Positions 1 through 64,000 of a stretch of 64,000 bases of DNA are shown one piece after another. Origin of the DNA: Burkholderia pyrrocinia (GTDB lineage: Bacteria; Pseudomonadota; Gammaproteobacteria; Burkholderiales; Burkholderiaceae); NCBI RefSeq assembly GCF_001028665.1, contig NZ_CP011504.1, forward strand, positions 2,170,001 to 2,234,000. The letters run 5' to 3'. The first letter of the stretch is position 1. Each line of letters begins with the position of its first letter. The position numbers and the translations under genes were made by a program. The notes beneath the pieces are model-generated. The model was not told the origin of the DNA and made no database searches. It saw only the letters and a program-made list of their open reading frames with translations.

Positions 1-1494
1 GAAAATCGCGGTGCCGCCCACACGAGCCGGCGAGCGCGCGAGCAGCGACGCCAGGTAGGGCTTGAGCGGCGTCGTGCCGGCGCGCACGCGTGCTTCGGCA
101 AGCAACATTTCCCAACCGCGGCCCCAGGTCGCCATGATCGTGAACGCCACCGTGCCGATCGCGAGCGGGAACCAGCCGCCCTCGACGATCTTCAGCAGGT
201 TCGCGGACAAGAACATCGCGTCGATCATGAAGAAGAACGCGGTCGCGAACACGCAGAGCAGCCAGTTGTAATGCCATGCGTAGCGGACGACGAAGAACGT
301 GAGGAACGTCGTGATCAGCATCGTGCCGGTGACGGCGATGCCGTATGCGGAGCCAAGCGCGGTGGACGAGCCGAAGCCGAGCACCGCCGCGACCACCGCG
401 GCGAGCAGTGTCCAGTTGATGCCGGGCACGTAGATCTGGCCCATTTCCTCGCCCGACGTGTAGACGATGTTCATCCGCGGCAGGAAGCCGAGCTGCATCG
501 CCTGTTTCGTCATCGAGTAGGTGCCGGAGATCACGGCCTGCGATGCGACGACCGTCGAGATCGTCGCAAGCACGATCATCGGCAGGATCGCCCATTGCGT
601 AAAGAGCCGATAGAACGGGTTCTGCAGCGCGCCGGGATTGGCGAGCAGCAGCGCACCCTGGCCGAGGTAATTGAGCGCGAGTGCGGGGAACACGACGCCG
701 AACCATGTGACGCGAATCGGCCGTTTGCCGAAATGGCCCATGTCCGCATACAGTGCCTCGGCTCCCGTCAACGACAGCACGACGGCGCCGAGCGCGACGA
801 ACGCGAGCCAGCGGTGATGCAGGCAGAAGCCGAGGCCGCGCAGCGGATCGAGCGCGGCCAGAATGGCCGGTGCGTCGGCGATATTGACGAGGCCCGCGAT
901 GCCGATCACGACGAACCATGCCACCATCACCGGCCCGAACACGGCGCCAATCCCGCTCGTGCCATGCTTCTGCATGATGAAGAGCGCGACGAGCGCCGCC
1001 AAGGTGACCGGAATCACGTAGGTTTTCAGCACCGGCGCCACGACCTCGAGGCCCTCGACGGCGCTCAGTACCGAGATTGCCGGCGTGATCACGCTGTCGC
1101 CGAAAAAGAGTGCGGCGCCCATCACACCGACGACGAGCAGCGTGCGGCGCAGCCGCGGACGCGTCGTGACCGACGACGCGGCGAGCGCAAGCAGCGCCAT
1201 GATGCCGCCTTCGCCATGGTTGTTCGCTCGCAGGATCAGCATCACGTACTTGAGCGAGACGACCACCATCAGCGACCAGAAGATCAACGACACGATCCCG
1301 ACGATATTGAATGCGTTGAGCGCCAGGCCGTTGACCGGATCGAACACGGTCGACAGCGTGTAGAGCGGGCTCGTGCCGATGTCGCCGTAGACGACGCCGA
1401 GTGTGGCCAGCGCCAGCGCCGGGAGGGCCGGCTTGTGAGGGTCGGGCATGCCGAGCCGGTCGGCCTCCGACGCGGCGGATGCAGAATGTCCCAT
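1..1494 (-). CDS. kup: Kup-family potassium uptake protein, C-terminus cut by window edge
   Basis: Low-affinity K+ uptake permease, probably a K+/H+ symporter of the inner membrane. The 498 visible residues run from the start codon off the left edge; the family is about 630 residues long, so the C-terminal cytosolic part is missing. The family signature [12 protein letters not shown] is at residues 35-46, followed by many hydrophobic segments. A GGAGGGACAG ribosome site lies directly before the ATG at 1494. It is transcribed away from the GNAT gene at 1861. Identification from signature and membrane layout is secure. Confidence 0.93.
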
Positions 1495-1860
1495 CTGTCC
1501 CTCCGGATTCTGTCGCGCAGCGGCGAAGCGGCCATACGGGCCGATGTGCTCCGTCGCTCGTTTCTTTCTTTATCGGGGTGAGATCCGAATGCCGACAACG
1601 TCGTTGGGCGCTGCGGTTAGAGAAAGTATAGGAATAGCTTGCAAGACATTGGAAAGGGGGCGCAACGTGGCAGGTCGGGCGTTGACTTGCGCGCGCTTGC
1701 GAAGGGTGAAGCGGTTGGCGCGCCGCTCAGCGCGTCGCGATCGCCACTGCCGCACCGGCCATTGCGGCCGCGCGACGGACCTCGTGTGTGGGGCGTTCGA
1801 AACGTATGAAGTTTCGATTATAGTGACGGCCGTTCCAGACTACCTGCCTGAATTGCCTTC
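1495..1860. other. Divergent intergenic region, kup / GNAT
   Basis: 366 bases with no supported gene. The only legible signal is a weak sigma-70-like promoter facing the GNAT gene: TTCGAA at 1796-1801 and TATAGT at 1819-1824 with a 17-bp spacer. No clear palindrome or riboswitch-like structure was seen for kup. Confidence 0.35.
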
Positions 1861-2388
1861 ATGTCCGCATCGATCCAGATCCGTCCCGCCAAGCGGGAAG
1901 ACGCGGCCGCAATGGCCGCCGTGGAAGTCGCCGCCGCGCAGCGGTTTCGCGAGATCGGCATGACCGACATTGCGGACGCAGAGCCGACCGATACGGCCGA
2001 CGTGCTTGCGCGTATCGACGATGGCCGCGCGGTTGTCGCGGTCGACTCGCAGGGTGCGTGCGTCGGGTTTGCGTTCTACCGGCTGCTCGATGCGCAGCGG
2101 TTGTATCTGGAGGAGCTGGATGTCGCGCCGTCGCATGCCGGACAGCGGATCGGCGCGCGTCTGATCGAACAGGTGGCGGCGCGCGCGGCGCAGCAGGGTA
2201 TCGCGCAGGTCGTGCTGTCGACGTTCCGCGATGCACCGTGGAATGCGCCGTACTACGCGCGCCTCGGTTTCCGGATCATCGACGACGCATCGCTCGACGA
2301 CACGCTGCGCGCGATCCGCGCGCATCACGTCGCGCGCGGGCTCGACGAGACACAGCGCGTGTTCATGCGCGCGGACGTGCGCGCCTGA
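1861..2388 (+). CDS. GNAT family N-acetyltransferase
   Basis: 175-residue single-domain GNAT protein, expected to move an acetyl group from acetyl-CoA to an amine; the substrate cannot be read from sequence. It starts with a beta strand (IQIRPAKREDA), has the central LYLEELDVAPSHAG strand-turn, then the acetyl-CoA pyrophosphate-binding stretch around QRIGARLIEQ, and the typical C-terminal YYARLGFRII motif. It ends 18 bases before the convergent Old Yellow Enzyme gene. No regulatory partner adjoins it. Confidence 0.85.
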   Translation: MSASIQIRPAKREDAAAMAAVEVAAAQRFREIGMTDIADAEPTDTADVLARIDDGRAVVAVDSQGACVGFAFYRLLDAQRLYLEELDVAPSHAGQRIGARLIEQVAARAAQQGIAQVVLSTFRDAPWNAPYYARLGFRIIDDASLDDTLRAIRAHHVARGLDETQRVFMRADVRA

Positions 2389-2406
2389 ACACGTGCTGCC
2401 CGGCCG

Positions 2407-3468
2407 TCAGGCCGCGTCGCTCAGCGCCGGGTAGTCGGTATAGCCCGTTTCGCCTTCCGCGTAGAACGTCTCCGGCACCGGCTTGTTCAGCGGCGCGCCG
2501 AGTTCGAGGCGGCGCGGCAGGTCGGGGTTCGCGATGAACAGCTTGCCCCATGCGATCGCGTCGGCGCTGCCGCTCTCGAGTGCGGCCTGCGCGGAATCGA
2601 GCGTGAACTGCTCGTTCGCGATCAGCGGGCCGCCGAACGCTTCCTTCAGGCGCGGGCTCAAGTGGTCGCCCGAATACGATTCGCGCGTGAAGATGAACGC
2701 GATCTTGCGGCGGCCGAGTTCGCGCGCGACATAGCCGAACGTCGCCGCCGGATCGGAATCGCCCATCGTGTGCGCGTCGCCGCGCGGCGCGAGGTGCACG
2801 CCGACACGGCCGGCGCCCCACACGTCGACCGCCGCGTCGACCACTTCGAGCAGCAGGCGCGCGCGGTTCTCGATCGGGCCGCCGTAGGCATCGGTGCGGC
2901 GATTGGTGCTGTCCTGCAGGAACTGGTCGAGCAGGTAGCCGTTCGCGCCGTGGATCTCGACGCCGTCGAAGCCGGCCGCCTTCGCGTTTTCGGCACCCTT
3001 GCGGTACGCGGCGACGATGCCCGGGATCTCGTCGAGTTCGAGCGCGCGCGGCGTCACGTACGGACGCTGCGGACGCACGAGGCTCACGTGGCCGCCCGCG
3101 GCGATCGCGCTCGGCGCAACCGGCAGGTCGCCGTCCAGGAATACCGGATCGGAGATCCGGCCGACGTGCCAGAGTTGCAGCACGATGCGCCCGCCGGCCG
3201 CGTGCACGGCCTGCGTCACCTGCTTCCAGCCCTCGACCTGCTCGTCGGACCAGATGCCGGGCGTGTCCGCGTAGCCGACACCCTGCGGCGTGACCGAGGT
3301 CGCCTCGGTAATGATCAGGCCGGCCGACGCGCGTTCGGCGTAATAGCGGGCCATCAGTGCGTTCGGCACGCGCGTCGCGCCCGCACGGGAGCGGGTGAGC
3401 GGCGCCATCACGATGCGGTTCGGCAGGGTCAGGTCGCCGAGGGTAACGGGATCGAACAACGTGGGCAT
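2407..3468 (-). CDS. Old Yellow Enzyme family alkene reductase (NADH:flavin oxidoreductase)
   Basis: 354-residue FMN-dependent ene-reductase of the NemA/xenobiotic reductase type, reducing activated C=C bonds or nitro groups with NAD(P)H. The N-terminal PNRIVMAPLTRSRA barrel strand, the substrate-binding HGANGYLLDQF motif (His173, Asn176, Tyr178) and the DAYGG loop are all present. I chose the start at 3468 (MPTLFDP), which has an AGAGG site upstream; an upstream in-frame ATG at 3531 would add 21 unconserved residues. The ArsR gene lies 82 bases upstream on the same strand, so the two are probably one operon induced by the compounds the enzyme clears. Confidence 0.92.
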   Translation of the reverse strand: MPTLFDPVTLGDLTLPNRIVMAPLTRSRAGATRVPNALMARYYAERASAGLIITEATSVTPQGVGYADTPGIWSDEQVEGWKQVTQAVHAAGGRIVLQLWHVGRISDPVFLDGDLPVAPSAIAAGGHVSLVRPQRPYVTPRALELDEIPGIVAAYRKGAENAKAAGFDGVEIHGANGYLLDQFLQDSTNRRTDAYGGPIENRARLLLEVVDAAVDVWGAGRVGVHLAPRGDAHTMGDSDPAATFGYVARELGRRKIAFIFTRESYSGDHLSPRLKEAFGGPLIANEQFTLDSAQAALESGSADAIAWGKLFIANPDLPRRLELGAPLNKPVPETFYAEGETGYTDYPALSDAA

Positions 3469-3550
3469 GGCAGATAACCTCTTCACGAAAGGCGGGCGCG
3501 CCGTCGCGTCATGCGCAACGCAGGCCCGCATGGCCGATACGGCCGGTTGG

Positions 3551-3859
3551 CTAGAGATCGCGGCGCAAAGCGTCGTGAAATGCGTCGATGACGGCCTCGT
3601 TGCGCCGGAAGAACGCCCACTGGCCGATCCGCGTCGACGTCACGAGCCCCGCGCGTTCCAACGTCGCGAGGTGCGCGGAAACGGTCGACTGCGACAGCCC
3701 GCAGCGCGCGTCGATCTGGCCCGCGCAGACGCCGTGTTCGTACGGCAGCGTCTGCGCCGGAAAATGCTCGCCCGGCGTTTTCAGCCAGACGAGGATTTCC
3801 CGGCGTACGGGGTTCGAGAGCGCTTTCAGGATTGCGTCGATGTCGATTTCGGTCGGCAT
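3551..3859 (-). CDS. ArsR/SmtB family transcriptional regulator
   Basis: 102-residue winged-helix regulator when started at MPTEIDIDAIL. It shows the ArsR pattern: the ALSNPVRREILVWL opening helices, then the recognition helix CGLSQSTVSAHLATLERAGLV, then the wing around TSTRIGQWAFFRRNE. There is no ELCVCDL-type metal motif. Two cysteines (CAGQIDARCGL) precede the recognition helix, so thiol or electrophile sensing is possible; that is inference. It is first in an operon with the ene-reductase, and an ATATCG/CGATAT inverted repeat lies in its promoter. Earlier in-frame ATGs at 3913 and 4015 exist, but they overlap that operator. Confidence 0.88.
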   Translation of the reverse strand: MPTEIDIDAILKALSNPVRREILVWLKTPGEHFPAQTLPYEHGVCAGQIDARCGLSQSTVSAHLATLERAGLVTSTRIGQWAFFRRNEAVIDAFHDALRRDL

Positions 3860-3913
3860 GGATGGAGCGGGTGTTTCGGTCGGGCAGACGGGTATCGTCG
3901 ATGGGCGAATCAT

Positions 3914-3933
3914 ATATCGGGATTTGACGATAT
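3914..3933 (-). promoter_or_regulatory. Inverted repeat, likely ArsR operator
   Basis: ATATCG (3914-3919) and CGATAT (3928-3933) form perfect 6-bp arms 8 bp apart. On the minus strand they fall between a possible -35 (TTCAAA) and a possible -10 (TATATG) 18 bp apart, directly upstream of the ArsR gene. That placement suits autorepression released by an inducer. Assignment to this regulator is inferred from adjacency. Confidence 0.55.
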
Positions 3934-4160
3934 GTTTGAAAGCACTGCTGGCTATGGGGTTGATAGCTGTCGACCGAGGCGATCCGCTGTCGCCGCGGGA
4001 GGCCGACCGGCGCATGCTATGGGGCCAGAGCTAACCATCGCTCACGATGCGCCGGGTGGTCCGGCGCTGCACGCACGCTTGTCGCAGGTGCTCCTTTTCC
4101 GGTTGGGGGCGCAATCAATACCGGCTTTGCGTTGTGTCGTGCGGACCGCCGGTGATGCAA

Positions 4161-4631
4161 TCAGATGTCACTTGTACGGGGAATGACGACTGCCTGGCCG
4201 TGCAATCTGCCGTCCGTGTCGAGAAGTTGCCACAGTGTTGCTTCCTCGATCATGAAGCGCTGGCCGGATTTCGTGATGCGAACGCCTTTGTATCCGGTCT
4301 CGTAACCAAGCCGCTGTACGCGTGCGAGGAATTGCTGCCGTTCCTCGCGATTCGGCGCTTCGGCAGAGAGCCGGGATGGAAGTCGGGTGATTTCATCCCA
4401 GCTATATCCGAATCGGCGCTGCGCGGCCTTGTTGGCGTAGATAAAGAGCGGATCAGGGTCGGTGTTGTGTGCAAGCACTGCGAACGGGGCGCACTCATAG
4501 AGCCACTCGGTTGCGTCATTCTCGGGAACGGTTGCCGGCACGAGCGGACGACCGAGCAGTTGAGCATGGCTGTCGGCAAGCAACTGATAGAAGGCTGGAT
4601 CGCGAAAGAGCGGAGTCATCTGACACATCAC
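4161..4631 (-). CDS. MEKHLA domain (PAS-like) protein
   Basis: 156-residue single-domain protein matching the bacterial MEKHLA family, a PAS relative. The core reads WLYECAPFAVLAHNTDPDP, then FIYANKAAQRRFGYSWDEIT as in PAS domains, then a run ending FMIEEATLWQLLDTDG. There is no attached kinase, GGDEF or HTH domain, so its role (ligand or redox sensing, or an enzymatic use of the fold) cannot be stated. An internal ATG at 4619 is an alternative start. It lies in a block of lower GC with the two genes upstream, all on the minus strand. Confidence 0.8.
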   Translation of the reverse strand: MMCQMTPLFRDPAFYQLLADSHAQLLGRPLVPATVPENDATEWLYECAPFAVLAHNTDPDPLFIYANKAAQRRFGYSWDEITRLPSRLSAEAPNREERQQFLARVQRLGYETGYKGVRITKSGQRFMIEEATLWQLLDTDGRLHGQAVVIPRTSDI

Positions 4632-4772
4632 ACCCGGGAATATCGGAAGCCGTTACGATACAGCAGCTTCATGCGACGCCGGGGCCGTCACCGAATTTCC
4701 CGGATCGTTTGAAATCGCCAGGATGCAAATACCGCTCAAGCCTTCCGCTTCACTGGATCGACCTGCCCGAAG

Positions 4773-6263
4773 TCATGCAAGGCTCACTCGCACATGCCCG
4801 CGTATGTCCCGTACTGCCGCTTCCGCGGCCTGGGCGCCGGAGAGAATCGCCGTGGGTACGCCATACCCCGGGAACGTAGTTTGTCCTCCGAGATAGAGAC
4901 CGCGCAGCCCAGTCCGATGCGGAAAGAACTTGTCAGGCGTGGTGCCTGGCGCAATGCCGTAGAGCGCCCCCTCGTATAGATGCCGTCCGCGCGCGAAATC
5001 CTGCGGATCCGATACACGGATGTTTTCGAAGCAAACGCCGGGAAGATGGGCCTGTATCGCGTTGAGATAGTCGCCGACCGCGGCCTGCGTCATCGCGCTC
5101 GTCCATCCCGATGCGGAATGGATTCCCGTTGCTGGCGCATACAGTTCCAATACTGCCTTGCCATTTGGCGCAAGACCCGGCAGCACCTGTGACGGACAGG
5201 TGTAGGCGAGCCAGCGAGGAGCGCCGGGCGTCAATTCATGCATGGCCGCCTGTTGCGGCATCGGGGGAACATGATTGGTAATGAAGGCGCGTGGCAGCGC
5301 GGCGCCGGTGCAGCCGATCTGGATTGAAATCGCGCGATGCGAGAGCGGCGCCACGCGGGCCTTGTGCGCTAGCCGTCGAGGTACGGCGTGGGCGGGCAAC
5401 AGGTGGCGGACCACTTCGAAACCTGAACACGTCGCCACGACGCAATCGGTCGAGATGCGCTCGCCGTCGGCAAGCGCGATGCCCCGGGCGGCCCCGTTCT
5501 CTACGAGGATTTCGCGTACATGGGCACCGAACCTGATCGGCACCGACCTCCTGGCCAGTTCGCGCGCCATGGCGGAGCTGATGGCGCCCATGCCTGCGCG
5601 AGGCAAATGGAATCCCTCTTCCAGCATGGCCAGCAAGCCAATGATCTGCGTTGCCGGAAGGCGATCGGGCGGTTGCCCGGTGTAGAGCAGTGTCGATGCA
5701 ACAGCCGCCTGCAGGTCTGCATCAGCGAAGTGCGACGCGATCAGGCGGCTGACCTGCCCATTCATGCGGGGCAGGTAACGCCACAGTTTGCTTAACGTCC
5801 GCAGAAGCGAAGGCTCCTGCGGCAGAACGTCATCAACCAGCATCCGGTAGACGGGGCCCCATTGCTGTTGGAGCCTGCCAAGGCCGTCACGCAGTTGCTG
5901 TGTCCGTGAAGCCTCCCTGTCGCCTTCCACATATGACGTGCCGGCACTGGACAGATGAACGGCCGTTCTATTCTCCAGATGCGTAACGTGAGGCCGTTCG
6001 ATGGCCACCATCGGAACCTCGCGATCGAAGTCGAGACCAAGGCGCCGGAACGACGCGCGAATGAGCGAGGGCACCGCGACATACATCGCGCCGTTGTTGA
6101 AGGTGAACCCGTTGGCCGTCGTGGTGGAACAGCAACCGCCGGCCTCGTCCGAGGCCTCCAGTACGACGACAGGTCTGTCATTGCGTGCCAGCGTCAGCGC
6201 GGCAGCCAGGCCGGCCAAGCCTGCGCCGATCACGACGACGGGTTCCTTGCCATTGCTCGTCAT
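4773..6263 (-). CDS. FAD-dependent oxidoreductase, phytoene desaturase (CrtI)-like
   Basis: 496-residue flavoprotein. The N-terminal Rossmann motif VVVIGAGLAGLAAAL binds the FAD ADP moiety, then an acidic residue ends strand 2 (VVVLEASDEAGG), and the C-terminus has LYLGGQTTFPGYGVPTAILSG, the usual second FAD contact of CrtI and amine-oxidase-like enzymes. No phytoene synthase or other carotenoid gene is nearby, so the substrate is unknown. Start MTSNGKE at 6263 has a GAGGGA site; the frame stays open to 6419 without support. It probably shares a transcript with the PNPOx-like gene 152 bases upstream. Confidence 0.82.
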   Translation of the reverse strand: MTSNGKEPVVVIGAGLAGLAAALTLARNDRPVVVLEASDEAGGCCSTTTANGFTFNNGAMYVAVPSLIRASFRRLGLDFDREVPMVAIERPHVTHLENRTAVHLSSAGTSYVEGDREASRTQQLRDGLGRLQQQWGPVYRMLVDDVLPQEPSLLRTLSKLWRYLPRMNGQVSRLIASHFADADLQAAVASTLLYTGQPPDRLPATQIIGLLAMLEEGFHLPRAGMGAISSAMARELARRSVPIRFGAHVREILVENGAARGIALADGERISTDCVVATCSGFEVVRHLLPAHAVPRRLAHKARVAPLSHRAISIQIGCTGAALPRAFITNHVPPMPQQAAMHELTPGAPRWLAYTCPSQVLPGLAPNGKAVLELYAPATGIHSASGWTSAMTQAAVGDYLNAIQAHLPGVCFENIRVSDPQDFARGRHLYEGALYGIAPGTTPDKFFPHRTGLRGLYLGGQTTFPGYGVPTAILSGAQAAEAAVRDIRGHVRVSLA

Positions 6264-6415
6264 ACGATCCCTCATGATTTGCACGATGAGCAATATTGCG
6301 TATCGTGCATAAAAGGCGAAGTCGTGACAAGTCTCGACCGCATCGAATGCCGGCGAACAAGACTTGCCATCACAGGGCAACGATCGACGCTCGGCTTGCC
6401 GCGTCGAGAGGGCGG

Positions 6416-6925
6416 TCAAGGATGCAACGGTTCGCCATCGGCCGGGAACGTATTCCGGGCGTGCCAGTCGCCATCCTTCCGAATCAGCCGAACCGAGTTG
6501 AGACCCACCGGATCAGGCGCAATCCCCCGCATGCGCGACCACAGTTCAACCCAGGCGGGCTCACAGGTAATGGTCACCACATAAGGATCGTCCGGCCCGT
6601 TCGGGAACCAGGTGCGCAGTGATTCTTTCCAGATGCGTTGCTTCAGCGCAGTTTCCGCGGAGACTGTCGGGATGGTCCCGATCGTCACGTATCCTCGGTC
6701 AGCCATGCTGAGGAAGGACAGACTGATCGCCTGCCCCTGGCGAATCTCCAGCGCCTTGCGCGTTCTCGAATCGGTCATGAAACGAATCGTGAGGTCCTGC
6801 CCGATCTCCAGCACCTCGACGACCCTGGAGTTGATCTGACCGGACGCGTCGTTCGAAGATACAAAACAGAAGGCGCAATTGCTGACGATTTCAGTTGCTT
6901 GTTGAAAGAGTTGGCTTGCATTCAT
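6416..6925 (-). CDS. Pyridoxamine 5'-phosphate oxidase-fold (general stress protein 26-like) protein
   Basis: 169-residue split-barrel flavin-binding protein. It shows the family pattern: AFCFVSSNDASGQINSRVVE, then LTIRFMTDSRTRKALEIRQG, then ISLSFLSMADRGYVTIG, with a closing PAWVELW strand. Members bind FMN, F420 or haem and the reaction cannot be chosen here. The start MNASQLF at 6925 gives a family-like N-terminus. A start at 7027 (MALPPEQ) is possible; it would overlap the palindrome at 7025-7042 and add 34 residues. It is the probable first gene of the lower-GC block 4.1-7.1 kb. Confidence 0.75.
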   Translation of the reverse strand: MNASQLFQQATEIVSNCAFCFVSSNDASGQINSRVVEVLEIGQDLTIRFMTDSRTRKALEIRQGQAISLSFLSMADRGYVTIGTIPTVSAETALKQRIWKESLRTWFPNGPDDPYVVTITCEPAWVELWSRMRGIAPDPVGLNSVRLIRKDGDWHARNTFPADGEPLHP

Positions 6926-7024
6926 GATGATGTGCGATAGCGTTTCAGTGGTGAGCCTTGAACATCGAAGGCTTCGCAGGACGTCAGGCCTGCCGTAGAT
7001 GTCAAATTGCTCGGGAGGTAATGC

Positions 7025-7073
7025 CATTTAGTGCACTAAATGCAACTGTATACGTCGTGCATTATTTTGACAA
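7025..7073 (-). promoter_or_regulatory. Promoter with 18-bp perfect palindrome
   Basis: On the minus strand TTGTCA (7073-7068) and TACAGT (7050-7045) are 17 bp apart, a reasonable sigma-70 promoter for the PNPOx-like gene. Just past the -10, covering the expected start of transcription, lies CATTTAGTGCACTAAATG (7025-7042), a perfect 18-bp palindrome. A dimeric repressor bound there would block initiation. No regulator gene adjoins it, so the protein is unknown. Confidence 0.6.
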
Positions 7074-7222
7074 CATGCGCTGGAGGTGTCCGCGTGGTGT
7101 TCCGCACGTGCTGCCGTACTGACGTCTGCACCTCGATATGCAACTGTTCGCTGACCTCTTTGCCCATGCTGTGAAACGGTCTGCACGTGCGCGCGGGCCT
7201 TTCTTGTTTGAGGAGACCTTTC

Positions 7223-7933
7223 ATGCCTGTTCGGGCCGTCATATTCGACTTCGATCTGACGCTGGCGGATTCGTCCGCCGCGATCATCGAGTGCACGGAA
7301 TACGCGTTGCACCAGCTTGGCGTCGCCGGCGCGACGCCTGCGCAGATCGGCGCCGTGATCGGGCTGCCGCTGCACGAGATGTTCCGTTCGGCGACAGGCG
7401 AAACCGACCCGGCGCGGGCCGACGCGTTCGCGCGGCACTTCGTGGCGCGCGCCGACGAGATCATGGTGCACGGCACGCGCATCTATCCCGAAGTCCCGCC
7501 GCTGCTCGCGCGTCTGCGCGAGCAGGGTCTCGCGGTCGCGATCGTTTCGTCGAAGTTTCGTTACCGGATCGACGCAATCCTCGCGCTGAACGGATTGCAG
7601 TCGCTGGTCGACGTGCTGATCGGCGGAGAAGACGTGCAGCGTCACAAGCCGGATCCGGAAGGGCTCGAGCTGGCGCTGGCGCGGCTTGGCTTGCCGGCCG
7701 CTTCGGCGATCTACGTGGGCGACCATGCGGTGGACGCGCAGGCGGCCGAGCGGGCCGGCGTGCCGTTTGTCGGCGCGGTGAGCGGGATGACGTCGTTCGA
7801 CGCATGGGCGCGTGCGGGCAAGCAGGCGGTGACCGCGCATATCGGCGAACTGGCCGCGATCGTGCGGCGGATGCAGCGTGCTTCGGGTGAAGTCCGCGTC
7901 GATGCCGAACGTGGTGCAGAACAGGCCGACTGA
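7223..7933 (+). CDS. HAD superfamily hydrolase, phosphoglycolate phosphatase-like
   Basis: 236-residue HAD phosphatase. Motif I is FDFDLTLADS, with the nucleophile Asp9 and acid/base Asp11. Motif II is the Ser in AIVSSKFRY, motif III the Lys in RHKPDPEGL, and motif IV the acidic GDHAVDAQAA. The helical cap after motif I (C1 type) resembles Gph/PGP enzymes. Substrate is unproven. The start at 7223 follows a GAGGAG site; an upstream in-frame start at 7187 lacks conservation. The exported hydrolase gene follows 85 bases downstream on the same strand. Confidence 0.87.
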   Translation: MPVRAVIFDFDLTLADSSAAIIECTEYALHQLGVAGATPAQIGAVIGLPLHEMFRSATGETDPARADAFARHFVARADEIMVHGTRIYPEVPPLLARLREQGLAVAIVSSKFRYRIDAILALNGLQSLVDVLIGGEDVQRHKPDPEGLELALARLGLPAASAIYVGDHAVDAQAAERAGVPFVGAVSGMTSFDAWARAGKQAVTAHIGELAAIVRRMQRASGEVRVDAERGAEQAD

Positions 7934-8018
7934 ACCGCTTTCCGCAACCGGTCGGCAGCGCGCGACGGATTCTGCGACCATCGCCGTTAAAGTCCTATCC
8001 GCAACCCGGTCCGTCGCC

Positions 8019-9173
8019 ATGTCACTCATTTCCGTCGCCTTTGCAAGAATCCGGCTCTCGCGCGTGCTGCCGGCCGCCCGAACGCTGTCATACACGATTC
8101 CGCTCGCGGCAGCCTGTGCCGCAATCGGTGTGCTGGGCGGCGCGCGTCCGGCCGATGCCGCCACGCAGCGCGAACGTCTCGAGGCCCCGGTCAAGGCCGT
8201 CGCCGACCAGCGCGTGGCCGTCGCTACGCCGCAGGGCAGCGCGATGCTGCCGGTCTACGCCGACCATCCGCTCGACAAGGCCGCGCCCGACGTCACGCGC
8301 GTCTTCATCGTGATTCACGGCACGCTTCGGAATGCCGACGCGTACTACGCGTCGGGGCTCAAGGTCGTCGGGAAGGCCGGCGCGGCCGGGCAGGGCACGA
8401 TGGTCGTCGCCCCGCAGTTCCTGACGCGCGCCGATACGCGTGCGTTCTCGCTGCCCGCGCAAACGCTGGCCTGGACCCAGGAAGGATGGAAGGGCGGCGA
8501 ACCGGCGCGCCAGCCGGGCCCGGTCAGTTCGTTCGCCGCGCTCGATGCGTTGCTCGCACATTTCTCCGATCGCAGCCTGTACCCCGCGCTGTCGACCGTG
8601 GTCGTGATCGGTCATTCCGCCGGCGCGCAGTTGCTGCAGCGCTACGCGGTGGCCGGGCACGAAGGCGACGCGCTGGCGCAGGCCGGCATTGCCGTGCGCT
8701 ATGTGGTGGCGAACCCGTCGAGCTACCTGTATTTCGACGACGAACGGCCGGACGCCGGCGCAATCGCGGGCGGCGCCTGCCCGCGCGCGACGGAATGGAA
8801 ATACGGGTTGAAATCGGCGCCGCCTTACGTCGCGTCGCAGGACGTGCGCGATCTCGAAACGCGCTATGTCGAGCGCCATGTCGTGTACCTGCTCGGGCAG
8901 GCCGACACGAACCCTTACACGCATTTCATCGACCGCTCGTGCGCGGCGATGGCGCAGGGGCCGTACCGGCTCGCGCGCGGGCTCGCGTATTTCGATTACC
9001 TGAAGAAGCGCCATCCGGACGATCTTGCGCAGCAGGTCGTCGAAGTGCCGGGCGTCGGGCACGACAATCTCGGCATGTTCACGTCGGCTTGCGGGCTGGC
9101 CGTGCTGTTCGGCCAGGCGTTGCCGCAATCGTGTCCGGTCGTCGCCGGAACCGCGCCGGCCGCGCCCACCTGA
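8019..9173 (+). CDS. Exported alpha/beta hydrolase
   Basis: 384-residue alpha/beta hydrolase with a probable N-terminal signal peptide (start MSLISVAF; hydrophobic core LSYTIPLAAACAAIGVLGG ending near PADA). The nucleophile elbow is GHSAG in VVVIGHSAGAQLL, the oxyanion region is VFIVIHGTLRNAD, and the likely catalytic His is in VEVPGVGHDN. The fold suggests a periplasmic esterase or lipase; the substrate is unknown. Upstream in-frame codons exist but would place the signal sequence internally. It converges with the patatin gene. Confidence 0.8.
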   Translation: MSLISVAFARIRLSRVLPAARTLSYTIPLAAACAAIGVLGGARPADAATQRERLEAPVKAVADQRVAVATPQGSAMLPVYADHPLDKAAPDVTRVFIVIHGTLRNADAYYASGLKVVGKAGAAGQGTMVVAPQFLTRADTRAFSLPAQTLAWTQEGWKGGEPARQPGPVSSFAALDALLAHFSDRSLYPALSTVVVIGHSAGAQLLQRYAVAGHEGDALAQAGIAVRYVVANPSSYLYFDDERPDAGAIAGGACPRATEWKYGLKSAPPYVASQDVRDLETRYVERHVVYLLGQADTNPYTHFIDRSCAAMAQGPYRLARGLAYFDYLKKRHPDDLAQQVVEVPGVGHDNLGMFTSACGLAVLFGQALPQSCPVVAGTAPAAPT

Positions 9174-9191
9174 TCGCGCCGGTACGATCGG

Positions 9192-9212
9192 CGCGCGGTG
9201 CAGCGCCGCGCG
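9192..9212. terminator. GC-rich stem-loop between convergent genes
   Basis: CGCGCGG (9192-9198) and CCGCGCG (9206-9212) form 7-bp arms around a 7-nt loop, exactly between the alpha/beta hydrolase and patatin stop codons. There is no T-run, so it is at best a weak or Rho-assisted terminator. Confidence 0.35.
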
Positions 9213-10352
9213 TCAAGCCGGTTTTTCAGCGGCCGGCGGTGCGTCCGGGTCGAATACGGTCAATCCTTCCGTCGGGTCCGTCGGAATGTCCCACGGACGT
9301 GCGGCGATGGCCCGCTTCGCGGCGTCGTAGCCGGCCTGCCGGCGGGCTGCGATGCCGGCCGGCGTGAAATCGATGTCCTTCAACTGATTGTCGCCGTCGA
9401 GTCGCGGTGCCGCGAGCTTGATCAGGTGCATCGTGGTCTCGCATCCCCATGCGGCGAGCCGGCGCACGGCAGGCGACGCGCGTTCGGCTTCCGGCACGTG
9501 CCGGGCCAGTTCGCGGATCACGTGGCGCAGCCGGTGGATCTGCTGCTGGCGCGCGATGTGGCTGTCGGTGCGGCTCGCGTACTGGATGTCCTTCTGCCGT
9601 TCCGACACCTGCCAGATGCTCTCGGGCTCGGGGCCGGCCGGATTCCACATCTGCACCGAGAAGATGATCGAACTCCGGCGCGGGTTGTCGTCGAGCACGA
9701 CCTCGACCGGCGTATTCGAATACACGCCGCCGTCCCAGTACGGCTCGCCGTCGATCCGTATCGCCGGGAACGCGGGCGGCAGCGCGCCCGAACTCATGAT
9801 GTGGTCGATTCCCAGGTGCGTATCGCGCGAATCGAAATAGCGCATCGCGCCCGTGCACGCATTGACCGCACTGACGGTCAGGCGCGGGTGGCCCGCGTTC
9901 AGCAGGTCGGGATCGATCAGCGACGCGAGCGTGTCGCGCAGCGGCGCGATCCGGTAATACGATGCGCGATCGACGCCGAGGCGGACCATCGGCCCGAGCC
10001 ACGACGCCGGATTGGGCTGGAAGAAGCCCGCGATGCCGCCGCCGATGATCATCAGCTCGGCCAGTGTCTTGTCCCAGCCGGGCAGCAGCGGCGAGACGTC
10101 GAAACGGGTCCGTTCGGTCACGCGCTGCCAGAACGCCAGCAGCTTCTCGTAACGCCGTTCCGGCGGATTCCCGGCGATCAGCGCCGCGTTGATCGCGCCG
10201 ATCGACGTGCCGACCACCCAGTCGGGCCGGATACCGGCTTCGTCCATCGCCTGGAAGACGCCGAGCTGGTACGCGCCCAGTGCGCCGCCGCCCTGGAGCA
10301 CGAGTACGACTTGCCCGGGGAGGTCCATTCGTGCCGGCTGGCTCGCGGTCAT
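9213..10352 (-). CDS. Patatin-like phospholipase family protein
   Basis: 379-residue patatin-domain lipid acyl hydrolase. The oxyanion glycine run is VLVLQGGGALGAYQLG, the Ser of the catalytic dyad is in GTSIGAINAAL, and the Asp is in the DGG of EPYWDGGVYSNTP. After the catalytic domain comes a helical, charged C-terminus found in the DUF3734-type bacterial patatins; that family placement is from memory. No signal peptide is evident. A cupin remnant lies upstream on the same strand. Confidence 0.9.
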   Translation of the reverse strand: MTASQPARMDLPGQVVLVLQGGGALGAYQLGVFQAMDEAGIRPDWVVGTSIGAINAALIAGNPPERRYEKLLAFWQRVTERTRFDVSPLLPGWDKTLAELMIIGGGIAGFFQPNPASWLGPMVRLGVDRASYYRIAPLRDTLASLIDPDLLNAGHPRLTVSAVNACTGAMRYFDSRDTHLGIDHIMSSGALPPAFPAIRIDGEPYWDGGVYSNTPVEVVLDDNPRRSSIIFSVQMWNPAGPEPESIWQVSERQKDIQYASRTDSHIARQQQIHRLRHVIRELARHVPEAERASPAVRRLAAWGCETTMHLIKLAAPRLDGDNQLKDIDFTPAGIAARRQAGYDAAKRAIAARPWDIPTDPTEGLTVFDPDAPPAAEKPA

Positions 10353-10472
10353 GGCTTGCCTCGCTGCGTGTGACGGTGGGTCGGATCCGAACAGTTCGAT
10401 TCAGTGTAGGCGATCGGCGGCAGGGGATCGCCTGATGCGTATCGGCGGGCATGCGCCGCCGGGCGGCTGGCG

Positions 10473-10887
10473 TCACGCGTCCGGGTACGGCGTACCGTCC
10501 TTGTGCAGGAACCGGCCGTCGCGGCTCGGGCTCATCATGTCGATGTCGGGGCAGGTGATCACGTCGTCCGGCGAGCGCGAGCCGACCTCGAGATAGACGG
10601 CAACCGCGTCCGACCGGTTGACCAGGTGATGGCCGTTGCCCGAGCCTTTCGGAAACGCCGCGCAGTCGCCCGCGCACAGCACGGTCTCGCCGCCATCCTC
10701 GATCATCACGAGTTCGCCTTCGAGCACGTACACGAACTCGTCTTCGTCGGAATGCCAGTGGCGCTGGCTCGACCAGCCGCCCGGTGGCACGCGCATCAGG
10801 TTGACACCGAAATCGCGCAGCCCGCCGGCGTCGCCGAGGCGCTGGCGGATGCGCTGCGCGCACGGCGCTGAGGTCGATCCTGGGCAT
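10473..10887 (-). pseudogene. Cupin-domain protein, N-terminus out of frame (probable pseudogene)
   Basis: The main frame encodes a full cupin barrel: VPPGGWSSQRHWHSDEDEFVYV (His-His-Glu metal site), EGELVMIEDGGETVLCAGD, and FPKGSGNGHHLVNRS. The family's usual start, MPRIDLSAV, is present at 10887 with a GGAG site but in a different frame. About 15 residues normally found between that motif and RIRQRLGDAGGL are missing at the junction near 10850. This suggests a small deletion that also shifted the frame. In the cupin frame, possible starts are an ATG at 10985 overlapping the cupredoxin stop (ATGA), or an internal ATG at 10796, which would still keep most of the barrel. Confidence 0.6.
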
Positions 10888-10981
10888 GGGCGGCTCCGTC
10901 TGCCACGCGGGCGAATGGGACGGTGGTCATTGTAGGCCGCCACCGCCCGCCGTTCGCCCGCGCGTTTCGTGGCGGGCCGCG

Positions 10982-11323
10982 TCATTCCACGGTGATCGTC
11001 TCCTTCATGTACGGATGAATCCCGCAGAACACCTTGTAGACGCCCGGCTTGTCGAAGCGGAACGAGTACGTATCGTCCTGGTCGAGCGCCTTCGAATGAA
11101 AGATGCCGGCGTCGTTGACGATGGTGTGCGGTTCCCCGTCGAGGTTCTTCCACGTGACCGTCGTGCCGGCCTTGATCGTGGTCGACATCGGCGAAAACAT
11201 GAAGTTGTGGATCGTGACCAGCGGGCCGGCCGGCCCCTGCGCGAACGCGGCGAGCGGCGTGCCGGCGGCGGCCGCGCACAGGATCAGCGCCGCGATGATT
11301 TTTGGTTGCTTGAGACGGGTCAT
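10982..11323 (-). CDS. Periplasmic cupredoxin (plastocyanin/pseudoazurin-like)
   Basis: 113-residue exported blue-copper-type protein. The signal peptide ends near AAFAQ, and the mature domain has the cupredoxin strands VTIHNFMFSP and TTVTWKNLDGEPHTIVND. Likely copper ligands are the His of EPHT and the Cys, His and Met of FCGIHPYM, a complete type I set. It sits 19 bases downstream of the metallophosphoesterase gene on the same strand, so the two are probably co-transcribed. Electron transfer is the default role; the partner is unknown. Confidence 0.88.
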   Translation of the reverse strand: MTRLKQPKIIAALILCAAAAGTPLAAFAQGPAGPLVTIHNFMFSPMSTTIKAGTTVTWKNLDGEPHTIVNDAGIFHSKALDQDDTYSFRFDKPGVYKVFCGIHPYMKETITVE

Positions 11324-11342
11324 GTCGGTCTCCTTATGGCTA

Positions 11343-12287
11343 TCAGGCCAGCGTCGCGTCGTGCAGCGCCGATGCGGCCGGGTGGCCGGCGAATTCCACG
11401 GTCGTCACGCCGAGCATCTTCGGCAACTGGTCGCGCGGCACGGTGAGCGGCACGGGGCCCGGGCCGTTGCCGGCCGTCGGCTGCGGGAACGCGGTCGAGC
11501 GCGCCGTATGGAACGTGATGTTGCCCTCGACCTTCGACACGATCTGGTGGATGTGCCCGTTCAGCACGGTGACCGAGCCGAAGCGGCGCAGCAGCGCCAT
11601 CGTCTGCGGCGCGTCGCCGGTGCCCCAGCCCCACGGCTCGTAGATGGTCCACATCGGCATGTGCGAGAACACGACGATCGGCGTGCTCGACGAGCGGCCC
11701 TTCAGATCCTGCGCGAGCCACGCGAGCTGGTCGTCGCCGAAGCTGCCGAGCCCGTTCGGCTTGAAATGCATCACGTTGACGAGGCCGATGAAATGCACGC
11801 CCGCGTGATCGAAGCTGTAATAACCGCGGTTGTCCGACGCCTTGCCGAAGCGGCCGAAGTATTCGGCGCCCGAACCGTCGGTGACGTCGTGCTCGCCGGG
11901 CACCGTGTGCAGTTCCGGCACGCGCAGCGCGGACAGCAGTTGCGACGCGTGGTCGAATTCCTCCGGTTTGGACAAGTGCGTGATGTCGCCGGTGTGGATG
12001 GTCAGCGCGGGCATCGAGGGCATTCCGTTGACGAGGTCGATCGTCTGCCGCAGCGTGGCCGACACGTCGGGATTGGCGTCCTTGTTGAAGCCGATGTGCG
12101 TGTCGCTGATCTGTACGAACAGCGGCCGGCCCGCACCGGCCGGGAGTGCATCGCCGGTTTGCGCGAGCGCGAGGTCGAACGGCGTCAGGATGCCGCCCGA
12201 CAGCGTAAACAGTGTGCCGAGGCCGCCGAAGGCCATGCACTGCAGGGCCTTGCGGCGCGACGGGCGGGTGGGATTCGATGAAGACAT
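11343..12287 (-). CDS. Tat-exported calcineurin-like metallophosphoesterase
   Basis: 314-residue phosphoesterase. The N-terminus carries a twin-arginine motif (SRRKALQ, residues 10-16) and a hydrophobic stretch, so export of the folded, metal-loaded enzyme is likely. Dinuclear-metal motifs are in order: QISDTHIG, HTGDITH, PGEHD (usually GNHD; here Glu replaces the metal-binding Asn), FSHMPMW and LNGHIHQ. The start at 12287 has a GAGG site. It is divergent from the Pit transporter, whose Pho boxes lie in the shared 257-bp region. A phosphate-scavenging role fits but is inference. Confidence 0.88.
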   Translation of the reverse strand: MSSSNPTRPSRRKALQCMAFGGLGTLFTLSGGILTPFDLALAQTGDALPAGAGRPLFVQISDTHIGFNKDANPDVSATLRQTIDLVNGMPSMPALTIHTGDITHLSKPEEFDHASQLLSALRVPELHTVPGEHDVTDGSGAEYFGRFGKASDNRGYYSFDHAGVHFIGLVNVMHFKPNGLGSFGDDQLAWLAQDLKGRSSSTPIVVFSHMPMWTIYEPWGWGTGDAPQTMALLRRFGSVTVLNGHIHQIVSKVEGNITFHTARSTAFPQPTAGNGPGPVPLTVPRDQLPKMLGVTTVEFAGHPAASALHDATLA

Positions 12288-12455
12288 GGGAGCCTCGCAA
12301 TCGTATGACGAAACGGGACGGCCGGATCGTCCTGGAATAAACCGGCGCCTTCGTGTGCCATACCGGGGCAACGACGGTTTTATTCCCGCCATGTTCGAAT
12401 TCGGGCGCCGGTGCCCGCGGCCCGCACGGTGGCCGTCCGGATGCCGGAAGATGAC

Positions 12456-12495
12456 TTGTTAATGTCCTGTAATCGATACGTCATATTTGCGTCAT
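12456..12495 (+). promoter_or_regulatory. Tandem Pho box (PhoB binding site) upstream of pit
   Basis: Heptamers repeat at an exact 11-bp period: TTGTTAA (12456), CTGTAAT (12467), ACGTCAT (12478) and GCGTCAT (12489), separated by 4-bp mostly AT-rich spacers. This is the architecture of a PhoB site (consensus repeat CTGTCAT). A TAGCCT hexamer at 12506-12511, 10 bp downstream, is where a PhoB-dependent -10 would lie, although it matches poorly. Confidence 0.65.
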
Positions 12496-12544
12496 GGCCG
12501 CCCGATAGCCTGCGACACCGAGTCACCTCTCCGGAGCCCCCTTC

Positions 12545-14134
12545 ATGCCGAATCTCGCGGCAACGGAAACCAGCGGCGCGGCCAGCCAGCGCACCCGCAC
12601 CCTCAGCTTCGCGCTGTTTTTTCTGATCATTGCCTGCGGCATCGTCTATATCGCGATTCACCTGAGTGCCGACCTCAGTCCGGTCAGGGAAAGTTCGGTC
12701 CTGCCGTTCGTGCTGCTCGTCGTCGCGCTGCTGATCGCGCTCGGCTTCGAATTCGTGAACGGCTTTCACGACACCGCGAACGCGGTCGCGACCGTCATCT
12801 ACACGCATTCGCTCGACCCGCACCTGGCCGTCGTCTGGTCCGGCCTCTGGAACCTGTTCGGCGTGCTCGTGTCGAGCGGCGCCGTCGCATTCGGCATCGT
12901 GCAGTTGCTGCCCGTCGAGCTGATCCTGCAGGTCGGCAGCGGCGCCGGTTTCGCGATGGTGTTCGCGCTGCTGATCGCGGCCGTCGCGTGGAACCTCGCG
13001 ACCTGGTATTTCGGGCTGCCGTCGTCGAGCTCGCACACGCTCGTCGGCTCGATCATCGGCGTCGGCCTGATGAACCAGATCGTCAGCGGCCCGTCGGGCA
13101 CGAGCGGCGTCGACTGGAACCAGGCGCTCGGCGTCGGCAAGGCGCTGCTGCTGTCGCCGCTGATCGGCTTCGTGCTGTCCGCACTCGTGTTGCTGCTGCT
13201 GAAGGCGCTGGTGCGCGTGCCGGCGCTGTACCAGGAGCCGAAGGGCAACAAGCCGCCGCCGTTCTGGATCCGCCTGCTGCTGATCCTCACCTGCACGGGC
13301 GTGTCGTTCGCGCACGGCTCGAACGACGGGCAGAAGGGCATGGGGCTGATCATGCTGATCCTGATCGGCGTGATGCCCACCGCCTACGCGCTGAACAAGG
13401 CCGTGACGCCCGACCAGACGAGCACGTTCGTCGCGGTCGCGCGCCACGCGTCGACGACGCTCGTCAAGTACGCGGGCCCGGCCGTGCAGTCCGCCGACCC
13501 GCGCGCCGACGTCGAGGCATACGTGCGCACGCACAAGCTGACGCCTGCGACGATTCCCGCGCTGGGCAAGCTGACCGACACGATCGCCGACCAGGTCGCG
13601 CAGGCCGGCGGCATTTCGAGCGTGCCGCAGAACCTCGTCGACAACGTGCGCAACAACATGTACGTCGCGTCCGAGGCGATCCGCCTGATGGAAAAGGCGA
13701 AGGCGCCAGCGTTCTCGGTCGAGGATGCGAGCGCGCTCGATGCGTTCAAGAAGCAGATGGACCGCGCGACGAAATTCATCCCGACGTGGGTGAAGGTCGC
13801 GGTCGCGATCGCACTCGGCCTCGGCACGATGGTCGGCTGGAAGCGGATCGTCGTGACGGTCGGCGAGAAGATCGGCAAGTCGCATCTCACGTACGGGCAG
13901 GGCGCGTCGGCCGAGGCCGTCGCGATGCTGACGATCGGGATGGCCGACGCATACGGGCTGCCGGTATCGACGACGCACGTGCTCGCATCGGGCGTGGCGG
14001 GCACGATGACCGCGAGCGGCGCGGGCCTGCGCTGGGACACGGTGCGCAACCTCGTGCTCGCGTGGGTGCTGACGCTGCCCGCGTCGATCGCGCTGTCGGC
14101 CACCCTGTACTGGGCGCTGCACGGGCTGTTCTGA
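12545..14134 (+). CDS. Pit family inorganic phosphate transporter
   Basis: 529-residue inner-membrane phosphate (metal-phosphate/H+) symporter. Both halves of the duplicated Pit signature are present: GFEFVNGFHDTANAVAT near the N-terminus and the FAHGSNDGQKGMG form in the second half. A large hydrophilic loop of roughly 120 residues follows, then a last membrane bundle (GLPVSTTHVLASGVAGTM). The start MPNLAATE follows a GGAG site. The upstream Pho boxes suggest phosphate-limitation control, which would be notable because Pit carriers are usually constitutive. Confidence 0.93.
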   Translation: MPNLAATETSGAASQRTRTLSFALFFLIIACGIVYIAIHLSADLSPVRESSVLPFVLLVVALLIALGFEFVNGFHDTANAVATVIYTHSLDPHLAVVWSGLWNLFGVLVSSGAVAFGIVQLLPVELILQVGSGAGFAMVFALLIAAVAWNLATWYFGLPSSSSHTLVGSIIGVGLMNQIVSGPSGTSGVDWNQALGVGKALLLSPLIGFVLSALVLLLLKALVRVPALYQEPKGNKPPPFWIRLLLILTCTGVSFAHGSNDGQKGMGLIMLILIGVMPTAYALNKAVTPDQTSTFVAVARHASTTLVKYAGPAVQSADPRADVEAYVRTHKLTPATIPALGKLTDTIADQVAQAGGISSVPQNLVDNVRNNMYVASEAIRLMEKAKAPAFSVEDASALDAFKKQMDRATKFIPTWVKVAVAIALGLGTMVGWKRIVVTVGEKIGKSHLTYGQGASAEAVAMLTIGMADAYGLPVSTTHVLASGVAGTMTASGAGLRWDTVRNLVLAWVLTLPASIALSATLYWALHGLF

Positions 14135-14156
14135 CCGGCGCTGGCGGGTGCGCTGC

Positions 14157-14179
14157 CCGGCCGCGCGGCATGCGGCCGG
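14157..14179 (+). terminator. Stem-loop after pit
   Basis: CCGGCCGC (14157-14164) pairs with GCGGCCGG (14172-14179) across a 7-nt loop, followed after 8 bases by a short TTTT. It may attenuate read-through from pit into the ABC genes. Confidence 0.4.
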
Positions 14180-14215
14180 TCCCATCGATTTTCAATTCAA
14201 CACAAGACGCTACCG

Positions 14216-15970
14216 ATGGATATCAGGTTCTTCGATCCGAATCGCACCGCGAACGCCTCGGCGTGGCGCGTGCTCCCCAACCGCTGGGATGCCATCGCGT
14301 TTCCGCTGATCATCTGCCTGCTGGCGATGGCGATCGTCGGCTTCCATCAGACGATGGCGCCGATCGGCGTGCTGCAGACGCAGAAGATCACGCTCGATCC
14401 GTCGAACCTGCCCGAATACGCATTGCGCACCACGCTGCGGATGCTCGCGGCGATGGTCGCGTCGCTCGTGTTCACGCTCGTCTACGGCACGCTCGCGGCC
14501 AAGAGCCGCCGCGCGGGCATGGTGCTGATCCCGATCCTCGACATCCTGCAGTCGGTGCCGGTGCTCGGCTACATCTCGTTTACGGTCACGTTCTTTCTCG
14601 CGCTGTTCCCGGGCCGCGTGCTCGGCGCGGAGTTCGCGGCGATCTTCGCGATCTTCACGAGCCAGGCGTGGAACATGACGTTCAGCTTCTACCAGTCGCT
14701 GCGCACGGTGCCGCGCGACCTGAGCGAAGTGTCGCGCGGCTTTCACCTGACGCCGTGGCAGCGCTTCTGGAAGCTCGAGGTGCCGTTCTCGATGCCAGGG
14801 CTGATCTGGAACATGATGATGTCGATGTCGGGCGGCTGGTTCTTCGTCGTCGCGTCGGAGGCGATCACCGTCGGCAACCAGACCATCACGCTGCCGGGGG
14901 TCGGCGCATATCTCGCGCAAGCCATCTCGGACAAGAACATCGGCGCGATCGGCTGGGTGATCGTTGCGATGTCGGTCGTGATCCTGGCCTATGACCAGTT
15001 CCTGTTCCGCCCGCTCGTCGCGTGGGCCGACAAGTTCCGGATGGAGAACACCGCGTCGGGCGATGCGCCGCAATCCTGGCTGCTCGACATGATGCGCCGC
15101 ACGCACCTGATCCATCAGTTGCTCGTGCCGGCCGGCTGGCTGCTGTCGCAGGCCGCGCGGATTCCGCTGCGCGTGCCGTCGCTGAAGGGCACGCGCTCGC
15201 GCGACGCATCGGCGCGTGCCTCGTCGCGCATCGGCGACATCGTGTGGGGCGCGTTCGTGATCCTGCTGACGGTGTACGTCGTCTGGCGCGTCGTCAGCTT
15301 CGTCGCGACGGGCGTGACGATGGCCGAGGTCGGCCACGTGCTCGTGCTCGGGCTCATCACGCTGCTGCGCGTGTTGGTGCTGATCGCGATCGCGTCGGTG
15401 ATCTGGGTGCCGCTCGGCGTGCTGATCGGGCTGCGCCCCGCGCTGGCCGAGAAGATCCAGCCGCTCGCGCAGTTTCTCGCCGCGTTCCCGGCGAACCTGC
15501 TGTTCCCGGTGTTCGTGATCGTGATTGTCCACTTCCACCTGAATGCGGACATCTGGCTGTCGCCGCTGATCGTGCTCGGCACGCAGTGGTACATCCTGTT
15601 CAACGTGATCGCCGGTGCGATGTCCTATCCGAACGACTACAAGGAAGCGACGAAGAATTTCCGCATCCGCGGCTGGCAGTGGTGGCGGCAGGCGATCCTG
15701 CCCGGCATCTTCCCGTACTACGTGACGGGCGCGATCACCGCGTCGGGCGGCGCGTGGAACGCGAGCATCGTGTCCGAGTTCGTGCAGTGGGGCGACACGA
15801 AGGTCGTCGCGCACGGCCTCGGCGCGTACATCGCGCAGATGACCGCCGCCGGCGATTTCCCGAAGATCATCCTGGGCATCGCGGTGATGTCCCTGTTCGT
15901 TACCTTGTTCAACCGTCTGCTGTGGCGTCCGATGTACGCCTATGCGGAATCCCGGCTCCGTCTCGATTGA
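14216..15970 (+). CDS. ABC transporter permease, two fused permease domains
   Basis: 584-residue inner-membrane protein containing two binding-protein-dependent permease domains in one chain. Domain 1 covers roughly residues 60-265 and domain 2 roughly 350-575. Each has an EAA-like loop (LSEVSRGFHLTPWQRFWKLE in the first; KEATKNFRIRGWQWWRQ in the second). This resembles the nitrate/sulfonate/taurine importer class. The fusion means one polypeptide can make the whole channel. The ATPase gene follows after 11 bases, but no periplasmic binding protein gene is adjacent, so the substrate is unknown. Confidence 0.88.
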   Translation: MDIRFFDPNRTANASAWRVLPNRWDAIAFPLIICLLAMAIVGFHQTMAPIGVLQTQKITLDPSNLPEYALRTTLRMLAAMVASLVFTLVYGTLAAKSRRAGMVLIPILDILQSVPVLGYISFTVTFFLALFPGRVLGAEFAAIFAIFTSQAWNMTFSFYQSLRTVPRDLSEVSRGFHLTPWQRFWKLEVPFSMPGLIWNMMMSMSGGWFFVVASEAITVGNQTITLPGVGAYLAQAISDKNIGAIGWVIVAMSVVILAYDQFLFRPLVAWADKFRMENTASGDAPQSWLLDMMRRTHLIHQLLVPAGWLLSQAARIPLRVPSLKGTRSRDASARASSRIGDIVWGAFVILLTVYVVWRVVSFVATGVTMAEVGHVLVLGLITLLRVLVLIAIASVIWVPLGVLIGLRPALAEKIQPLAQFLAAFPANLLFPVFVIVIVHFHLNADIWLSPLIVLGTQWYILFNVIAGAMSYPNDYKEATKNFRIRGWQWWRQAILPGIFPYYVTGAITASGGAWNASIVSEFVQWGDTKVVAHGLGAYIAQMTAAGDFPKIILGIAVMSLFVTLFNRLLWRPMYAYAESRLRLD

Positions 15971-15981
15971 GAGTAAGCGCG

Positions 15982-17328
15982 ATGCAAAATTCGACCGTTA
16001 TCAACGCCCCTGTCAAGCCATCCCAGCCGCTGCAGCCGCCGCGCCTCGGCGAAGAAATCCTGCGCGTCGAGCATGTGAATCGCGGCTTCAACAAGTCGCA
16101 GGGCGAACTGCTCGTGCTCGACGACGCGAACCTGTCGCTGCGCGAAGGCGAGATCGTCGGGCTGCTCGGCCGTTCCGGCTCGGGCAAGTCGACGCTGCTG
16201 CGAATCATCGCCGGCCTGATCGAACCGACCGGCGGTGAAGTGACCTACCTCGGCCAGCCGCTGCGCGGCCCGGCCGAGGGTGTCGCGATGGTGTTCCAGA
16301 CGTTCGCGCTGTTCCCGTGGCTCACCGTGCTGCAGAACGTGGAGGCCGGCCTCGAAGCGCTCGGCGTCGGCGCGCGTGAGCGGCGCGAGCGTGCACTCGC
16401 CGCGATCGACCTGATCGGTCTCGACGGTTTCGAGAACGCGTATCCGCGCGAGCTGTCGGGCGGCATGCGCCAGCGCGTGGGCTTTGCGCGCGCGCTCGTC
16501 GTCGATCCGACGATCCTGCTGATGGACGAGCCGTTCTCGGCGCTCGACGTGCTGACGGCAGAGACGCTGCGTACCGACCTGCTCGACCTGTGGACGCAAG
16601 GGCGGATGCCGATCAAGTCGGTGCTGATCGTCACGCACAACATCGAGGAAGCCGTGTTCATGTGCGACCGGATCCTCGTGCTGTCGTCGAACCCGGGCCG
16701 CGTGATCGCCGAGATCAAGGTGCCGTTCAAGCACCCGCGCAACCGGCTCGACACCGATTTCCGCAAGCTCGTCGACGACATCTACGCGAAGATGACCGCG
16801 CGCCAGACCAACGAGGCGACGAAGAAGGGGCTCGAGCTCGGCAGCTGGATGCCGCGCGTGTCGACCAACCTGATGGCCGGCCTGATCGAAACGCTCGCGA
16901 TGGCGCCGTACCATGGCCGCGCCGACATGCCGGAGATCGCGCGCACGCTGCATCTGGAAGTCGACGAGCTGTTCCCGATCGCGGAAGTGCTGCAGTACCT
17001 CGGCTTTGCGGACGTGCGGGAAGGCGACGTGTTCCTCACGCCGCCCGCGCGCGTGTTCGCGGAATTCGGCACGCAGGAGCGCAAGCTGATGTTCGCGGAT
17101 CACCTGCTGAAGCACGTGCCGCTCGCCGCACGGATCAGGAAGGTGCTGAACGAGCGTCCCGGCCATCGTGCGCCGCGCGTGCGCTTCGAGCAGGAACTCG
17201 AGGATTTCCTGTCGGACGAAGCGGCCGAGGAAACGCTCGACGCGGTGATCGACTGGGGGCGTTACGGCGAAGTGTTTTCGTATAACGACAAGACCGAGGT
17301 GTTCAGTCTCGAGGATGTCGAGAGCTGA
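15982..17328 (+). CDS. ABC transporter ATP-binding protein with C-terminal AAA-associated domain
   Basis: 448-residue ATPase pairing with the fused permease upstream. The nucleotide-binding domain has Walker A GRSGSGKST, the Q-loop in MVFQTFALFPW, signature LSGGMRQRV, Walker B ILLMDEPFSALD and the H-loop His in VTHNIEEAV. After about residue 290 comes a 150-residue extra domain starting near WMPRVSTNLMAG, matching the AAA-associated domain found on some nitrate/sulfonate-class ATPases. That domain may be regulatory. It converges on the RpiR gene 28 bases away. Confidence 0.9.
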   Translation: MQNSTVINAPVKPSQPLQPPRLGEEILRVEHVNRGFNKSQGELLVLDDANLSLREGEIVGLLGRSGSGKSTLLRIIAGLIEPTGGEVTYLGQPLRGPAEGVAMVFQTFALFPWLTVLQNVEAGLEALGVGARERRERALAAIDLIGLDGFENAYPRELSGGMRQRVGFARALVVDPTILLMDEPFSALDVLTAETLRTDLLDLWTQGRMPIKSVLIVTHNIEEAVFMCDRILVLSSNPGRVIAEIKVPFKHPRNRLDTDFRKLVDDIYAKMTARQTNEATKKGLELGSWMPRVSTNLMAGLIETLAMAPYHGRADMPEIARTLHLEVDELFPIAEVLQYLGFADVREGDVFLTPPARVFAEFGTQERKLMFADHLLKHVPLAARIRKVLNERPGHRAPRVRFEQELEDFLSDEAAEETLDAVIDWGRYGEVFSYNDKTEVFSLEDVES

Positions 17329-17356
17329 TGCCTGCGCCCCGAATGGCGAGCGATCG

Positions 17357-18235
17357 TCATTCTGGCAAATCGCGCTGGTTGGCGTCCAGCTCGATCCCCC
17401 CGGTATTGAGATGCTCGATCTTCTCCATCCGCTGCCGCGCCAGTTCCGGCAGCCGGTTCGTCACACCGATCACGAGCGCTTCCGTGAGCGCCAGCGCCGG
17501 CACATTGGTCTGCAGCATCGCGAACGGGCGCCCCTGGATCCGCAGCACGATCTCCGCGAACTGGCCGATCGGCGACATCCATTCGTCGGTGATCAGCAGG
17601 ATCCGCGTGCCGAGCCGGTGCGCGGCCTGCGCGAAGCGGATGCTGTCCTTCTGGTAGCGGCGAAAGTCGAAGATGACGAGCACGTCGTCACGCCCCATGT
17701 CGGTCAGTGCGACCGACGCGAGATTCACGTTCGGTTCGACGTACTGGACGTGCGGGCGCGCATAGGCCAGCGTGAACGAAAACAGCGACGCGAGCGGCGC
17801 CGTGTAGCGCCCGCCGCCGCAGAAGATGCGGATGTCGGTATCGGCCAGCAGCGCCACGGCAGCGTCGAACGCGGCCGCGTCGAGCCCTTCGATTGTGGTC
17901 GCGAGCGACTCGGACAGCCGCTGGAAAATCGCCGAATGGCTGTCGCGCATGCCCGTTTCCGAATGGAACGCATCCATTCGCGCGAGCGGCGAATTCATCG
18001 CGGTGTCGATCTCGTCGTACAGCGCCTGCTGGAACGACGAGTAGTTCGGAAAGCCGATCCGGACGACAAAGCGGAACACGGTCGGGTCGCTGACTTCAGC
18101 CTGCTTGGCGACGCTCGCGATCGGCCCGAGGCCGAGGCTCGGATAGCGATCCAGCAACGCATGCGCAACCTTCTGTTCCGACGGCGTGAAGCTATCCATC
18201 TGGGATAACAGCAACGCCCTGATGCTCGTCCCCAT
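17357..18235 (-). CDS. MurR/RpiR family transcriptional regulator
   Basis: 292-residue regulator: an N-terminal HTH_6 domain (LTPSEQ-type opening FTPSEQKVAHALLDRY, recognition helix region QAEVSDPTVFRFVVRIGF) and a C-terminal SIS phosphosugar-binding fold (IRIFCGGGRYTAP, VLVIFDFRRYQKDS). Start MGTSIRA at 18235 has a GGAG site. It is divergent from the gamma-glutamyltransferase gene with 360 bases between, so it probably controls that gene and itself. In similar Burkholderia loci such regulators govern amino-acid or peptide catabolism, which is general family knowledge rather than something seen here. Confidence 0.88.
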   Translation of the reverse strand: MGTSIRALLLSQMDSFTPSEQKVAHALLDRYPSLGLGPIASVAKQAEVSDPTVFRFVVRIGFPNYSSFQQALYDEIDTAMNSPLARMDAFHSETGMRDSHSAIFQRLSESLATTIEGLDAAAFDAAVALLADTDIRIFCGGGRYTAPLASLFSFTLAYARPHVQYVEPNVNLASVALTDMGRDDVLVIFDFRRYQKDSIRFAQAAHRLGTRILLITDEWMSPIGQFAEIVLRIQGRPFAMLQTNVPALALTEALVIGVTNRLPELARQRMEKIEHLNTGGIELDANQRDLPE

Positions 18236-18404
18236 CGGGCACTCCAGCTCTCTTATCTGAATGACAAACGGCAGACGTGCGTCTGCCGGGACCCCACGCA
18301 TGTTAGCCGATCGACGTGCAGTGGGCCGCGGATGCTCCGAAATTAGAGGGACGCATCACCCGGCCAGGTTGTCCTTCATTCAATGTAATGAAACGAACAT
18401 TTCC

Positions 18405-18483
18405 CGGAAAGCGTTTCCGCGCACATTCCCTTTAAATTCAGTACTAACCCTAGGTTTTGGCGCAAAAAGACGAGTGCTATGAT
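18405..18483 (+). promoter_or_regulatory. Regulatory region rpiR / ggt with short palindrome
   Basis: CGGAAA (18405-18410) and TTTCCG (18414-18419) flank a GCG centre, and an overlapping TTTCC-C-GGAAA palindrome starts at 18400. Further down, TATGAT at 18478-18483 could be the -10 of ggt, though no convincing -35 is seen. The 360-bp divergent region is AT-richer than its surroundings and holds no gene. Confidence 0.4.
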
Positions 18484-18595
18484 CGCGGCCTCGCCGGAAT
18501 GTACGGTTTATTACATGTCGGATTGGCAGCGTCGACCCGCGATGATGCGGCGGCGCATCCCGGCCTGGCCCGGTCATTTGTCTGGAGGATTCCGC

Positions 18596-20347
18596 ATGAG
18601 GCGGCTCGTCGTACTCACCCTGTTGTCGGCATTGAGCGTGTGCGCGTTCGCCGCTTCGGACCCCGCGGTTGAAGCGAAGAACGGCATGGTCGTGTCGTCG
18701 CAGCACTTCGCGTCGCAGATCGGCGTCGACATCCTGAAGGAAGGCGGCAACGCGGTGGACGCGGCGGTGGCGGTCGGTTACGCGCAGGCGGTGACCAATC
18801 CGTGCTGCGGCAACATAGGCGGCGGCGGTTTCATGACCGTGCACCTGGCCGACGGCCGCGACCGCTTCATCAATTTCCGCGAGACCGCGCCGGCCGCGGC
18901 GACGGCGAACATGTATCTCGACGCATCGGGCAACGTGCGTCCGGGCGAAAGCCTGTACGGCTATCGCGCCGTCGGCGTGCCGGGCACGGTCGCCGGCCTC
19001 GATCTCGCGCAGCGCAAATACGGGAAGCTGACGCGCAAGCAGGTGATGGCGCCGGCGATCCGGCTCGCGCGCGACGGCTTCGTGCTGACGCGCGGCGATA
19101 CGGACATCCTCGACACGACGATCGAGCGCTTCAAGAAGGACCCGGACGCGGCGCGCATCTTCCTGCGGCCGGACGGCACGCCGCTGCAGCCGGGTGACCG
19201 CCTGGTGCAGAAGGACCTGGCCCGCACACTCGAGCGGATCGCGGAGCAGGGGCCCGACGCGTTCTATCACGGCGAGATTCCGAAGATCGTCGAGGCCGCG
19301 TCGAAGCAGGCGGGCGGCCTGATCACGGCGGCCGATTTCGCGTCCTACCGCGCGCAGGACATGGCGCCGCTGACGTGCACGTATCGCGGCTACGAGTTCG
19401 TGTCGGCGCCGCCGCCGAGCTCGGGCGGCGTGACGATGTGCGAGACGCTGAACATCCTCGAAGGGTATGACCTGCGCAAGCTCGGTTATCACTCCGCGGC
19501 GTCGGTCCACTACATGACCGAAGCGATGCGGCACGCGTACGAGGATCGCAACACGCTGCTCGGCGATCCGAACTTCATCGACAACCCGATCGCGAAGCTG
19601 ACGAGCAAGGAGTATGCGGCGCAGATCCGCAAGAGCATCCATGCCGATACGGCGACGCCGTCGGTCGACGTGCAGCCCGGTGTCGGCATTCACGAGAAGC
19701 CGGAAACGACGCATTACTCGATCATCGACCATGACGGCAATGCGGTGTCGACGACCTATACGGTCAACGGTCGCTTCGGCGCCGTGGTCATCGCGCCGGG
19801 CACGGGCTTCTTCCTGAATGACGAGATGGACGACTTCACCACGAAGGTCGGCGCGCAGAACCTGTTCGGCCTGGTGCAGGGCACGCGCAACTCGATCGCG
19901 CCGGGCAAGCGTCCGCTGTCGTCGATGGCGCCGACCATCGTGAAGAAGGACGGCAAGGTGTTCATGGTGGTCGGCTCGCCGGGCGGGTCACGCATCATCA
20001 CGATCACGCTGCAGACCGTGCTGAACGTGATCGATTACGGGATGACGCCGCAGGATGCGGTCACCGCGCCGCGCATCCACCACCAGTGGCTGCCCGACGA
20101 GGTCTACTACGAAACCTACGGCCTGTCGCCCGACACGCTCGCGATCCTGCGCAACATGGGCTACAAGATGGTCGAGCAGACGCCGTGGGGTGCAGCCGAA
20201 CTGATCATGGTCGGCCTGCCGGGTACCGAAGCGGCGAGCCGCCAGAGTTCCGGGAACGACTCGTCCGTGTCCGGCAGCGTGCGTGTCGGCTTCATCTACG
20301 GCTACAACGATCCGCGCCGTCCGGCCGGATCGGCGATCGGCTACTGA
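18596..20347 (+). CDS. ggt: Gamma-glutamyltransferase
   Basis: 583-residue secreted precursor with a cleavable signal peptide (MRRLVVLTLL to VCAFA). It self-cleaves before Thr371, the first residue of TTHYSIID, which becomes the N-terminal nucleophile of the small subunit; the supporting Thr389 is in STTYTVN. Substrate motifs PGTGFFLNDEMDDF and PGKRPLSSMAPT are intact. The enzyme hydrolyses glutathione and other gamma-glutamyl compounds in the periplasm, releasing glutamate. An SD of GGAGG precedes 18596. The downstream symporter could import a product, which is inference. Confidence 0.95.
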   Translation: MRRLVVLTLLSALSVCAFAASDPAVEAKNGMVVSSQHFASQIGVDILKEGGNAVDAAVAVGYAQAVTNPCCGNIGGGGFMTVHLADGRDRFINFRETAPAAATANMYLDASGNVRPGESLYGYRAVGVPGTVAGLDLAQRKYGKLTRKQVMAPAIRLARDGFVLTRGDTDILDTTIERFKKDPDAARIFLRPDGTPLQPGDRLVQKDLARTLERIAEQGPDAFYHGEIPKIVEAASKQAGGLITAADFASYRAQDMAPLTCTYRGYEFVSAPPPSSGGVTMCETLNILEGYDLRKLGYHSAASVHYMTEAMRHAYEDRNTLLGDPNFIDNPIAKLTSKEYAAQIRKSIHADTATPSVDVQPGVGIHEKPETTHYSIIDHDGNAVSTTYTVNGRFGAVVIAPGTGFFLNDEMDDFTTKVGAQNLFGLVQGTRNSIAPGKRPLSSMAPTIVKKDGKVFMVVGSPGGSRIITITLQTVLNVIDYGMTPQDAVTAPRIHHQWLPDEVYYETYGLSPDTLAILRNMGYKMVEQTPWGAAELIMVGLPGTEAASRQSSGNDSSVSGSVRVGFIYGYNDPRRPAGSAIGY

Positions 20348-20562
20348 CCCGATCGCATCATGCCGGACCGCTGCCGCCCGCGTTCGCGTTCCCGCGAAGG
20401 TCGTGATGGCGGCGGCGCGTCCGTTCGCGAACATCCGCAAGTCCGATCGGTGCCCGTGCGTGGCACACCGCGCACGACCGGCCCGTCATGCGCGCGCCCT
20501 GGCACGACACCGGACGCGCGCCTTTCATCCGTCAACCCCTTCACCGTGCGACGAATTCCGTT

Positions 20563-21891
20563 ATGAACAAACGAATGTCTGCGGCAGGCTGGATCCTGCT
20601 CGCGATGGCGGCCGGCATCTTCATCGGCTACATGATCTTCACGCAGCTTCCGGACAAGCAGTCGGCCGCGGAAATCGCCGGCTACATCTCGCTCGTGTCC
20701 GATGTGTTCCTGCGGCTGATCAAGATGGTGATCGGCCCGCTGGTGTTCTCGACGCTCGTCGTCGGCATTGCGCACATGGGCGATGCGTCGTCCGTGGGGC
20801 GCGTGTTCGTGAAGGCGCTCGGCTGGTTCGTCACCGCGTCGCTGATCTCGCTGCTGCTCGGGCTGCTGATGGCGAACCTGCTGCGGCCCGGCGAGAACCT
20901 CGGCCTGCCGCTGCCGGACATCGGCGCGTCCGCGCATCTCGCGACGGCCAAGTTCACGCTGAAGGATTTCGTCGGTCACATGGTGCCGAAGTCGTTCGCC
21001 GAGGCGATGGCGAACAACGAGATCCTGCAGATCGTCGTGTTCTCGATGTTCTTCGGCGTCGCGCTGTCGGCGCTCGGCGAGCGCGGCAAGATCCTCGTCG
21101 CCGCGATCGACCAGTTGTCGCACGTGATGCTCAAGATCACCGGCTACGTGATGAAGCTCGCGCCGCTCGCGGTGATGGCCGCGATGGCGTCGACGGTGGC
21201 GATCAACGGGCTGTCGATCCTGCTGAAGTTCGCGGTATTCATGGGCGACTTCTACGTGAGCCTGGTGCTGCTGTGGGCCACGCTCGTCGCCGCCGGGCTG
21301 CTGTTCCTCGGCCGCCGCGTGTTCAAGCTGCTGGTGCTGATCAAGGAAGCGTTCATGCTGTCGTTCGCGACCGCGAGCTCCGAGGCCGCGTATCCGAAGA
21401 TCCTCGACGCGCTCGACCGTTTCGGCGTGCGGCGCAAGATCGCGAGCTTCGTGATGCCGATGGGCTATTCGTTCAACCTCGACGGCTCGATGATGTACTG
21501 CACGTTCGCGTCGCTGTTCATCGCGCAGGCCTACAACATCCACCTGTCGCTCGGCACGCAGGTCACGATGCTGCTGATCCTGATGCTGACGTCGAAGGGG
21601 ATGGCCGGCGTGCCGCGCGCATCGCTCGTCGTGATCGCGGCGACGCTGCACCAGTTCAACATCCCGGAAGCCGGGCTGCTGCTGATTCTCGGCGTCGACA
21701 CGTTCCTCGACATGGGCCGCTCGGCCACGAACGCGGTGGGCAACTCGATCGCCAGCGCGGTGGTCGCGAAGTGGGAAGGCGAGCTGATGTCGGAAGCCGA
21801 GGCGGACGCGCATGCCGCGCATCTCGATGCCGAACTGGAACGGCAGAACAACGATCCGGCCTACGGCGCCGGTCAGGCCACGTCGACCTGA
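20563..21891 (+). CDS. Dicarboxylate/amino acid:cation symporter (DAACS family)
   Basis: 442-residue inner-membrane Na+ or H+ coupled carrier of the GltP/DctA fold. Visible family motifs are the serine-rich hairpin loop SFATASSEAAYPKIL, the NLDGSMMYCTFASLFIAQAY segment (NxxGT-type), the PRASLVVIA hairpin, and DMGRSATNAVGNSIAS in the last helix. Substrate is glutamate/aspartate or C4-dicarboxylates. It follows ggt by 215 bases and ends 2 bases before the convergent DUF3331 stop codon. Confidence 0.9.
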   Translation: MNKRMSAAGWILLAMAAGIFIGYMIFTQLPDKQSAAEIAGYISLVSDVFLRLIKMVIGPLVFSTLVVGIAHMGDASSVGRVFVKALGWFVTASLISLLLGLLMANLLRPGENLGLPLPDIGASAHLATAKFTLKDFVGHMVPKSFAEAMANNEILQIVVFSMFFGVALSALGERGKILVAAIDQLSHVMLKITGYVMKLAPLAVMAAMASTVAINGLSILLKFAVFMGDFYVSLVLLWATLVAAGLLFLGRRVFKLLVLIKEAFMLSFATASSEAAYPKILDALDRFGVRRKIASFVMPMGYSFNLDGSMMYCTFASLFIAQAYNIHLSLGTQVTMLLILMLTSKGMAGVPRASLVVIAATLHQFNIPEAGLLLILGVDTFLDMGRSATNAVGNSIASAVVAKWEGELMSEAEADAHAAHLDAELERQNNDPAYGAGQATST

Positions 21892-21893
21892 CG

Positions 21894-22283
21894 TCAGGCA
21901 GCCAGCGCGTCGTCGATGCACGCCGCCAGCACCATCGCGGCGGCGTTGCCCGGCGTCGAGCCGAGCAATTGCGGCGCATAGACGCTGTCGCCGATCCCGA
22001 TCGGCCGCCCCGACAGCGCGCAGGTGCCGCGCTTGCGCGTCGTGAACAGCCGCCATTTCTGGTAGCCGTAGTGCCCGGTGCATGCGTCGCACCACGAAAT
22101 CATCACGGTGTCGGCCGTGGGCCGCTCGAGCACGCTGATGCTCGGCTTGCTCGTCGCGTCCCACGACGGCAGCCGGTCGCGCGTGACGCTGCGCCGCCGC
22201 GGCACGCCCCACGATACGGACGGCATGTCGAAGCTGCCGATCGCGGCGACGGTCATGAGCCAGCGCGCTGCACTGTTGTTCAT
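21894..22283 (-). CDS. DUF3331 domain-containing protein
   Basis: 129-residue protein of a family largely limited to Burkholderiales. It has the family's core: strand VMISWCDACTGHYGYQKWRL, then KRGTCALSGRPIGIGDSVY, then a C-terminal NAAAMVLAACIDDAL. The paired cysteines (WCDAC and CALSG) could bind metal but this is untested. Start MNNSAARW has a GAGGAAA site. It follows the NADH dehydrogenase gene by 44 bases on the same strand, probably the same transcript. Function unknown. Confidence 0.75.
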   Translation of the reverse strand: MNNSAARWLMTVAAIGSFDMPSVSWGVPRRRSVTRDRLPSWDATSKPSISVLERPTADTVMISWCDACTGHYGYQKWRLFTTRKRGTCALSGRPIGIGDSVYAPQLLGSTPGNAAAMVLAACIDDALAA

Positions 22284-22327
22284 GTCGATTTTCCTCGAAA
22301 CATTACGCGACGCCGCGACGTGCGGCA

Positions 22328-23620
22328 TCACGACAGGCGGATGCGCGGCTGCACGCAGCCGTTGATCCGTTCGGCGATCCACAGCAGGGTCGCCTTGGAG
22401 AAACCGTGCAGCGCCTGCTGGTGCCGCCGGTAGAGCATCAGGTGGCTGAACTGCGCGAAGCGCCCCTGGATGAAGCCGCCGCGAAAGAACCCGAACTGCC
22501 CGAGCGTGCCGAACGCGTCGTAGTCGCTGATCGACACGAGCGCGCCGAAATCGTGGAACGCGAACGGCGGAATCGGCTTGCCGTCGAGCCACGCGGGCAG
22601 GTGCTTCGCGAGATGCTCGGCCTGCTGCGTCGCGACCTGCGCGGTCGGCGGCAGCGGCCGCTCATGGCCGTCGGGCAACAGGCTCGCGCAATCGCCGATC
22701 GCGAACACGTGCTCGTCGTCCGTGGCCTGCAGCGTCGGCCCGACGACGATCTGGTTCGCGCGGTTCGTGTCGAGCCCGCCCAGCGCCTGCATGAAATCGG
22801 GCGCTTTCACGCCGGCCGCCCAGACCATCAGGTCTGCTTCGGCGTACGAACCGTCGCCGTAGTGGAAGCCGGTCGCGTCGGCCGACGTGACGCGCGTCGA
22901 CGTCAGCACGTGAAAACCGATCTGTTCGAGCCGCCGCTGCGCTGACGCGGAAATCCTAGGCGGAAATGCAGCGAGGATGCGCGGGCCGCTTTCGAGCAGC
23001 GTGAGCTGCAGCCGCTCGCGCACCGTCGCGTCGCCATACGCCTGCGCCACTTCCAGTAACCGGCTCAATTCCGCCGCGAGTTCCACGCCCGTCGCGCCCG
23101 CGCCGACGATCGCAACGCGAAACGGCTCGTCGCGCGCGATGCTGCGGAACACGCGCATCCGCAACGCTTCGTTGAAGGTTTCGGCCTGCTGCTGGCTGTC
23201 GATGAAGTAGCAGTGCTCGCGTACGCCCGGTACGCCGAAATCGTTGGCCTGGCTGCCGAGCGCGACGATCAGCACGTCGTAGTCGAGTTCGCGGGCCTCG
23301 ATCACCACATCGCCTTCCTGCGAGCGGATCTCGCCGAGCTGCACGCGGCGGCGCGCACGATCAAGCCCTTTCAGTTCGCCGGGCTGGTACGTGTAGCCGT
23401 GGTCGCGTGCATGGGCGAGGAAGATCACCTGTTGCTGCTGGACGTCGCGCGTGCCGGCCGCGATCGTGTGCAGCATCGGCTTCCAGATGTGGGTGGGACT
23501 GCGGTCGACGACGGTGACCTGCGCACGCCCGGACCGGCCGAGGCGCTCGCCGAGGCGGGTCGCGAGCTGCAGTCCGGCGATCCCGCCACCGACGATGACG
23601 ATGCGTGTAGGGGTTGTCAT
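22328..23620 (-). CDS. ndh: Type II NADH dehydrogenase (NDH-2)
   Basis: 430-residue non-proton-pumping NADH:quinone oxidoreductase of the membrane surface. It has two Rossmann motifs: VIVGGGIAGLQLATRLG for FAD and VAIVGAGATGVELAAEL for NADH. The FAD-contact VFAIGDCASL and the quinone-site-like PPTAQVATQQAEHLAKHL are present, and the C-terminus carries an amphipathic membrane-binding region. It gives NADH oxidation without proton export. A 14-bp palindrome 8 bases upstream of its start codon, facing a divergent TetR gene, suggests repression by that regulator. Confidence 0.92.
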   Translation of the reverse strand: MTTPTRIVIVGGGIAGLQLATRLGERLGRSGRAQVTVVDRSPTHIWKPMLHTIAAGTRDVQQQQVIFLAHARDHGYTYQPGELKGLDRARRRVQLGEIRSQEGDVVIEARELDYDVLIVALGSQANDFGVPGVREHCYFIDSQQQAETFNEALRMRVFRSIARDEPFRVAIVGAGATGVELAAELSRLLEVAQAYGDATVRERLQLTLLESGPRILAAFPPRISASAQRRLEQIGFHVLTSTRVTSADATGFHYGDGSYAEADLMVWAAGVKAPDFMQALGGLDTNRANQIVVGPTLQATDDEHVFAIGDCASLLPDGHERPLPPTAQVATQQAEHLAKHLPAWLDGKPIPPFAFHDFGALVSISDYDAFGTLGQFGFFRGGFIQGRFAQFSHLMLYRRHQQALHGFSKATLLWIAERINGCVQPRIRLS

Positions 23621-23627
23621 GGATAAA

Positions 23628-23641
23628 TCATCACGTGATGA
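23628..23641. promoter_or_regulatory. 14-bp perfect palindrome, likely TetR operator
   Basis: TCATCACGTGATGA is a perfect palindrome 8 bases upstream of the ndh start codon, in the ndh / TetR divergent interval. It lies where a repressor would block ndh transcription or elongation. The neighbouring TetR regulator is the natural candidate protein. Confidence 0.6.
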
Positions 23642-23768
23642 ATAATGTATGATCCTAGCGCTTCCCGGCTTCGCGTGTCAACGGAGCGGGGCAGGCAGTC
23701 CGGTTCCGGCGACGTGAAACCGGGGCCCGAACACGGGCATTCGAACCATTCAAGGGGAGCAGGAAAAC

Positions 23769-24422
23769 GTGGCTGAAGTCACTGAGCGCGCGCCGTCGAA
23801 GCGGCGTACGCGCGGGCGGCCGCTGGCGGATGCGTCCGTCGGTCCGGACGTGATATTGCGGGCCGCGCGCCGCACGTTCGCAAAGCGTGGCTACGACGCG
23901 ACGAGCGTGCGCGAAGTCGCGCGCGAGCTGGGCGTCGACGCGGCACTGATCGCCCATCATTTCGGGACGAAGGAAACGTTGTGGCTGGCCGTCGTCGAGC
24001 AGATCGTCGAACTCGCCGAGCCGATGTTCGACGCGCTGCGTGCGTTGCGCACGTCGTCACTGCCGCATCGCGACCGTGTGCGGCGCGCACTCGAGCTGTG
24101 CGTCGACCACGAGTTCGACGAGCCCGACATGGGCATGTTCTTCTCGACGGCGGCGACCGAAGTGGGCGGGCGGCTCGACCGGCTGCAGGAGCGGATCGTG
24201 CGGCCGTATCACGACGTGATGTTCCCGCTGCTGTCGGACGCCGTGCAGGCCGGCGCGATTCGCGCGGTCGATCCGAACGTGCTGTTCTTCATGTTCGCGA
24301 GCGCGATCGGCACGACGGTGTCGTACAGCCACATGATGCTGGAGTTCACTTCGCTGCCGACGCAGCGGGACGCGTTCCGGCAGGCCGTGCTCGACGTCGC
24401 GCTCAACCTCCTCGGCGACTGA
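23769..24422 (+). CDS. TetR/AcrR family transcriptional regulator
   Basis: 217-residue regulator starting at GTG with an AGGGGAGCAGG site. The N-terminal HTH is clear: ILRAARRTFAKRGYDATSVREVARELGVDAALIAHHFGTKETL. The longer C-terminal ligand domain is of the CerR/YbiH kind in appearance (RALELCVDHEFDEPDMGMFF and MFASAIGTTVSY). It is divergent from ndh, and a perfect palindrome lies by the ndh start, so local control of respiratory NADH oxidation is likely. Confidence 0.88.
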   Translation: MAEVTERAPSKRRTRGRPLADASVGPDVILRAARRTFAKRGYDATSVREVARELGVDAALIAHHFGTKETLWLAVVEQIVELAEPMFDALRALRTSSLPHRDRVRRALELCVDHEFDEPDMGMFFSTAATEVGGRLDRLQERIVRPYHDVMFPLLSDAVQAGAIRAVDPNVLFFMFASAIGTTVSYSHMMLEFTSLPTQRDAFRQAVLDVALNLLGD

Positions 24423-24524
24423 GTTCCGCGCGCGTCGTTCGTCACGGGTGTGACGATCGCGGTGTACGGCGGCTGCCGCGTCGGGTGATGCAATCCGCGC
24501 CGATGGCGGGCGCGGAGTCGCACC

Positions 24525-25004
24525 TCATTCGAGATCGGTAGGCGGCTTGTCGCCGAGCCAACGCCGCGCGCCGGGCCCGTTGCGGCCCGCGCGGTCCTCC
24601 GGGTTGGTCAGCTTGCAGCGCTTCAGCGACAGGCAACCGCAGCCGATGCACTCGTCGAGGTTGATGTAGAGCCGCTGCAGTTCCTCGATCCGGCTCGCGA
24701 CGCGCTGCTTCCAGCCGCGCGACAGCCGCTGCCAGTCCTTGTTGCTCGGCGCGGCGTCCTCGGGCAGGCTGACGAGCTGCTCGGCGATCTCGTCGAGCGA
24801 ATAGCCGATCTTCTGCGCGAAGACGATGAACGCGATCAGCCGCAGCACCGCGCGCGAATAGTGGCGGTGGCTCGAGCCGTTGCGGTGCGACTTGATGAGC
24901 CCGCGCGTCTCGTAGAACCGCAGTGTCGACGCCGGCACGCCGCTGCGCGCGGCCACTTCGCGGATCGACATCAGCGGCCATTTCGGTTCTTCCGGGGTAC
25001 CCAT
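24525..25004 (-). CDS. soxR: SoxR redox-sensing transcriptional activator
   Basis: 159-residue MerR-family activator. An N-terminal winged helix (SIREVAARSGVPASTLRFYETRGLI), a dimerisation helix, and the diagnostic [2Fe-2S] ligand set CIGCGCLSLKRC (Cys119, Cys122, Cys124, Cys130; CxxCxCx5C) identify it firmly. Oxidation of the cluster by redox-cycling compounds switches it on. The target promoter with a 19-bp spacer lies in the 80-bp interval to the divergent RND efflux operon, as in other non-enteric bacteria where SoxR controls efflux rather than soxS. Confidence 0.95.
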   Translation of the reverse strand: MGTPEEPKWPLMSIREVAARSGVPASTLRFYETRGLIKSHRNGSSHRHYSRAVLRLIAFIVFAQKIGYSLDEIAEQLVSLPEDAAPSNKDWQRLSRGWKQRVASRIEELQRLYINLDECIGCGCLSLKRCKLTNPEDRAGRNGPGARRWLGDKPPTDLE

Positions 25005-25023
25005 GACGTTCTCCGGGAAAAGC

Positions 25024-25054
25024 TTGACTTGAAGTTAACTTCAACTTTTATGCT
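25024..25054 (+). promoter_or_regulatory. SoxR-type promoter with sox box
   Basis: TTGACT (25024-25029) and TATGCT (25049-25054) are separated by 19 bp, the stretched spacing of MerR-family promoters. Inside is TTGAAGTTAACTTCAA (25029-25044), a perfect 16-bp palindrome close to the enteric sox box centre AAGTTAACTT. It faces the RND adaptor gene. Confidence 0.85.
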
Positions 25055-25084
25055 ACGCGGCAGTTTAACCCGTCGCGAGGCATC

Positions 25085-26311
25085 ATGTTTTCCTTATCCC
25101 TACGCAGGACGTCGCCTTTGGGCGCCGCCTGCGCACTGCTGCTGGCGTTGTCGGGCTGTCACGACGGCAAAGGCGCAGCGTCAGCCCATCCCCTTCCCGA
25201 AGTCGGCGTGGCAACCGTCGCGCCGCGCACGGTCCGCCTTGCCGACGAATTCAACGGACGCGTCGAAGCGGTCGACGCGGTCGAATTGCGGCCGCGCGTG
25301 AGCGGCTATCTGCAGCGCGTCGCGTACAAGGAGGGCGACCTCGTCGCGCAGGGCACGCTGTTGTTCGAGATCGACCCGCGCCCGTACCGGATCGCGCTCG
25401 ACCGCGCGAATGCGCAGCAGCAGCGGGCCCGCGCGGCTGCGAGCCTCGCGAATGTGCAGCTCAAGCGCGTGCAGACGCTGATCGATGCGCATGCGACGTC
25501 GCAGGAAGAGCTCGACAACGCCCGAGCCACCGCCGAGCAGGCGCGTGCGGACCTGCAGGCGGCCGACGCGGCCGTTGCCGACGCAAAGCTCAACCTCGGC
25601 TTCACCGGAGTGCGCGCACCGATCGCGGGCCGCGTCGGCCGTGCGGTCGCGACCGTCGGCAATCTCGCGCGCGCGGACGACACGCTGCTGACGACCGTCG
25701 TGTCGCAGGATCCTGTCTACGTGTATTTCGACTGCGACGAGCAGAGCTACCTGCGCTACAACGCGCGTCGCGCCGATCCGAAGCATCGTGCGATCGGCGC
25801 CGATCCGGTGCGCGTGGGCCTCGCGAACGAGACGGGCTTCCCGCATGCAGGCACCGTCGATTTCCTCGACAACCGGCTCGACCCGCAAACCGGCACGATC
25901 CGCGCGCGTGTGCGGCTGGCGAACGCGGACCACACGTTCACGCCGGGGCTGTATGCACGCGTGCAGCTCGTCAGCGGCCGCGACCAGGATGCGCTGCTCG
26001 TCGACGACAAGGCTGTGCTCACCGACCAGGACCGCAAGTACGTGTACGTGATCGGCCCCGGCGACAAGGCGCTGCGGCGCGACGTGACGATCGGCCGTGA
26101 ACTCCAGGGCGAGCGGATCGTCGAGAAGGGGCTGCTGGCGGGCGATCGCGTGGTGGTCGACGGCGTGCAGCGGATCTACTATCCGGGCGCGCAGGTGAAG
26201 CCGAAGGCGTTGCCCGTACGTGCCGACGCCGGTGCCGGCAACGGCAATGGCAGCGGCATGGGCGGCGGCACGCAGGCGGTGGCCGATGCCGGCGCGCCGG
26301 CCGCGCAATGA
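25085..26311 (+). CDS. RND efflux periplasmic adaptor subunit
   Basis: 408-residue membrane fusion protein. It is a lipoprotein by its lipobox (LLALSGC). The order is typical: first half of the barrel-sandwich (VELRPRVSGYLQRVAYKEGD), a helical hairpin with Ala/Gln-rich heptads, second lipoyl half (LNLGFTGVRAPIAGRVGRA), beta-barrel, then a Gly/Asn-rich tail. It belongs to the MexE/AcrA group. It is the first gene of a three-gene operon under the SoxR promoter, so expression should rise with redox-cycling drugs or pigments. Confidence 0.92.
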   Translation: MFSLSLRRTSPLGAACALLLALSGCHDGKGAASAHPLPEVGVATVAPRTVRLADEFNGRVEAVDAVELRPRVSGYLQRVAYKEGDLVAQGTLLFEIDPRPYRIALDRANAQQQRARAAASLANVQLKRVQTLIDAHATSQEELDNARATAEQARADLQAADAAVADAKLNLGFTGVRAPIAGRVGRAVATVGNLARADDTLLTTVVSQDPVYVYFDCDEQSYLRYNARRADPKHRAIGADPVRVGLANETGFPHAGTVDFLDNRLDPQTGTIRARVRLANADHTFTPGLYARVQLVSGRDQDALLVDDKAVLTDQDRKYVYVIGPGDKALRRDVTIGRELQGERIVEKGLLAGDRVVVDGVQRIYYPGAQVKPKALPVRADAGAGNGNGSGMGGGTQAVADAGAPAAQ

Positions 26312-26324
26312 CGGGAGACATGTG

Positions 26325-29300
26325 ATGGATTTCTCCCGATTCTTCATCGACCGGCCGATCTTCGCGGTCGTACTGTCGATCGTCATCTTTGCGATCGGCC
26401 TGATCTCGATTCCGATGCTGCCGGCCGGCGAATATCCGGAAGTCGTGCCGCCGAGCGTCGTCGTGCGTGCGACGTACCCGGGCGCGAACCCGAAGGAAAT
26501 CGCCGAATCGGTCGCCGAACCGCTGGAAGAGGCGATCAACGGCGTCGAAGGCATCATGTACATGAAGTCGGTCGCCGGGTCGGACGGCAGCCTGCAGGTC
26601 GTCGTCACGTTCCTGCAGGGCGTCGATCCCGACACGGCGGCCGTGCGCGTGCAGAACCGCGTGAGCCAGGCGCTGTCGCGCCTGCCCGACGAGGTGCGCC
26701 AGTACGGCGTGACCACGCAGAAGCAGTCGCCGACACCGCTGATGTACGTGAGCCTCTACTCGCCGGACAACAGCCGCGATTCGCTGTATCTGCGCAACTA
26801 CCTGACGCTGAACGTGAAGGACGAGTTGTCGCGGCTCACCGGCATCGGCGACGTCGGCGTGTACGGCTCGGGCGACTACGCGATGCGGCTGTGGCTCGAC
26901 CCGAACCGGCTCGCGTCGCGCGGGCTGACCGCGAGCGACGTGATCGCGGCCGTGCGCGAGCAGAACGTGCAGGTGTCGGCCGGCCAGCTCGGCGCGGAGC
27001 CGTCGCCGAAGGCGAACGACTTCCTCGTGTCGATCAACGTGCGCGGCCGCCTGCGCACGGTGCAGGAATTCAGCGACATCGTGCTGCGCAACGGCGACGA
27101 CGGCCAGGTCGTGAAGCTGTCCGACGTCGCGCGCATCGAGCTCGGCGCGGGCGACTACACGCTGCGTTCGTATTTCAACGACAGGCATTCGGCCGTGGTC
27201 GGCATCTTCCTGTCGCCGGGCGCGAACGCGCTCGACGTCGCGAAGGCCGTGTATGCGAAGCTCGACGAACTGTCGAAGCGGTTCCCGCCCGGCGTCGCAT
27301 ATCGCCCCGTGTGGGACCCGACCGTATTCGTGCGCGAATCGATCCGCGCGGTGCAGCACACGCTGATCGAGGCCGTCGTGCTGGTCGTGCTCGTCGTGAT
27401 CCTGTTCCTGCAGACCTGGCGCGCGTCGATCATTCCGCTCGTCGCGGTGCCGGTATCGGTGGTCGGCACGTTCGCGTTTCTCCATCTGCTCGGCTACTCG
27501 ATCAACACGCTGACGCTGTTCGGGCTCGTGCTCGCGATCGGGATCGTCGTCGACGACGCGATCGTCGTCGTCGAGAACGTCGAGCGCAACATCGCGCAGG
27601 GGCTGAGCCCGCGCGATGCCGCGCACCAGGCGATGCGCGAGGTGTCGGGGCCGATCGTCGCGATCGCACTGGTGCTGTGCGCGGTGTTCGTGCCGATGGC
27701 GTTCATGTCGGGCGTCACGGGCCAGTTCTACAGGCAGTTCGCGGTGACGATCGCGATCTCGACGGTGATCTCCGCGATCAACTCGCTGACGCTGTCGCCC
27801 GCGCTCGCCGCGAAGCTGCTGCGCCCGCACGGCGCGCCGAAGGATGCGCTTACGCGCGCGCTCGACCGCGCGTTCGGCTGGCTGTTCCATCCGTTCAACC
27901 GTTTCTTCGAACGCAGCTCCGACCGTTATCACGGGGTCGTCGCGCGCACGCTGAAGCGGCGCGGCGCGGTGTTCGCGGTCTATGCGGCGCTGCTCGCGGC
28001 GACCGCGCTGCTGTTCAACGCGGTGCCGGGCGGCTTCATCCCCGTGCAGGACAAGCTGTACCTGTTCGCGGGCGCGAAGCTGCCGGAAGGCGCGTCGCTT
28101 TCGCGCACCAGCGCGGTGACCGAGCAGATGACGAAGATCGCGCTCGGCACCGACGGCGTCGAGATGGTGCCGGCGTTTGCGGGGCTGAATGCGCTGCAGG
28201 GCGTGAACACGCCGAACATCACGAACTCGTACGTGATCCTGAAGCCGTTCGACCAGCGTCACCGCAGCGCCGCGCAGATCAACGCGGACCTGAACGCGCG
28301 CTTCGCGGCCATCGGCGGCGGCATCACCTATGCGCTGATGCCGCCGCCGATCCAGGGCCTCGGCAACGGCTCGGGCTACTCGCTGTACCTGGAGGATCGC
28401 GGCGGGCTCGGCTACGGCGCATTGCAGAATGCGCTCACCGCGTTCCAGGCGGCGGTCGCGAAGACGCCGGGGATGAGCTACCCCGTCAGCTCGTACCAGG
28501 CGAACATCCCGCAGCTCGAGGTGAAGGTCGACCGGCTGAAGGCGAAGGCGCAGGGCGTCGCGCTGACCGACCTGTTCAACACGCTGCAGGTCTATCTCGG
28601 CTCGATGTACGTGAACGACTTCAACGTGTTCGGCCGCGTGTACCGCGTGATGGCGCAGGCCGATGCCGGTCACCGGCAGACGGCCGCGGACATCGCGAAC
28701 CTGCGCACGCGCAACGCGAAGGGCGAGATGGTGCCGATCGGCTCGATGGTGACGGTGGGGCCCGCGTACGGGCCCGACCCGGTCGTCCGCTACAACGGCT
28801 ATCCGGCCGCCGACCTGATCGGCGACGCCGATCCGAAAGCGATGTCGTCGTCGCAGGCGATTGCGAAGCTCCAGCAGATCGCGAAGGAGGTGCTGCCGCC
28901 CGGCATCACGCTCGAATGGACCGACCTCAGCTACCAGCAGGTCACGCAGAGCAACGCGGCGCTCGTCGTGTTCCCGCTCGCGGTGATGCTCGTGTTCCTC
29001 GTGCTTGCATCGCTGTACGAAAGCTGGACGTTGCCGCTCGCGGTGATCCTGATCGTGCCGGTTTGCATGTGCGCGGCGCTGTTCGGCGTGTGGCTGTCGG
29101 GTGGCGACAACAACGTGTTCGTGCAGGTCGGTCTCGTCGTGCTGATGGGGCTCGCGTGCAAGAACGCGATCCTGATCGTCGAGTTCGCGCGCGAGCTCGA
29201 AATCCAGGGCAAGGGCATGATCGAGGCGGCGCTTGAGGCATGCAAGCTGCGGCTGCGCCCGATCGTGATGACGTCGGTCGCGTTTATCGCCGGTTCGGTG

Positions 29301-29498
29301 CCGTTGCTGATCGGCGGCGGCGCGGGCAGCGAAGTGCGCGCGGCCACCGGCGTCACCGTGTTCGCGGGGATGCTGGGCGTCACGCTGTTCGGGCTGTTCC
29401 TGACACCCGTGTTCTATGTCGCGATCCGCAAGCTCGCGGGCGGTACGCCGGCCGTCTGGAGCGAACAGCACGGCACCCTTGAAGGAGAAAACCGATGA
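26325..29498 (+). CDS. RND efflux inner-membrane transporter (HAE1 family)
   Basis: 1057-residue proton-driven multidrug transporter. The start MDFSRFFIDRPIFAVVLS is the classic RND N-terminus. The proton-relay acidic pair is in TM4 (GIVVDDAIVVVENVERN), and two large periplasmic loops and about 12 membrane segments are in order. It most resembles MexF-type pumps, but substrate range cannot be read. The gene lies 13 bases after the adaptor gene and overlaps the outer-membrane gene by 4 bases (ATGA), showing tight translational coupling. Confidence 0.95.
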   Translation: MDFSRFFIDRPIFAVVLSIVIFAIGLISIPMLPAGEYPEVVPPSVVVRATYPGANPKEIAESVAEPLEEAINGVEGIMYMKSVAGSDGSLQVVVTFLQGVDPDTAAVRVQNRVSQALSRLPDEVRQYGVTTQKQSPTPLMYVSLYSPDNSRDSLYLRNYLTLNVKDELSRLTGIGDVGVYGSGDYAMRLWLDPNRLASRGLTASDVIAAVREQNVQVSAGQLGAEPSPKANDFLVSINVRGRLRTVQEFSDIVLRNGDDGQVVKLSDVARIELGAGDYTLRSYFNDRHSAVVGIFLSPGANALDVAKAVYAKLDELSKRFPPGVAYRPVWDPTVFVRESIRAVQHTLIEAVVLVVLVVILFLQTWRASIIPLVAVPVSVVGTFAFLHLLGYSINTLTLFGLVLAIGIVVDDAIVVVENVERNIAQGLSPRDAAHQAMREVSGPIVAIALVLCAVFVPMAFMSGVTGQFYRQFAVTIAISTVISAINSLTLSPALAAKLLRPHGAPKDALTRALDRAFGWLFHPFNRFFERSSDRYHGVVARTLKRRGAVFAVYAALLAATALLFNAVPGGFIPVQDKLYLFAGAKLPEGASLSRTSAVTEQMTKIALGTDGVEMVPAFAGLNALQGVNTPNITNSYVILKPFDQRHRSAAQINADLNARFAAIGGGITYALMPPPIQGLGNGSGYSLYLEDRGGLGYGALQNALTAFQAAVAKTPGMSYPVSSYQANIPQLEVKVDRLKAKAQGVALTDLFNTLQVYLGSMYVNDFNVFGRVYRVMAQADAGHRQTAADIANLRTRNAKGEMVPIGSMVTVGPAYGPDPVVRYNGYPAADLIGDADPKAMSSSQAIAKLQQIAKEVLPPGITLEWTDLSYQQVTQSNAALVVFPLAVMLVFLVLASLYESWTLPLAVILIVPVCMCAALFGVWLSGGDNNVFVQVGLVVLMGLACKNAILIVEFARELEIQGKGMIEAALEACKLRLRPIVMTSVAFIAGSVPLLIGGGAGSEVRAATGVTVFAGMLGVTLFGLFLTPVFYVAIRKLAGGTPAVWSEQHGTLEGENR

Positions 29499-31018
29499 GC
29501 GCCGCTTTCCGTCTTTCCGCGCTCGCGATGTCGGTGACGCTGGCCGCGTGCGCGGTCGGCCCCGATTTCAAAAGGCCTGACACGGCCACTGCCGCGCGGT
29601 TCGCGCGCGACGCGTCGCCGGCCACGCAGCGCGATGCATTGCCGTCCGATACACCGTCCGATACACCGCCCGACGCGTCGGCCGATGCCGATGCCGCGTT
29701 CTGGCGCGGCTTCGGCGATCCGGCGCTGACGCGGCTGATCGACACGGCGCTCGCGGCGAACCAGGACCTGCAGGTCGCCGTGTCGCGCTACGACGCGTCG
29801 AACGCGCTGCTGTCGCAGGCGACGTTCGACCGCTATCCGACGATCACCGCGAGCGGCCAGATCGGTCATCAGCTGATGAGCAAGGACCAGGCGTTCGGCG
29901 CGCCGCGCAGCCAGCGCGATACGGCGATCTCCAGCATCGGGATCAATGCCGCGTGGGAGCTCGACCTGTTCGGCCGGGTGCGCCGCTCGATCGAGTCGCA
30001 GCGCGCGGAAACGGCCGCGAGCGCCGCGGACGTGCGCGCGGTGCGCGTCGCGATCGCCGGCGAGGTCGCGAGCACGTACGTCGATCTGCGCGGCTCGCAG
30101 GAGCGGTTGCGGATTGCGCGCGACAACGCCGACAACCAGAAGCAGACGCTCGCGCTGATCAATGCGCGCGTCGGTGCGGGGCGCGGCTCCGAACTCGATG
30201 CGGCGCGTGCGCGGGCGCAGTACGAATCGACGACGTCGCGGATTGCCGTGTACGAAGCCGCGATTGGCGTCGACGAACACCGGCTCGCGGTGCTGACCGG
30301 GCAGACGCCGGATGTGCTGATCGGCCGGTTCGATCTCCCGAAGGCAGTCGCGTCGGCGGGCACGCCCGTGCCGCTGCCGGCGCTTGCCGCCGATCTCGAT
30401 CCCGGCACGCCGGGCGACCTGCTGCGCCGGCGTCCCGATGTCGCGGCCGCCGAGGCGCGGCTGCATGCGGCGACCGCACGTGTCGGCGTCGCGACGGCCG
30501 ACCTGTTTCCGCGCTTCACGCTGTCGGGGTTGCTCGGCAGCGCGACGAGCAGCTACGGGTTCTTTCGCGCGGGCAGCGACACGAACCTGATCGCGCTCGG
30601 CATCGACTGGTCGTTCCTCGACGTCGGCCGCGTGCGCGCACGGATCGCCGCGAGCGACGCGGAAGCGGCCGGCCAGCTCGCGCAGTATCGGCAGACCGTG
30701 CTCGGTGCGCTGGAGGAAACGGAGAACGCGCTGCTGCGTGTTGCGCGTACGCGTGACGAGACGACCCATCTCGTGCGTGCGGCGGACGACAGCGCGCGTG
30801 CCGCGCAGCTCGCGCAGACGCGCTTCTCGGCGGGCGCGATCGACTACTACGAAGTGCTCGACGCGCAACGGACGCTGCTGCAGGCGCAGGATGCGGCGGC
30901 CGACGCGCGAACGCGCAGCGCGGCATCGACGGTCGCGCTGTACAAGGCGCTCGCGGGCGGCTGGCCGTCGGGAACGGCGCAGCATGCGCAAGGCCCGCTC
31001 GCGCAGTCGGGGCAGTAG
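29495..31018 (+). CDS. Efflux outer membrane lipoprotein (OprM/NodT family)
   Basis: 507-residue outer-membrane factor completing the tripartite pump. The lipobox is LAACAVGPDF. Each half contributes a helical hairpin, with the family motifs AAWELDLFGRVRRSIE and LGIDWSFLDVGRVRARI at corresponding places. A short run rich in Asp, Thr, Pro and Ser (residues about 45-65) contains a repeated SDTP unit of unknown role. The gene overlaps the transporter gene by 4 bases. Confidence 0.92.
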   Translation: MSAAFRLSALAMSVTLAACAVGPDFKRPDTATAARFARDASPATQRDALPSDTPSDTPPDASADADAAFWRGFGDPALTRLIDTALAANQDLQVAVSRYDASNALLSQATFDRYPTITASGQIGHQLMSKDQAFGAPRSQRDTAISSIGINAAWELDLFGRVRRSIESQRAETAASAADVRAVRVAIAGEVASTYVDLRGSQERLRIARDNADNQKQTLALINARVGAGRGSELDAARARAQYESTTSRIAVYEAAIGVDEHRLAVLTGQTPDVLIGRFDLPKAVASAGTPVPLPALAADLDPGTPGDLLRRRPDVAAAEARLHAATARVGVATADLFPRFTLSGLLGSATSSYGFFRAGSDTNLIALGIDWSFLDVGRVRARIAASDAEAAGQLAQYRQTVLGALEETENALLRVARTRDETTHLVRAADDSARAAQLAQTRFSAGAIDYYEVLDAQRTLLQAQDAAADARTRSAASTVALYKALAGGWPSGTAQHAQGPLAQSGQ

Positions 31019-31033
31019 CACGGGCACGGTGGT

Positions 31034-31063
31034 GCGGCAGGCCGAAGCGGATGTGCCTGCCGC
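31034..31063 (+). terminator. Stem-loop after the RND operon
   Basis: GCGGCAGGC (31034-31042) and GCCTGCCGC (31055-31063) form perfect 9-bp arms around 12 nt, beginning 15 bases after the operon's last stop codon. There is no T-run, so termination may need Rho. Confidence 0.45.
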
Positions 31064-31113
31064 GCGCCGTCGTCGACGACCGCGCGGATCTGCCCGCCGA
31101 TGGGTGTGCATGC

Positions 31114-31180
31114 GACTGCAATTGCAACGACGTGGAGGGAAATCGTATCGAGGTAAAATTTAATTGCAACTGCAATTAAA
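31114..31180 (+). promoter_or_regulatory. MarR operator sites upstream of the MarR gene
   Basis: Two copies of a 12-bp palindromic unit. The distal copy (31114-31125, CTGCAATTGCAA) has one mismatch to TTGCAATTGCAA. The proximal copy is embedded in a longer inverted repeat, TTTAATTGCA (31159-31168) and TGCAATTAAA (31171-31180) with a 2-bp centre, ending 18 bases before the MarR start codon. Sites like this typically mediate MarR autorepression. Confidence 0.7.
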
Positions 31181-31198
31181 CGAAAGGAACGACCTGAC

Positions 31199-31654
31199 AT
31201 GAGCGCACCCGAACCCGATCTGTGGTTCTCGTTCGTCCGCGCGCACCGGACGATGATTCGCGAGATCGAACGCCGCCTCGCGGATGCCGGCCTGCCCGCG
31301 TATGCGTGGTACGACGCGTTGTGGGGGCTCGAAAGCGGGCCCGACGGCACGCGCCGGATGCACGAACTGGCCGACGTGCTCGCGATCGAGCGCTACAACC
31401 TCACGCGGCTCGTCGACCGGCTCGAGCAGGAGGGGCTCGTCACGCGTGCCCGTTCGGCCGACGACGGCCGCGCCGCTTTTGCGAGCATTACCGACAAGGG
31501 GCGGGCGCTGCGCAAGAAGATGTGGAAGGTGTACCAGTCGACGGTCGCGGAACTCTTTCTCGGCCAGTTCTCCGGCAAGGATCAGGCGGCGTTGACCGCT
31601 GCGCTCGATCGGGTGACCGCCGCGGCGCGCGAAGCGGCGGCCGACGCCAGGTAG
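31199..31654 (+). CDS. MarR family transcriptional regulator
   Basis: 151-residue winged-helix regulator. After an N-terminal dimerisation helix (DLWFSFVRAHRTMIREIERRL), the HTH and wing are clear (MHELADVLAIERYNLTRLVDRL, then EGLVTRARSADDGRAAFASIT), followed by C-terminal dimer helices. No cysteine is visible, so direct thiol sensing is unlikely. The GST gene lies 189 bases downstream in the same direction, and the same palindromic unit precedes both genes, so the pair looks like one regulatory unit. Confidence 0.88.
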   Translation: MSAPEPDLWFSFVRAHRTMIREIERRLADAGLPAYAWYDALWGLESGPDGTRRMHELADVLAIERYNLTRLVDRLEQEGLVTRARSADDGRAAFASITDKGRALRKKMWKVYQSTVAELFLGQFSGKDQAALTAALDRVTAAAREAAADAR

Positions 31655-31790
31655 CGGCGGCCGGCACGCACGTCGGTCGCGCACCTGCCGACGCATCGCC
31701 TGCGCTGCTCGGCCCGCCCGGATCGCGCAATCTGCATATCCCTCCTTCGAGTATTGGCATGTTGCCGAAGCCATCGGTCCCGGCATAGGA

Positions 31791-31817
31791 TTGCAATTGC
31801 AACGATTGCAGTTGCAA
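31791..31817 (+). promoter_or_regulatory. Tandem MarR operator sites upstream of the GST gene
   Basis: TTGCAATTGCAA (31791-31802, perfect palindrome) and TTGCAGTTGCAA (31806-31817) repeat at a 15-bp interval, 26 bases before the GST start codon. They match the sites in front of the MarR gene, implying shared control. Confidence 0.7.
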
Positions 31818-31843
31818 CGCTAACCGAATGACAAGGACCCGAC

Positions 31844-32491
31844 ATGACCTCGACGCACTCCCTCACGTTCTATACGGCCGACACGCCGAACGGCCAAAAG
31901 ATCGCGATCTATCTGGAAGAGGCGGGGCTCGCGCACGACCTCGTGCACGTGAACCTGTCCGCCGGCGAGCAGCGCAGCCCGGCGTTTCTCGCGATCAACC
32001 CGAACGGCAAGATTCCGGCCATCGTCGACCACGACACCGGGCTGGCCGTGTTCGAATCCGGCGCGATCCTCGGCTATCTCGCCGCGAAGACGGGCTGCCT
32101 GCATCCCGAAACGCTGGCCGAGCGCACTGCTGTCCAGCAATGGCTGCATTTCCAGATCGGCGGGATCGGGCCGATGCTCGGCCAGCTCTGGTGGTTCCTG
32201 CATGCATCGAAGACGGTCAATGCGGAAGCGATCGACCGCTATCGGAACGAAGCACGGCGTCTCTATGGGGTCGTAAACGGCCGATTGTCGGAATCGGCGT
32301 ATCTCGCATCGTCGCGATACTCGATCGCCGATATCGCCGCGTTTCCGTGGCTGCGCTCGGCAGACGAGCTCGATCTCGATGTTGCCGACTACCCGCACGT
32401 CGAGCGCTGGCTCGCCGACATCGCCGCGCGGCCGGCCGTTCAGCGAGGCCTGGCCGCATGCCTCGCGCCGGCCGCAGCGCCGGCGCACTGA
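31844..32491 (+). CDS. Glutathione S-transferase family protein
   Basis: 215-residue GST with a thioredoxin-fold N-terminal domain (LTFYTADTPNGQKIAIYLEEAGL, then NPNGKIPAIVDHDTG and the glutathione-binding ESGAILGYLA) and an all-helical C-terminal domain (YSIADIAAFPWLR as N-capping box and hydrophobic staple). It is of the YfcG/YghU-like bacterial type in appearance. Probable role: glutathione conjugation or disulfide reduction in the cytosol. Regulation by the upstream MarR protein is implied by shared operator units. Confidence 0.9.
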   Translation: MTSTHSLTFYTADTPNGQKIAIYLEEAGLAHDLVHVNLSAGEQRSPAFLAINPNGKIPAIVDHDTGLAVFESGAILGYLAAKTGCLHPETLAERTAVQQWLHFQIGGIGPMLGQLWWFLHASKTVNAEAIDRYRNEARRLYGVVNGRLSESAYLASSRYSIADIAAFPWLRSADELDLDVADYPHVERWLADIAARPAVQRGLAACLAPAAAPAH

Positions 32492-32694
32492 CGATGCATC
32501 GCCCGTGCCGCACGGGCGGCGCGGGAGCCGGCCGCTCGCCCGCCGGGAAACATTGTTCTCCTTCGTCGTAAACGTCTCGAATGCGTGATATTTGCGCCGC
32601 TCGATCCGGTTTAGAGTGGCCGTGAATCGAAGACGATGTGTCGTATGGCCGCAGCCCCGGGGCCGTACAGATGCACCAGAGGAGTTGGAGACAA

Positions 32695-34212
32695 ATGGGT
32701 GAAGGCAGGATTACGCAGGTCGAGTCGTTCGGTTTCGAGCGCATTCCCGATGCATCGCGCTATGCGCGGCCGATCGATCTGTTCCGGTTGCTGTTCGGCG
32801 GCTGCAATACATTTTCCACATCGGTGCTCGGCAGCTTTCCCGTGCTGGTCGGGCTGTCGTTCAAGGCGGGCGTCGCCGCGATCGTGCTCGGCGTGCTGGC
32901 CGGCACCTGCATCCTCGCGCCGATGAGCCTGTTCGGCCCGCGCAACGGCACGAGCGACCCCGTGTCGTCCGGCGCGCATTTCGGCATCCACGGCCGGATC
33001 GTCGGCTCGTTCCTGGCGCTGCTCACGTCGATCGCGTTTTTCTCGCTCGCGGTGTGGAGCTCGGGCGACGCGCTCGTCGGCGGCGCGCACGACATGGTCG
33101 GCGTGCCCGTCAACGGCTTCACGCTCGGCGCGGCGTACATGGTGTTCGCGGTGCTCGTGCTGATCGTCTGCATCTACGGCTTCCGCTTCATGCTGTGGGT
33201 CAACAAGATCGCCGTGTGGGCGGCGAGCGTGCTGTTCGTCGCGGGCCTGTTCGCGTTCGCCGGCCTGTTCGACATGAACTACGCCGGCACGCTGCAGCAG
33301 GGCAGCGCAGGTTTCTGGGCCGCGTTCGTCGGCGCGGTGCTGGTTGCGCTGAGCAACCCGGTGTCGTTCGCATCGACGCTCGGCGACTGGGCGCGCTACA
33401 TCCCGCAGCACACGCCGAAGCATCGCGTGATGGGCGCCGTATTCGCCGCGCAGATCGCGACCTTCGTACCGTTCTTCTTCGGCCTAGCGACCGCGACGAT
33501 CATCGCGTCGAAGGCGCCCGCGTTCATCGCGTCGAACGACTACGTCGGCGGGCTGCTCGCGATCTCGCCGCGCTGGTTCCTGCTGCCGATGTGCCTGATC
33601 GCGATCATCGGCGGGATGTCGACCGGCACGACCGCGCTGTACGGCACGGGGCTCGACGTATCGAGCATGTTCCCGCGCTTCCTGAACCGCGTGCGTGCGA
33701 CGCTGCTGATCGGCACGATCGCGATCGCGTTCATTTTCGTCGGCCGTTTCTGGTTCAACCTCGTCGAAAGCGTCGCGACGTTCTCGACGCTGATCGACAC
33801 GTTCAGCTGCCCGTGGATGGCGATCATGGTGATCGGCTACGTGACGCGCCGCGGCTACTATCTCGGCGACGACCTGCAGGTGTTCAACCGCGGGCTGCGC
33901 GGCGGCCACTACTGGTTCACGCATGGCTGGAACGTGCGCGCGATGGGCGCATGGCTGCCGGCCGCGTTCGTCGGGCTGTCGTTCGTGAACCTGCCGGGCC
34001 AGTTCGTCGGGCCGCTCGGCAACCTCGCGGGCGGGCTCGACCTGAGCGTGCCGCTGTCGCTGGCGGTCGGCGGGGTGCTGTACTTCGTGCTGCTGACGCT
34101 GTATCCGGAACCGGACGGCGTGTACGGTCCGCATGGGCGCCGTTTCGTGCGCGGCGGCAAGCACGCGGCGCGCGGCGTCGGCGCACCGGCGATCCAGCCG
34201 AAGGGATACTGA
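32695..34212 (+). CDS. NCS1 family purine-cytosine permease
   Basis: 505-residue inner-membrane symporter of nucleobases or related heterocycles. It opens with VESFGFERIPDASRYARP, followed by LFGGCNTFSTSVLGSFPVLVGLSF as in cytosine permease relatives, and about 12 membrane segments. DWARYIP is the family motif in the middle. Start MGEGRI at 32695 has a GGAG site. The genes around it offer no matching catabolic enzyme except, distantly, an amidohydrolase at 40.2 kb. Substrate is undetermined. Confidence 0.88.
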   Translation: MGEGRITQVESFGFERIPDASRYARPIDLFRLLFGGCNTFSTSVLGSFPVLVGLSFKAGVAAIVLGVLAGTCILAPMSLFGPRNGTSDPVSSGAHFGIHGRIVGSFLALLTSIAFFSLAVWSSGDALVGGAHDMVGVPVNGFTLGAAYMVFAVLVLIVCIYGFRFMLWVNKIAVWAASVLFVAGLFAFAGLFDMNYAGTLQQGSAGFWAAFVGAVLVALSNPVSFASTLGDWARYIPQHTPKHRVMGAVFAAQIATFVPFFFGLATATIIASKAPAFIASNDYVGGLLAISPRWFLLPMCLIAIIGGMSTGTTALYGTGLDVSSMFPRFLNRVRATLLIGTIAIAFIFVGRFWFNLVESVATFSTLIDTFSCPWMAIMVIGYVTRRGYYLGDDLQVFNRGLRGGHYWFTHGWNVRAMGAWLPAAFVGLSFVNLPGQFVGPLGNLAGGLDLSVPLSLAVGGVLYFVLLTLYPEPDGVYGPHGRRFVRGGKHAARGVGAPAIQPKGY

Positions 34213-34247
34213 GTCAGAGGCGCGTTGCGCCGGGCTTCGGCACGATA

Positions 34248-34280
34248 ACGCCGCCGTGCGGGCATAACCGCCGGCGGCGT
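34248..34280 (+). terminator. Stem-loop after the NCS1 permease
   Basis: ACGCCGCCG (34248-34256) and CGGCGGCGT (34272-34280) form 9-bp arms around 15 nt, followed by a mixed T-rich stretch. It lies between convergent genes. Confidence 0.45.
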
Positions 34281-34317
34281 AGTCGTTTCCGTTTGCGTTG
34301 CCGGCAGGAGCGGGGTG

Positions 34318-35073
34318 TCAGTGGAACGTGCTGCCCGCGAGCATCCCGCCGTCGACGATGAATTCCGATCCCGTGCAATACGCGGATTCGTCGGACGCGA
34401 GGAACAGCACGAGGCTGGCCACTTCGTCAGGCTTGCCGATGCGCGCGATCGGCAAGCCGCTGTAGATGGACGACGGATCGAAGTCCGCGAACTCGGGCGG
34501 GCGTGCCATCACCGTATCGATGCCGCCCGGATGCACCGAGTTCACGCGAATGCCGTGGCGGCCGAATTCGAGCGCGGCGGCCTTCGTCATCCCACGTACC
34601 GCGAACTTGCTCGATACGTACGCGCTGCCGCCCGCGACGCCTTCCATCCCGGCCGTCGACGACACGTTGACGATCGAGCCGCCGCCCGCATCCTTCAGCG
34701 CGGCAAGCGCCGACTTCATGCCGAGCCAGCAGCCGACCTGGTTGACTTCGATCACCTTGCGATAGTCGTCGAGCGAACACGATTCGATCGGCACGAGTTT
34801 CAGGATCGCCGCGTTGTTCACGAGGATGTCCAGCCGGCCGAAATGCGCGAGCGTCGCTTGAACGGCCGCCTGCCAGTCGCCTTCGTTCGTCACGTCGAGA
34901 TGCTGGAATCGCGCGGCGTCGCCGAGTTCGGCCGCGACGCGCTGGCCGGCTTCGTCCAGTACGTCGGCGATCACCACGCGTGCGCCTTCGGCGACGAACC
35001 GGCGCGCTTCCGCTTCGCCCTGGCCGCGCGCACCGCCCGTGATCAGCGCTACCTTGCCTTCGAGTCGTTTCAT
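34318..35073 (-). CDS. SDR family oxidoreductase
   Basis: 251-residue classical short-chain dehydrogenase. Cofactor motif TGGARGQG (TGxxxGxG type), NNAAI, catalytic Ser in VNVSSTAG and YVSSK (YxxxK), and the PG motif in SVHPGGIDT are all present. Asp after strand 2 (VVIADVLDE) favours NAD+ over NADP+. It resembles hydroxysteroid or cyclopentanol dehydrogenase relatives. Start MKRLEGKV at 35073 has a GGAG site further upstream; frame continues upstream without conservation. Role in this region is unclear. Confidence 0.92.
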   Translation of the reverse strand: MKRLEGKVALITGGARGQGEAEARRFVAEGARVVIADVLDEAGQRVAAELGDAARFQHLDVTNEGDWQAAVQATLAHFGRLDILVNNAAILKLVPIESCSLDDYRKVIEVNQVGCWLGMKSALAALKDAGGGSIVNVSSTAGMEGVAGGSAYVSSKFAVRGMTKAAALEFGRHGIRVNSVHPGGIDTVMARPPEFADFDPSSIYSGLPIARIGKPDEVASLVLFLASDESAYCTGSEFIVDGGMLAGSTFH

Positions 35074-35444
35074 GCTGCTTGCTCCGGTGAGTGAGAGGGG
35101 ACGCGCGCGGGCTCGCTCACGTGGAGGCGGCCGCCGCGTCGATGATGCGAACCGGATCGGTGCCGTCCCAGGCGCGCGCTTCGGCAATGCCGTGCGCGAT
35201 CATGTCCCGCATGCCGGTGCCTTCGATGACTTCGACGCGCACGCCGGGATCGTCGGCGTCGGACGGCCATGATCGCAACAAAGCGCGCGTTTCGTGCCGT
35301 CCGAACGGACTAGCACGCGTTGTTTGCATCGCGGGGAACCGCGGTTTTCACGGCCGCGTTACGCGGTGTTGCGACGAAGCGGATGTGGATCCGTGAGACG
35401 GAAGGAAAATGGCGGACGCCGAGTGATACAGACCGATCCGCGCA
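35074..35444. other. Intergenic region, SDR / LysR
   Basis: 371 bases between two minus-strand genes. A 70-codon reading frame (35117-35329, minus) is open but has no ribosome site and no family I recognise. It could be a decayed gene end; it is not annotated as a gene here. Confidence 0.3.
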
Positions 35445-36362
35445 TCACCGCGCGTTCGGCCCCTTGACCGTCAGCCGGCACACGGTCGCGAGCGCGAGCA
35501 GGTTCGGGTCGCGTTCGCGCCGGTGCAGGAAGCTCAGGCCGATCGTCTGGCGGATCGTGGGGCCGGCGAGCGGCACCAGCGCGATCTTGTGCGCGAACAG
35601 GTCGCGCACGCGGCCGGGCAGCAGCGAGCAGCCGACGCCGCCCGACACGAGGTTGATCAGCGAGAAGATGTCGCCCACCCGCATCACGACGTTCGGCGTG
35701 ACGCCGGCAGCACGGAACGCCTCCGTGAAGCCTTGATGTGTCGCGAAGCCTTCGCCGAGCGACACGAACGGCTCGTCGCGACACGCGCCGAGATCGATCG
35801 CGTCGCATGGCGCATACGGCGAATCGATCGGCGCGGCGAAAAACATCTCGTCCTCGAACAGCGCGATCGACTCGATCTCGGCGTCCGGTTCGGGCAGCGC
35901 CATCAGCGTCGCGTCGATCGCGCCCTGCCTGAGCTTGTCGAGCAGGTCGGCGTTCGAGCCGAGCACGAGCTCGGCCTGCAGCTCGGGGCGCCGCGCCTTC
36001 AGTGCGATCACGACTTCGGGCACGGTGCGGATCGTCAGCGAGTAGAGCGAACCGATCTTCAACTGGCCGGCGCCGTAGCCGGCCGCCTCGCGCGTCGCGC
36101 GGATCCCGTCCGTCATCGTCTTCAGCACTTCGCCCGCGACTTCGGCGAGCACTTGCGCGGCTTCGGTCGGAATCAGGTTGCGCCCCTCGTGGCGGAACAG
36201 CGCGCAGTGCATCCCTTCCTCGAGCGTATGCAGCGCGCGATGCACGCTGACCGTGCTGACGCCCAGGGCCTCGGCCGCCTTCGCGAGGCTGCCGGCTTCC
36301 ATGAACGCGAGGAGCACCTCGAGCTTGCGGAACGTGATCTCTTCGTTGATGCGGTTGCGCAT
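35445..36362 (-). CDS. LysR family transcriptional regulator
   Basis: 305-residue LTTR. The N-terminal winged HTH (FRKLEVLLAFMEAGSLAKAAEALGVSTVSVHRALHTLEE) is followed by a linker helix and a periplasmic-binding-protein-like effector domain beginning near LKIGSLYSLTIRTVPEVV. It is divergent from the MHS transporter at 36679 and probably controls uptake of that transporter's carboxylate, in the manner of LTTRs for citrate or malonate transport. The ligand is unknown. Confidence 0.9.
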   Translation of the reverse strand: MRNRINEEITFRKLEVLLAFMEAGSLAKAAEALGVSTVSVHRALHTLEEGMHCALFRHEGRNLIPTEAAQVLAEVAGEVLKTMTDGIRATREAAGYGAGQLKIGSLYSLTIRTVPEVVIALKARRPELQAELVLGSNADLLDKLRQGAIDATLMALPEPDAEIESIALFEDEMFFAAPIDSPYAPCDAIDLGACRDEPFVSLGEGFATHQGFTEAFRAAGVTPNVVMRVGDIFSLINLVSGGVGCSLLPGRVRDLFAHKIALVPLAGPTIRQTIGLSFLHRRERDPNLLALATVCRLTVKGPNAR

Positions 36363-36469
36363 GATGCGGGCGACGGGAGGGGCAGCCGACGATTCTGCCG
36401 CAGAACCCGGGCCGCAACAATGCGCGAATCACCGGGTTTGTCGCGCGGCGGGGCCGGTTCGGCAAACAT

Positions 36470-36504
36470 TTAATCTCCGGCTAATCATCTACCGCCGGCA
36501 TTAA
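36470..36504. promoter_or_regulatory. Imperfect inverted repeat in LysR / MHS interval
   Basis: TTAATCTCCGGC (36470-36481) and GCCGGCATTAA (36494-36504) are inverted copies differing by one inserted base and one change, about 12 bp apart. The stretch is AT-rich and central in the 316-bp divergent region, as expected for an LTTR site. The rest of the interval holds no gene. Confidence 0.45.
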
Positions 36505-36678
36505 TTGATGCGGGTTTTCGGCGTCCCTATGATCGTTTCACGCCGGTCGTGCGCGCGGGGCGACAGGTTTCGTCGTTCCGCCGCGAACCGTCGACGATGC
36601 GAACGGCCGATTCGTCGATGCCTGCCACGGAAGGCGGCACGCATGCGGCGCGGCACCATGGGACTGCAGGAGAAAGGC

Positions 36679-37995
36679 ATGCACGACTCACGTCGGAACA
36701 CGCGGCATCGGCAGGTGGTTGCCGCTGTCGTCGGCAATACCCTCGAGTGGTACGACTTCATCGTTTACGGGTTCTTCTCCGGCATCATCGCGCGGCTGTT
36801 CTTCCCCGCCGAGAGCCAGTACGCGTCGCTGCTGATGTCGCTCGCGACGTTCGGCGTCGGTTTCTTCATGCGTCCGGTGGGCGGCATCCTGCTCGGGCTC
36901 TATGCGGATCGCAAGGGCCGCAAGGCCGCGATGCAGCTCATCATCTTGCTAATGACGCTGTCGATCGCGCTGATCACGTTCGCGCCGTCGTACGCGGCGA
37001 TCGGCCCGGCGGCGCCGATCCTGATCGTCGTCGCGCGGTTGCTGCAGGGTTTCGCGACGGGCGGCGAATATGCGAGCGCCACCGCATTCCTCGTCGAGAG
37101 CGCGCCCGCGAACCGGCGCGGACTGTACGGGTCGTGGCAACTGATCGGCCAGTGCCTCGCGGTGTTCTCGGGCGCGGCGATGGGCGCGTGGGCCACGCAG
37201 TCGCTGTCGGATGCCGCGCTGCACAGCTGGGGCTGGCGCGTGCCGTTCGCGCTCGGGCTGCTGATCGGGCCGGTCGGCCTGTGGATCCGCCGGCACATGG
37301 AGGAGACCGAGGCGTTCCTCGACGCGAGCAAGTCGACCGTCGAGCCGCCGGCGAGCGTGTCGCGCGTGCTGCGCGACAACCTGCGCGGCGTGCTGGTGTC
37401 GATGGGGCAGACGATCACCGGCACGGCCGTGTTCTACGTGATGCTCGTCAACATGCCGACGTTCGTGCACAAGACCTTCGGGCTGCCGCTCGACCAGGTA
37501 TTCAAGGTGCAGATGGCGGCGGTCGCGCTGCTGACGGTGACGATTCCGTTCGCCGCGATCGTGTCCGACCGCATCGGTCGACGGCCCGTGCTGATCGCCG
37601 GCACGCTGGCGCTGCTGACGGTCACCTATCCGCTGTTCTCGTGGCTGGCCGCGGCGCCGGGCATCGGGCGCCTGCTGGTGATGCAGCTCGTGATCTGCAC
37701 GATCATCGGCATCTGCTACGGCCCCGCGCCGACCACGCTCGCCGAACAGTTCGCGACGCGCTCGCGTTCGACCGGCATCGCGCTCGCGTACAACGTCGCG
37801 GTGATGGTCTTCGGCGGCTTCGCGCCGTTCATCGTCACGTGGCTGACGCACGCGAGCGGGTCGCCGGTCGCGCCCGCGTGGTACGTGCTGTTCGCGGCGT
37901 CGTTCGGGCTGCTCGCGAGCGTGTTCATGCACGACAGCGCGCCGTGCGTGCTCGCGCGCCGGCAGTTCCAGGGCGAGCCGCTGAGCGCCAGGTAG
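36679..37995 (+). CDS. MFS transporter, metabolite:H+ symporter (MHS) family
   Basis: 438-residue 12-segment carrier of the citrate/alpha-ketoglutarate/proline permease group. VVAAVVGNTLEWYDFIVYGFFSG is the MHS N-terminal signature, DRKGRKAAM is the loop 2-3 motif, and the FATGGEYASATAFLVE stretch in TM5 is also typical. The start MHDSRRN follows AGGAGA. Divergent LysR regulator. Likely substrate is an organic acid; which one cannot be decided. Confidence 0.9.
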   Translation: MHDSRRNTRHRQVVAAVVGNTLEWYDFIVYGFFSGIIARLFFPAESQYASLLMSLATFGVGFFMRPVGGILLGLYADRKGRKAAMQLIILLMTLSIALITFAPSYAAIGPAAPILIVVARLLQGFATGGEYASATAFLVESAPANRRGLYGSWQLIGQCLAVFSGAAMGAWATQSLSDAALHSWGWRVPFALGLLIGPVGLWIRRHMEETEAFLDASKSTVEPPASVSRVLRDNLRGVLVSMGQTITGTAVFYVMLVNMPTFVHKTFGLPLDQVFKVQMAAVALLTVTIPFAAIVSDRIGRRPVLIAGTLALLTVTYPLFSWLAAAPGIGRLLVMQLVICTIIGICYGPAPTTLAEQFATRSRSTGIALAYNVAVMVFGGFAPFIVTWLTHASGSPVAPAWYVLFAASFGLLASVFMHDSAPCVLARRQFQGEPLSAR

Positions 37996-38152
37996 CGGCC
38001 GGCGGTCCGTCGCCCGCGCCGGCCAGCCATCGGTGCGGGCGGCATGCAGGGTGTCGGCGCAGCCGATGGTCAACATCGCGGGCGGCGGCCTACCGCGGCG
38101 GCCACCCGATCATTACGCTTGGGCGATCATCCACTCTGTCCGGAAGGTCGCC

Positions 38153-39403
38153 ATGTCCCGGCTCGATTACAAGCTGCTCGGCCCCTGCCTGCTCGCCATC
38201 GCGATCGATGCGATGGGGTTCGGGCTCGTCTATCCGATGATGTCCGCGATCTTCAGCGATCCGCACGCGGGCATCCTGCCGGCCGACGCCGGCGCGCATG
38301 CGCGCAATTTCTACCTCGGTCTCGGCTACGGGATCTACCCGCTGTGCATGTTCTTCGGCTCGTCGCTGATGGGCGAGCTGTCCGATCGCTACGGACGCCG
38401 CAGGATCCTGCTGCTGTGCGTGCTCGGCCTCGCGGCCGGCTACGCGATGATGGCGGCCGGCGCATGGCGCGCGAGCGTCGCGCTGCTGCTGGCCGGGCGC
38501 GGGCTCACCGGCCTGATGGCCGGCTGCCAGGGCATCGCGCAGGCGGCGATCACCGACCTGAGCACACCCGCGAACAAGGCGGTCAACATGAGCATCATGT
38601 CGCTCGCGTTCAGCGCGGGCGTGATCGTCGGCCCCGTACTCGGCGGCGTCACGTCCGACCGGACGATCTCGCCGCTGTTCGACTATGGCACGCCGTTCGT
38701 GCTGGTCGCGGCGCTGTCGCTGATCTGCGCATGCTGGACCTGGGCGTCGTATCGCGACTCGGCCGCGCCGCGCGGCGACACGCGCATCGATCCGCTGCTG
38801 CCGCTGCGGATCATCCGGGAGGCCGCGCGCCAGCCCAACGTCGCGTTCCTGTCGGTGGTGTTCTTCCTGATGCAGGTCGGTTATGGCCTCTACCTGCAGA
38901 CCATCATGCTGCTGCTGCAGGCGAAATTCGGCTATACGAGCGCGCAGCTCGGGCTGTTCAGCGGCGTGATCGGCATCTGCTTCGTGTTCGGCCTGCTGTG
39001 CGTCGTGCGGCTGATGCTGCGCGTGTGGCGCGTGATCGACATCGCGAAGACGGGCCTGCTCGTCGCCGGTGTCGGCCAGGTCCTGTCCGCGCTGTTCCCG
39101 CACGAGCCCGTGTTGTGGGCGCTCGCGATGGTCGTCGGGTGCTTCGACATGGTCGCGTACACGACGATGTATACGGCGTTCTCCGACGCGGTCAGCGAGG
39201 ACCGGCAGGGCTGGGCGCTCGGCGTCGCGGGGTCGGTGATGGCCGTCGCGTGGGTCGTCACGGGCGCGCTGACGAACCTGCTGCCCGTGTTCGGCGAGAC
39301 CGGCCTGCTGCTGATCGGCGGCGCGGGCTTCCTGCTCAGCTTCGTGATGATGGTCGCGTACGGGCGCACGCGACCGGGCGCGCGGGCGGCAGCGCTGTCG
39401 TAG
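38153..39403 (+). CDS. MFS transporter, drug:H+ antiporter-like (TCR/Tet)
   Basis: 416-residue major facilitator with the tetracycline-resistance-type layout: GFGLVYPMM in TM1, SSLMGELSDRYGRRRILLLCV (motif A) between TM2 and TM3, and LAFSAGVIVGPVLGG (motif C of exporters) in TM5. Motif C suggests efflux. It follows the MHS transporter in the same direction after 157 bases. No adjacent regulator. Substrate unknown. Confidence 0.87.
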   Translation: MSRLDYKLLGPCLLAIAIDAMGFGLVYPMMSAIFSDPHAGILPADAGAHARNFYLGLGYGIYPLCMFFGSSLMGELSDRYGRRRILLLCVLGLAAGYAMMAAGAWRASVALLLAGRGLTGLMAGCQGIAQAAITDLSTPANKAVNMSIMSLAFSAGVIVGPVLGGVTSDRTISPLFDYGTPFVLVAALSLICACWTWASYRDSAAPRGDTRIDPLLPLRIIREAARQPNVAFLSVVFFLMQVGYGLYLQTIMLLLQAKFGYTSAQLGLFSGVIGICFVFGLLCVVRLMLRVWRVIDIAKTGLLVAGVGQVLSALFPHEPVLWALAMVVGCFDMVAYTTMYTAFSDAVSEDRQGWALGVAGSVMAVAWVVTGALTNLLPVFGETGLLLIGGAGFLLSFVMMVAYGRTRPGARAAALS

Positions 39404-39580
39404 GCGGTCGCGCGCACGTTGGCCCGATCCTGTCGGACGTTGTCCCGCGGGCCGCTGTCGTGCAAAGCCGCGCGGCCCGACACTGGCGTCTCGCGGCCGG
39501 GGAGGCCCCAGGCCGCGTCCGGCGGCGCTGGCAGGCCCGGCGCGCCGTTTCGTTCAGTGTGCCAACCGAGAGAGTGACCC

Positions 39581-40192
39581 ATGCAACATCCGACCATCCG
39601 TACCCTGGCCGGCGCAACGGCGCCGACGTCGATCGTCGCCGCCCGCACCGCGCTGCTGGTGATCGATTTCCAGAATGAATATTTCAGCGGTCGGCTGCCG
39701 ATTCCGGAAGGGTCGCGCGCGCTGGGCAACGCGCAGCGCGTGATCGCGTTCGCCGATCGCGCGGGCATTCCGGTGTTTCATGTCCAGCACGTCGATACGG
39801 CCGACAGCCCGATCTTTGCCGACGGCAGCGATGGCTTCCGCTTTCACGCGGACCTGCAGCCGGCGCCGCACCACACGGTCGTGAAGAAGACGTCGGTGAG
39901 CGTGTTCCCGACCACGGACATCGATGTGCGCCTGAGGGCGGCCGGCATCGATACGCTGATCGTCACGGGCCTGATGACGCATGCCTGTGTCGCCGGCGCG
40001 GCACGCGATGCCGTGCCGCTCGGCTATGCGGTGATCGTCGTCGACGACGCATGCGCGACGCGCGATCTCGACGTCGCGGACGGCGGCACGGTGCCGCACC
40101 GCGACCTCCATCGCGCGACGCTGGCCGCGCTGTCCGACACGTTCGGCGACGTGCTGACGACCGGGCAGGTGCTGGCGCTCGACGTCGCCTGA
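39581..40192 (+). CDS. Isochorismatase-family cysteine hydrolase
   Basis: 203-residue hydrolase of the nicotinamidase/isochorismatase fold. The catalytic triad is readable: Asp29 in LLVIDFQNEYF, a Lys at 102 or 103 in VVKKTSVSVF, and Cys136 in GLMTHACVAGA. A cis-peptide-type stretch precedes the Cys as usual. It likely acts on an amide or an enol ether. It ends 20 bases from the convergent amidohydrolase stop codon. Confidence 0.88.
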   Translation: MQHPTIRTLAGATAPTSIVAARTALLVIDFQNEYFSGRLPIPEGSRALGNAQRVIAFADRAGIPVFHVQHVDTADSPIFADGSDGFRFHADLQPAPHHTVVKKTSVSVFPTTDIDVRLRAAGIDTLIVTGLMTHACVAGAARDAVPLGYAVIVVDDACATRDLDVADGGTVPHRDLHRATLAALSDTFGDVLTTGQVLALDVA

Positions 40193-40211
40193 CGGCCGCC
40201 CGGTCCGTGCT

Positions 40212-41837
40212 TCAGTCGGCCCAGCCCGGCGCGGCGTACACGACTTCGCCGCGGAAGCACGTCTCGATCACGCGGGTTTGCGCGAAGGTCTCGACCGGGT
40301 GCGCGAACGGATTGCGGTCGAGGATCGCGAAGCTCGCGTCCTTGCCCGTTTCGAGCGAGCCCGTGCAGTCGTCGAAGCGCAGCGCATATGCGGTGTTCAC
40401 CGTATAGGCTTCGAGCATCGTGAGCAGGTCGAGGCGTTCGTGCGGATTCCACGGCGGGCTGTCGGGCTGGTCGATCAGCAGGTGCGTGACGCCTGTCTGG
40501 ATGATCTGCATCGGGTCCATCGTGCTGACCGACCAGTCGGAACCGGCCGCGAGCATCACGCCCGCGTTGCGCATGCTGCGGAACGGGTAATTGCGCGCGG
40601 CGCGCTCGTCGCCGAGCAGATCGCGGTAGAGCTGTTGCTGCTCCTCGCGTGCGGCCGTCCACAGCGTCTGCACGCTCGCGATCGCGCCGAGCCGGTTGAA
40701 ACGGCTCATGTCGGCCGGATCGACGAGCTGCAGGTGCGCGAGCTGCGCGCGCCGGTCGCGCATCCCGTTGCGGCGCTGCACGTGTTCGAGCGCGTCGAGC
40801 GTCATGCGCACCGCACGGTCGGCGAGCGTATGGAAGTGCAGGTCGAAGCCGGCCGTATCGGCGAGCAGGCAGATCTCGTTCAGCGCATCCTGGCTCCACA
40901 GTGCGAGGCCGCAATCGTCGGTGTCGGCGTACGGTTCGAGCAGTGCGGCGGTTTTCGATTCGGGTACGCCGTCGACGAAGATCTTCACCGTATGCAGGCG
41001 CAGGTTGTCGCGTTCGTATTCGCGACGCCATGCAACGAAGCGCTCGACCTGCTCGCGCGGATCGCGGCGCGGGTTCGCATAGAGGCCCGCACTCATGTAG
41101 GCCTTGAGCGTGCCGGCGCGCTGCGCGGCGGCGTAGGCCTTGAGTTCGGCCTCCTCGACACGCGCGTCGAACCAGCCCGTGATGCCGAAACCGTGCGCCA
41201 TCGAGTGCGCCTTCGCGAGCGACTTCGGGTAGCCGGCCGGGCTCAGTTGCGGAATGATCGGGCAGATCCGGTAGAACGCCGCTTCGTGCACGACGCCGTT
41301 CGGCGCGCCCGACGCATCGCGCTCGTACACGCCGCCGGTCGGATCGGGCGTATCGGCCTTGATGCCGGCCGCTTCGAGCCCCTTCGTGTTGAGGCAGCCG
41401 CTGTGCACGTCGAAGCCGACCACGAGCAGCGGCCGGTCGGGCACGATCCGGTCGAGCAGCTCGCGAGTCGGATACGCGCCGAACGCGGCGAGGTTGGCGC
41501 CACCGAGATAGACCCACGGTTCGTTCGGCGTCGCTTCGGCGCACGCGCGGATGCGCTGCACGATCGCGTCGGGATCGTTGATGCCGGACAGGTCGAAGTC
41601 GCCGAGGATCTGGTGGCCTTCGAGCGGGTGCACGTGGCCGTCGATGAGGCCCGGCAGCATCAGCCGGCCGGCCAGGTCGACCATCCGTGTCGCGGGGCCG
41701 GCCAGCGGGCGGATGTCGTCGTCGCGGCCGACGGCGACGATCTTGCCGTCCTTCGTGGCGAGCGCCTGCGCGAAGCGGCGCTGCGCATCGCCCGTGTAAA
41801 GCAGGCCGTTCAGATAGATGGTATCGGCGTGTTGCAT
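40212..41837 (-). CDS. Amidohydrolase family protein (YtcJ-like)
   Basis: 541-residue metal-dependent hydrolase of the large YtcJ-type branch. The N-terminal beta-sandwich has a strand-turn ending RMVDLAGRLMLPGLIDGHVHPLEG, which supplies the HxH metal ligands. Later metal residues are in LHFHTLADRAV and HLQLVDPAD, and the catalytic Asp is in AAGSDWSVSTMDP. Members hydrolyse imidazolidine, formamide or other amides, and no substrate is clear. Start MQHADTIYLNGLLYTG at 41837. It may act with the adjacent isochorismatase-fold hydrolase in breakdown of an amide, which is inference. Confidence 0.88.
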   Translation of the reverse strand: MQHADTIYLNGLLYTGDAQRRFAQALATKDGKIVAVGRDDDIRPLAGPATRMVDLAGRLMLPGLIDGHVHPLEGHQILGDFDLSGINDPDAIVQRIRACAEATPNEPWVYLGGANLAAFGAYPTRELLDRIVPDRPLLVVGFDVHSGCLNTKGLEAAGIKADTPDPTGGVYERDASGAPNGVVHEAAFYRICPIIPQLSPAGYPKSLAKAHSMAHGFGITGWFDARVEEAELKAYAAAQRAGTLKAYMSAGLYANPRRDPREQVERFVAWRREYERDNLRLHTVKIFVDGVPESKTAALLEPYADTDDCGLALWSQDALNEICLLADTAGFDLHFHTLADRAVRMTLDALEHVQRRNGMRDRRAQLAHLQLVDPADMSRFNRLGAIASVQTLWTAAREEQQQLYRDLLGDERAARNYPFRSMRNAGVMLAAGSDWSVSTMDPMQIIQTGVTHLLIDQPDSPPWNPHERLDLLTMLEAYTVNTAYALRFDDCTGSLETGKDASFAILDRNPFAHPVETFAQTRVIETCFRGEVVYAAPGWAD

Positions 41838-42255
41838 GTGTCTCCTCCGGATCGGGGGCTGATCGACGGGCGCACGTGTCCCGCGGGCGGGCCGTCTGGC
41901 TCGTCCGGTCGCGTGTACCCGGTCGGGTTGGAATGGGTGTGGCGTTACGTGCCGGTGCTGCGTGGCACAGGCGGCGACGCGTTGCGGCGAAGGCCGGGCG
42001 CCGCCGGCGGCGCGTCATGCCGAGTTCGCCGATCGGTTCGTATCGGCGACGCGATGGGCGGCGCGCTCGCGGCCGTGCGGGCCGGCGTCCATCCGGTATT
42101 CGGCATTCCGTGTCTCCGTGGCATCCGACGCGTTCCTGGCGTTGGGTGAGTCAGATACTAGGAGCGGGAGAGCCGGCTGTCTGTCATCGTTTTGAGGACA
42201 ACGCGCGACAAAGGCGGCGGGGGCGGGCGCTGCTGCGGTGATGCGGTGGCGTCAT
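41838..42255. other. Intergenic region, amidohydrolase / LuxR regulator
   Basis: 418 bases upstream of the amidohydrolase and downstream of the LuxR-type regulator. I see no supported gene, palindrome or terminator in it. Confidence 0.3.
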
Positions 42256-43071
42256 CTAGCGACCGCGGTCATCCGGTGTTTCGTCTTCGGTCACGCACCA
42301 CGCGAAGAGCCCGGCCCGGTTCGCGACGCCGAGCTTCGCGAGCGCACGCGCGAGATAGGTGCGCACGCTGCTCGGCTTGAGCGCGAGCGTGTCGGCGATC
42401 TGCGGGACGGGCTGGCCTTGCAGCACGGCGCGGCACACGAGCCGTTCGCGTTGCGACAGTGCCGCGCCGCTGGCCGACAGCCGCTGTTCGAAGCGCTGCA
42501 GCAGCGCGCCGTCGTCCGAACGTGGCGTCAGGCGTGCGAGCCGCGCATGCTGGATCAAGAGCGGCAGCACGAAATCGCCGAGCTGCCGCAAGAGCGCCAG
42601 TTCGGCCAGCGTGTAGGACGGCTGGCCGCGCCGGCGGAACAGCGAGAACGCATAGACATAGTCGCGCTCGCTGCCGAGCAGCGTGCAGTCCTCGCCGAGT
42701 TCGCCGAGCGCGAATTGGCGGCCGTATTCGGTCGCCGTGTCGATTTCCTCGTTGCACGAGAACACGAGCTGCGAATCGGTGACGCGCTCGATATGCGGAA
42801 GCAGCGTGTCGGTGCGCCAGTCGCCCTGTGTATACAGATCGAGTGCATGGCGCGTGCCGTCGGGATCGTCGCCGCCGGCGAAGAACAGTACGTCGACGCT
42901 GTCGACCGATTGCGACGGCGCGTCGCGCCGGTAACGCGTCGCGACGCTGTAATGGGACTGCGGGTCGACGGTTTCGCGCAGCCACGCCCAAAGCCGGGCG
43001 GGAAACTGCGCACTGCCGAGGCTGGCGACCAGGTCGCCGGCGTTGCTCAGGGAAATGTGGGCGGGGCTCAT
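42256..43071 (-). CDS. LuxR-type (GerE HTH) transcriptional regulator
   Basis: 271-residue regulator (274 if it starts at the GTG at 43080). The C-terminal GerE domain is clear: LSQRERLVCRAVLQGQPVPQIADTLALKPSSVRTYLARALAKLG. The first 200 residues do not show the AHL-binding signature (WxxxY, YxxxD pattern of CepR-like proteins), so it is not an obvious acyl-homoserine lactone receptor. Upstream on the same transcription side there is no partner gene; the signal and targets are unknown. Confidence 0.82.
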   Translation of the reverse strand: MSPAHISLSNAGDLVASLGSAQFPARLWAWLRETVDPQSHYSVATRYRRDAPSQSVDSVDVLFFAGGDDPDGTRHALDLYTQGDWRTDTLLPHIERVTDSQLVFSCNEEIDTATEYGRQFALGELGEDCTLLGSERDYVYAFSLFRRRGQPSYTLAELALLRQLGDFVLPLLIQHARLARLTPRSDDGALLQRFEQRLSASGAALSQRERLVCRAVLQGQPVPQIADTLALKPSSVRTYLARALAKLGVANRAGLFAWCVTEDETPDDRGR

Positions 43072-43300
43072 CGTTGACACCGTCTTCGCGAACGGCCGCT
43101 TGTGCCGGCCGTACTTCGCGTGCGGCCGCGCGCTGGCGGGGCGGCGGCCGGCGGTGCGGTCAGGCGAGACGGATGCCGGCGCGGCGGCGATGCTCGATTG
43201 TAGGGGAGTTCGCCGGTGCGGGGCAGCCGTGTCTGGCCGGTGCGGCGGCCGGATCGGCCGTCAACGGGCGGCGCGCTTCGTCGCGTACCGGCCCCGCGCG

Positions 43301-43777
43301 TCAGAACATCGTGTTCTTGTTCTCGGATGCTTCGGGCACCGGCTGGATCACGTCCCAGTGTTCGACGATCTTGCCGTTCTTCACGCGGAAGATGTCGACG
43401 ACCGCTTCGCCGCGATCGCCCGGATGCTCGGTCGCGTGCACGTGCAGGTAAACGAGATCGCCGCCGGTCGCGCTGCGGACGATGCGCGCCTGCGATGCCG
43501 GGTTCTTCTGGAATGCGCCGACGAAGTACGACACGAACGGCTTCTTGCCGTCCGGCACTTGCGGGTTGTGCTGCTTGTAGTCGTCCGCGACGACGGCAGC
43601 GGCTTCGACTGCTTCGTGCTTGTTGAAGAAGCGGTCGTAGAACGTCAGCACGAGCTGGCGGTTGGCTTCCTCGGCGGCCAGGTCGCGCGTGGCCGGGCCG
43701 GCGGCGAGTGCGGCCGCCGATGCGGCCAGCAGGACGAGCGCGGCAACGGCGCGAACGGGGGAGCGGAGCGATGACAT
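43301..43777 (-). CDS. Exported NTF2-like (SnoaL-type) protein
   Basis: 158-residue protein with a signal peptide (MSSLRSPVRAVAALVLLAAS to ALA) and one NTF2-like cone: NRQLVLTFYDRFFNKHEAVEAAAVVADDYKQHNP, then the C-terminal sheet VYLHVHATEHPGDRGEAVVDIFRVKNGKIVEHWDVIQP. It is of the predicted SnoaL-like aldol-condensation type found widely in Proteobacteria; enzymatic activity is unproven. It is divergent from an HxlR regulator, with a 35-bp operator-like structure between them. Confidence 0.85.
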   Translation of the reverse strand: MSSLRSPVRAVAALVLLAASAAALAAGPATRDLAAEEANRQLVLTFYDRFFNKHEAVEAAAVVADDYKQHNPQVPDGKKPFVSYFVGAFQKNPASQARIVRSATGGDLVYLHVHATEHPGDRGEAVVDIFRVKNGKIVEHWDVIQPVPEASENKNTMF

Positions 43778-44047
43778 GTGGCGTTTTCCTTGTCTGGCGA
43801 TTCGTCGGTTGGCGCGCGATGCGCGACTGCGGGTTGTGCCGATCGTGACGATCGGCGGGCGATGGGGGCGTGGCCGCGAGCACGCATGCCGTATCGACAC
43901 GCAGGGTGCGTTGCGAATCCGGTGCCGTCACGGCCGGCGACATTGCGATGACGGGCTGCGCCGTCATGCTTCGTTGAACTGCCCAATTCGTACGTGCGGC
44001 TTCCGGGCCGATCGAATGGTACAGTTGCCGCGAACCCGTCACAAGAA

Positions 44048-44082
44048 GTCACCGCGGTGTGAACAGGTCACACCGCGGTGAC
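44048..44082. promoter_or_regulatory. 35-bp inverted repeat, likely HxlR operator
   Basis: Arms GTCACCGCGGTGTGA (44048-44062) and TCACACCGCGGTGAC (44068-44082) are perfectly complementary over 15 bp with a 5-bp centre. Each arm itself contains the palindrome CACCGCGGTG, the two copies 21 bp (two helical turns) apart, so two dimers could bind side by side. It lies 31 bases before the HxlR start codon in the divergent NTF2 / HxlR interval (43778-44112), which holds no other feature. Confidence 0.72.
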
Positions 44083-44112
44083 CGTGCGTTGCCCGTGAAA
44101 GAGAATCCAGTC

Positions 44113-44499
44113 ATGCCGTTCCCGTCCGCCGACGAAACCGTCGAACTCGATCAGCCGTGCCCGATCCGCGATGTACTCGACCGCCTCGGCGACCAGTGGA
44201 GCCTGCTCGTGCTCGAAGCGCTGTCCGGAGGGACGATGCGCTTCAACGAACTCGGCCGCGCGATCGGCGATGTGTCGAACCAGATGCTGTCGCGCACGCT
44301 CAAGCGGCTCGAGCAGGACGGTTTCGTCAGCCGCACGCTGTTTGCCGAAGTGCCGCCGCGCGTCGAATATGCGCTGACCGACCTCGGGCGTTCGTTCCTG
44401 ACGCCGATGCAGGCGATGATCCGGTGGGCCGATGAGCATCATCGCGCGATCTGCGCCGCGCGCCGCCGGGCGCGGGAGCAGGAGGGCGGCGGGCGCTGA
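44113..44499 (+). CDS. HxlR family transcriptional regulator
   Basis: 128-residue winged-helix protein. The family pattern is intact: a Cys close to the N-terminus (QPCPIRDVLDRLGDQWSLLVLEAL), then the recognition region RFNELGRAIGDVSNQMLSRTLKRLEQDGFVSR and the wing VPPRVEYALTDLG. That cysteine is used by some HxlR proteins for electrophile sensing. Start at 44113; an upstream in-frame ATG at 44059 would overlap the operator. The probable target is the divergent NTF2-like gene. Confidence 0.88.
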   Translation: MPFPSADETVELDQPCPIRDVLDRLGDQWSLLVLEALSGGTMRFNELGRAIGDVSNQMLSRTLKRLEQDGFVSRTLFAEVPPRVEYALTDLGRSFLTPMQAMIRWADEHHRAICAARRRAREQEGGGR

Positions 44500-44950
44500 G
44501 GGGGGGCACGCACCATTCTGGCCATTGGCGGTGTGTTGCAAATGGAGAGGGGCTCGATGCGCAGCATCGGCATCGCGTGATTTCGTTATCCGAAGGAACT
44601 CGTCAGAATGGAAAGCCTGACGATACGTTGCCGTGTTCGTTGCGAATGCGGCAATGTGCTTGCGACTCGACGTCCGAATCGCGGGCCTTGCATCCGCGCG
44701 AGCGAAACATGCAGTCTTCTGTGGGGTGGCGTGCAATGCGCAAGCCCGGAGGCCGGGAGGAATCCGGTTGATGCACGATTACGCGCCGGAGATCGGCAGG
44801 CTTGTCTGTTATGGACGTTGGCGGATTGAACGCCTGGGCATCGGTTTGGCTGGTCGGGATCGTTCCCGAGAGGGGCAACCTGCGCAGCAGTCGCAAGCGT
44901 ACCTGCCGGGCACCATGATTCCGGAGTCGAACGGCACGGGTTCGCACGCG
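44500..44950. other. Intergenic region without a supported gene
   Basis: About 450 bases of lower GC. The frame at 44608-44829 (+) starts MESLTIRCRVRCECGNVLATR, which looks like the beginning of a zinc ribbon, but continues without conservation and has only a weak ribosome site. It may be a gene remnant. Confidence 0.25.
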
Positions 44951-44990
44951 TTGCCCGGCTCCGGGCCTGTCACGGGCCTGAGCCGGGCAA
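44951..44990 (-). terminator. Stem-loop after the YXWGXW gene
   Basis: TTGCCCGGCTC (44951-44961) and GAGCCGGGCAA (44980-44990) form perfect 11-bp arms around 18 nt, 4 bases beyond the YXWGXW stop codon. There is no T-run. Confidence 0.45.
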
Positions 44991-44994
44991 CCGC

Positions 44995-45366
44995 CTATCG
45001 CCACGAACCGTCGACATAGACCCACACCTGCCCCTGGCGACGCCAGTAGCCGGGCACCCACCGACGCCCGGGGCGCCGCGCGACCCAGCGGCCGGACACC
45101 CATATATAGCGGCCGCGCTGCCAGCGCCAGTAACCATCCGTCCATATATAGCCGTGCGGCCGTGGCGGCGGCGGTCGGCGATCGTGCCGGACAGCCGGCG
45201 GCCCGAAGCCCGGGCGGTCGGCATAAGGCGGCCCGCCGGGCACGCGGTGCGGGCCGGACGGCCGGTATACCGGCGGCGCGGGCTGGGCCGAGGCCGCGCG
45301 GAGCCAGCCGGTGCCGACAAAGGTGGCGGTCAATCCGATGGCGCGCAACAACGAGCGTCGGTTCAT
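44995..45366 (-). CDS. YXWGXW repeat-containing exported protein
   Basis: 123-residue protein with an N-terminal signal region (LLRAIGLTATFVGTGWLRAASA, preceded by twin Arg) followed by a Pro-rich linker and three aromatic repeats: GYIWTDGYWRW, RYIWVSGRWV and WVPGYWRRQG, the last followed by VWVYVDGSW. These match the YXWGXW repeat family of Burkholderiales. The Arg pair (NRRSLLRA) is compatible with Tat export. Function unknown; the repeat suggests surface or envelope association. Confidence 0.8.
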   Translation of the reverse strand: MNRRSLLRAIGLTATFVGTGWLRAASAQPAPPVYRPSGPHRVPGGPPYADRPGFGPPAVRHDRRPPPPRPHGYIWTDGYWRWQRGRYIWVSGRWVARRPGRRWVPGYWRRQGQVWVYVDGSWR

Positions 45367-45973
45367 GGCGTGTCCTGTTCTTGAATCGGGTTCGCCTTAC
45401 ATTAGCCTGCCGGTCGGCGGGCCGGGTTACGCAGGCGGTCAAGCCTGTTACCGCATGTCACGGCTGGTGGCCGGGCCGGCCGCTGCCGCCGCACGGGGCC
45501 GTTTGTGCCTGCCGCGCAGCTGCGTGACGTGAGCTGTATCCGACCGACCGGATGTTTATCCGCTGGCCGACCCGTTTTAGGGATCTGTAACCCGGTATTC
45601 GAGGTTGGATTGGGTAAAAATTGCCGATTTATGGGGTTTGCCCGAACCCGTTTGTTGTTTCTATGCAACCGTCAAGCCGATGACATGAAAGAATGGTGCG
45701 ATGAAAGCCTCCAAAAAGCAGCCGTCAAGAAGTCAAAAACAGTCATCAAAACAAATACTTATAACGCGGCCCCACTTTCATTATTTCTAGTTCTGGAAAA
45801 GCTTATTTCTTTATTTGCGGATCGCGCCCCTAGGGTACACCCCTAAACTCACGGTTCCCAAACGGGCAACTATCCGGGCGCGGCCAGCAGGACCGATGGC
45901 GTTCCCGGGCGGTTGAGACCGTTTATGAAACAAGGTCGCGAGACCTGCCTCTTTTTAGAAGGGAGCTCCACGA
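45367..45973. other. Long AT-rich regulatory region upstream of the porin
   Basis: 607 bases with no supported gene. From about 45590 to 45830 the sequence is strikingly AT-rich for this genome (runs such as TTATTTCTTTATTT near 45804), the kind of DNA bound by H-NS-like proteins or used by regulated porin promoters. I cannot place the promoter with confidence. The porin's SD (GAAGGGAG) is at about 45958. Confidence 0.4.
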
Positions 45974-47092
45974 ATGAACAAGACTCTGATCGTTGCAGCA
46001 GCTGCAGCATCGTTCGCTACCGTCGCTCACGCGCAAAGCAGCGTCACGCTGTACGGCGTGCTGGACGCAGGCATCACCTACCAAAGCAACGTCCAACCGG
46101 CACTGGGCCAAGCTGGCAAGTCGCGTTGGTCGATGGGTTCGGGCATTGACCAGAGCCGTTTCGGCCTGCGTGGCTCGGAAGACCTGGGTGGCGGCCTGAA
46201 GGCAATCTTCACGTTGGAAAGCGGCTTCAACATCGGTAACGGCAAGTTCGCGAACGGCAACGGCGGCATGTTCAACCGTCAAGCTTTCGTCGGCCTGTCG
46301 AGCCAGTACGGCACGGTCACGCTGGGTAAGCAATACGACGCAACGCAAGACTACCTGGCGCCGCTGACGGCAACGGGCTCGTGGGGCGGCACGTACTTCG
46401 CGCACCCGCTGAACCTTGACCGTCTGAGCACGAACGGCGATGTCGCACAGAACAACACGGTCAAGTTCACGAGCGCGAACTACGCTGGCCTGCAATTCGG
46501 CGGCACGTACTCGTTCTCGAACAACACGAACTTCGGCAACAACCGTGCGTACAGCGCGGGTGCTGCATACCAGTTCCAAGGTCTGAAGCTGGCTGCTGCA
46601 TACTCGCAAGCGAACCTGGGTGACGGTACGAACGCAAACGGCGCAACGTCGTCGGCGATCGGTGGCATCGCTAGCCAAGGCCGCGTCCGCACGTACGGTG
46701 CTGCTGCTGGTTATGCATTCGGTCCGGCACAAGTCGGCGCGGCATGGACGCAAGCGCGTCTCGACAACAATGCAGTCGGTAGCCTGGGCTCGGTTCGCAC
46801 CGACAACTACGAAGTCAACGCAAAGTACAACCTGACGCCGGCTCTCGGCCTGGGTGCTGCTTACACGTACACGAACGCGAAGATCAACAACGGCAGCACG
46901 CACTGGAACCAGTTCGGTCTGCAAGCTGACTACGCACTGTCGAAGCGCACGGACGTCTACGCACAGGCTGTGTACCAGCGTGCAGCGAAGAACGGCGTCG
47001 GCGCATCGATCTACAACGGCGACAACTCGGTCCTGCCGAGCTCGTCGATCAACCAAACCGCAGCAACGGTTGGTCTGCGTCACCGCTTCTAA
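45974..47092 (+). CDS. General porin, OpcP/OmpC-like (Gram-negative porin family)
   Basis: 372-residue outer-membrane porin: signal peptide ending AHAQSS, then SSVTLYGVLDAGITYQSN (first beta strand of Burkholderia porins), DQSRFGLRGSEDLGGGLKAIFTLESGF, the NRQAFVGLSSQYGTVTLGKQYD motif, and a C-terminal strand ending in VGLRHRF with the terminal Phe needed for assembly. Codon choice differs from neighbours (many CAA, GCT, CGT), which is typical of very highly expressed genes. It is preceded by a long AT-rich regulatory region and followed by a strong terminator. Confidence 0.95.
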   Translation: MNKTLIVAAAAASFATVAHAQSSVTLYGVLDAGITYQSNVQPALGQAGKSRWSMGSGIDQSRFGLRGSEDLGGGLKAIFTLESGFNIGNGKFANGNGGMFNRQAFVGLSSQYGTVTLGKQYDATQDYLAPLTATGSWGGTYFAHPLNLDRLSTNGDVAQNNTVKFTSANYAGLQFGGTYSFSNNTNFGNNRAYSAGAAYQFQGLKLAAAYSQANLGDGTNANGATSSAIGGIASQGRVRTYGAAAGYAFGPAQVGAAWTQARLDNNAVGSLGSVRTDNYEVNAKYNLTPALGLGAAYTYTNAKINNGSTHWNQFGLQADYALSKRTDVYAQAVYQRAAKNGVGASIYNGDNSVLPSSSINQTAATVGLRHRF

Positions 47093-47126
47093 GCGTGACG
47101 GCGGGGTAACCCGCTTCGCAGCATCG

Positions 47127-47154
47127 AAAAAGGCGCCTTCGGGCGCCTTTTTTT
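47127..47154 (+). terminator. Intrinsic terminator of the porin gene
   Basis: AAAAAGGCGCC (47127-47137), loop TTCG, GGCGCCTTTTT (47142-47152) then TT. This is a strong, stable-tetraloop terminator; its A-run makes it usable from both strands. Confidence 0.92.
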
Positions 47155-47197
47155 CGTCAGCAGCATGCGATGACGACAAGCCGGATCGTCCGGACGC

Positions 47198-47227
47198 AAA
47201 AAAGCGAGGCCTGTGCCTCGCTTTTTT
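47198..47227 (-). terminator. Intrinsic terminator of rnk
   Basis: AAAAAAGCGAGGC (47198-47210), a 4-nt loop, and GCCTCGCTTTTTT (47215-47227) form perfect 13-bp arms. It faces the end of rnk at 47271 and is back-to-back with the porin terminator, insulating the two genes. Confidence 0.9.
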
Positions 47228-47270
47228 CGTTCTGCGCCCGGTGCGGCGCGGCGCTGGCCGGCCGGCGGCG

Positions 47271-47669
47271 TCAGCGCGTGTATTCGCCGTTGGCTTCCGG
47301 CTGGAACACGATCGCGGCGACCTTCATCAGCTTTTCGGCACCGCTCGGCTGCATCACCTTGACCATCTGGCCGCGCTGCGTACCCAGCAGCGCCATGCCG
47401 ACGGGCGAGAAGACGTTCAGGCGGCCGAGTTCGAGATTGGCGGCGTCCGGATAAACAATCGTCCAGGTGGCTTGTTCCTGGGTCGCTTCGTCGAGCAGCG
47501 TGATCTGCGAGTTCATCGTGACGACGTTCGCCTTGATGGCGTCGGGCTGAACGATGTCGGCGCGCTCGAGCAGCGTGTCGAGCATCGTCTGGAATCGCGG
47601 GTTGTGCTCGGCGTGCTTCTCGAGGCGAGCGACGTCGAGTTCGGTCAACTGATAAAGGCGTTGTTTCAT
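47271..47669 (-). CDS. rnk: Nucleoside diphosphate kinase regulator Rnk
   Basis: 132-residue Rnk-type protein: an N-terminal coiled-coil-like helix pair (LTELDVARLEKHAEHN) and a C-terminal GreA/GreB-like FKBP-fold domain with VTMNSQITLLDEATQEQATWTIVYPDAANLELGRLNVFSPVGMALLG. It binds RNA polymerase in relatives and affects nucleotide pools. Start MKQRLYQL has a GGAG site. The shared domain with Gre factors is established for the family. Confidence 0.92.
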   Translation of the reverse strand: MKQRLYQLTELDVARLEKHAEHNPRFQTMLDTLLERADIVQPDAIKANVVTMNSQITLLDEATQEQATWTIVYPDAANLELGRLNVFSPVGMALLGTQRGQMVKVMQPSGAEKLMKVAAIVFQPEANGEYTR

Positions 47670-48181
47670 GGCAGTTCTCCAAATGATCGGCAGGGGCAGG
47701 CGTGGCGTGCCTATGGGGATCGCCCGGAGCCTGTCTGACCTGGCTCCGGGAGGAGACCGAGCCGTCAGATCAGGCGCCGGGCAGGGGCGAGCGGCGCCTG
47801 GGCCGTGCGTCGAGCGAGTGGGTGCGCCGGATGGCCGGCGCGCGCGCGCACGCCGGCCGGGCCGGACGGCGAAACCGAAAGGGGCGTGAGCGCGTACATG
47901 GTGGATGGAATATCGACTGGCGAATAAAACCTTACGATTTTACAACACAACCTTCGGGATATGTGATTCGGCTGTTGGCGTTTCGTCAGCGATTGTTGTG
48001 CGGATGAAGCAAGTGGAGGCAACCCGGTCCGTAAACAGTCGCCTATATTTTCCAAAATCGCAACGCTGTATGTTCAAACTAAGGGTTTCCCCTTGGGGTG
48101 GCGAGAACTACACTGATCTCAATCGCTTCAGACATTCCTGCCGAGGCGACGTCAAACGAGAACATATTCCGGAGGTAAATC
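47670..48181. other. Divergent intergenic region, rnk / DUF4148
   Basis: 512 bases with no gene. The half near the DUF4148 gene (47900-48180) is AT-richer and probably carries its promoter, but I find no clear -35/-10 pair. A strong SD (CCGGAGG) precedes the DUF4148 start. Confidence 0.3.
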
Positions 48182-48511
48182 ATGAAGTCGATCATCTATG
48201 CAGCCATCGCTGCATCCGTCCTTGCCGCCCCGATCGCATCGTTTGCGCAGTCCGACCAAGGGCTGACCCGCGACCAGGTCAAGGCCGAACTCGTGCAACT
48301 CGAACAGAACGGCTACAAGCCGCTGGCGAGCGATTCGCAATATCCGAGCAATATCCAGGCGGCCGAACAGCGGATCCAGCCGAACCAGCCGATGCTCGCG
48401 CAAGCAGATACGAGCGGCTACGGTGCGGTGGCGACGGGTGCCGGACAAGCAGGCCGTCGCATGACGCGGGAAGCACCGAATCCCGTGAACTCGGTCTACT
48501 TCGGCAACTGA
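48182..48511 (+). CDS. DUF4148 domain exported protein
   Basis: 109-residue secreted protein with a signal peptide ending SFAQS, then the DUF4148 core LTRDQVKAELVQLEQNGYKP. Small exported proteins of this kind are abundant in Burkholderiales and often respond to stress; their function is unknown. Start at 48182 is fixed by the signal peptide and the SD. A terminator-like hairpin lies at 48627-48657. Confidence 0.85.
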   Translation: MKSIIYAAIAASVLAAPIASFAQSDQGLTRDQVKAELVQLEQNGYKPLASDSQYPSNIQAAEQRIQPNQPMLAQADTSGYGAVATGAGQAGRRMTREAPNPVNSVYFGN

Positions 48512-48626
48512 CCGAACGTCCCCGGTCTGCCCGAGCGCACCACTTAATCGACGAGACGCGCGCCATTTGCGCGCGTCGTTCGCCCGCAGGAGCAGAACCT
48601 CCGTCGCCGCAACCCGGCGGCTTTCC

Positions 48627-48657
48627 GCCCAGACGCTTACGCGTTTGGGCCTTTTTT
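48627..48657 (+). terminator. Intrinsic terminator
   Basis: GCCCAGACGC (48627-48636), loop TTAC, GCGTTTGGGC (48641-48650; one G-U pair) and a T-run to 48657. It serves the DUF4148 transcript and lies just beyond the convergent CBS gene end. Confidence 0.82.
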
Positions 48658-48668
48658 GCTGGGGCTGG

Positions 48669-49130
48669 TCAGACGGACGTAACCGCAGGCGTGCCGTGGA
48701 TATAGTGTTCGAGCTGGCTGATCGTGAACTGCTGATCGGCAATCACGCTCTTCACGAGGTCGCCGATCGAGATGAGGCCGATCAGCTTGCCGCCGTCGAG
48801 GACGGGCAGGTGGCGCATCCGGTGCTCGGTCATCAGCGCCATGCACTCGTCGGTGGATTGCGACGGTTCGACGTAGCGCACCTTCGCCGTCATGATTTCC
48901 TCGACGCGGGTGGCTTTCGATGAACGGTCCTGAAGGACGACCTTGCGCGCATAGTCGCGCTCGGTGACGATGCCCGCGATGTCGTCGCCGTCGACAACCA
49001 GCAGCGCGCCGATGCCCTTTTCCGCCATCAGCTTGATGGCGTCGTAGACGAGATCGGTCTTCTTGACGGTGTAGATGGTGCGGCCCGAATCCGGCTTGGC
49101 CTTGAGAATCTGCGCGACAGTCGTGCTCAT
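48669..49130 (-). CDS. CBS-pair domain protein
   Basis: 153-residue protein made of two tandem CBS domains: first ending in GIGALLVVDGDDIAGIVTERDYARKV and second in HRMRHLPVLDGGKLIGLISIGDLVKSV. No other domain is attached. Stand-alone CBS pairs bind adenine nucleotides and may sense energy state; target unknown. Start MSTTVAQ is supported by a GAGAAAG site; an upstream in-frame ATG at 49226 has none. Confidence 0.9.
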   Translation of the reverse strand: MSTTVAQILKAKPDSGRTIYTVKKTDLVYDAIKLMAEKGIGALLVVDGDDIAGIVTERDYARKVVLQDRSSKATRVEEIMTAKVRYVEPSQSTDECMALMTEHRMRHLPVLDGGKLIGLISIGDLVKSVIADQQFTISQLEHYIHGTPAVTSV

Positions 49131-49306
49131 TCGCTTTCTCCGTATGCAGGACGATGCAGGGAAGGCAGGCGTGATGCGCGTCACCCGATGAGCCCAGTAT
49201 AGCCGGGCAGGCGGCGGCAGTCGCATGACGTTTCCAGATTAGCGGTAAACTCCCGTCACGCACTATCCACACAATTCCTATATTCCTGAACGTTTCGATT
49301 GAATTC

Positions 49307-49957
49307 ATGATGTCTTCGCGTCCCCAATCGCCCACGCCGGGCAATGGCCAGGCCGACGAGTGCGTGACGCTCGTCGCCACCGCGTCGCTGCCTACGCGCT
49401 ACGGTACGTTCACGTCATACGCATTCCGCGTATCGGGCAGCGATGCCGAACATCTCGCGCTCGTGATGGGCGACGTGACCGGCGAGCAGTCCGTGTTGAC
49501 GCGGCTGCATTCCGAATGCCTGACCGGCGACGTGTTCGGCTCGTACCGCTGCGATTGCGGCGAGCAACTCGATCTCGCATTGCGCTACATCGCGGCCGAA
49601 GACCGCGGCGTGCTGCTGTATCTGCGCGGCCATGAAGGGCGCGGGATCGGCCTGAGCAACAAGATCCGCGCATACGCGCTGCAGGAGCAGGGGCGCGACA
49701 CCGTCGAGGCGAACCTCGACCTCGGCCTGCCGGACGACGCCCGCGAATACGACTCGGCCGCCGCGATCCTCCGGATCCTCGGCGTGACGTCGGTGCGCCT
49801 GATGAGCAACAACCCGAAGAAGTTCGACACGCTCGTGAAGCACGGCATTCCCGTCTGCGAGCGCGTGGCGCTCGCGGTGCCCGTGCGTGAGGAAAACGAG
49901 CGTTATATCCGCACGAAGCAGACGAAGTTCGGCCATTACTTCGAAGAAAACGAGTAA
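49307..49957 (+). CDS. ribA: GTP cyclohydrolase II
   Basis: 216-residue enzyme opening GTP to 2,5-diamino-6-ribosylamino-pyrimidinone phosphate, the first step of riboflavin synthesis. The zinc ligands are Cys71, Cys82 and Cys84 ([20 protein letters not shown]), and the catalytic Tyr/Arg region is [21 protein letters not shown]. It is a stand-alone form without the DHBP synthase domain and isolated from other rib genes, so it may be a second copy in the genome. No FMN riboswitch is seen. Confidence 0.93.
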
Positions 49958-49963
49958 TCACAG

Positions 49964-49984
49964 CGGGCGCACTGGCGCCCGTTT
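49964..49984 (+). terminator. Intrinsic terminator of ribA
   Basis: CGGGCGC (49964-49970), loop ACTG, GCGCCCG (49975-49981), then TTTCTC. It starts 7 bases after the ribA stop codon. Confidence 0.8.
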
Positions 49985-50109
49985 CTCGCTGTCTGTTCTT
50001 CCGATCGTCACCGGCCGACGCGACGATCGCGATTTCCCGTTCATCCATTCTGCATCCGGGTTCGTGACGTTACCTGCATTGCGTCGCCGCCCGTAGATCC
50101 GTATCACCC

Positions 50110-50676
50110 ATGACCACGCCACAGCAGATCGAAACCGAACGCCTGACGCTGCGTCGCTGGCGACCGGCAGATGCGGACGCACTTGCGGCGATGCATGCGC
50201 ATCCGGACGTAACCGCGTGGCTCGCGCGCGGCGCGATGTCCATCGACGAGGCGATCGACGTCATTGCGCGCTTCGAAGCGCATTTCGATGCGCACGGTTT
50301 CGGAACGTGGGCGGTCGAGCGTCGCGCCGACGAGATGCTGGTCGGGCTTTGCGGGCTGTCGCACGAAGTGCGAACAGCGCATCCGATGGCGCCGTGCGTC
50401 GAGATCGTGTGGCGGCAGGCGCGTCACGCGTGGGGGCATGGTTACGTTGCCGAAGCGGCGGCTGCGGCATTGGCCGACGGATTCGACCGGATCGCGCTCG
50501 GCGAGATCTTCGCGTGGACGGCCGACACCAACCTGCGATCGCAACACGTGATGCAGCGGCTCGGCATGCAGCGCGAATCCGCGCGCGATTTCGATCATCC
50601 CGCGTTGCCGGAAGGGCATGCGCTGCGGCGACACGTCGTGTATGTCGCGCATCCCGGCGGCAACATAAGTGCGTAA
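50110..50676 (+). CDS. GNAT family N-acetyltransferase (RimJ/RimL-like)
   Basis: 188-residue acetyltransferase with the RimJ/RimL layout: IETERLTLRRWRPADADALA at the N-terminus, VEIVWRQARHAWGHGYVAEAAAAALADGF around the acetyl-CoA loop, and LRSQHVMQRLGMQRESARDFDHPAL toward the C-terminus. Substrate may be a protein N-terminus or a small amine. No functional context. Confidence 0.88.
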   Translation: MTTPQQIETERLTLRRWRPADADALAAMHAHPDVTAWLARGAMSIDEAIDVIARFEAHFDAHGFGTWAVERRADEMLVGLCGLSHEVRTAHPMAPCVEIVWRQARHAWGHGYVAEAAAAALADGFDRIALGEIFAWTADTNLRSQHVMQRLGMQRESARDFDHPALPEGHALRRHVVYVAHPGGNISA

Positions 50677-50697
50677 CGGCTCACGTGCATCGGCCTG

Positions 50698-51084
50698 TCA
50701 GCGCCACGTACCGTTCTGCAGCACGATCCGGTAGCCGTCGGCATCCTCGAATGTCTGCCCCGATATCTCCCAGTACGGATTGAACGACGTCACGGGCATG
50801 AAACCGTGCGCGGCCGCGCGCTCGCAGGCGGCCTCCCATTCAGGGCGATCCGGCAGGTAGAACACGATCAGGTCTTCGGGCGTCGGGGACGGCGCGATCG
50901 GATGGTCCGGACAGTGCGTGAATTCGAAGTGGTAGTCGAGTCCTTCGCGTCCGAGCATCACGCCGGAAAAGCCGTCGTGATCTTCGAAGCGCGCGAGTAC
51001 CGACAATTCGAGGGCGTCGCGATACATGCGCTCGGTTTTGGCGAGGTTGCCGACCGGGCGGGCAATGCGCAGATGGGCGTGCAA
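50698..51084 (-). CDS. VOC family protein (glyoxalase/bleomycin resistance-like)
   Basis: 128-residue protein of paired beta-alpha-beta-beta-beta units. It reads LRIARPVGNLAKTERMYRDALEL for the first and LIVFYLPDRPEWEAACERAAAHGFMPV, then FEDADGYRIVLQN, for the second. The likely start is a TTG at 51084 preceded by GAGG, since no ATG gives the family N-terminus; reading further upstream adds non-conserved sequence. Putative metal residues cannot be assigned confidently. Role unknown. Confidence 0.78.
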   Translation of the reverse strand: MHAHLRIARPVGNLAKTERMYRDALELSVLARFEDHDGFSGVMLGREGLDYHFEFTHCPDHPIAPSPTPEDLIVFYLPDRPEWEAACERAAAHGFMPVTSFNPYWEISGQTFEDADGYRIVLQNGTWR

Positions 51085-51198
51085 GATGGCCTCGGCGGGG
51101 AGTAGCGGGCCGGTCAATGATAAGCCGGCCGATCCGGATTGCGTGAGGCAGGTTGAGCGGGGCGGGCGGTGATGTGGCCCCGCAATTCGTGCAGGCAA

Positions 51199-51289
51199 GA
51201 AAAAGCCCGCTGCTTGAGCGGGCTGAATCCATGTTTGGAGACATGGAGGAGACAGACGTAAATTTAAGGGAAAACCCGAAGGTTGGCAA
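51199..51289 (-). ncRNA. Candidate small RNA with anti-Shine-Dalgarno 5' end
   Basis: On the minus strand: -35 TTGCCA (51289-51284), 17-bp spacer, -10 TAAATT (51266-51261). This predicts a start near 51253 (G) and an RNA of about 55 nt ending at about 51199. Its first bases are GTCTCCTCC, complementary to the ribosome-binding AGGAGG class. A hairpin CCATGT/ACATGG follows (51246-51229) with CTCC in the loop, then an intrinsic terminator AGCCCGCT/AGCGGGCT (51224-51204) and T5. No protein fits. Confidence reflects sequence signals only. Confidence 0.6.
51200..51224 (-). terminator. Intrinsic terminator (minus strand)
   Basis: AGCCCGCT and AGCGGGCT (8-bp arms, 5-nt loop) followed on the minus strand by TTTTT. 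It ends the candidate sRNA and any read-through from the cepI operon. Confidence 0.88.
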
Positions 51290-51357
51290 GCCCCCGTTGT
51301 ATCGATGCAACTTGGCTGCGGCACCGACCGCCTCGCGCGACGCGGCCGGTCCCGCAC

Positions 51358-52122
51358 TCACATGCCGCCGGCCCGCGCGTGCGCCGCAAACGCGCTGAAC
51401 CGCTCCTGCGCGACAGGCAGCGCGTACTTGTTGCGCATCTCCGTCTCGATCCACGCACAGGCTTCGCGCGCACAGTCGGTCAGCGCGTGCCGTGTCGCGT
51501 GCCCGTCGATGTCGTAGACGAAGCGCACGCCGACCTCGTCGTCGGCAACCTGCCGCTCGAGCTGGTTGAGCTGCAGTTGCGGCCCGTGCTGTTGCGACAG
51601 CGCGCGCAACTCGTCGAAGTGATATTCGAGCCAGTCCGCAAAGAACAGCGCGTCGCTGTGGCACGGCAGGCGGAACGCCGCGCGGCGCGCCGGGCGCGGC
51701 CCGGCTTCGCCGGCTGTCGCGTGCGATTCGCTGTCCGCGGCGAGGGACGCGTCGACGGGCGCGAGCGGGTGTTGAATCTGCCGGTAAGGTGCGTGGTCGC
51801 GCAGCGCATGCCACAGCAATTCGTCGCCGGCGGCGCCGGACGGCTGCATCGTCAGGTCGTGGCGGCCGTCGCCGTCCGGGGCGATGTCGCGGATCACGAG
51901 GCGCAGCGAGCAGAGCGGCTCGTCCGCGACCAGCAGCGTCGCGGCGCGCGGCAGCCCGCAGACGAGCGGCGCGGCGCCGGCGGCACGAAACACGAGCCCG
52001 CGGCGGTCGAGCCGCACGAGCGGCAGCGGCCTGGGAAACGACGGATAAGCGACCGCGATGCGGGCGCCGTTGGCGCTCGTCAACCCGGGCATCATCGCGC
52101 GAAAGACCTGAGACTGGTCCAC
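51358..52122 (-). CDS. Conserved hypothetical protein downstream of cepI
   Basis: 254-residue protein I cannot assign to a named family. The sequence shows an N-terminal beta-rich part (ARIAVAYPSFPRPLPLVRLDRRGLVFRA), a Pro/Ala-rich linker around residues 120-145, and a helical C-terminal half (FFADWLEYHFDELRALSQQHG). No signal peptide or membrane segment is clear. It begins 52 bases after cepI on the same strand and is likely co-transcribed, so quorum-dependent expression is expected. In B. cenocepacia a gene at this position (BCAM1871) is known to be in the CepR regulon. Confidence 0.75.
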   Translation of the reverse strand: MDQSQVFRAMMPGLTSANGARIAVAYPSFPRPLPLVRLDRRGLVFRAAGAAPLVCGLPRAATLLVADEPLCSLRLVIRDIAPDGDGRHDLTMQPSGAAGDELLWHALRDHAPYRQIQHPLAPVDASLAADSESHATAGEAGPRPARRAAFRLPCHSDALFFADWLEYHFDELRALSQQHGPQLQLNQLERQVADDEVGVRFVYDIDGHATRHALTDCAREACAWIETEMRNKYALPVAQERFSAFAAHARAGGM

Positions 52123-52173
52123 GTTGGTTCTCCTTCGTTACGATGCCGCCCGGACGGAAACGCGTGTTCCGGC

Positions 52174-52782
52174 TCAGGCGGCGATGGCTTGCCGGGCTGC
52201 CTGCCCCGGCTCGATTCCTAGTGCCGCAAACGTTTGCGGATCAATATCGATCCAGCACGCGACCACCAGACGCCCGTCCACCTGTTTCGGCGGGCCTGCG
52301 CGGTGCGCGTGTATGCCGATCCGGCGGAACAGCCGCTCCATGCTCGCGAACGTCACGCCGATCAACTGCCGCGCGCCAAGCTGCGCCGCGCATTCGACGA
52401 CGGCCGCGAGCATCGGCCGCACGGCCCATTCGGCATTGCCCGGCCCGCCGTCGTCGTCCGTTGCCGCGAACCTGGACAGCTCCCAGACGGCCGCCGATTG
52501 CGGCAGCGGCATGTCTTCGGCGATCAGGTCGGCGAATAGCGACTTCAGCAGGTACGGGCGCGTCGTGGGCAGCAGGCGCGCACATCCGCACATGTCGCCG
52601 CCGGCGTTTCGCGCGAACACGTAGACGGTATCGTCGCGATCGAACTGGTCGCGCTCGAAGCATTCGTTCGCCGACGGGAGCGCCCACCCGAGTTGTTCGA
52701 CGAACACGCGGCGCCGATAACGCCCGAGATCCGCTGCAAGTTCGTGTGGTAACCGCCCTTCTTCGTGAACGAAGGTCCGCAT
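52174..52782 (-). CDS. cepI: Acyl-homoserine lactone synthase CepI
   Basis: 202-residue LuxI-family enzyme making N-octanoyl-homoserine lactone from S-adenosylmethionine and acyl-ACP. The conserved core is intact: RRRVFVEQLGWALP, the acidic FERDQFDRDDTVYVFA, CARLLPTTRPYLL, and WELSRFA, followed by the acyl-chain pocket region. The sequence closely matches CepI of B. cenocepacia as I know it. Start MRTFVHEEG has a GAGG site. A cep box is centred 70 bases upstream. The gene runs away from rsaM and cepR. Confidence 0.97.
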   Translation of the reverse strand: MRTFVHEEGRLPHELAADLGRYRRRVFVEQLGWALPSANECFERDQFDRDDTVYVFARNAGGDMCGCARLLPTTRPYLLKSLFADLIAEDMPLPQSAAVWELSRFAATDDDGGPGNAEWAVRPMLAAVVECAAQLGARQLIGVTFASMERLFRRIGIHAHRAGPPKQVDGRLVVACWIDIDPQTFAALGIEPGQAARQAIAA

Positions 52783-52843
52783 GGTGTCCTCGGATCTGTG
52801 CTTTTGTATGCGTGCATTACATCGCGCAGCACGAGGGGGCGGT

Positions 52844-52861
52844 AACTGGTAACTCTTACAG
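52844..52861 (-). promoter_or_regulatory. cep box upstream of cepI
   Basis: On the minus strand CTGTAAGAGTTACCAGTT, the known CepR-binding sequence of the cepI promoter, is present complete. It is about 62 bases before the cepI start codon. Its integrity implies that the loss of function, if any, lies in the receptor and not the target. Confidence 0.9.
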
Positions 52862-52992
52862 GTTGGCCACGCAAAGACGTCATTTAGGACGTGGTAACGG
52901 TTTCTTGATCGACGGGATTGAAAACCGGGCCGCTTTTGCTTATAAAGAGCGCCAGCATCTCGGAAATGGTCGGAGGAATGCGTGACCGGTTG

Positions 52993-53436
52993 TCACTGGA
53001 GCGTCGGACCGGCATGATAGGCGTCGTTGCGACCGAGCAGGGCCGACGCGACGGCGGCGGGCCAGTCGATGCGGGCGAGCCGTGCGGCGAGTGCGACGGC
53101 CGTTTGGAACATGCCGATGTCGGCACCCGTGGCGTCGACGGCCATCACATTGCTGCGGACGTCGCCGCCTGCGATCACGAACGTGCCGGTTGCGCGTTCG
53201 AGGTACCAGTCCCAGCCGATCGTCACGTAAGGGGCGCCGGCACCGGCTGTACGCTGCCATTCGGTATAGCCGGCGACGCGTGCGTCGATCGCGTTGTCGC
53301 GTAGTTCCGCGAGCAGCGATGAGTCGAGGCAGCTTGTGACATGGTCGAGCGCAAGCACGGCCAGTGCGCCTTCAGACAGGCGCACGTAGCCGTCCGGGGA
53401 CGGGCCGGGGACCGAGTGCAGCAAAGGTGAAGTCAT
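52993..53436 (-). CDS. rsaM: RsaM, negative regulator of quorum sensing (DUF4902)
   Basis: 147-residue protein lying between cepI and cepR, matching RsaM of Burkholderia (DUF4902). It starts MTSPLLHSVPGPSPDGYVRLSEGAL and has the conserved YTEWQRTAGAGAPYVTIGWDWYLER region. RsaM lowers AHL production in B. cenocepacia, by an indirect mechanism. The gene is intact and divergent from cepR with only 73 bases between. A lux-box-like palindrome lies in that interval. Confidence 0.92.
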   Translation of the reverse strand: MTSPLLHSVPGPSPDGYVRLSEGALAVLALDHVTSCLDSSLLAELRDNAIDARVAGYTEWQRTAGAGAPYVTIGWDWYLERATGTFVIAGGDVRSNVMAVDATGADIGMFQTAVALAARLARIDWPAAVASALLGRNDAYHAGPTLQ

Positions 53437-53472
53437 GCGCGGAATGTAGCAGCCCCGAACGGGAGCTGAAAC

Positions 53473-53488
53473 CTGACAAGTATGACAG
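53473..53488. promoter_or_regulatory. Lux-box-like element between rsaM and cepR
   Basis: CTGACAAGTATGACAG has arms CTGnCA and TGnCAG, an imperfect palindrome of lux/cep-box shape. In the 73-bp divergent interval it could serve both rsaM and cepR. It departs from the cep box of cepI at several bases. Confidence 0.45.
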
Positions 53489-53509
53489 CGTGACGTTGTC
53501 GGAGAACGA

Positions 53510-54230
53510 ATGGAACTGCGCTGGCAGGATGCCTATCAACAATTCAGCGCCGCGGAAGACGAGCAGCAGCTCTTCCAGCGGATCGCCGCCTATTCCAGAC
53601 GGCTGGGATTCGAATATTGCTGTTACGGCATTCGCGTACCGCTCCCGGTGTCGAAGCCGTCGGTCGCGATCTTCGATACCTATCCGGACGGCTGGATGGC
53701 GCACTACCAGGCGCGGAACTACATCGAGATCGATTCGACGGTGCGCGATGGCGCGCACAGCACCAACATGATCGTCTGGCCGGATGTCGACCGGATCGAC
53801 CCGAGCCCGCTTTGGCAGGACGCGCGCGAATTCGGGCTGTCGGTGGGTGTCGCGCAGTCGAGCTGGGCGGCCCGCGGTGCGTTCGGGCTACTGAGCATCG
53901 CGCGCCACGCCGACCGGCTCACGCCGGCCGAGATCAACATGCTGACGCTGCAGACGAACTGGCTCGCGAACCTGTCGCATTCGCTGATGAGCCGCTTCAT
54001 GGTGCCGAAGCTGTCGCCCGCGGCGGGCGTCACGCTGACCGCGCGCGAGCGCGAGGTCCTGTGCTGGACGGCCGAAGGCAAGACCGCATGCGAAATCGGC
54101 CAGATCCTCAGCATCTCGGAGCGGACGGTCAACTTCCACGTCAACAACATCCTCGAGAAGCTCGGCGCGACGAACAAGGTCCAGGCGGGTCGTCAAGGCA
54201 ATCTCGGCCGGGCTCATCGAGGCGCCCTGA
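53510..54230 (+). pseudogene. cepR: AHL-responsive regulator CepR, +1 frameshift near the C-terminus
   Basis: The first 226 residues are a normal CepR: the AHL-binding domain (WxxxY and YxxxD region; GWMAHYQARNYIEIDSTVRDG) and the GerE HTH up to ISERTVNFHVNNILEKLGATNKVQA. In the 239-residue CepR I know, VVKAISAGLIEAP follows. Here the codons after GCG read GGT CGT..., because three G (54187-54189) stand where two would restore the frame; the expected stop TGA is at 54228-54230 in the shifted frame. The last helix of the DNA-binding domain is lost, and the frame stays open to 55576, antisense to mgtC. An SD of GGAG precedes the start. A sequencing error cannot be excluded. Confidence 0.8.
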
Positions 54231-54271
54231 CGCGGCGAGGGCGGCGGCGAATACGGCTGCCGCCACACCGC

Positions 54272-54979
54272 TCACTCCATCATCGGCTCCGCTTCCTTCG
54301 CGGTCCAGCTCACGCTGGAAATGCTCTTCTCCATGCTGATCCGGCTCGCGATCTGCTCGAGCTTCTGCTGATCCTTCGGATGCAGCTTCAGCGTCGCGGT
54401 CACCTTCAGGCGGTCCGGCTGGTCGGGCACGTCTTCGCTCGTCAGGCTCTGGAACGACAGCGGCTTCGCGTACATCGAGTTCGACAGCAGCGTGCGGATG
54501 TGTACTTCGTCGGCGGCCAGGCAGATCACGGTGATCTGGTATTCGCGCACGAGATCGGCGTTCGACACGGGCGTCGCGTTGATCGCCTGGCTGACGCCGC
54601 GCAGCACCGTGTTGGTGAGCAGCACGACGCCCGTGCCGGCGAGCGCGGGCACGTAATGGCCGGAGCCGGCCAGCACGCCGACGGCGGCCGAACACCACAG
54701 CGTCGCGGCCGTGTTGATGCCCTGGATCGAGCCCTTGTCGCGCATGATCACGCCGCCGCCGAGAAAACCGACGCCCGACACGACGTACGCGGCGATCTGC
54801 GTGACGCCCGCGACGCCGTTGCCGGTCAGCACGCCGAGCGTGACGAACAGGCACGCGCCGCTCGCGACGAGCGTGATCGTGCGCAGGCCGGCCGTGCGCT
54901 GGCGCATCTGGCGCTCGAGGCCGATCGCGACGCCGCAGGCGAACGCGGTGAAAAGACGGAGTGCGAAATCGAAAGTCAT
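54272..54979 (-). CDS. mgtC: MgtC/SapB family protein
   Basis: 235-residue membrane protein. Five or so hydrophobic segments fill the N-terminal 140 residues, starting FALRLFTAFACGVAIGLERQMRQRTAGLRT, with the family motifs GVGFLGGGVIMRDKG and INTAATLW. A C-terminal ACT-like cytosolic domain follows. In B. cenocepacia the gene next to cepR is an mgtC needed for growth at low Mg2+ and in macrophages; identity of position supports the assignment. Start MTFDFAL has an AGGAC site. Confidence 0.92.
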   Translation of the reverse strand: MTFDFALRLFTAFACGVAIGLERQMRQRTAGLRTITLVASGACLFVTLGVLTGNGVAGVTQIAAYVVSGVGFLGGGVIMRDKGSIQGINTAATLWCSAAVGVLAGSGHYVPALAGTGVVLLTNTVLRGVSQAINATPVSNADLVREYQITVICLAADEVHIRTLLSNSMYAKPLSFQSLTSEDVPDQPDRLKVTATLKLHPKDQQKLEQIASRISMEKSISSVSWTAKEAEPMME

Positions 54980-55286
54980 GGTTGTCCTGCCGTGCAAGGA
55001 GCGCATGCCGGCTCGCGTCGCTGCGGCGTTATGCCGAAGGCGACGCGACGAAAGCCGTCAGCGCGCGGTACTGTACCGCGCGTATGCGTCATTCAGTGTG
55101 AAACGGGAGGCGTGCGGGCTCGCGGAACGCGAGCCGGGGCAGGAGAACTGCGTCGGACAGGCGTTCAGGCGGCAAGCGGCGCACGCAACGGAGTGCTGCA
55201 ACTGTCCACGATGGTTCCTGAAGGAAGAATGGGCGGCATTCTAGTGGGCGGCGAGCGCATGCGTCAACCGCCCGGGGGCGGTTGCG
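54980..55286. other. Intergenic region with a GC stem-loop
   Basis: 307 bases. A perfect 8-bp hairpin, GGCTCGCG (55117-55124) and CGCGAGCC (55128-55135) with a 3-nt loop, lies about 150 bases past the end of the efflux operon. There is no T-run. No gene is supported. Confidence 0.4.
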
Positions 55287-56831
55287 CTACTGCGCCGAGC
55301 CGATCGTCCCGGTCGCGAGCGCGAGCGCGGCAGCCGCCGACAGCGCACCGGCATAGCTGTCGACCTCCGCATTCCGCGCCGCGAGCAATTGGCTTTGCGC
55401 GATCGTCGCATCGGTCACCGAGCCGACGCCGTTCCGGTACGCGGTCAGCGCCGCATCGTAGCTCGTCTGCGCGGCATCGACGAGCGCCTTCGCGGCGTCG
55501 TGCGACGCGAGGCTGGTCTGTACCGCGTTCTGCGCGGCAACGACCTGGCGAACCGCTTCCTCCTTGGTCCGCGTGAGACGCGCGGATGCGCTTTCCGCAT
55601 CGTTGCGCGCCTGCATCAGCACGGCCGAGCGCAGGCCGCCGTCGTACAGCGGGATCGTCAAGCCAAGGAACACGCCGCCGCCGTAGCGGCTGCCGTTCAG
55701 GTTGACCGTCGGCGCCTGGTCGCCGATCGCGGGCAGTGCGGAGATGGCGGTGCCGCCGCTTGCATACGACGTCGAAGCGGACAGGAATATCTTCGGCATG
55801 AACGCGGCTTCGGCGGCCTTGATCTTCGCGCGATTGGCTTTTTCGAGCGCAAACGCGCCCTGCAGGTCGGGGCGGCGCGCGATCGCGTCCGACACGATCG
55901 CGTCGACCGACGAACCGAGCGCGGGCGGCAGCGCCCGTTTCGGCAGCGCGGCGATCGTCGGCTTCGACAGCGGCGAGATGCCGAGCGCTGACACCAGTGC
56001 GAGGTAACTGTCGCTTTCCGTGCCGCTCGCCTGCACGAGCGCGAGGTTCGCCTGCGCGCGGTTCTGCGTCGCCTGCGCAAGCTCGACGACCGTACCGACG
56101 CCATGCTTGAGCCGCGCGCGGGACGCCGCGAGGATCGCGTCCGCGTTCGCGAGGCCCTGCTGCGCGCTGAGTGCGCGCGATCGCGCGGCTTCGTACCGGT
56201 AGTACGCGACGGTCACGTCGTGGATCACTTGCTGGTGTACAGCCGTGAACGCGACGTTCGACGCGATCGACGCCTGTTCGGCCGCTTCGACGCGCGCGGC
56301 GCGGCCGCCGAAATCGAACAGCAGCCATTGCAGCGACAGCGCCGAGATCGTGCCGTGCACGGTCGTGTCGCTCGACGAGTCGCCGAGTATCGTCGACGTC
56401 GAGCCGTGGCTCGCCTGGTACGCGCCCATGGCCGTTGCGGACAGCTTCGGCAGATAGGCGGATTTCGCGATGCCGACCGCGAGCGCCGCATTGCGCGCGT
56501 CGTTCCATGCGATGCGCGTCAGCGGGTTCGCCGATTCGGCGAGGTCGATCAGCTCGGGCAGCGTGTACGCATGCGCGGCATCGAGCGCGGCAGGCGGCGG
56601 TACCGACGCGAGCGCAGGCGTGGCCGGCAGCGTGTAGTCGTGCGCGCCTTGCGCGCTCGCGCGCGGCGGTGCCGGCACGATGTCGCCCGCGGCCGACGTT
56701 TGCGGTTGCCACGGGCGGTCGGACGCCTCCGGCGCCAGATCGATCGACGACGTCGCGCAGCCGGCCAGCGCGACGGCGGTCGCGAGGGCGGCGGCGGCGA
56801 TCGAGGCGGCCGGCGGTTCAGGTAGGCGCAT
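55287..56831 (-). CDS. TolC/NodT-type outer membrane efflux lipoprotein
   Basis: 514-residue outer-membrane factor. The lipobox is VALAGC. Two structural repeats are visible, each with long helices of Ala, Gln and Arg heptads (VFGGRAARVEAAEQA-type and LRSAVLMQARNDAESASARL). It is the last gene of the four-gene efflux operon, overlapping the FUSC gene by 14 bases. It would form the exit duct for the HlyD/FUSC pair. Confidence 0.88.
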   Translation of the reverse strand: MRLPEPPAASIAAAALATAVALAGCATSSIDLAPEASDRPWQPQTSAAGDIVPAPPRASAQGAHDYTLPATPALASVPPPAALDAAHAYTLPELIDLAESANPLTRIAWNDARNAALAVGIAKSAYLPKLSATAMGAYQASHGSTSTILGDSSSDTTVHGTISALSLQWLLFDFGGRAARVEAAEQASIASNVAFTAVHQQVIHDVTVAYYRYEAARSRALSAQQGLANADAILAASRARLKHGVGTVVELAQATQNRAQANLALVQASGTESDSYLALVSALGISPLSKPTIAALPKRALPPALGSSVDAIVSDAIARRPDLQGAFALEKANRAKIKAAEAAFMPKIFLSASTSYASGGTAISALPAIGDQAPTVNLNGSRYGGGVFLGLTIPLYDGGLRSAVLMQARNDAESASARLTRTKEEAVRQVVAAQNAVQTSLASHDAAKALVDAAQTSYDAALTAYRNGVGSVTDATIAQSQLLAARNAEVDSYAGALSAAAALALATGTIGSAQ

Positions 56832-58869
56832 GAGGGACAGGCTCCTTCGGTGTGGCTTGACGGGCGGTGTCGGCGATGTGCGCGAGCCGCGTGTCGATCA
56901 GGTTCAGCAGCGCGTCGCGCGCGGGGTCGGTGGGGGCGGCGCTCGGCGGTGGGGCCGGCGGCGCGGGGGAATCCGCATGAGGCGCGGCTTCGTCGTCGCG
57001 CAGGTCGACCACGCGTGCGAGCCGATCGCCGATCGCCGCGTCGCCCGGCGTGCGTTCGGCGAGCAGGAACAGCGGGCCTTCGAGCGCGCCGAGTTCCGCG
57101 AGTGCGCGCCGTCGCGCGGCGAGCCACGTGGCGGCCGGCCGCACCCACGACGGTTCGTAATGGATCAGGCCGAGCTCCTGCGCGATCGCACCGTGGCGTG
57201 CGAACGCTTCGGCGGCCAGCGCGCGCCGCTCGGCCGGCTGTGCGATTTGCGCGAGGCGCCGCCACTGGTCGAGCAGCGCCGCGAGCGCCGTGTCGATCTG
57301 CTTGCCGATGCTGACGGGCCAGATCCGCGTGAACACGAGATACACGACCACGTTGCCGAGCAGGATGCCGATCGTGCGATCGCGCGCGAGCGTCAGGTCG
57401 AAGCCGGGGCCCGCGCCCTGGATCACGCACAGGAAGAATGCGAATGCGATCTGGAGGCCGGCGTATGCGATGCGCGGCGACCCGAACGCGACCCACGCGG
57501 CGAGCCACGCGCCGGCGAACACGAGCGCCATCAGCTCGCCGATCGACGACAGCGACGGCACGACGAACACGAGCGCGGCTGTACCGATCAGCGCGCCGAC
57601 GATGCAGCCGGCGATGCGCAGCGTGAGCTTCTCGACCGTTTCGGCCGTCGATCCGAGCGACACCATGTAGCAGGTGATGAAGCAGGTATGGATGCCCGAC
57701 CAGTCGAGCTGCGAGTACAGCAGGTAGCAGAACATCGCGGCTGCCGTCGTTTTCAGCGCGTAGCGGACGTGGTCGGGATTGGTGCGCGCGTCGGGCAGGA
57801 AGAAACCGCCGCTCGGGGCGGGCGGCGCCGGCGGTGCGGCGGGCGTGTCGGCGACGTGAGCGTGCGCCGCATCGGCCGATGCGTCGATCGCGGCCGGTTC
57901 CGCGAAATGCGTGATCGCCGTGTGCAGATCCGTTGCGACGACGCGCGCGAGTGGCGGCAGCGTATCGGCTGCCGGCAGCGCGAGCGTCACGTCGACCGGA
58001 TAGCCGCCGCGTTCGAGGATGGCGGCCATGTCGTCGAGCGTCGTTGCGATCGGCTCGGCAAACGTGTCGGGCAGCCTTGCGTCGGGTTCGCGGTCGGCGA
58101 GCGCGACCGCGACGAGCAGCGCGGTGCTCGATGCGATGGCCTGCCGCAGCGCGACGACGTCGGCGGCCGTCGACGAGCCTTCGAGCTTCGACAGCTTGAG
58201 CCACGTGAGCAACTGCTTGTCGCCTTCGCGCAGGCTCGCGTCGAACGCGACGCGCGCGTCGCCGCCGTCATCGCCGCGCAGCCGCCGCGCGGCGAGCCGC
58301 AGCCGCTTCGCGAGCTGCGCTTGCGCGAGCTTGCGCGGCGACGGTGCGATCAGCAGGTTGACGACGATCGCGACGCCGACCGGGATCGCGACCATCAGCC
58401 ATGCATAGAGCAGCGCGCGCGTCGCGGCTTCGCCGAACGGCGCCAGGCCGAGCTGGTCGAGCCCGAAGCCGACGATCATCGCGAGGATCGCGCCGACCGG
58501 GCGCAGCTTGCTCGCCGACGTCAGGTAGAGCAGGCCGACCGACAGCACGGCCATGCACGCGACGCGGAGGATCGAATAGTCGATGCTGAAGATCGCGACA
58601 CCCATCACGAGCGCGATCACGACCGTGACGAGCAGCAGCATCGCGACCGCGAGCACGACGCTCGTCACGCGGTCCGCGCGGTTCAGGAAGAACACGACGT
58701 ACACGGAGATCGCGGCCTCCGGCGTGCCGTACCCGCTCGTCACGAGCACGACCAGCGCGCAGATCAGCGCGACGCGCACGGCCATCGCCGTGCGCCCCGG
58801 AAACGGCGCGAGCAGTCGCAGGACTTCGCGCGGGCCCGGCGAGCGGACGTCAGCGGCAGGCTGAGCCAT
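56818..58869 (-). CDS. FUSC family (aromatic acid exporter-like) inner membrane protein
   Basis: 683-residue protein of the fusaric acid resistance/AaeB type. There are two membrane bundles, an N-terminal group of about six segments (GRTAMAVRVALICALVVLVTSGYGTPEAAISVYVVFFLNRADR) and a second after a roughly 200-residue cytosolic region (ALKTTAAAMFCYLLYSQLDWSGIHTCFITCYMVSLGSTAE), and a cytosolic tail. The Asp/Glu-rich C-terminus is unconserved. Start MAQPAAD at 58869 overlaps the HlyD gene by 20 bases. Aromatic weak acids or similar are the usual substrates; the one here is unknown. Confidence 0.88.
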   Translation of the reverse strand: MAQPAADVRSPGPREVLRLLAPFPGRTAMAVRVALICALVVLVTSGYGTPEAAISVYVVFFLNRADRVTSVVLAVAMLLLVTVVIALVMGVAIFSIDYSILRVACMAVLSVGLLYLTSASKLRPVGAILAMIVGFGLDQLGLAPFGEAATRALLYAWLMVAIPVGVAIVVNLLIAPSPRKLAQAQLAKRLRLAARRLRGDDGGDARVAFDASLREGDKQLLTWLKLSKLEGSSTAADVVALRQAIASSTALLVAVALADREPDARLPDTFAEPIATTLDDMAAILERGGYPVDVTLALPAADTLPPLARVVATDLHTAITHFAEPAAIDASADAAHAHVADTPAAPPAPPAPSGGFFLPDARTNPDHVRYALKTTAAAMFCYLLYSQLDWSGIHTCFITCYMVSLGSTAETVEKLTLRIAGCIVGALIGTAALVFVVPSLSSIGELMALVFAGAWLAAWVAFGSPRIAYAGLQIAFAFFLCVIQGAGPGFDLTLARDRTIGILLGNVVVYLVFTRIWPVSIGKQIDTALAALLDQWRRLAQIAQPAERRALAAEAFARHGAIAQELGLIHYEPSWVRPAATWLAARRRALAELGALEGPLFLLAERTPGDAAIGDRLARVVDLRDDEAAPHADSPAPPAPPPSAAPTDPARDALLNLIDTRLAHIADTARQATPKEPVPHAPT

Positions 58870-59899
58870 GCCGGACCTCGACGATCGCACTGGCGCCGAC
58901 GCGCACGAGCTTGCCGTCGGGTTCGTCGAGCTTCACGCGCACCGGGAAACGCTGCGCGACGTGCACCCAGTTCACCGAGTTCTGCACGATCGGCAGCGAG
59001 CGCGGCAGGTTGATGCGGGCACTGTCCGCGATGCCCGCGCCGATGCCGACGACCTTGCCCGTCATCGGGCGGCTGCGGTCGATCATCGAATAGACGGTCG
59101 CGCAGTCGCCGACCTCGATGCGGTTCAGCGACGTTTCGCGGAAATTACCGACGGCGAACCATTCGCTCGCGTCGATCAGCGTGAAGATCGACTGGTTCGG
59201 CGCGAGGGTTTCGCCGGCGAGCACGGTCAGGCCCGTCACGAGCCCGTTGTGCGGCGCGCGCACGACCGTATCGTCGAGCGCGTGCTGCGCGCGGGCCAGC
59301 GCGGCCTCGCGCGCATGCAGCGTCGCGATCGCGTCGGCTTCGTCGCCGATCGTCTGCGCGGACGCGCGCTGCTGTTCCTGCGCCTGCGCGAGCGACACGG
59401 CCGCGTCGCGCTGGCGGACCTTCGCCTGGTCGAACTGCTGCGCGCTGACGTAGCCCTGCGCGGCGAGCGGCGCGAGCCGGTTCACGTCGCGCGTCGCGAG
59501 GTCGGCGTTCTGCGTCGCGCGCTTGACCTGCTCGGCGGCGACCGCCGCGTTCGAGCGTTCGCCGATCAGCGAACGGCGGCGCGTGTCGAGCGATGCGCGC
59601 GCGAGCTCGAGATCGGCCTGCGCTTGCGCAACCGTCAGCCGGTACGGCACGGGATCGATTTCATACAGCAGGTCGCCTTTCGCGACGCGCTGGTTTTCAT
59701 GCACCGCGAGCCGCACGATGCGCCCGCCGACAGGCGACGCGACATGCACGACGTCCGCGTCGATCGACGCGTCGTCGGTGGACGGGTAGGCCGTCGTGCG
59801 GTGGTACGCGTATGCGAGCGCCGCGATGCCGAGCGCGACGATCGCGAGCGCGATCACGCGGCCTTTGATGGAGGGGCGGGCGGTTCCGGCGGCCTTCAT
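58850..59899 (-). CDS. HlyD family periplasmic adaptor subunit (EmrA/AaeA-like)
   Basis: 349-residue membrane fusion protein with one N-terminal transmembrane anchor (VIALAIVALGIAALAYAYH), a barrel-sandwich half VVHVASPVGGRIVRLAVHENQRVAKGDLLYEIDP, a long helical hairpin, and the second half ending TVVRAPHNGLVTGLTVLAGETL. It is not a lipoprotein, unlike the RND adaptor at 25 kb. It overlaps the YtcA gene by 4 bases (ATGA) and precedes FUSC, so all four genes form one transcription unit. Confidence 0.9.
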   Translation of the reverse strand: MKAAGTARPSIKGRVIALAIVALGIAALAYAYHRTTAYPSTDDASIDADVVHVASPVGGRIVRLAVHENQRVAKGDLLYEIDPVPYRLTVAQAQADLELARASLDTRRRSLIGERSNAAVAAEQVKRATQNADLATRDVNRLAPLAAQGYVSAQQFDQAKVRQRDAAVSLAQAQEQQRASAQTIGDEADAIATLHAREAALARAQHALDDTVVRAPHNGLVTGLTVLAGETLAPNQSIFTLIDASEWFAVGNFRETSLNRIEVGDCATVYSMIDRSRPMTGKVVGIGAGIADSARINLPRSLPIVQNSVNWVHVAQRFPVRVKLDEPDGKLVRVGASAIVEVRHGSACR

Positions 59900-60189
59900 G
59901 CGAACGGCCCCGTGCCGGTGAGCCAGACGATCACGGCGACCACGAGCCCGATCGCGGTGCAGACGGCAAGCTGGTAAGGGACGGTGGCGGCCCAGCCGGT
60001 CGCGACGAACACGCGGTGCGCGACGATCGCGCCGACGATGCCGACGATCGCGCTGACGAGCCAGAGCGGGAAATACGCGCCGAACAGCACGTACGACGGT
60101 GCGCCGCGCGATGCGCAGCCCGCGAGCGGCAGGGCTGGCGCCAGGACGGCGGCGACGCGCAGGGGTGCGCGTGGCGTTGTTTTTCTCAT
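59896..60189 (-). CDS. ytcA: YtcA-type small inner-membrane lipoprotein
   Basis: 97-residue protein with a lipobox (LPLAGCASRG) and two hydrophobic segments (YVLFGAYFPLWLVSAIVGIVGAIVAHRVFV and PYQLAVCTAIGLVVAVIVWLTG). It matches the YtcA family, encoded upstream of HlyD/FUSC efflux genes in Proteobacteria. Its role is unproven, possibly assembly or stability of the pump. First gene of the operon; no regulator adjoins it. Confidence 0.8.
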   Translation of the reverse strand: MRKTTPRAPLRVAAVLAPALPLAGCASRGAPSYVLFGAYFPLWLVSAIVGIVGAIVAHRVFVATGWAATVPYQLAVCTAIGLVVAVIVWLTGTGPFA

Positions 60190-60596
60190 GGTGTGACGAG
60201 CTCGACGATGGGGGGATGCCGGGCGCGGCGCAATGCGGTGCGTCGCCGCGACGACGATTCCGCGATACGGAGCCGATAATAAAGCAGCGCGATGCGGACC
60301 GCCAGCCGTTCGTCCCGCATGTGCGACAAGCCCCGTCGGCCCGGCCGGCGTCGCGTTTCAAGACGTTGCGGATCGCACTCGCGTTCGATGGTTTGACGTC
60401 GACGCAAGCGAAACGCATGGCCCGGATCGCACGAGGATGGCCGATCGCCGCGCGAGCCTCCACCGGCGGCCGTGACCGGTCGTCGCAGCCGGGATCTGTG
60501 TACCATCGTGCGTATGGCGCGAAGCGCGGCACCGGGTGTCACGGCCCGGTGGGACGCGCATCGCGGAAGCCGTATCGCAACGAAGGTGAGCGCTCC
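60190..60596. other. Divergent intergenic region, ytcA / metallophosphoesterase
   Basis: 407 bases with no supported gene and no LysR-type regulator of the efflux operon. No clear promoter or palindrome was found. Confidence 0.3.
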
Positions 60597-61745
60597 ATGC
60601 GAAGTTTCTTTGTCCGGTTCATTGCAATCGGCGTGTTGTTCCATCTGTACGTCGGGATGCGGATCATCCCCGACGCATTCGCGTCGCCGGTCGCGCGCAC
60701 GGTCGCGGCGCTCGTGCTGGCGAGCTTCGTCGTGCTGATTCCGGTCGGCATGTTCTCGCGCCGCTTCGACGAAGGCTGGGCCGCGACGCTGGTCGGCTGG
60801 ATCGGCTCGCTCGTGATGGGCTTCTTCTCGTCGCTGCTCGCGCTGACGTTCCTGCGCGAGTTCGTACTGCTCGGCGTGTTCGCGTGGCGGCATCTCGGGC
60901 ACGATGGCGCGTGGAGCGCCGCCGCGGCCGACACGGCGCTCGGCGTGCTGGCGGCCGCGGTGCTCGTCACCGCGATCGGGTTTGTCGGCGCGCGCCGCAC
61001 GGCGGCGGTCAAGCGCGTGTCGATTCCGGTCGCGGGGCTGCCGGCCGCGCTCGACGGGCTGACGATCGTGCAGCTGTCCGACATCCACGTCGGGCCGACG
61101 ATCAAGCGGCCCTATATCGAACGGATCGTGCGCGCGGTCAATGCGCTCGATGCGGACCTCGTCGTCGTGACGGGCGACGTGGTCGACGGCTCGGTCAAGC
61201 GCCTGCGCGACCACACCGCGCCGCTCGGCCGCATGCAGTCGCGGCACGGCAGCTTTCTCGTGACGGGCAACCATGAGTATTACGCGGGCGCGCATGAGTG
61301 GATCGACGAATTCAGGCGCATCGGGCTGACGGTGCTGCTGAACGAGCACGTGCTGATCGAGCACGACGGCGCGCGCGCGGTGCTTGCCGGCGTGACCGAC
61401 TTCACGGCGGGCGGGTTCGATCCCGCGCATCGCAGCGACCCCGAGCAGGCGCTGGCGGGCGCGCCGCGCGACGTCGGCACGAAGATCCTGCTCGCGCACC
61501 AGCCGCGCAGCGCGGAAGCGGCGAACCGCGCGGGCTTTACCGTGCAGTTGTCGGGGCATACGCACGGCGGCCAGTTCCTGCCGTGGCCGCCGTTCGTGCG
61601 GATGCAGCAGCCGGTGATCGGCGGGCTGAGCCGCTTCGGCGATCTGTGGCTCTATACGAGCCGCGGCACCGGATACTGGGGGCCGCCGAACCGCTTCGGC
61701 GTGCCGTCCGAGATCACGCTGATCCGGCTGACGCGCGGCGGTTAG
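60597..61745 (+). CDS. Membrane metallophosphoesterase (YaeI/YkuE-like)
   Basis: 382-residue protein with four or five N-terminal membrane segments (residues 1-140) and a C-terminal calcineurin-like domain. Metal motifs are in order and complete: VQLSDIHVG, VTGDVVDG, VTGNHEYY, LLAHQP and LSGHTHGGQFLPWP. Similar proteins hydrolyse phosphodiesters on the periplasmic side. Start at 60597 has AAGGTGAG. It is intact, in contrast to the GEHD variant at 11.3 kb. Confidence 0.9.
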   Translation: MRSFFVRFIAIGVLFHLYVGMRIIPDAFASPVARTVAALVLASFVVLIPVGMFSRRFDEGWAATLVGWIGSLVMGFFSSLLALTFLREFVLLGVFAWRHLGHDGAWSAAAADTALGVLAAAVLVTAIGFVGARRTAAVKRVSIPVAGLPAALDGLTIVQLSDIHVGPTIKRPYIERIVRAVNALDADLVVVTGDVVDGSVKRLRDHTAPLGRMQSRHGSFLVTGNHEYYAGAHEWIDEFRRIGLTVLLNEHVLIEHDGARAVLAGVTDFTAGGFDPAHRSDPEQALAGAPRDVGTKILLAHQPRSAEAANRAGFTVQLSGHTHGGQFLPWPPFVRMQQPVIGGLSRFGDLWLYTSRGTGYWGPPNRFGVPSEITLIRLTRGG

Positions 61746-61752
61746 CGCGCCG

Positions 61753-62340
61753 TCACTCGATGCGGGCGATATCGTCGAAGTCGAAGCGCGGGCTGCGCGG
61801 AAACAGGCCGGCCGGATCACCGTAGCCGAGATTCACGAGGAAATTGCTCTTGATCGTGGTGCCCGCGAAGAACTCGGCATCGACCTTCGCGTTGTCGAAG
61901 CCCGACATCGGGCCCGCATCGAGGCCGAGCGCGCGTGCGGCGAGGATCAGGTACGCGCCTTGCAGCGACGCGTTGCGAAACGCGGTGGCCTCGACCAGCG
62001 CATCGTTGCCGGCGAACCAGCTCCGTGCGTCGGCGTGCGGGAACAGGCGCGGCAGGTGCTCGTAAAACGCGAAATCCATGCCGACGATCACGGTAACGGG
62101 CGCGGCCATCGTCTTCGCGAGATTGCCTTCGGACAATGCGGGCTTCAGGCGCGCCTTCGCTTCGGGCGACTTGACGAACACGAAGCGCGCAGGGCTCGAG
62201 TTCGCCGACGTCGGGCCGAATTTCGTCAGGTCGATCAGCCGGTGCAGCAGCGCGTCGTCGACGGGTTTGTCCTGCCACGCGTTGTGCGTGCGCGCGGTGC
62301 GGAACAGTTGATCGAGGGCGGAATCGGAGAGCGTCGTCAT
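61753..62340 (-). CDS. rutE: Nitroreductase family protein, RutE-like malonic semialdehyde reductase
   Basis: 195-residue FMN-dependent reductase. The RutE pattern is strong: [48 protein letters not shown], then [22 protein letters not shown] and the C-terminal [21 protein letters not shown]. In uracil breakdown RutE reduces malonic semialdehyde; no other rut gene is nearby, so the actual substrate is open. It ends 8 bases from the convergent metallophosphoesterase stop codon. Confidence 0.85.
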
Positions 62341-62578
62341 GATGGGATCCGGAAAGAAAGCGGCCGGGTCGCGCCGGCCGGCATGGCGGAAGAAAGCGGC
62401 ACCCCTCGGCAGGGCGTACCGCAACACGCCGCGATGATAGCGTGATGCGCGAAAGCGCATCGCGGTGCGCGGCGGTTTCCTTTCATCGGCGAATGACAGC
62501 GCATGGCGGCGCGCGGCGCCGTTGGCTAGTATGCAGACATGCATGGCTCGTCCCATTCATCGCCCGTTCCTTCCCGAC

Positions 62579-63184
62579 ATGTCGACACCCGATCTTTTCC
62601 CTGACACGCCCGCGCCCGACGTGGATTGGTATCCGGACTGGCTCGCGCAGCCCGACGCCGATCGCGCGCTGGCCGCGCTGATCGGCGAGGTCGCGTGGCG
62701 GCAGGACACGATCCGCACGCCGCGCGGGCGCATTCCGTTGCCGAGGCTCACGGCGTGGCAGGGCGAACCCGATGCCGTTTACGTGTATTCGGGGATCCGC
62801 AACGTGCCGGCGCCGTGGACGCCGGCCGTGCTCGACCTGAAGCACGCGGTCGAGGCGACGTGCGGCGCTCGCTTCAACAGCGTGCTGCTCAATCGCTACC
62901 GCAACGGGCAGGACAGCCTGGGCTGGCATGCGGACAACGAGCCCGAACTCGGCGATGCGCCGGTGATCGCGTCGGTGAGCCTCGGTGCGATGCGCGTGTT
63001 CGATCTCCGCCATCGCGCGACCGGCGTCACGCATGCATTTCGCCTCGTGCACGGCAGCCTGCTCGTGATGCGCGGGCGTACGCAGTCCGAGTGGCAGCAT
63101 CGCGTGCCGAAGGCGCCGGGCGTGCAGGGCGAGCGCGTCAACCTGACATTCCGGCGGGTGATGCCGGACGGTACGGGCCGGTAG
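62579..63184 (+). CDS. alkB: AlkB-type alpha-ketoglutarate-dependent dioxygenase
   Basis: 201-residue DNA/RNA dealkylation enzyme (2OG-Fe(II) oxygenase). Iron ligands are His117 and Asp119 (GWHADNE) and His174 (EWQHRVPK); the 2OG-binding arginines are 186 and 192 in ERVNLTFR. It is of the short ALKBH2/3-like type common in proteobacteria. The start MSTPDLFPD is favoured; the frame is open 38 codons further upstream. No ada-type promoter is evident. Confidence 0.9.
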   Translation: MSTPDLFPDTPAPDVDWYPDWLAQPDADRALAALIGEVAWRQDTIRTPRGRIPLPRLTAWQGEPDAVYVYSGIRNVPAPWTPAVLDLKHAVEATCGARFNSVLLNRYRNGQDSLGWHADNEPELGDAPVIASVSLGAMRVFDLRHRATGVTHAFRLVHGSLLVMRGRTQSEWQHRVPKAPGVQGERVNLTFRRVMPDGTGR

Positions 63185-63211
63185 CGGCCGGTCGTCACAC
63201 CAGCGGTGCCT

Positions 63212-63241
63212 GGGCGGCCGGGTGATTCCCGCCCCTTTTTT
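63212..63241 (+). terminator. Intrinsic terminator of alkB
   Basis: GGGCGG (63212-63217) pairs with CCGCCC (63229-63234) around 11 nt, itself able to form a GGG/CCC stem, and is followed by C and TTTTTT. It starts 28 bases past the alkB stop codon. The rest of the 343-base interval to 63527 holds no gene. Confidence 0.65.
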
Positions 63242-63527
63242 CGACCCATGAACGAGCGATAGACGCAATCGGCGGCGCGTGCGGCACGTTGCCGCATGAG
63301 TGTTTTGCCGTGCGGCCTGAAACGGCTCTGAGGCTTGTCCCATATGGGCTTCAGGCAATTTCGATCAACCGTCCGGTTCCGATAGATGAGTGAAACCTCT
63401 GATGGTGCGTCGCAACAATCATTGACTAGACTGTCGAATGGCTGAAACGCGTCGTATACCGGCGCGACCCTTTCGACATGCCCCGTGCGTTGCCGATGCA
63501 ATGCGCAAGGGGGCAGGAGCATAACGC

Positions 63528-63734
63528 GTGACCGTACTCGACCCTTCCTTCGAACCCTCGCTGCACGTCTTCGAACAAGACGGCGGATGGCAATGGGCGC
63601 TGACGGTGAAGCGGGCGACCGGTGTCGGGGTGAAAGTCGTTGCATTCAGTCGGGAAGGCTTTCGCGGCGAAGCCGAAGCTTACGCCGCCGGCCAGCTTGC
63701 CCGCGCCGAGTATGACGACACCGTGACGGCCTGA
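63528..63734 (+). CDS. Small hypothetical protein
   Basis: 68-residue protein beginning at GTG with an AGGAG site nine bases upstream. The sequence is acidic-aromatic, with DGGWQWALTVKRATGVGVKVVAFS as a likely beta hairpin and EGFRGEAEAYAAGQLARAEYDD as a helix. It has no cysteine, signal peptide or membrane segment. I do not recognise the family; strong coding-like codon use supports it being real. Confidence 0.55.
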   Translation: MTVLDPSFEPSLHVFEQDGGWQWALTVKRATGVGVKVVAFSREGFRGEAEAYAAGQLARAEYDDTVTA

Positions 63735-63913
63735 CGCCGTCGCGTCGATCCCGCCTGAGGATCGCCTTCACCGCGTACCGTCCGCTGCCGGACGGTCTTT
63801 TCCGATCGTTGCCAGTTTCCCGTCTTCCGTCTGCCGTGATGCGCGCATCGCGCGATACCGCATGCGGTGCGCCGACGCGCCGCCGCGCCTGCCCGCCCGC
63901 GCTTGCCGCGCCA

Positions 63914-63929
63914 AATGGTCCGTACCATT
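63914..63929. promoter_or_regulatory. Inverted repeat at right edge
   Basis: AATGGT (63914-63919) and ACCATT (63924-63929), 6-bp arms 4 bp apart, with the TGGTnnnnACCA core typical of GntR-like operators. It lies in 63735-64000, which has no supported gene, and its target is likely outside the window. Confidence 0.35.
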
Positions 63930-64000
63930 CGACACGTGTGTGCCATACGCCGCGCTTAACGTCCTTGCACGGCGCCCGTCGCGCCGGCGATGCGGCCTGC

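What the first reader, a model, noticed from the sequence alone, without database searches (positions are those of the whole stretch)
54182..54230. cepR carries a one-base insertion that destroys the last helix of its DNA-binding domain
Seen: the reading frame matches CepR to residue 226, then three G at 54187-54189 shift it by one; deleting one G restores the residues VVKAISAGLIEAP and an immediate TGA, giving 239 residues. Known: the GerE C-terminal helix carries the dimer contacts needed for DNA binding by LuxR-type receptors, and QS-null cepR alleles arise in natural Burkholderia. Inferred: this isolate is probably CepR-defective while still holding intact cepI, rsaM and cep box, so basal AHL made by CepI may have no working cognate receptor here. 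A slippage-prone G-run is short (3), so reversion could be rare.
Basis: partly seen in the sequence, partly recalled or inferred. Interest (0 to 1): 0.85.

Follow-up and report, generated by a model that had tools for sequence, protein, structure and literature searches.

The report
Frame-broken quorum-sensing receptor gene cepR
In this Burkholderia genome the gene for the receptor that senses the cells' own crowd signal is thrown out of frame near its end, probably a recent loss of the receptor while the signal-making gene stays intact, although a sequencing error is not ruled out.

Summary
Window 53510 onward reads as CepR for 226 codons (complete AHL-binding domain; GerE matched to 53 of 57 positions), then leaves the CepR frame at 54185-54190, inside the C-terminal helix, and stays open for 688 codons, antisense across mgtC. 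Of 64 Burkholderia genomes with the gene, 60 read to a normal end, none of these with the shifted tail. cepI, rsaM and the published cepI cep box are unbroken; cepI is the only AHL synthase above the family cut-off.

The break looks young: 14-18 silent against 1-3 replacement codon differences from the two nearest genomes. It is not generic indel noise: 1 clear case in 335 comparable genes. Without reads, a single base-call error cannot be excluded.

New here: three other genomes carry independent cepR breaks, one in the same helix, and a database protein shows a fifth near it. The excess over neighbouring genes is suggestive only (3 of 63 against 2 of 186, p = 0.10).

Most likely a recent loss-of-function allele: an ordinary kind of event, of moderate interest for its recurrence.

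The parts
53510..54187 (+). cepR in frame, codons 1-226; Autoind_bind at residues 18-158, GerE from residue 175 (positions 2-53 of 57)
54185..54190 (+). patch in which the frame shifts by a net +1 against relatives, inside the last helix of the GerE domain
54188..55576 (+). shifted continuation, 462 codons, antisense to mgtC; probably meaningless
54228..54230 (+). TGA in line with the stop of the relatives' cepR, out of frame here
52174..52782 (-). cepI, AHL synthase, 202 aa, unbroken
52844..52861 (-). 18 bp identical to the cepI cep box printed in PMC1766932 Table 2
52993..53436 (-). rsaM (DUF4902), 147 aa, unbroken
54272..55006 (-). mgtC-family gene, 244 aa, unbroken, read through in antisense by the shifted frame

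Best explanation
A real, recently arisen frame-shifting mutation in cepR. Shown: the frame leaves CepR inside its C-terminal helix and continues into a long foreign tail; the AHL-binding domain is complete; cepI, rsaM and the cep box are unbroken. Inferred: the product loses the dimerisation half of the last helix and gains up to 462 unrelated residues, so it is unstable or cannot pair its DNA-binding domains on the cep box; CepR-dependent genes are then not induced and cepI gives only basal signal, because its positive loop needs CepR.
For: 60 of 64 genus genomes with the gene have a normal end. GerE is cut at position 53 of 57 against 57 of 57 in the B. cenocepacia ortholog L008. Solved relatives (RhlR, SdiA, QscR, LasR) align through this helix. 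Codons 1-225 show 14 silent and 3 replacement (G033) or 18 silent and 1 replacement (G034) differences, so the gene was under constraint until lately. Frame breaks are rare in this assembly: 1 clear case in 335 genes. The G run is short, not a long homopolymer. Three other genomes have independent cepR breaks.
Against: No reads were available. No second assembly with this allele was found. Recent mutation and base-call error leave the same trace in codons 1-225. No activity was measured, and the shifted protein could keep part of its function.
Confidence: 0.6

Rival explanations
1. Base-call or assembly error in the deposited genome; the strain's cepR is normal.
For: A single isolated shift in an otherwise constrained gene; no other protein in the databases searched with the window's read-through tail; 1 case in about 365 kb of compared coding sequence would also fit a few residual errors per genome.
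Against: Low indel background in two 400-kb stretches; only a 3-G run; independent breaks of the same gene in three other assemblies, though these could be errors too.
Confidence: 0.26
2. A real allele whose product keeps AHL binding and pairing by the N-terminal domain and acts as a signal sink or dominant-negative partner of intact LuxR-type proteins, as TrlR does to TraR.
For: Complete Autoind_bind match; C-terminal deletions of TraR are dominant negative and TrlR blocks TraR (PMC3907764, passages); one further AHL-type LuxR is intact in the genome (L002).
Against: There is no second, intact cepR copy in this genome (one search lists only weak other matches for G000); L002 is only 27% identical to CepR; a 462-residue foreign tail argues for an unstable protein.
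Confidence: 0.08
3. A switching or mutation-prone site: the last-helix patch of cepR is broken repeatedly and perhaps reversibly.
For: Breaks in or next to the last helix in the window, in G015 (L115, a different event within a few nucleotides, a short local duplication) and in P0008 (residue about 219).
Against: Two of four random breaks would lie within 6 nt in 10% of cases. P0008 was found with the window's shifted tail in the query, so it is biased toward this site. The other two breaks lie near codons 133 and 148. No long repeat or homopolymer is present.
Confidence: 0.04

Closest known systems
CepR of the Burkholderia cepacia complex (LuxR-type AHL receptor of the CepI/CepR system)
   Same: Gene order, AHL-binding domain, first 226 residues (96-99.6% identical to many orthologs), cep box before cepI
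   Different: Leaves the frame inside the last helix of the DNA-binding domain; no normal end
Broken cepR genes of G061 (B. cepacia LK29, L041/L063), G026 (L075), G015 (L115) and protein P0008
   Same: Frame breaks in the same gene; in the three genomes cepI and rsaM are unbroken
   Different: Independent events near codons 148, 133, 228 and 219
TrlR of Agrobacterium tumefaciens, a TraR-like protein without its DNA-binding domain (PMC3907764, PMC13043044, passages)
   Same: LuxR-type protein keeping the AHL domain and losing the C-terminal function
   Different: TrlR is a second gene beside an intact traR; here no second cepR copy was found
lasR loss variants of Pseudomonas aeruginosa (recalled; mentioned in an abstract start)
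   Same: Receptor lost, synthase kept
   Different: There shown in many isolates with phenotypes; here one genome, no phenotype

Membership tests
CepR / LuxR-type AHL receptor | N-terminal autoinducer-binding domain | tested here: met
   PF03472, positions 2-147 of 149, 122 bits
CepR / LuxR-type AHL receptor | Complete C-terminal GerE DNA-binding domain with the dimerisation helix | tested here: not met
   GerE to position 53 of 57 against 57 in L008; frame lost after residue 226
CepR / LuxR-type AHL receptor | Locus with cepI, rsaM and a cep box | tested here: met
CepR / LuxR-type AHL receptor | AHL-dependent activation of the cepI promoter | not testable with these tools
   needs a reporter assay
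Recent pseudogene | Reading frame disrupted against orthologs with a normal end | tested here: met
   60 of 64 genomes end normally
Recent pseudogene | Little decay in the rest of the gene | tested here: met
   14 silent/3 replacement and 18 silent/1 replacement codons
Recent pseudogene | The break is present in the organism, not only in the file | tested here: inconclusive
   no reads; low indel background; no second assembly with the allele
TrlR-like dominant-negative receptor | Present beside an intact copy of the same receptor | tested here: not met
   G000 shows one strong cepR match and weak short ones; the other AHL-type LuxR is 27% identical to CepR

The most novel reading that the evidence does not exclude
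The last-helix patch of CepR is a recurrent site at which Burkholderia lineages independently disable or reshape their quorum receptor while keeping the AHL-binding domain, cepI and rsaM, leaving signal-making cells with a CepR that still binds AHL and acts as a sink or dominant-negative partner.
Probability: 0.07. Interest if true: 0.6.

Novelty: new member of a known kind. Interest (0 to 1): 0.3.

Why it matters
If real, this genome is a natural signal-on, receptor-off strain in a genus where CepR controls protease, siderophore and biofilm traits. With three other broken cepR genes among 63 relatives it would suggest that receptor loss recurs across Burkholderia, as lasR loss does in Pseudomonas (recalled). 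It also warns that a single species-representative genome may misstate a species' quorum sensing.

Tried and rejected
Considered and rejected: that the shifted end is a normal variant (0 of the 60 genomes with a normal end have it; two of the three other broken copies, L063 and L115, read the same phase at their ends); that the 688-codon frame is a meaningful fusion gene (16 of 24 relatives with a normal cepR end also have a phase open for 264-399 codons downstream); that the gene is an old decaying copy.

Led nowhere: a protein search with the as-found 688-codon frame gave 4 hits, none with the window's tail. Plasmid records gave 4 matches at 87.5-92.9% identity; I did not check their frames. 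In one search (PMC11898562) cepR stood only in the reference list. One piece (from L075) was badly chosen and matched nothing.

Dropped before a count: L042-L049 (8 of 45 loci, distant). One search flagged 17 of 159 and 19 of 162 genes before start sites were trimmed; after trimming 2 of 159 stayed, cepR and one gene with a divergent end, and 0 of 163 in the other direction. In one search the one flag of 176 lay at nucleotide 5 (start artefact), and 1 of 176 in the other direction was left unresolved. In one search, flags of 24-91 nt with many small gaps in diverged genes were taken as alignment noise; the clear ones were L041 cepR (1 of 37) and L011 mgtC (1 of 34). In the neighbour counts G038 mgtC (pieces on two contigs) was left out, and cepI matches under 69% identity (G014, G051) were not taken as orthologs.

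Full report
What is there. The window lies in G000, a 7.96-Mb genome in 4 contigs, at C2:2170001-2234000. Around the finding the order is cepI (52174-52782, minus), rsaM (52993-53436, minus), cepR (from 53510, plus) and an mgtC-family gene (54272-55006, minus). Pfam gives Autoind_synth, DUF4902, Autoind_bind plus GerE, and MgtC; the gene names follow from this, from the relatives and from the published gene order (recalled). The 18 bp at 52844-52861 are, on the minus strand, identical to the cepI cep box in Table 2 of PMC1766932 (passage seen).

The break. Read from ATG 53510 the frame matches CepR through residue 226 and leaves it in the patch 54185-54190. Autoind_bind is complete; GerE is matched to position 53 of 57, against 57 of 57 in the B. 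cenocepacia ortholog L008. The frame then runs to 55576, 688 codons in all, antisense to mgtC and into the end of the next minus-strand gene. In 16 of 24 relatives with a normal cepR end some phase downstream of cepR is likewise open for 264-399 codons, so the length says little.

Relatives. Of 45 loci, the 37 closest (L005-L041; L040 is Trinickia, the rest Burkholderia) were read: 36 reach a normal stop, 35 after 239 codons and one after 244; the exception is L041. In the genus search 65 of 65 genomes gave a match, but G014 only a weak one. Many named loci and G genomes are the same assemblies, so the two counts must not be added. None of the 60 normal genomes has the shifted tail; L063 and L115 read the same phase at their ends.

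Further variants. A protein search with the as-found 240 residues (19 proteins at E up to 1e-120 among 1266 candidates) returned P0008, 285 aa, whose frame leaves CepR at residue 219 (GerE to 46 of 57), and P0021, which lacks 16 residues of the AHL domain. P0008 came up with the shifted tail in the query, so it is a biased sample.

Is there an excess? Frame breaks in the neighbours, window's genome included: cepI 0 of 62, mgtC 1 of 63 (G005), rsaM 1 of 61 (G051). cepR 4 of 64 against 2 of 186 gives p = 0.04; without the window, which was chosen for its break, 3 of 63 gives p = 0.10; cepR 4 of 64 against cepI 0 of 62 gives p = 0.12. This is suggestive only. In the four broken genomes cepI and rsaM show no break (for G015 rsaM, 135 of 147 residues aligned). 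G051 is the opposite case: cepR normal, rsaM in two frames, no cepI ortholog found. Whether the breaks in G015, G026 and G061 are real was not tested.

Real or error? Against G033 (95.2% and 95.5% identical over the two stretches), 400 kb around the locus flagged 2 of 159 genes in G000, cepR and one with a divergent end; 400 kb on C1 flagged 1 of 176, at nucleotide 5, a start artefact. That is 1 clear case in 335. The assembly is not indel-ridden, yet one residual error cannot be excluded. Codons 1-225 differ from G033 by 14 silent and 3 replacement codons and from G034 by 18 and 1: constraint held until lately, which fits a young mutation and an error alike.

What it does, most likely. The lost residues belong to the last helix of the DNA-binding domain. 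Q225, A226, V227, K229, G234 and L235 are invariant even against a 27%-identical paralog; a review speaks of interaction between the C-terminal dimerisation helices in passing from the inactive to the DNA-binding form (PMC4211393, passages). Solved relatives such as RhlR, SdiA, QscR and LasR align through this helix. In TraR, C-terminal deletions are dominant negative, and TrlR blocks TraR (PMC3907764, passages). CepR with AHL activates cepI (PMC12838280, passages). I infer that the product does not activate, leaving basal AHL. The genome has no other AHL synthase above the cut-off. It has one further intact AHL-type LuxR, L002, with no synthase found beside it; two more Autoind_bind proteins lie at L003/L004.

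Verdict. It is a new member of a known kind: receptor loss in a LuxI/LuxR system.

Noticed in passing
P0001, P0002, P0010, P0011, P0012; L106 (G033:C3:457937-458656): A second, intact cepR-like copy on G033 C3 is 239 of 239 identical to the C-terminal part of P0002. By eye the same protein is fused exactly at its Met1 to unrelated N-terminal pieces in P0001, P0010, P0011 and P0012: chimeric records, constructs, or a mobile element whose edge sits at that ATG. No transposase family among 8 of its neighbours in G033 scanned.
   Followed up: partly
P0021: A CepR protein with 16 residues missing from the AHL-binding domain (window residues 105-120) and a normal end.
   Followed up: no
G051:C45:128075-128502 (next to L096): rsaM lies in two frames and no cepI ortholog was found, while cepR is normal: the reverse of the window.
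   Followed up: no
window 52993-53436: RsaM of the window's genome is unusually isolated: nearest of 29 relatives 90.5% identical, third most isolated of 30 (median 94.9%), while CepI and CepR are 99% or more identical to their nearest.
   Followed up: no
L011 (B. arboris LMG 24066), G005:C1:387753-388485: The mgtC-family gene beside cepR lies in two frames.
   Followed up: no
L003/L004 (G000:C2:2057601-2059142): Two divergently transcribed Autoind_bind proteins lie side by side; the only synthase of the genome above the family cut-off is cepI.
   Followed up: no
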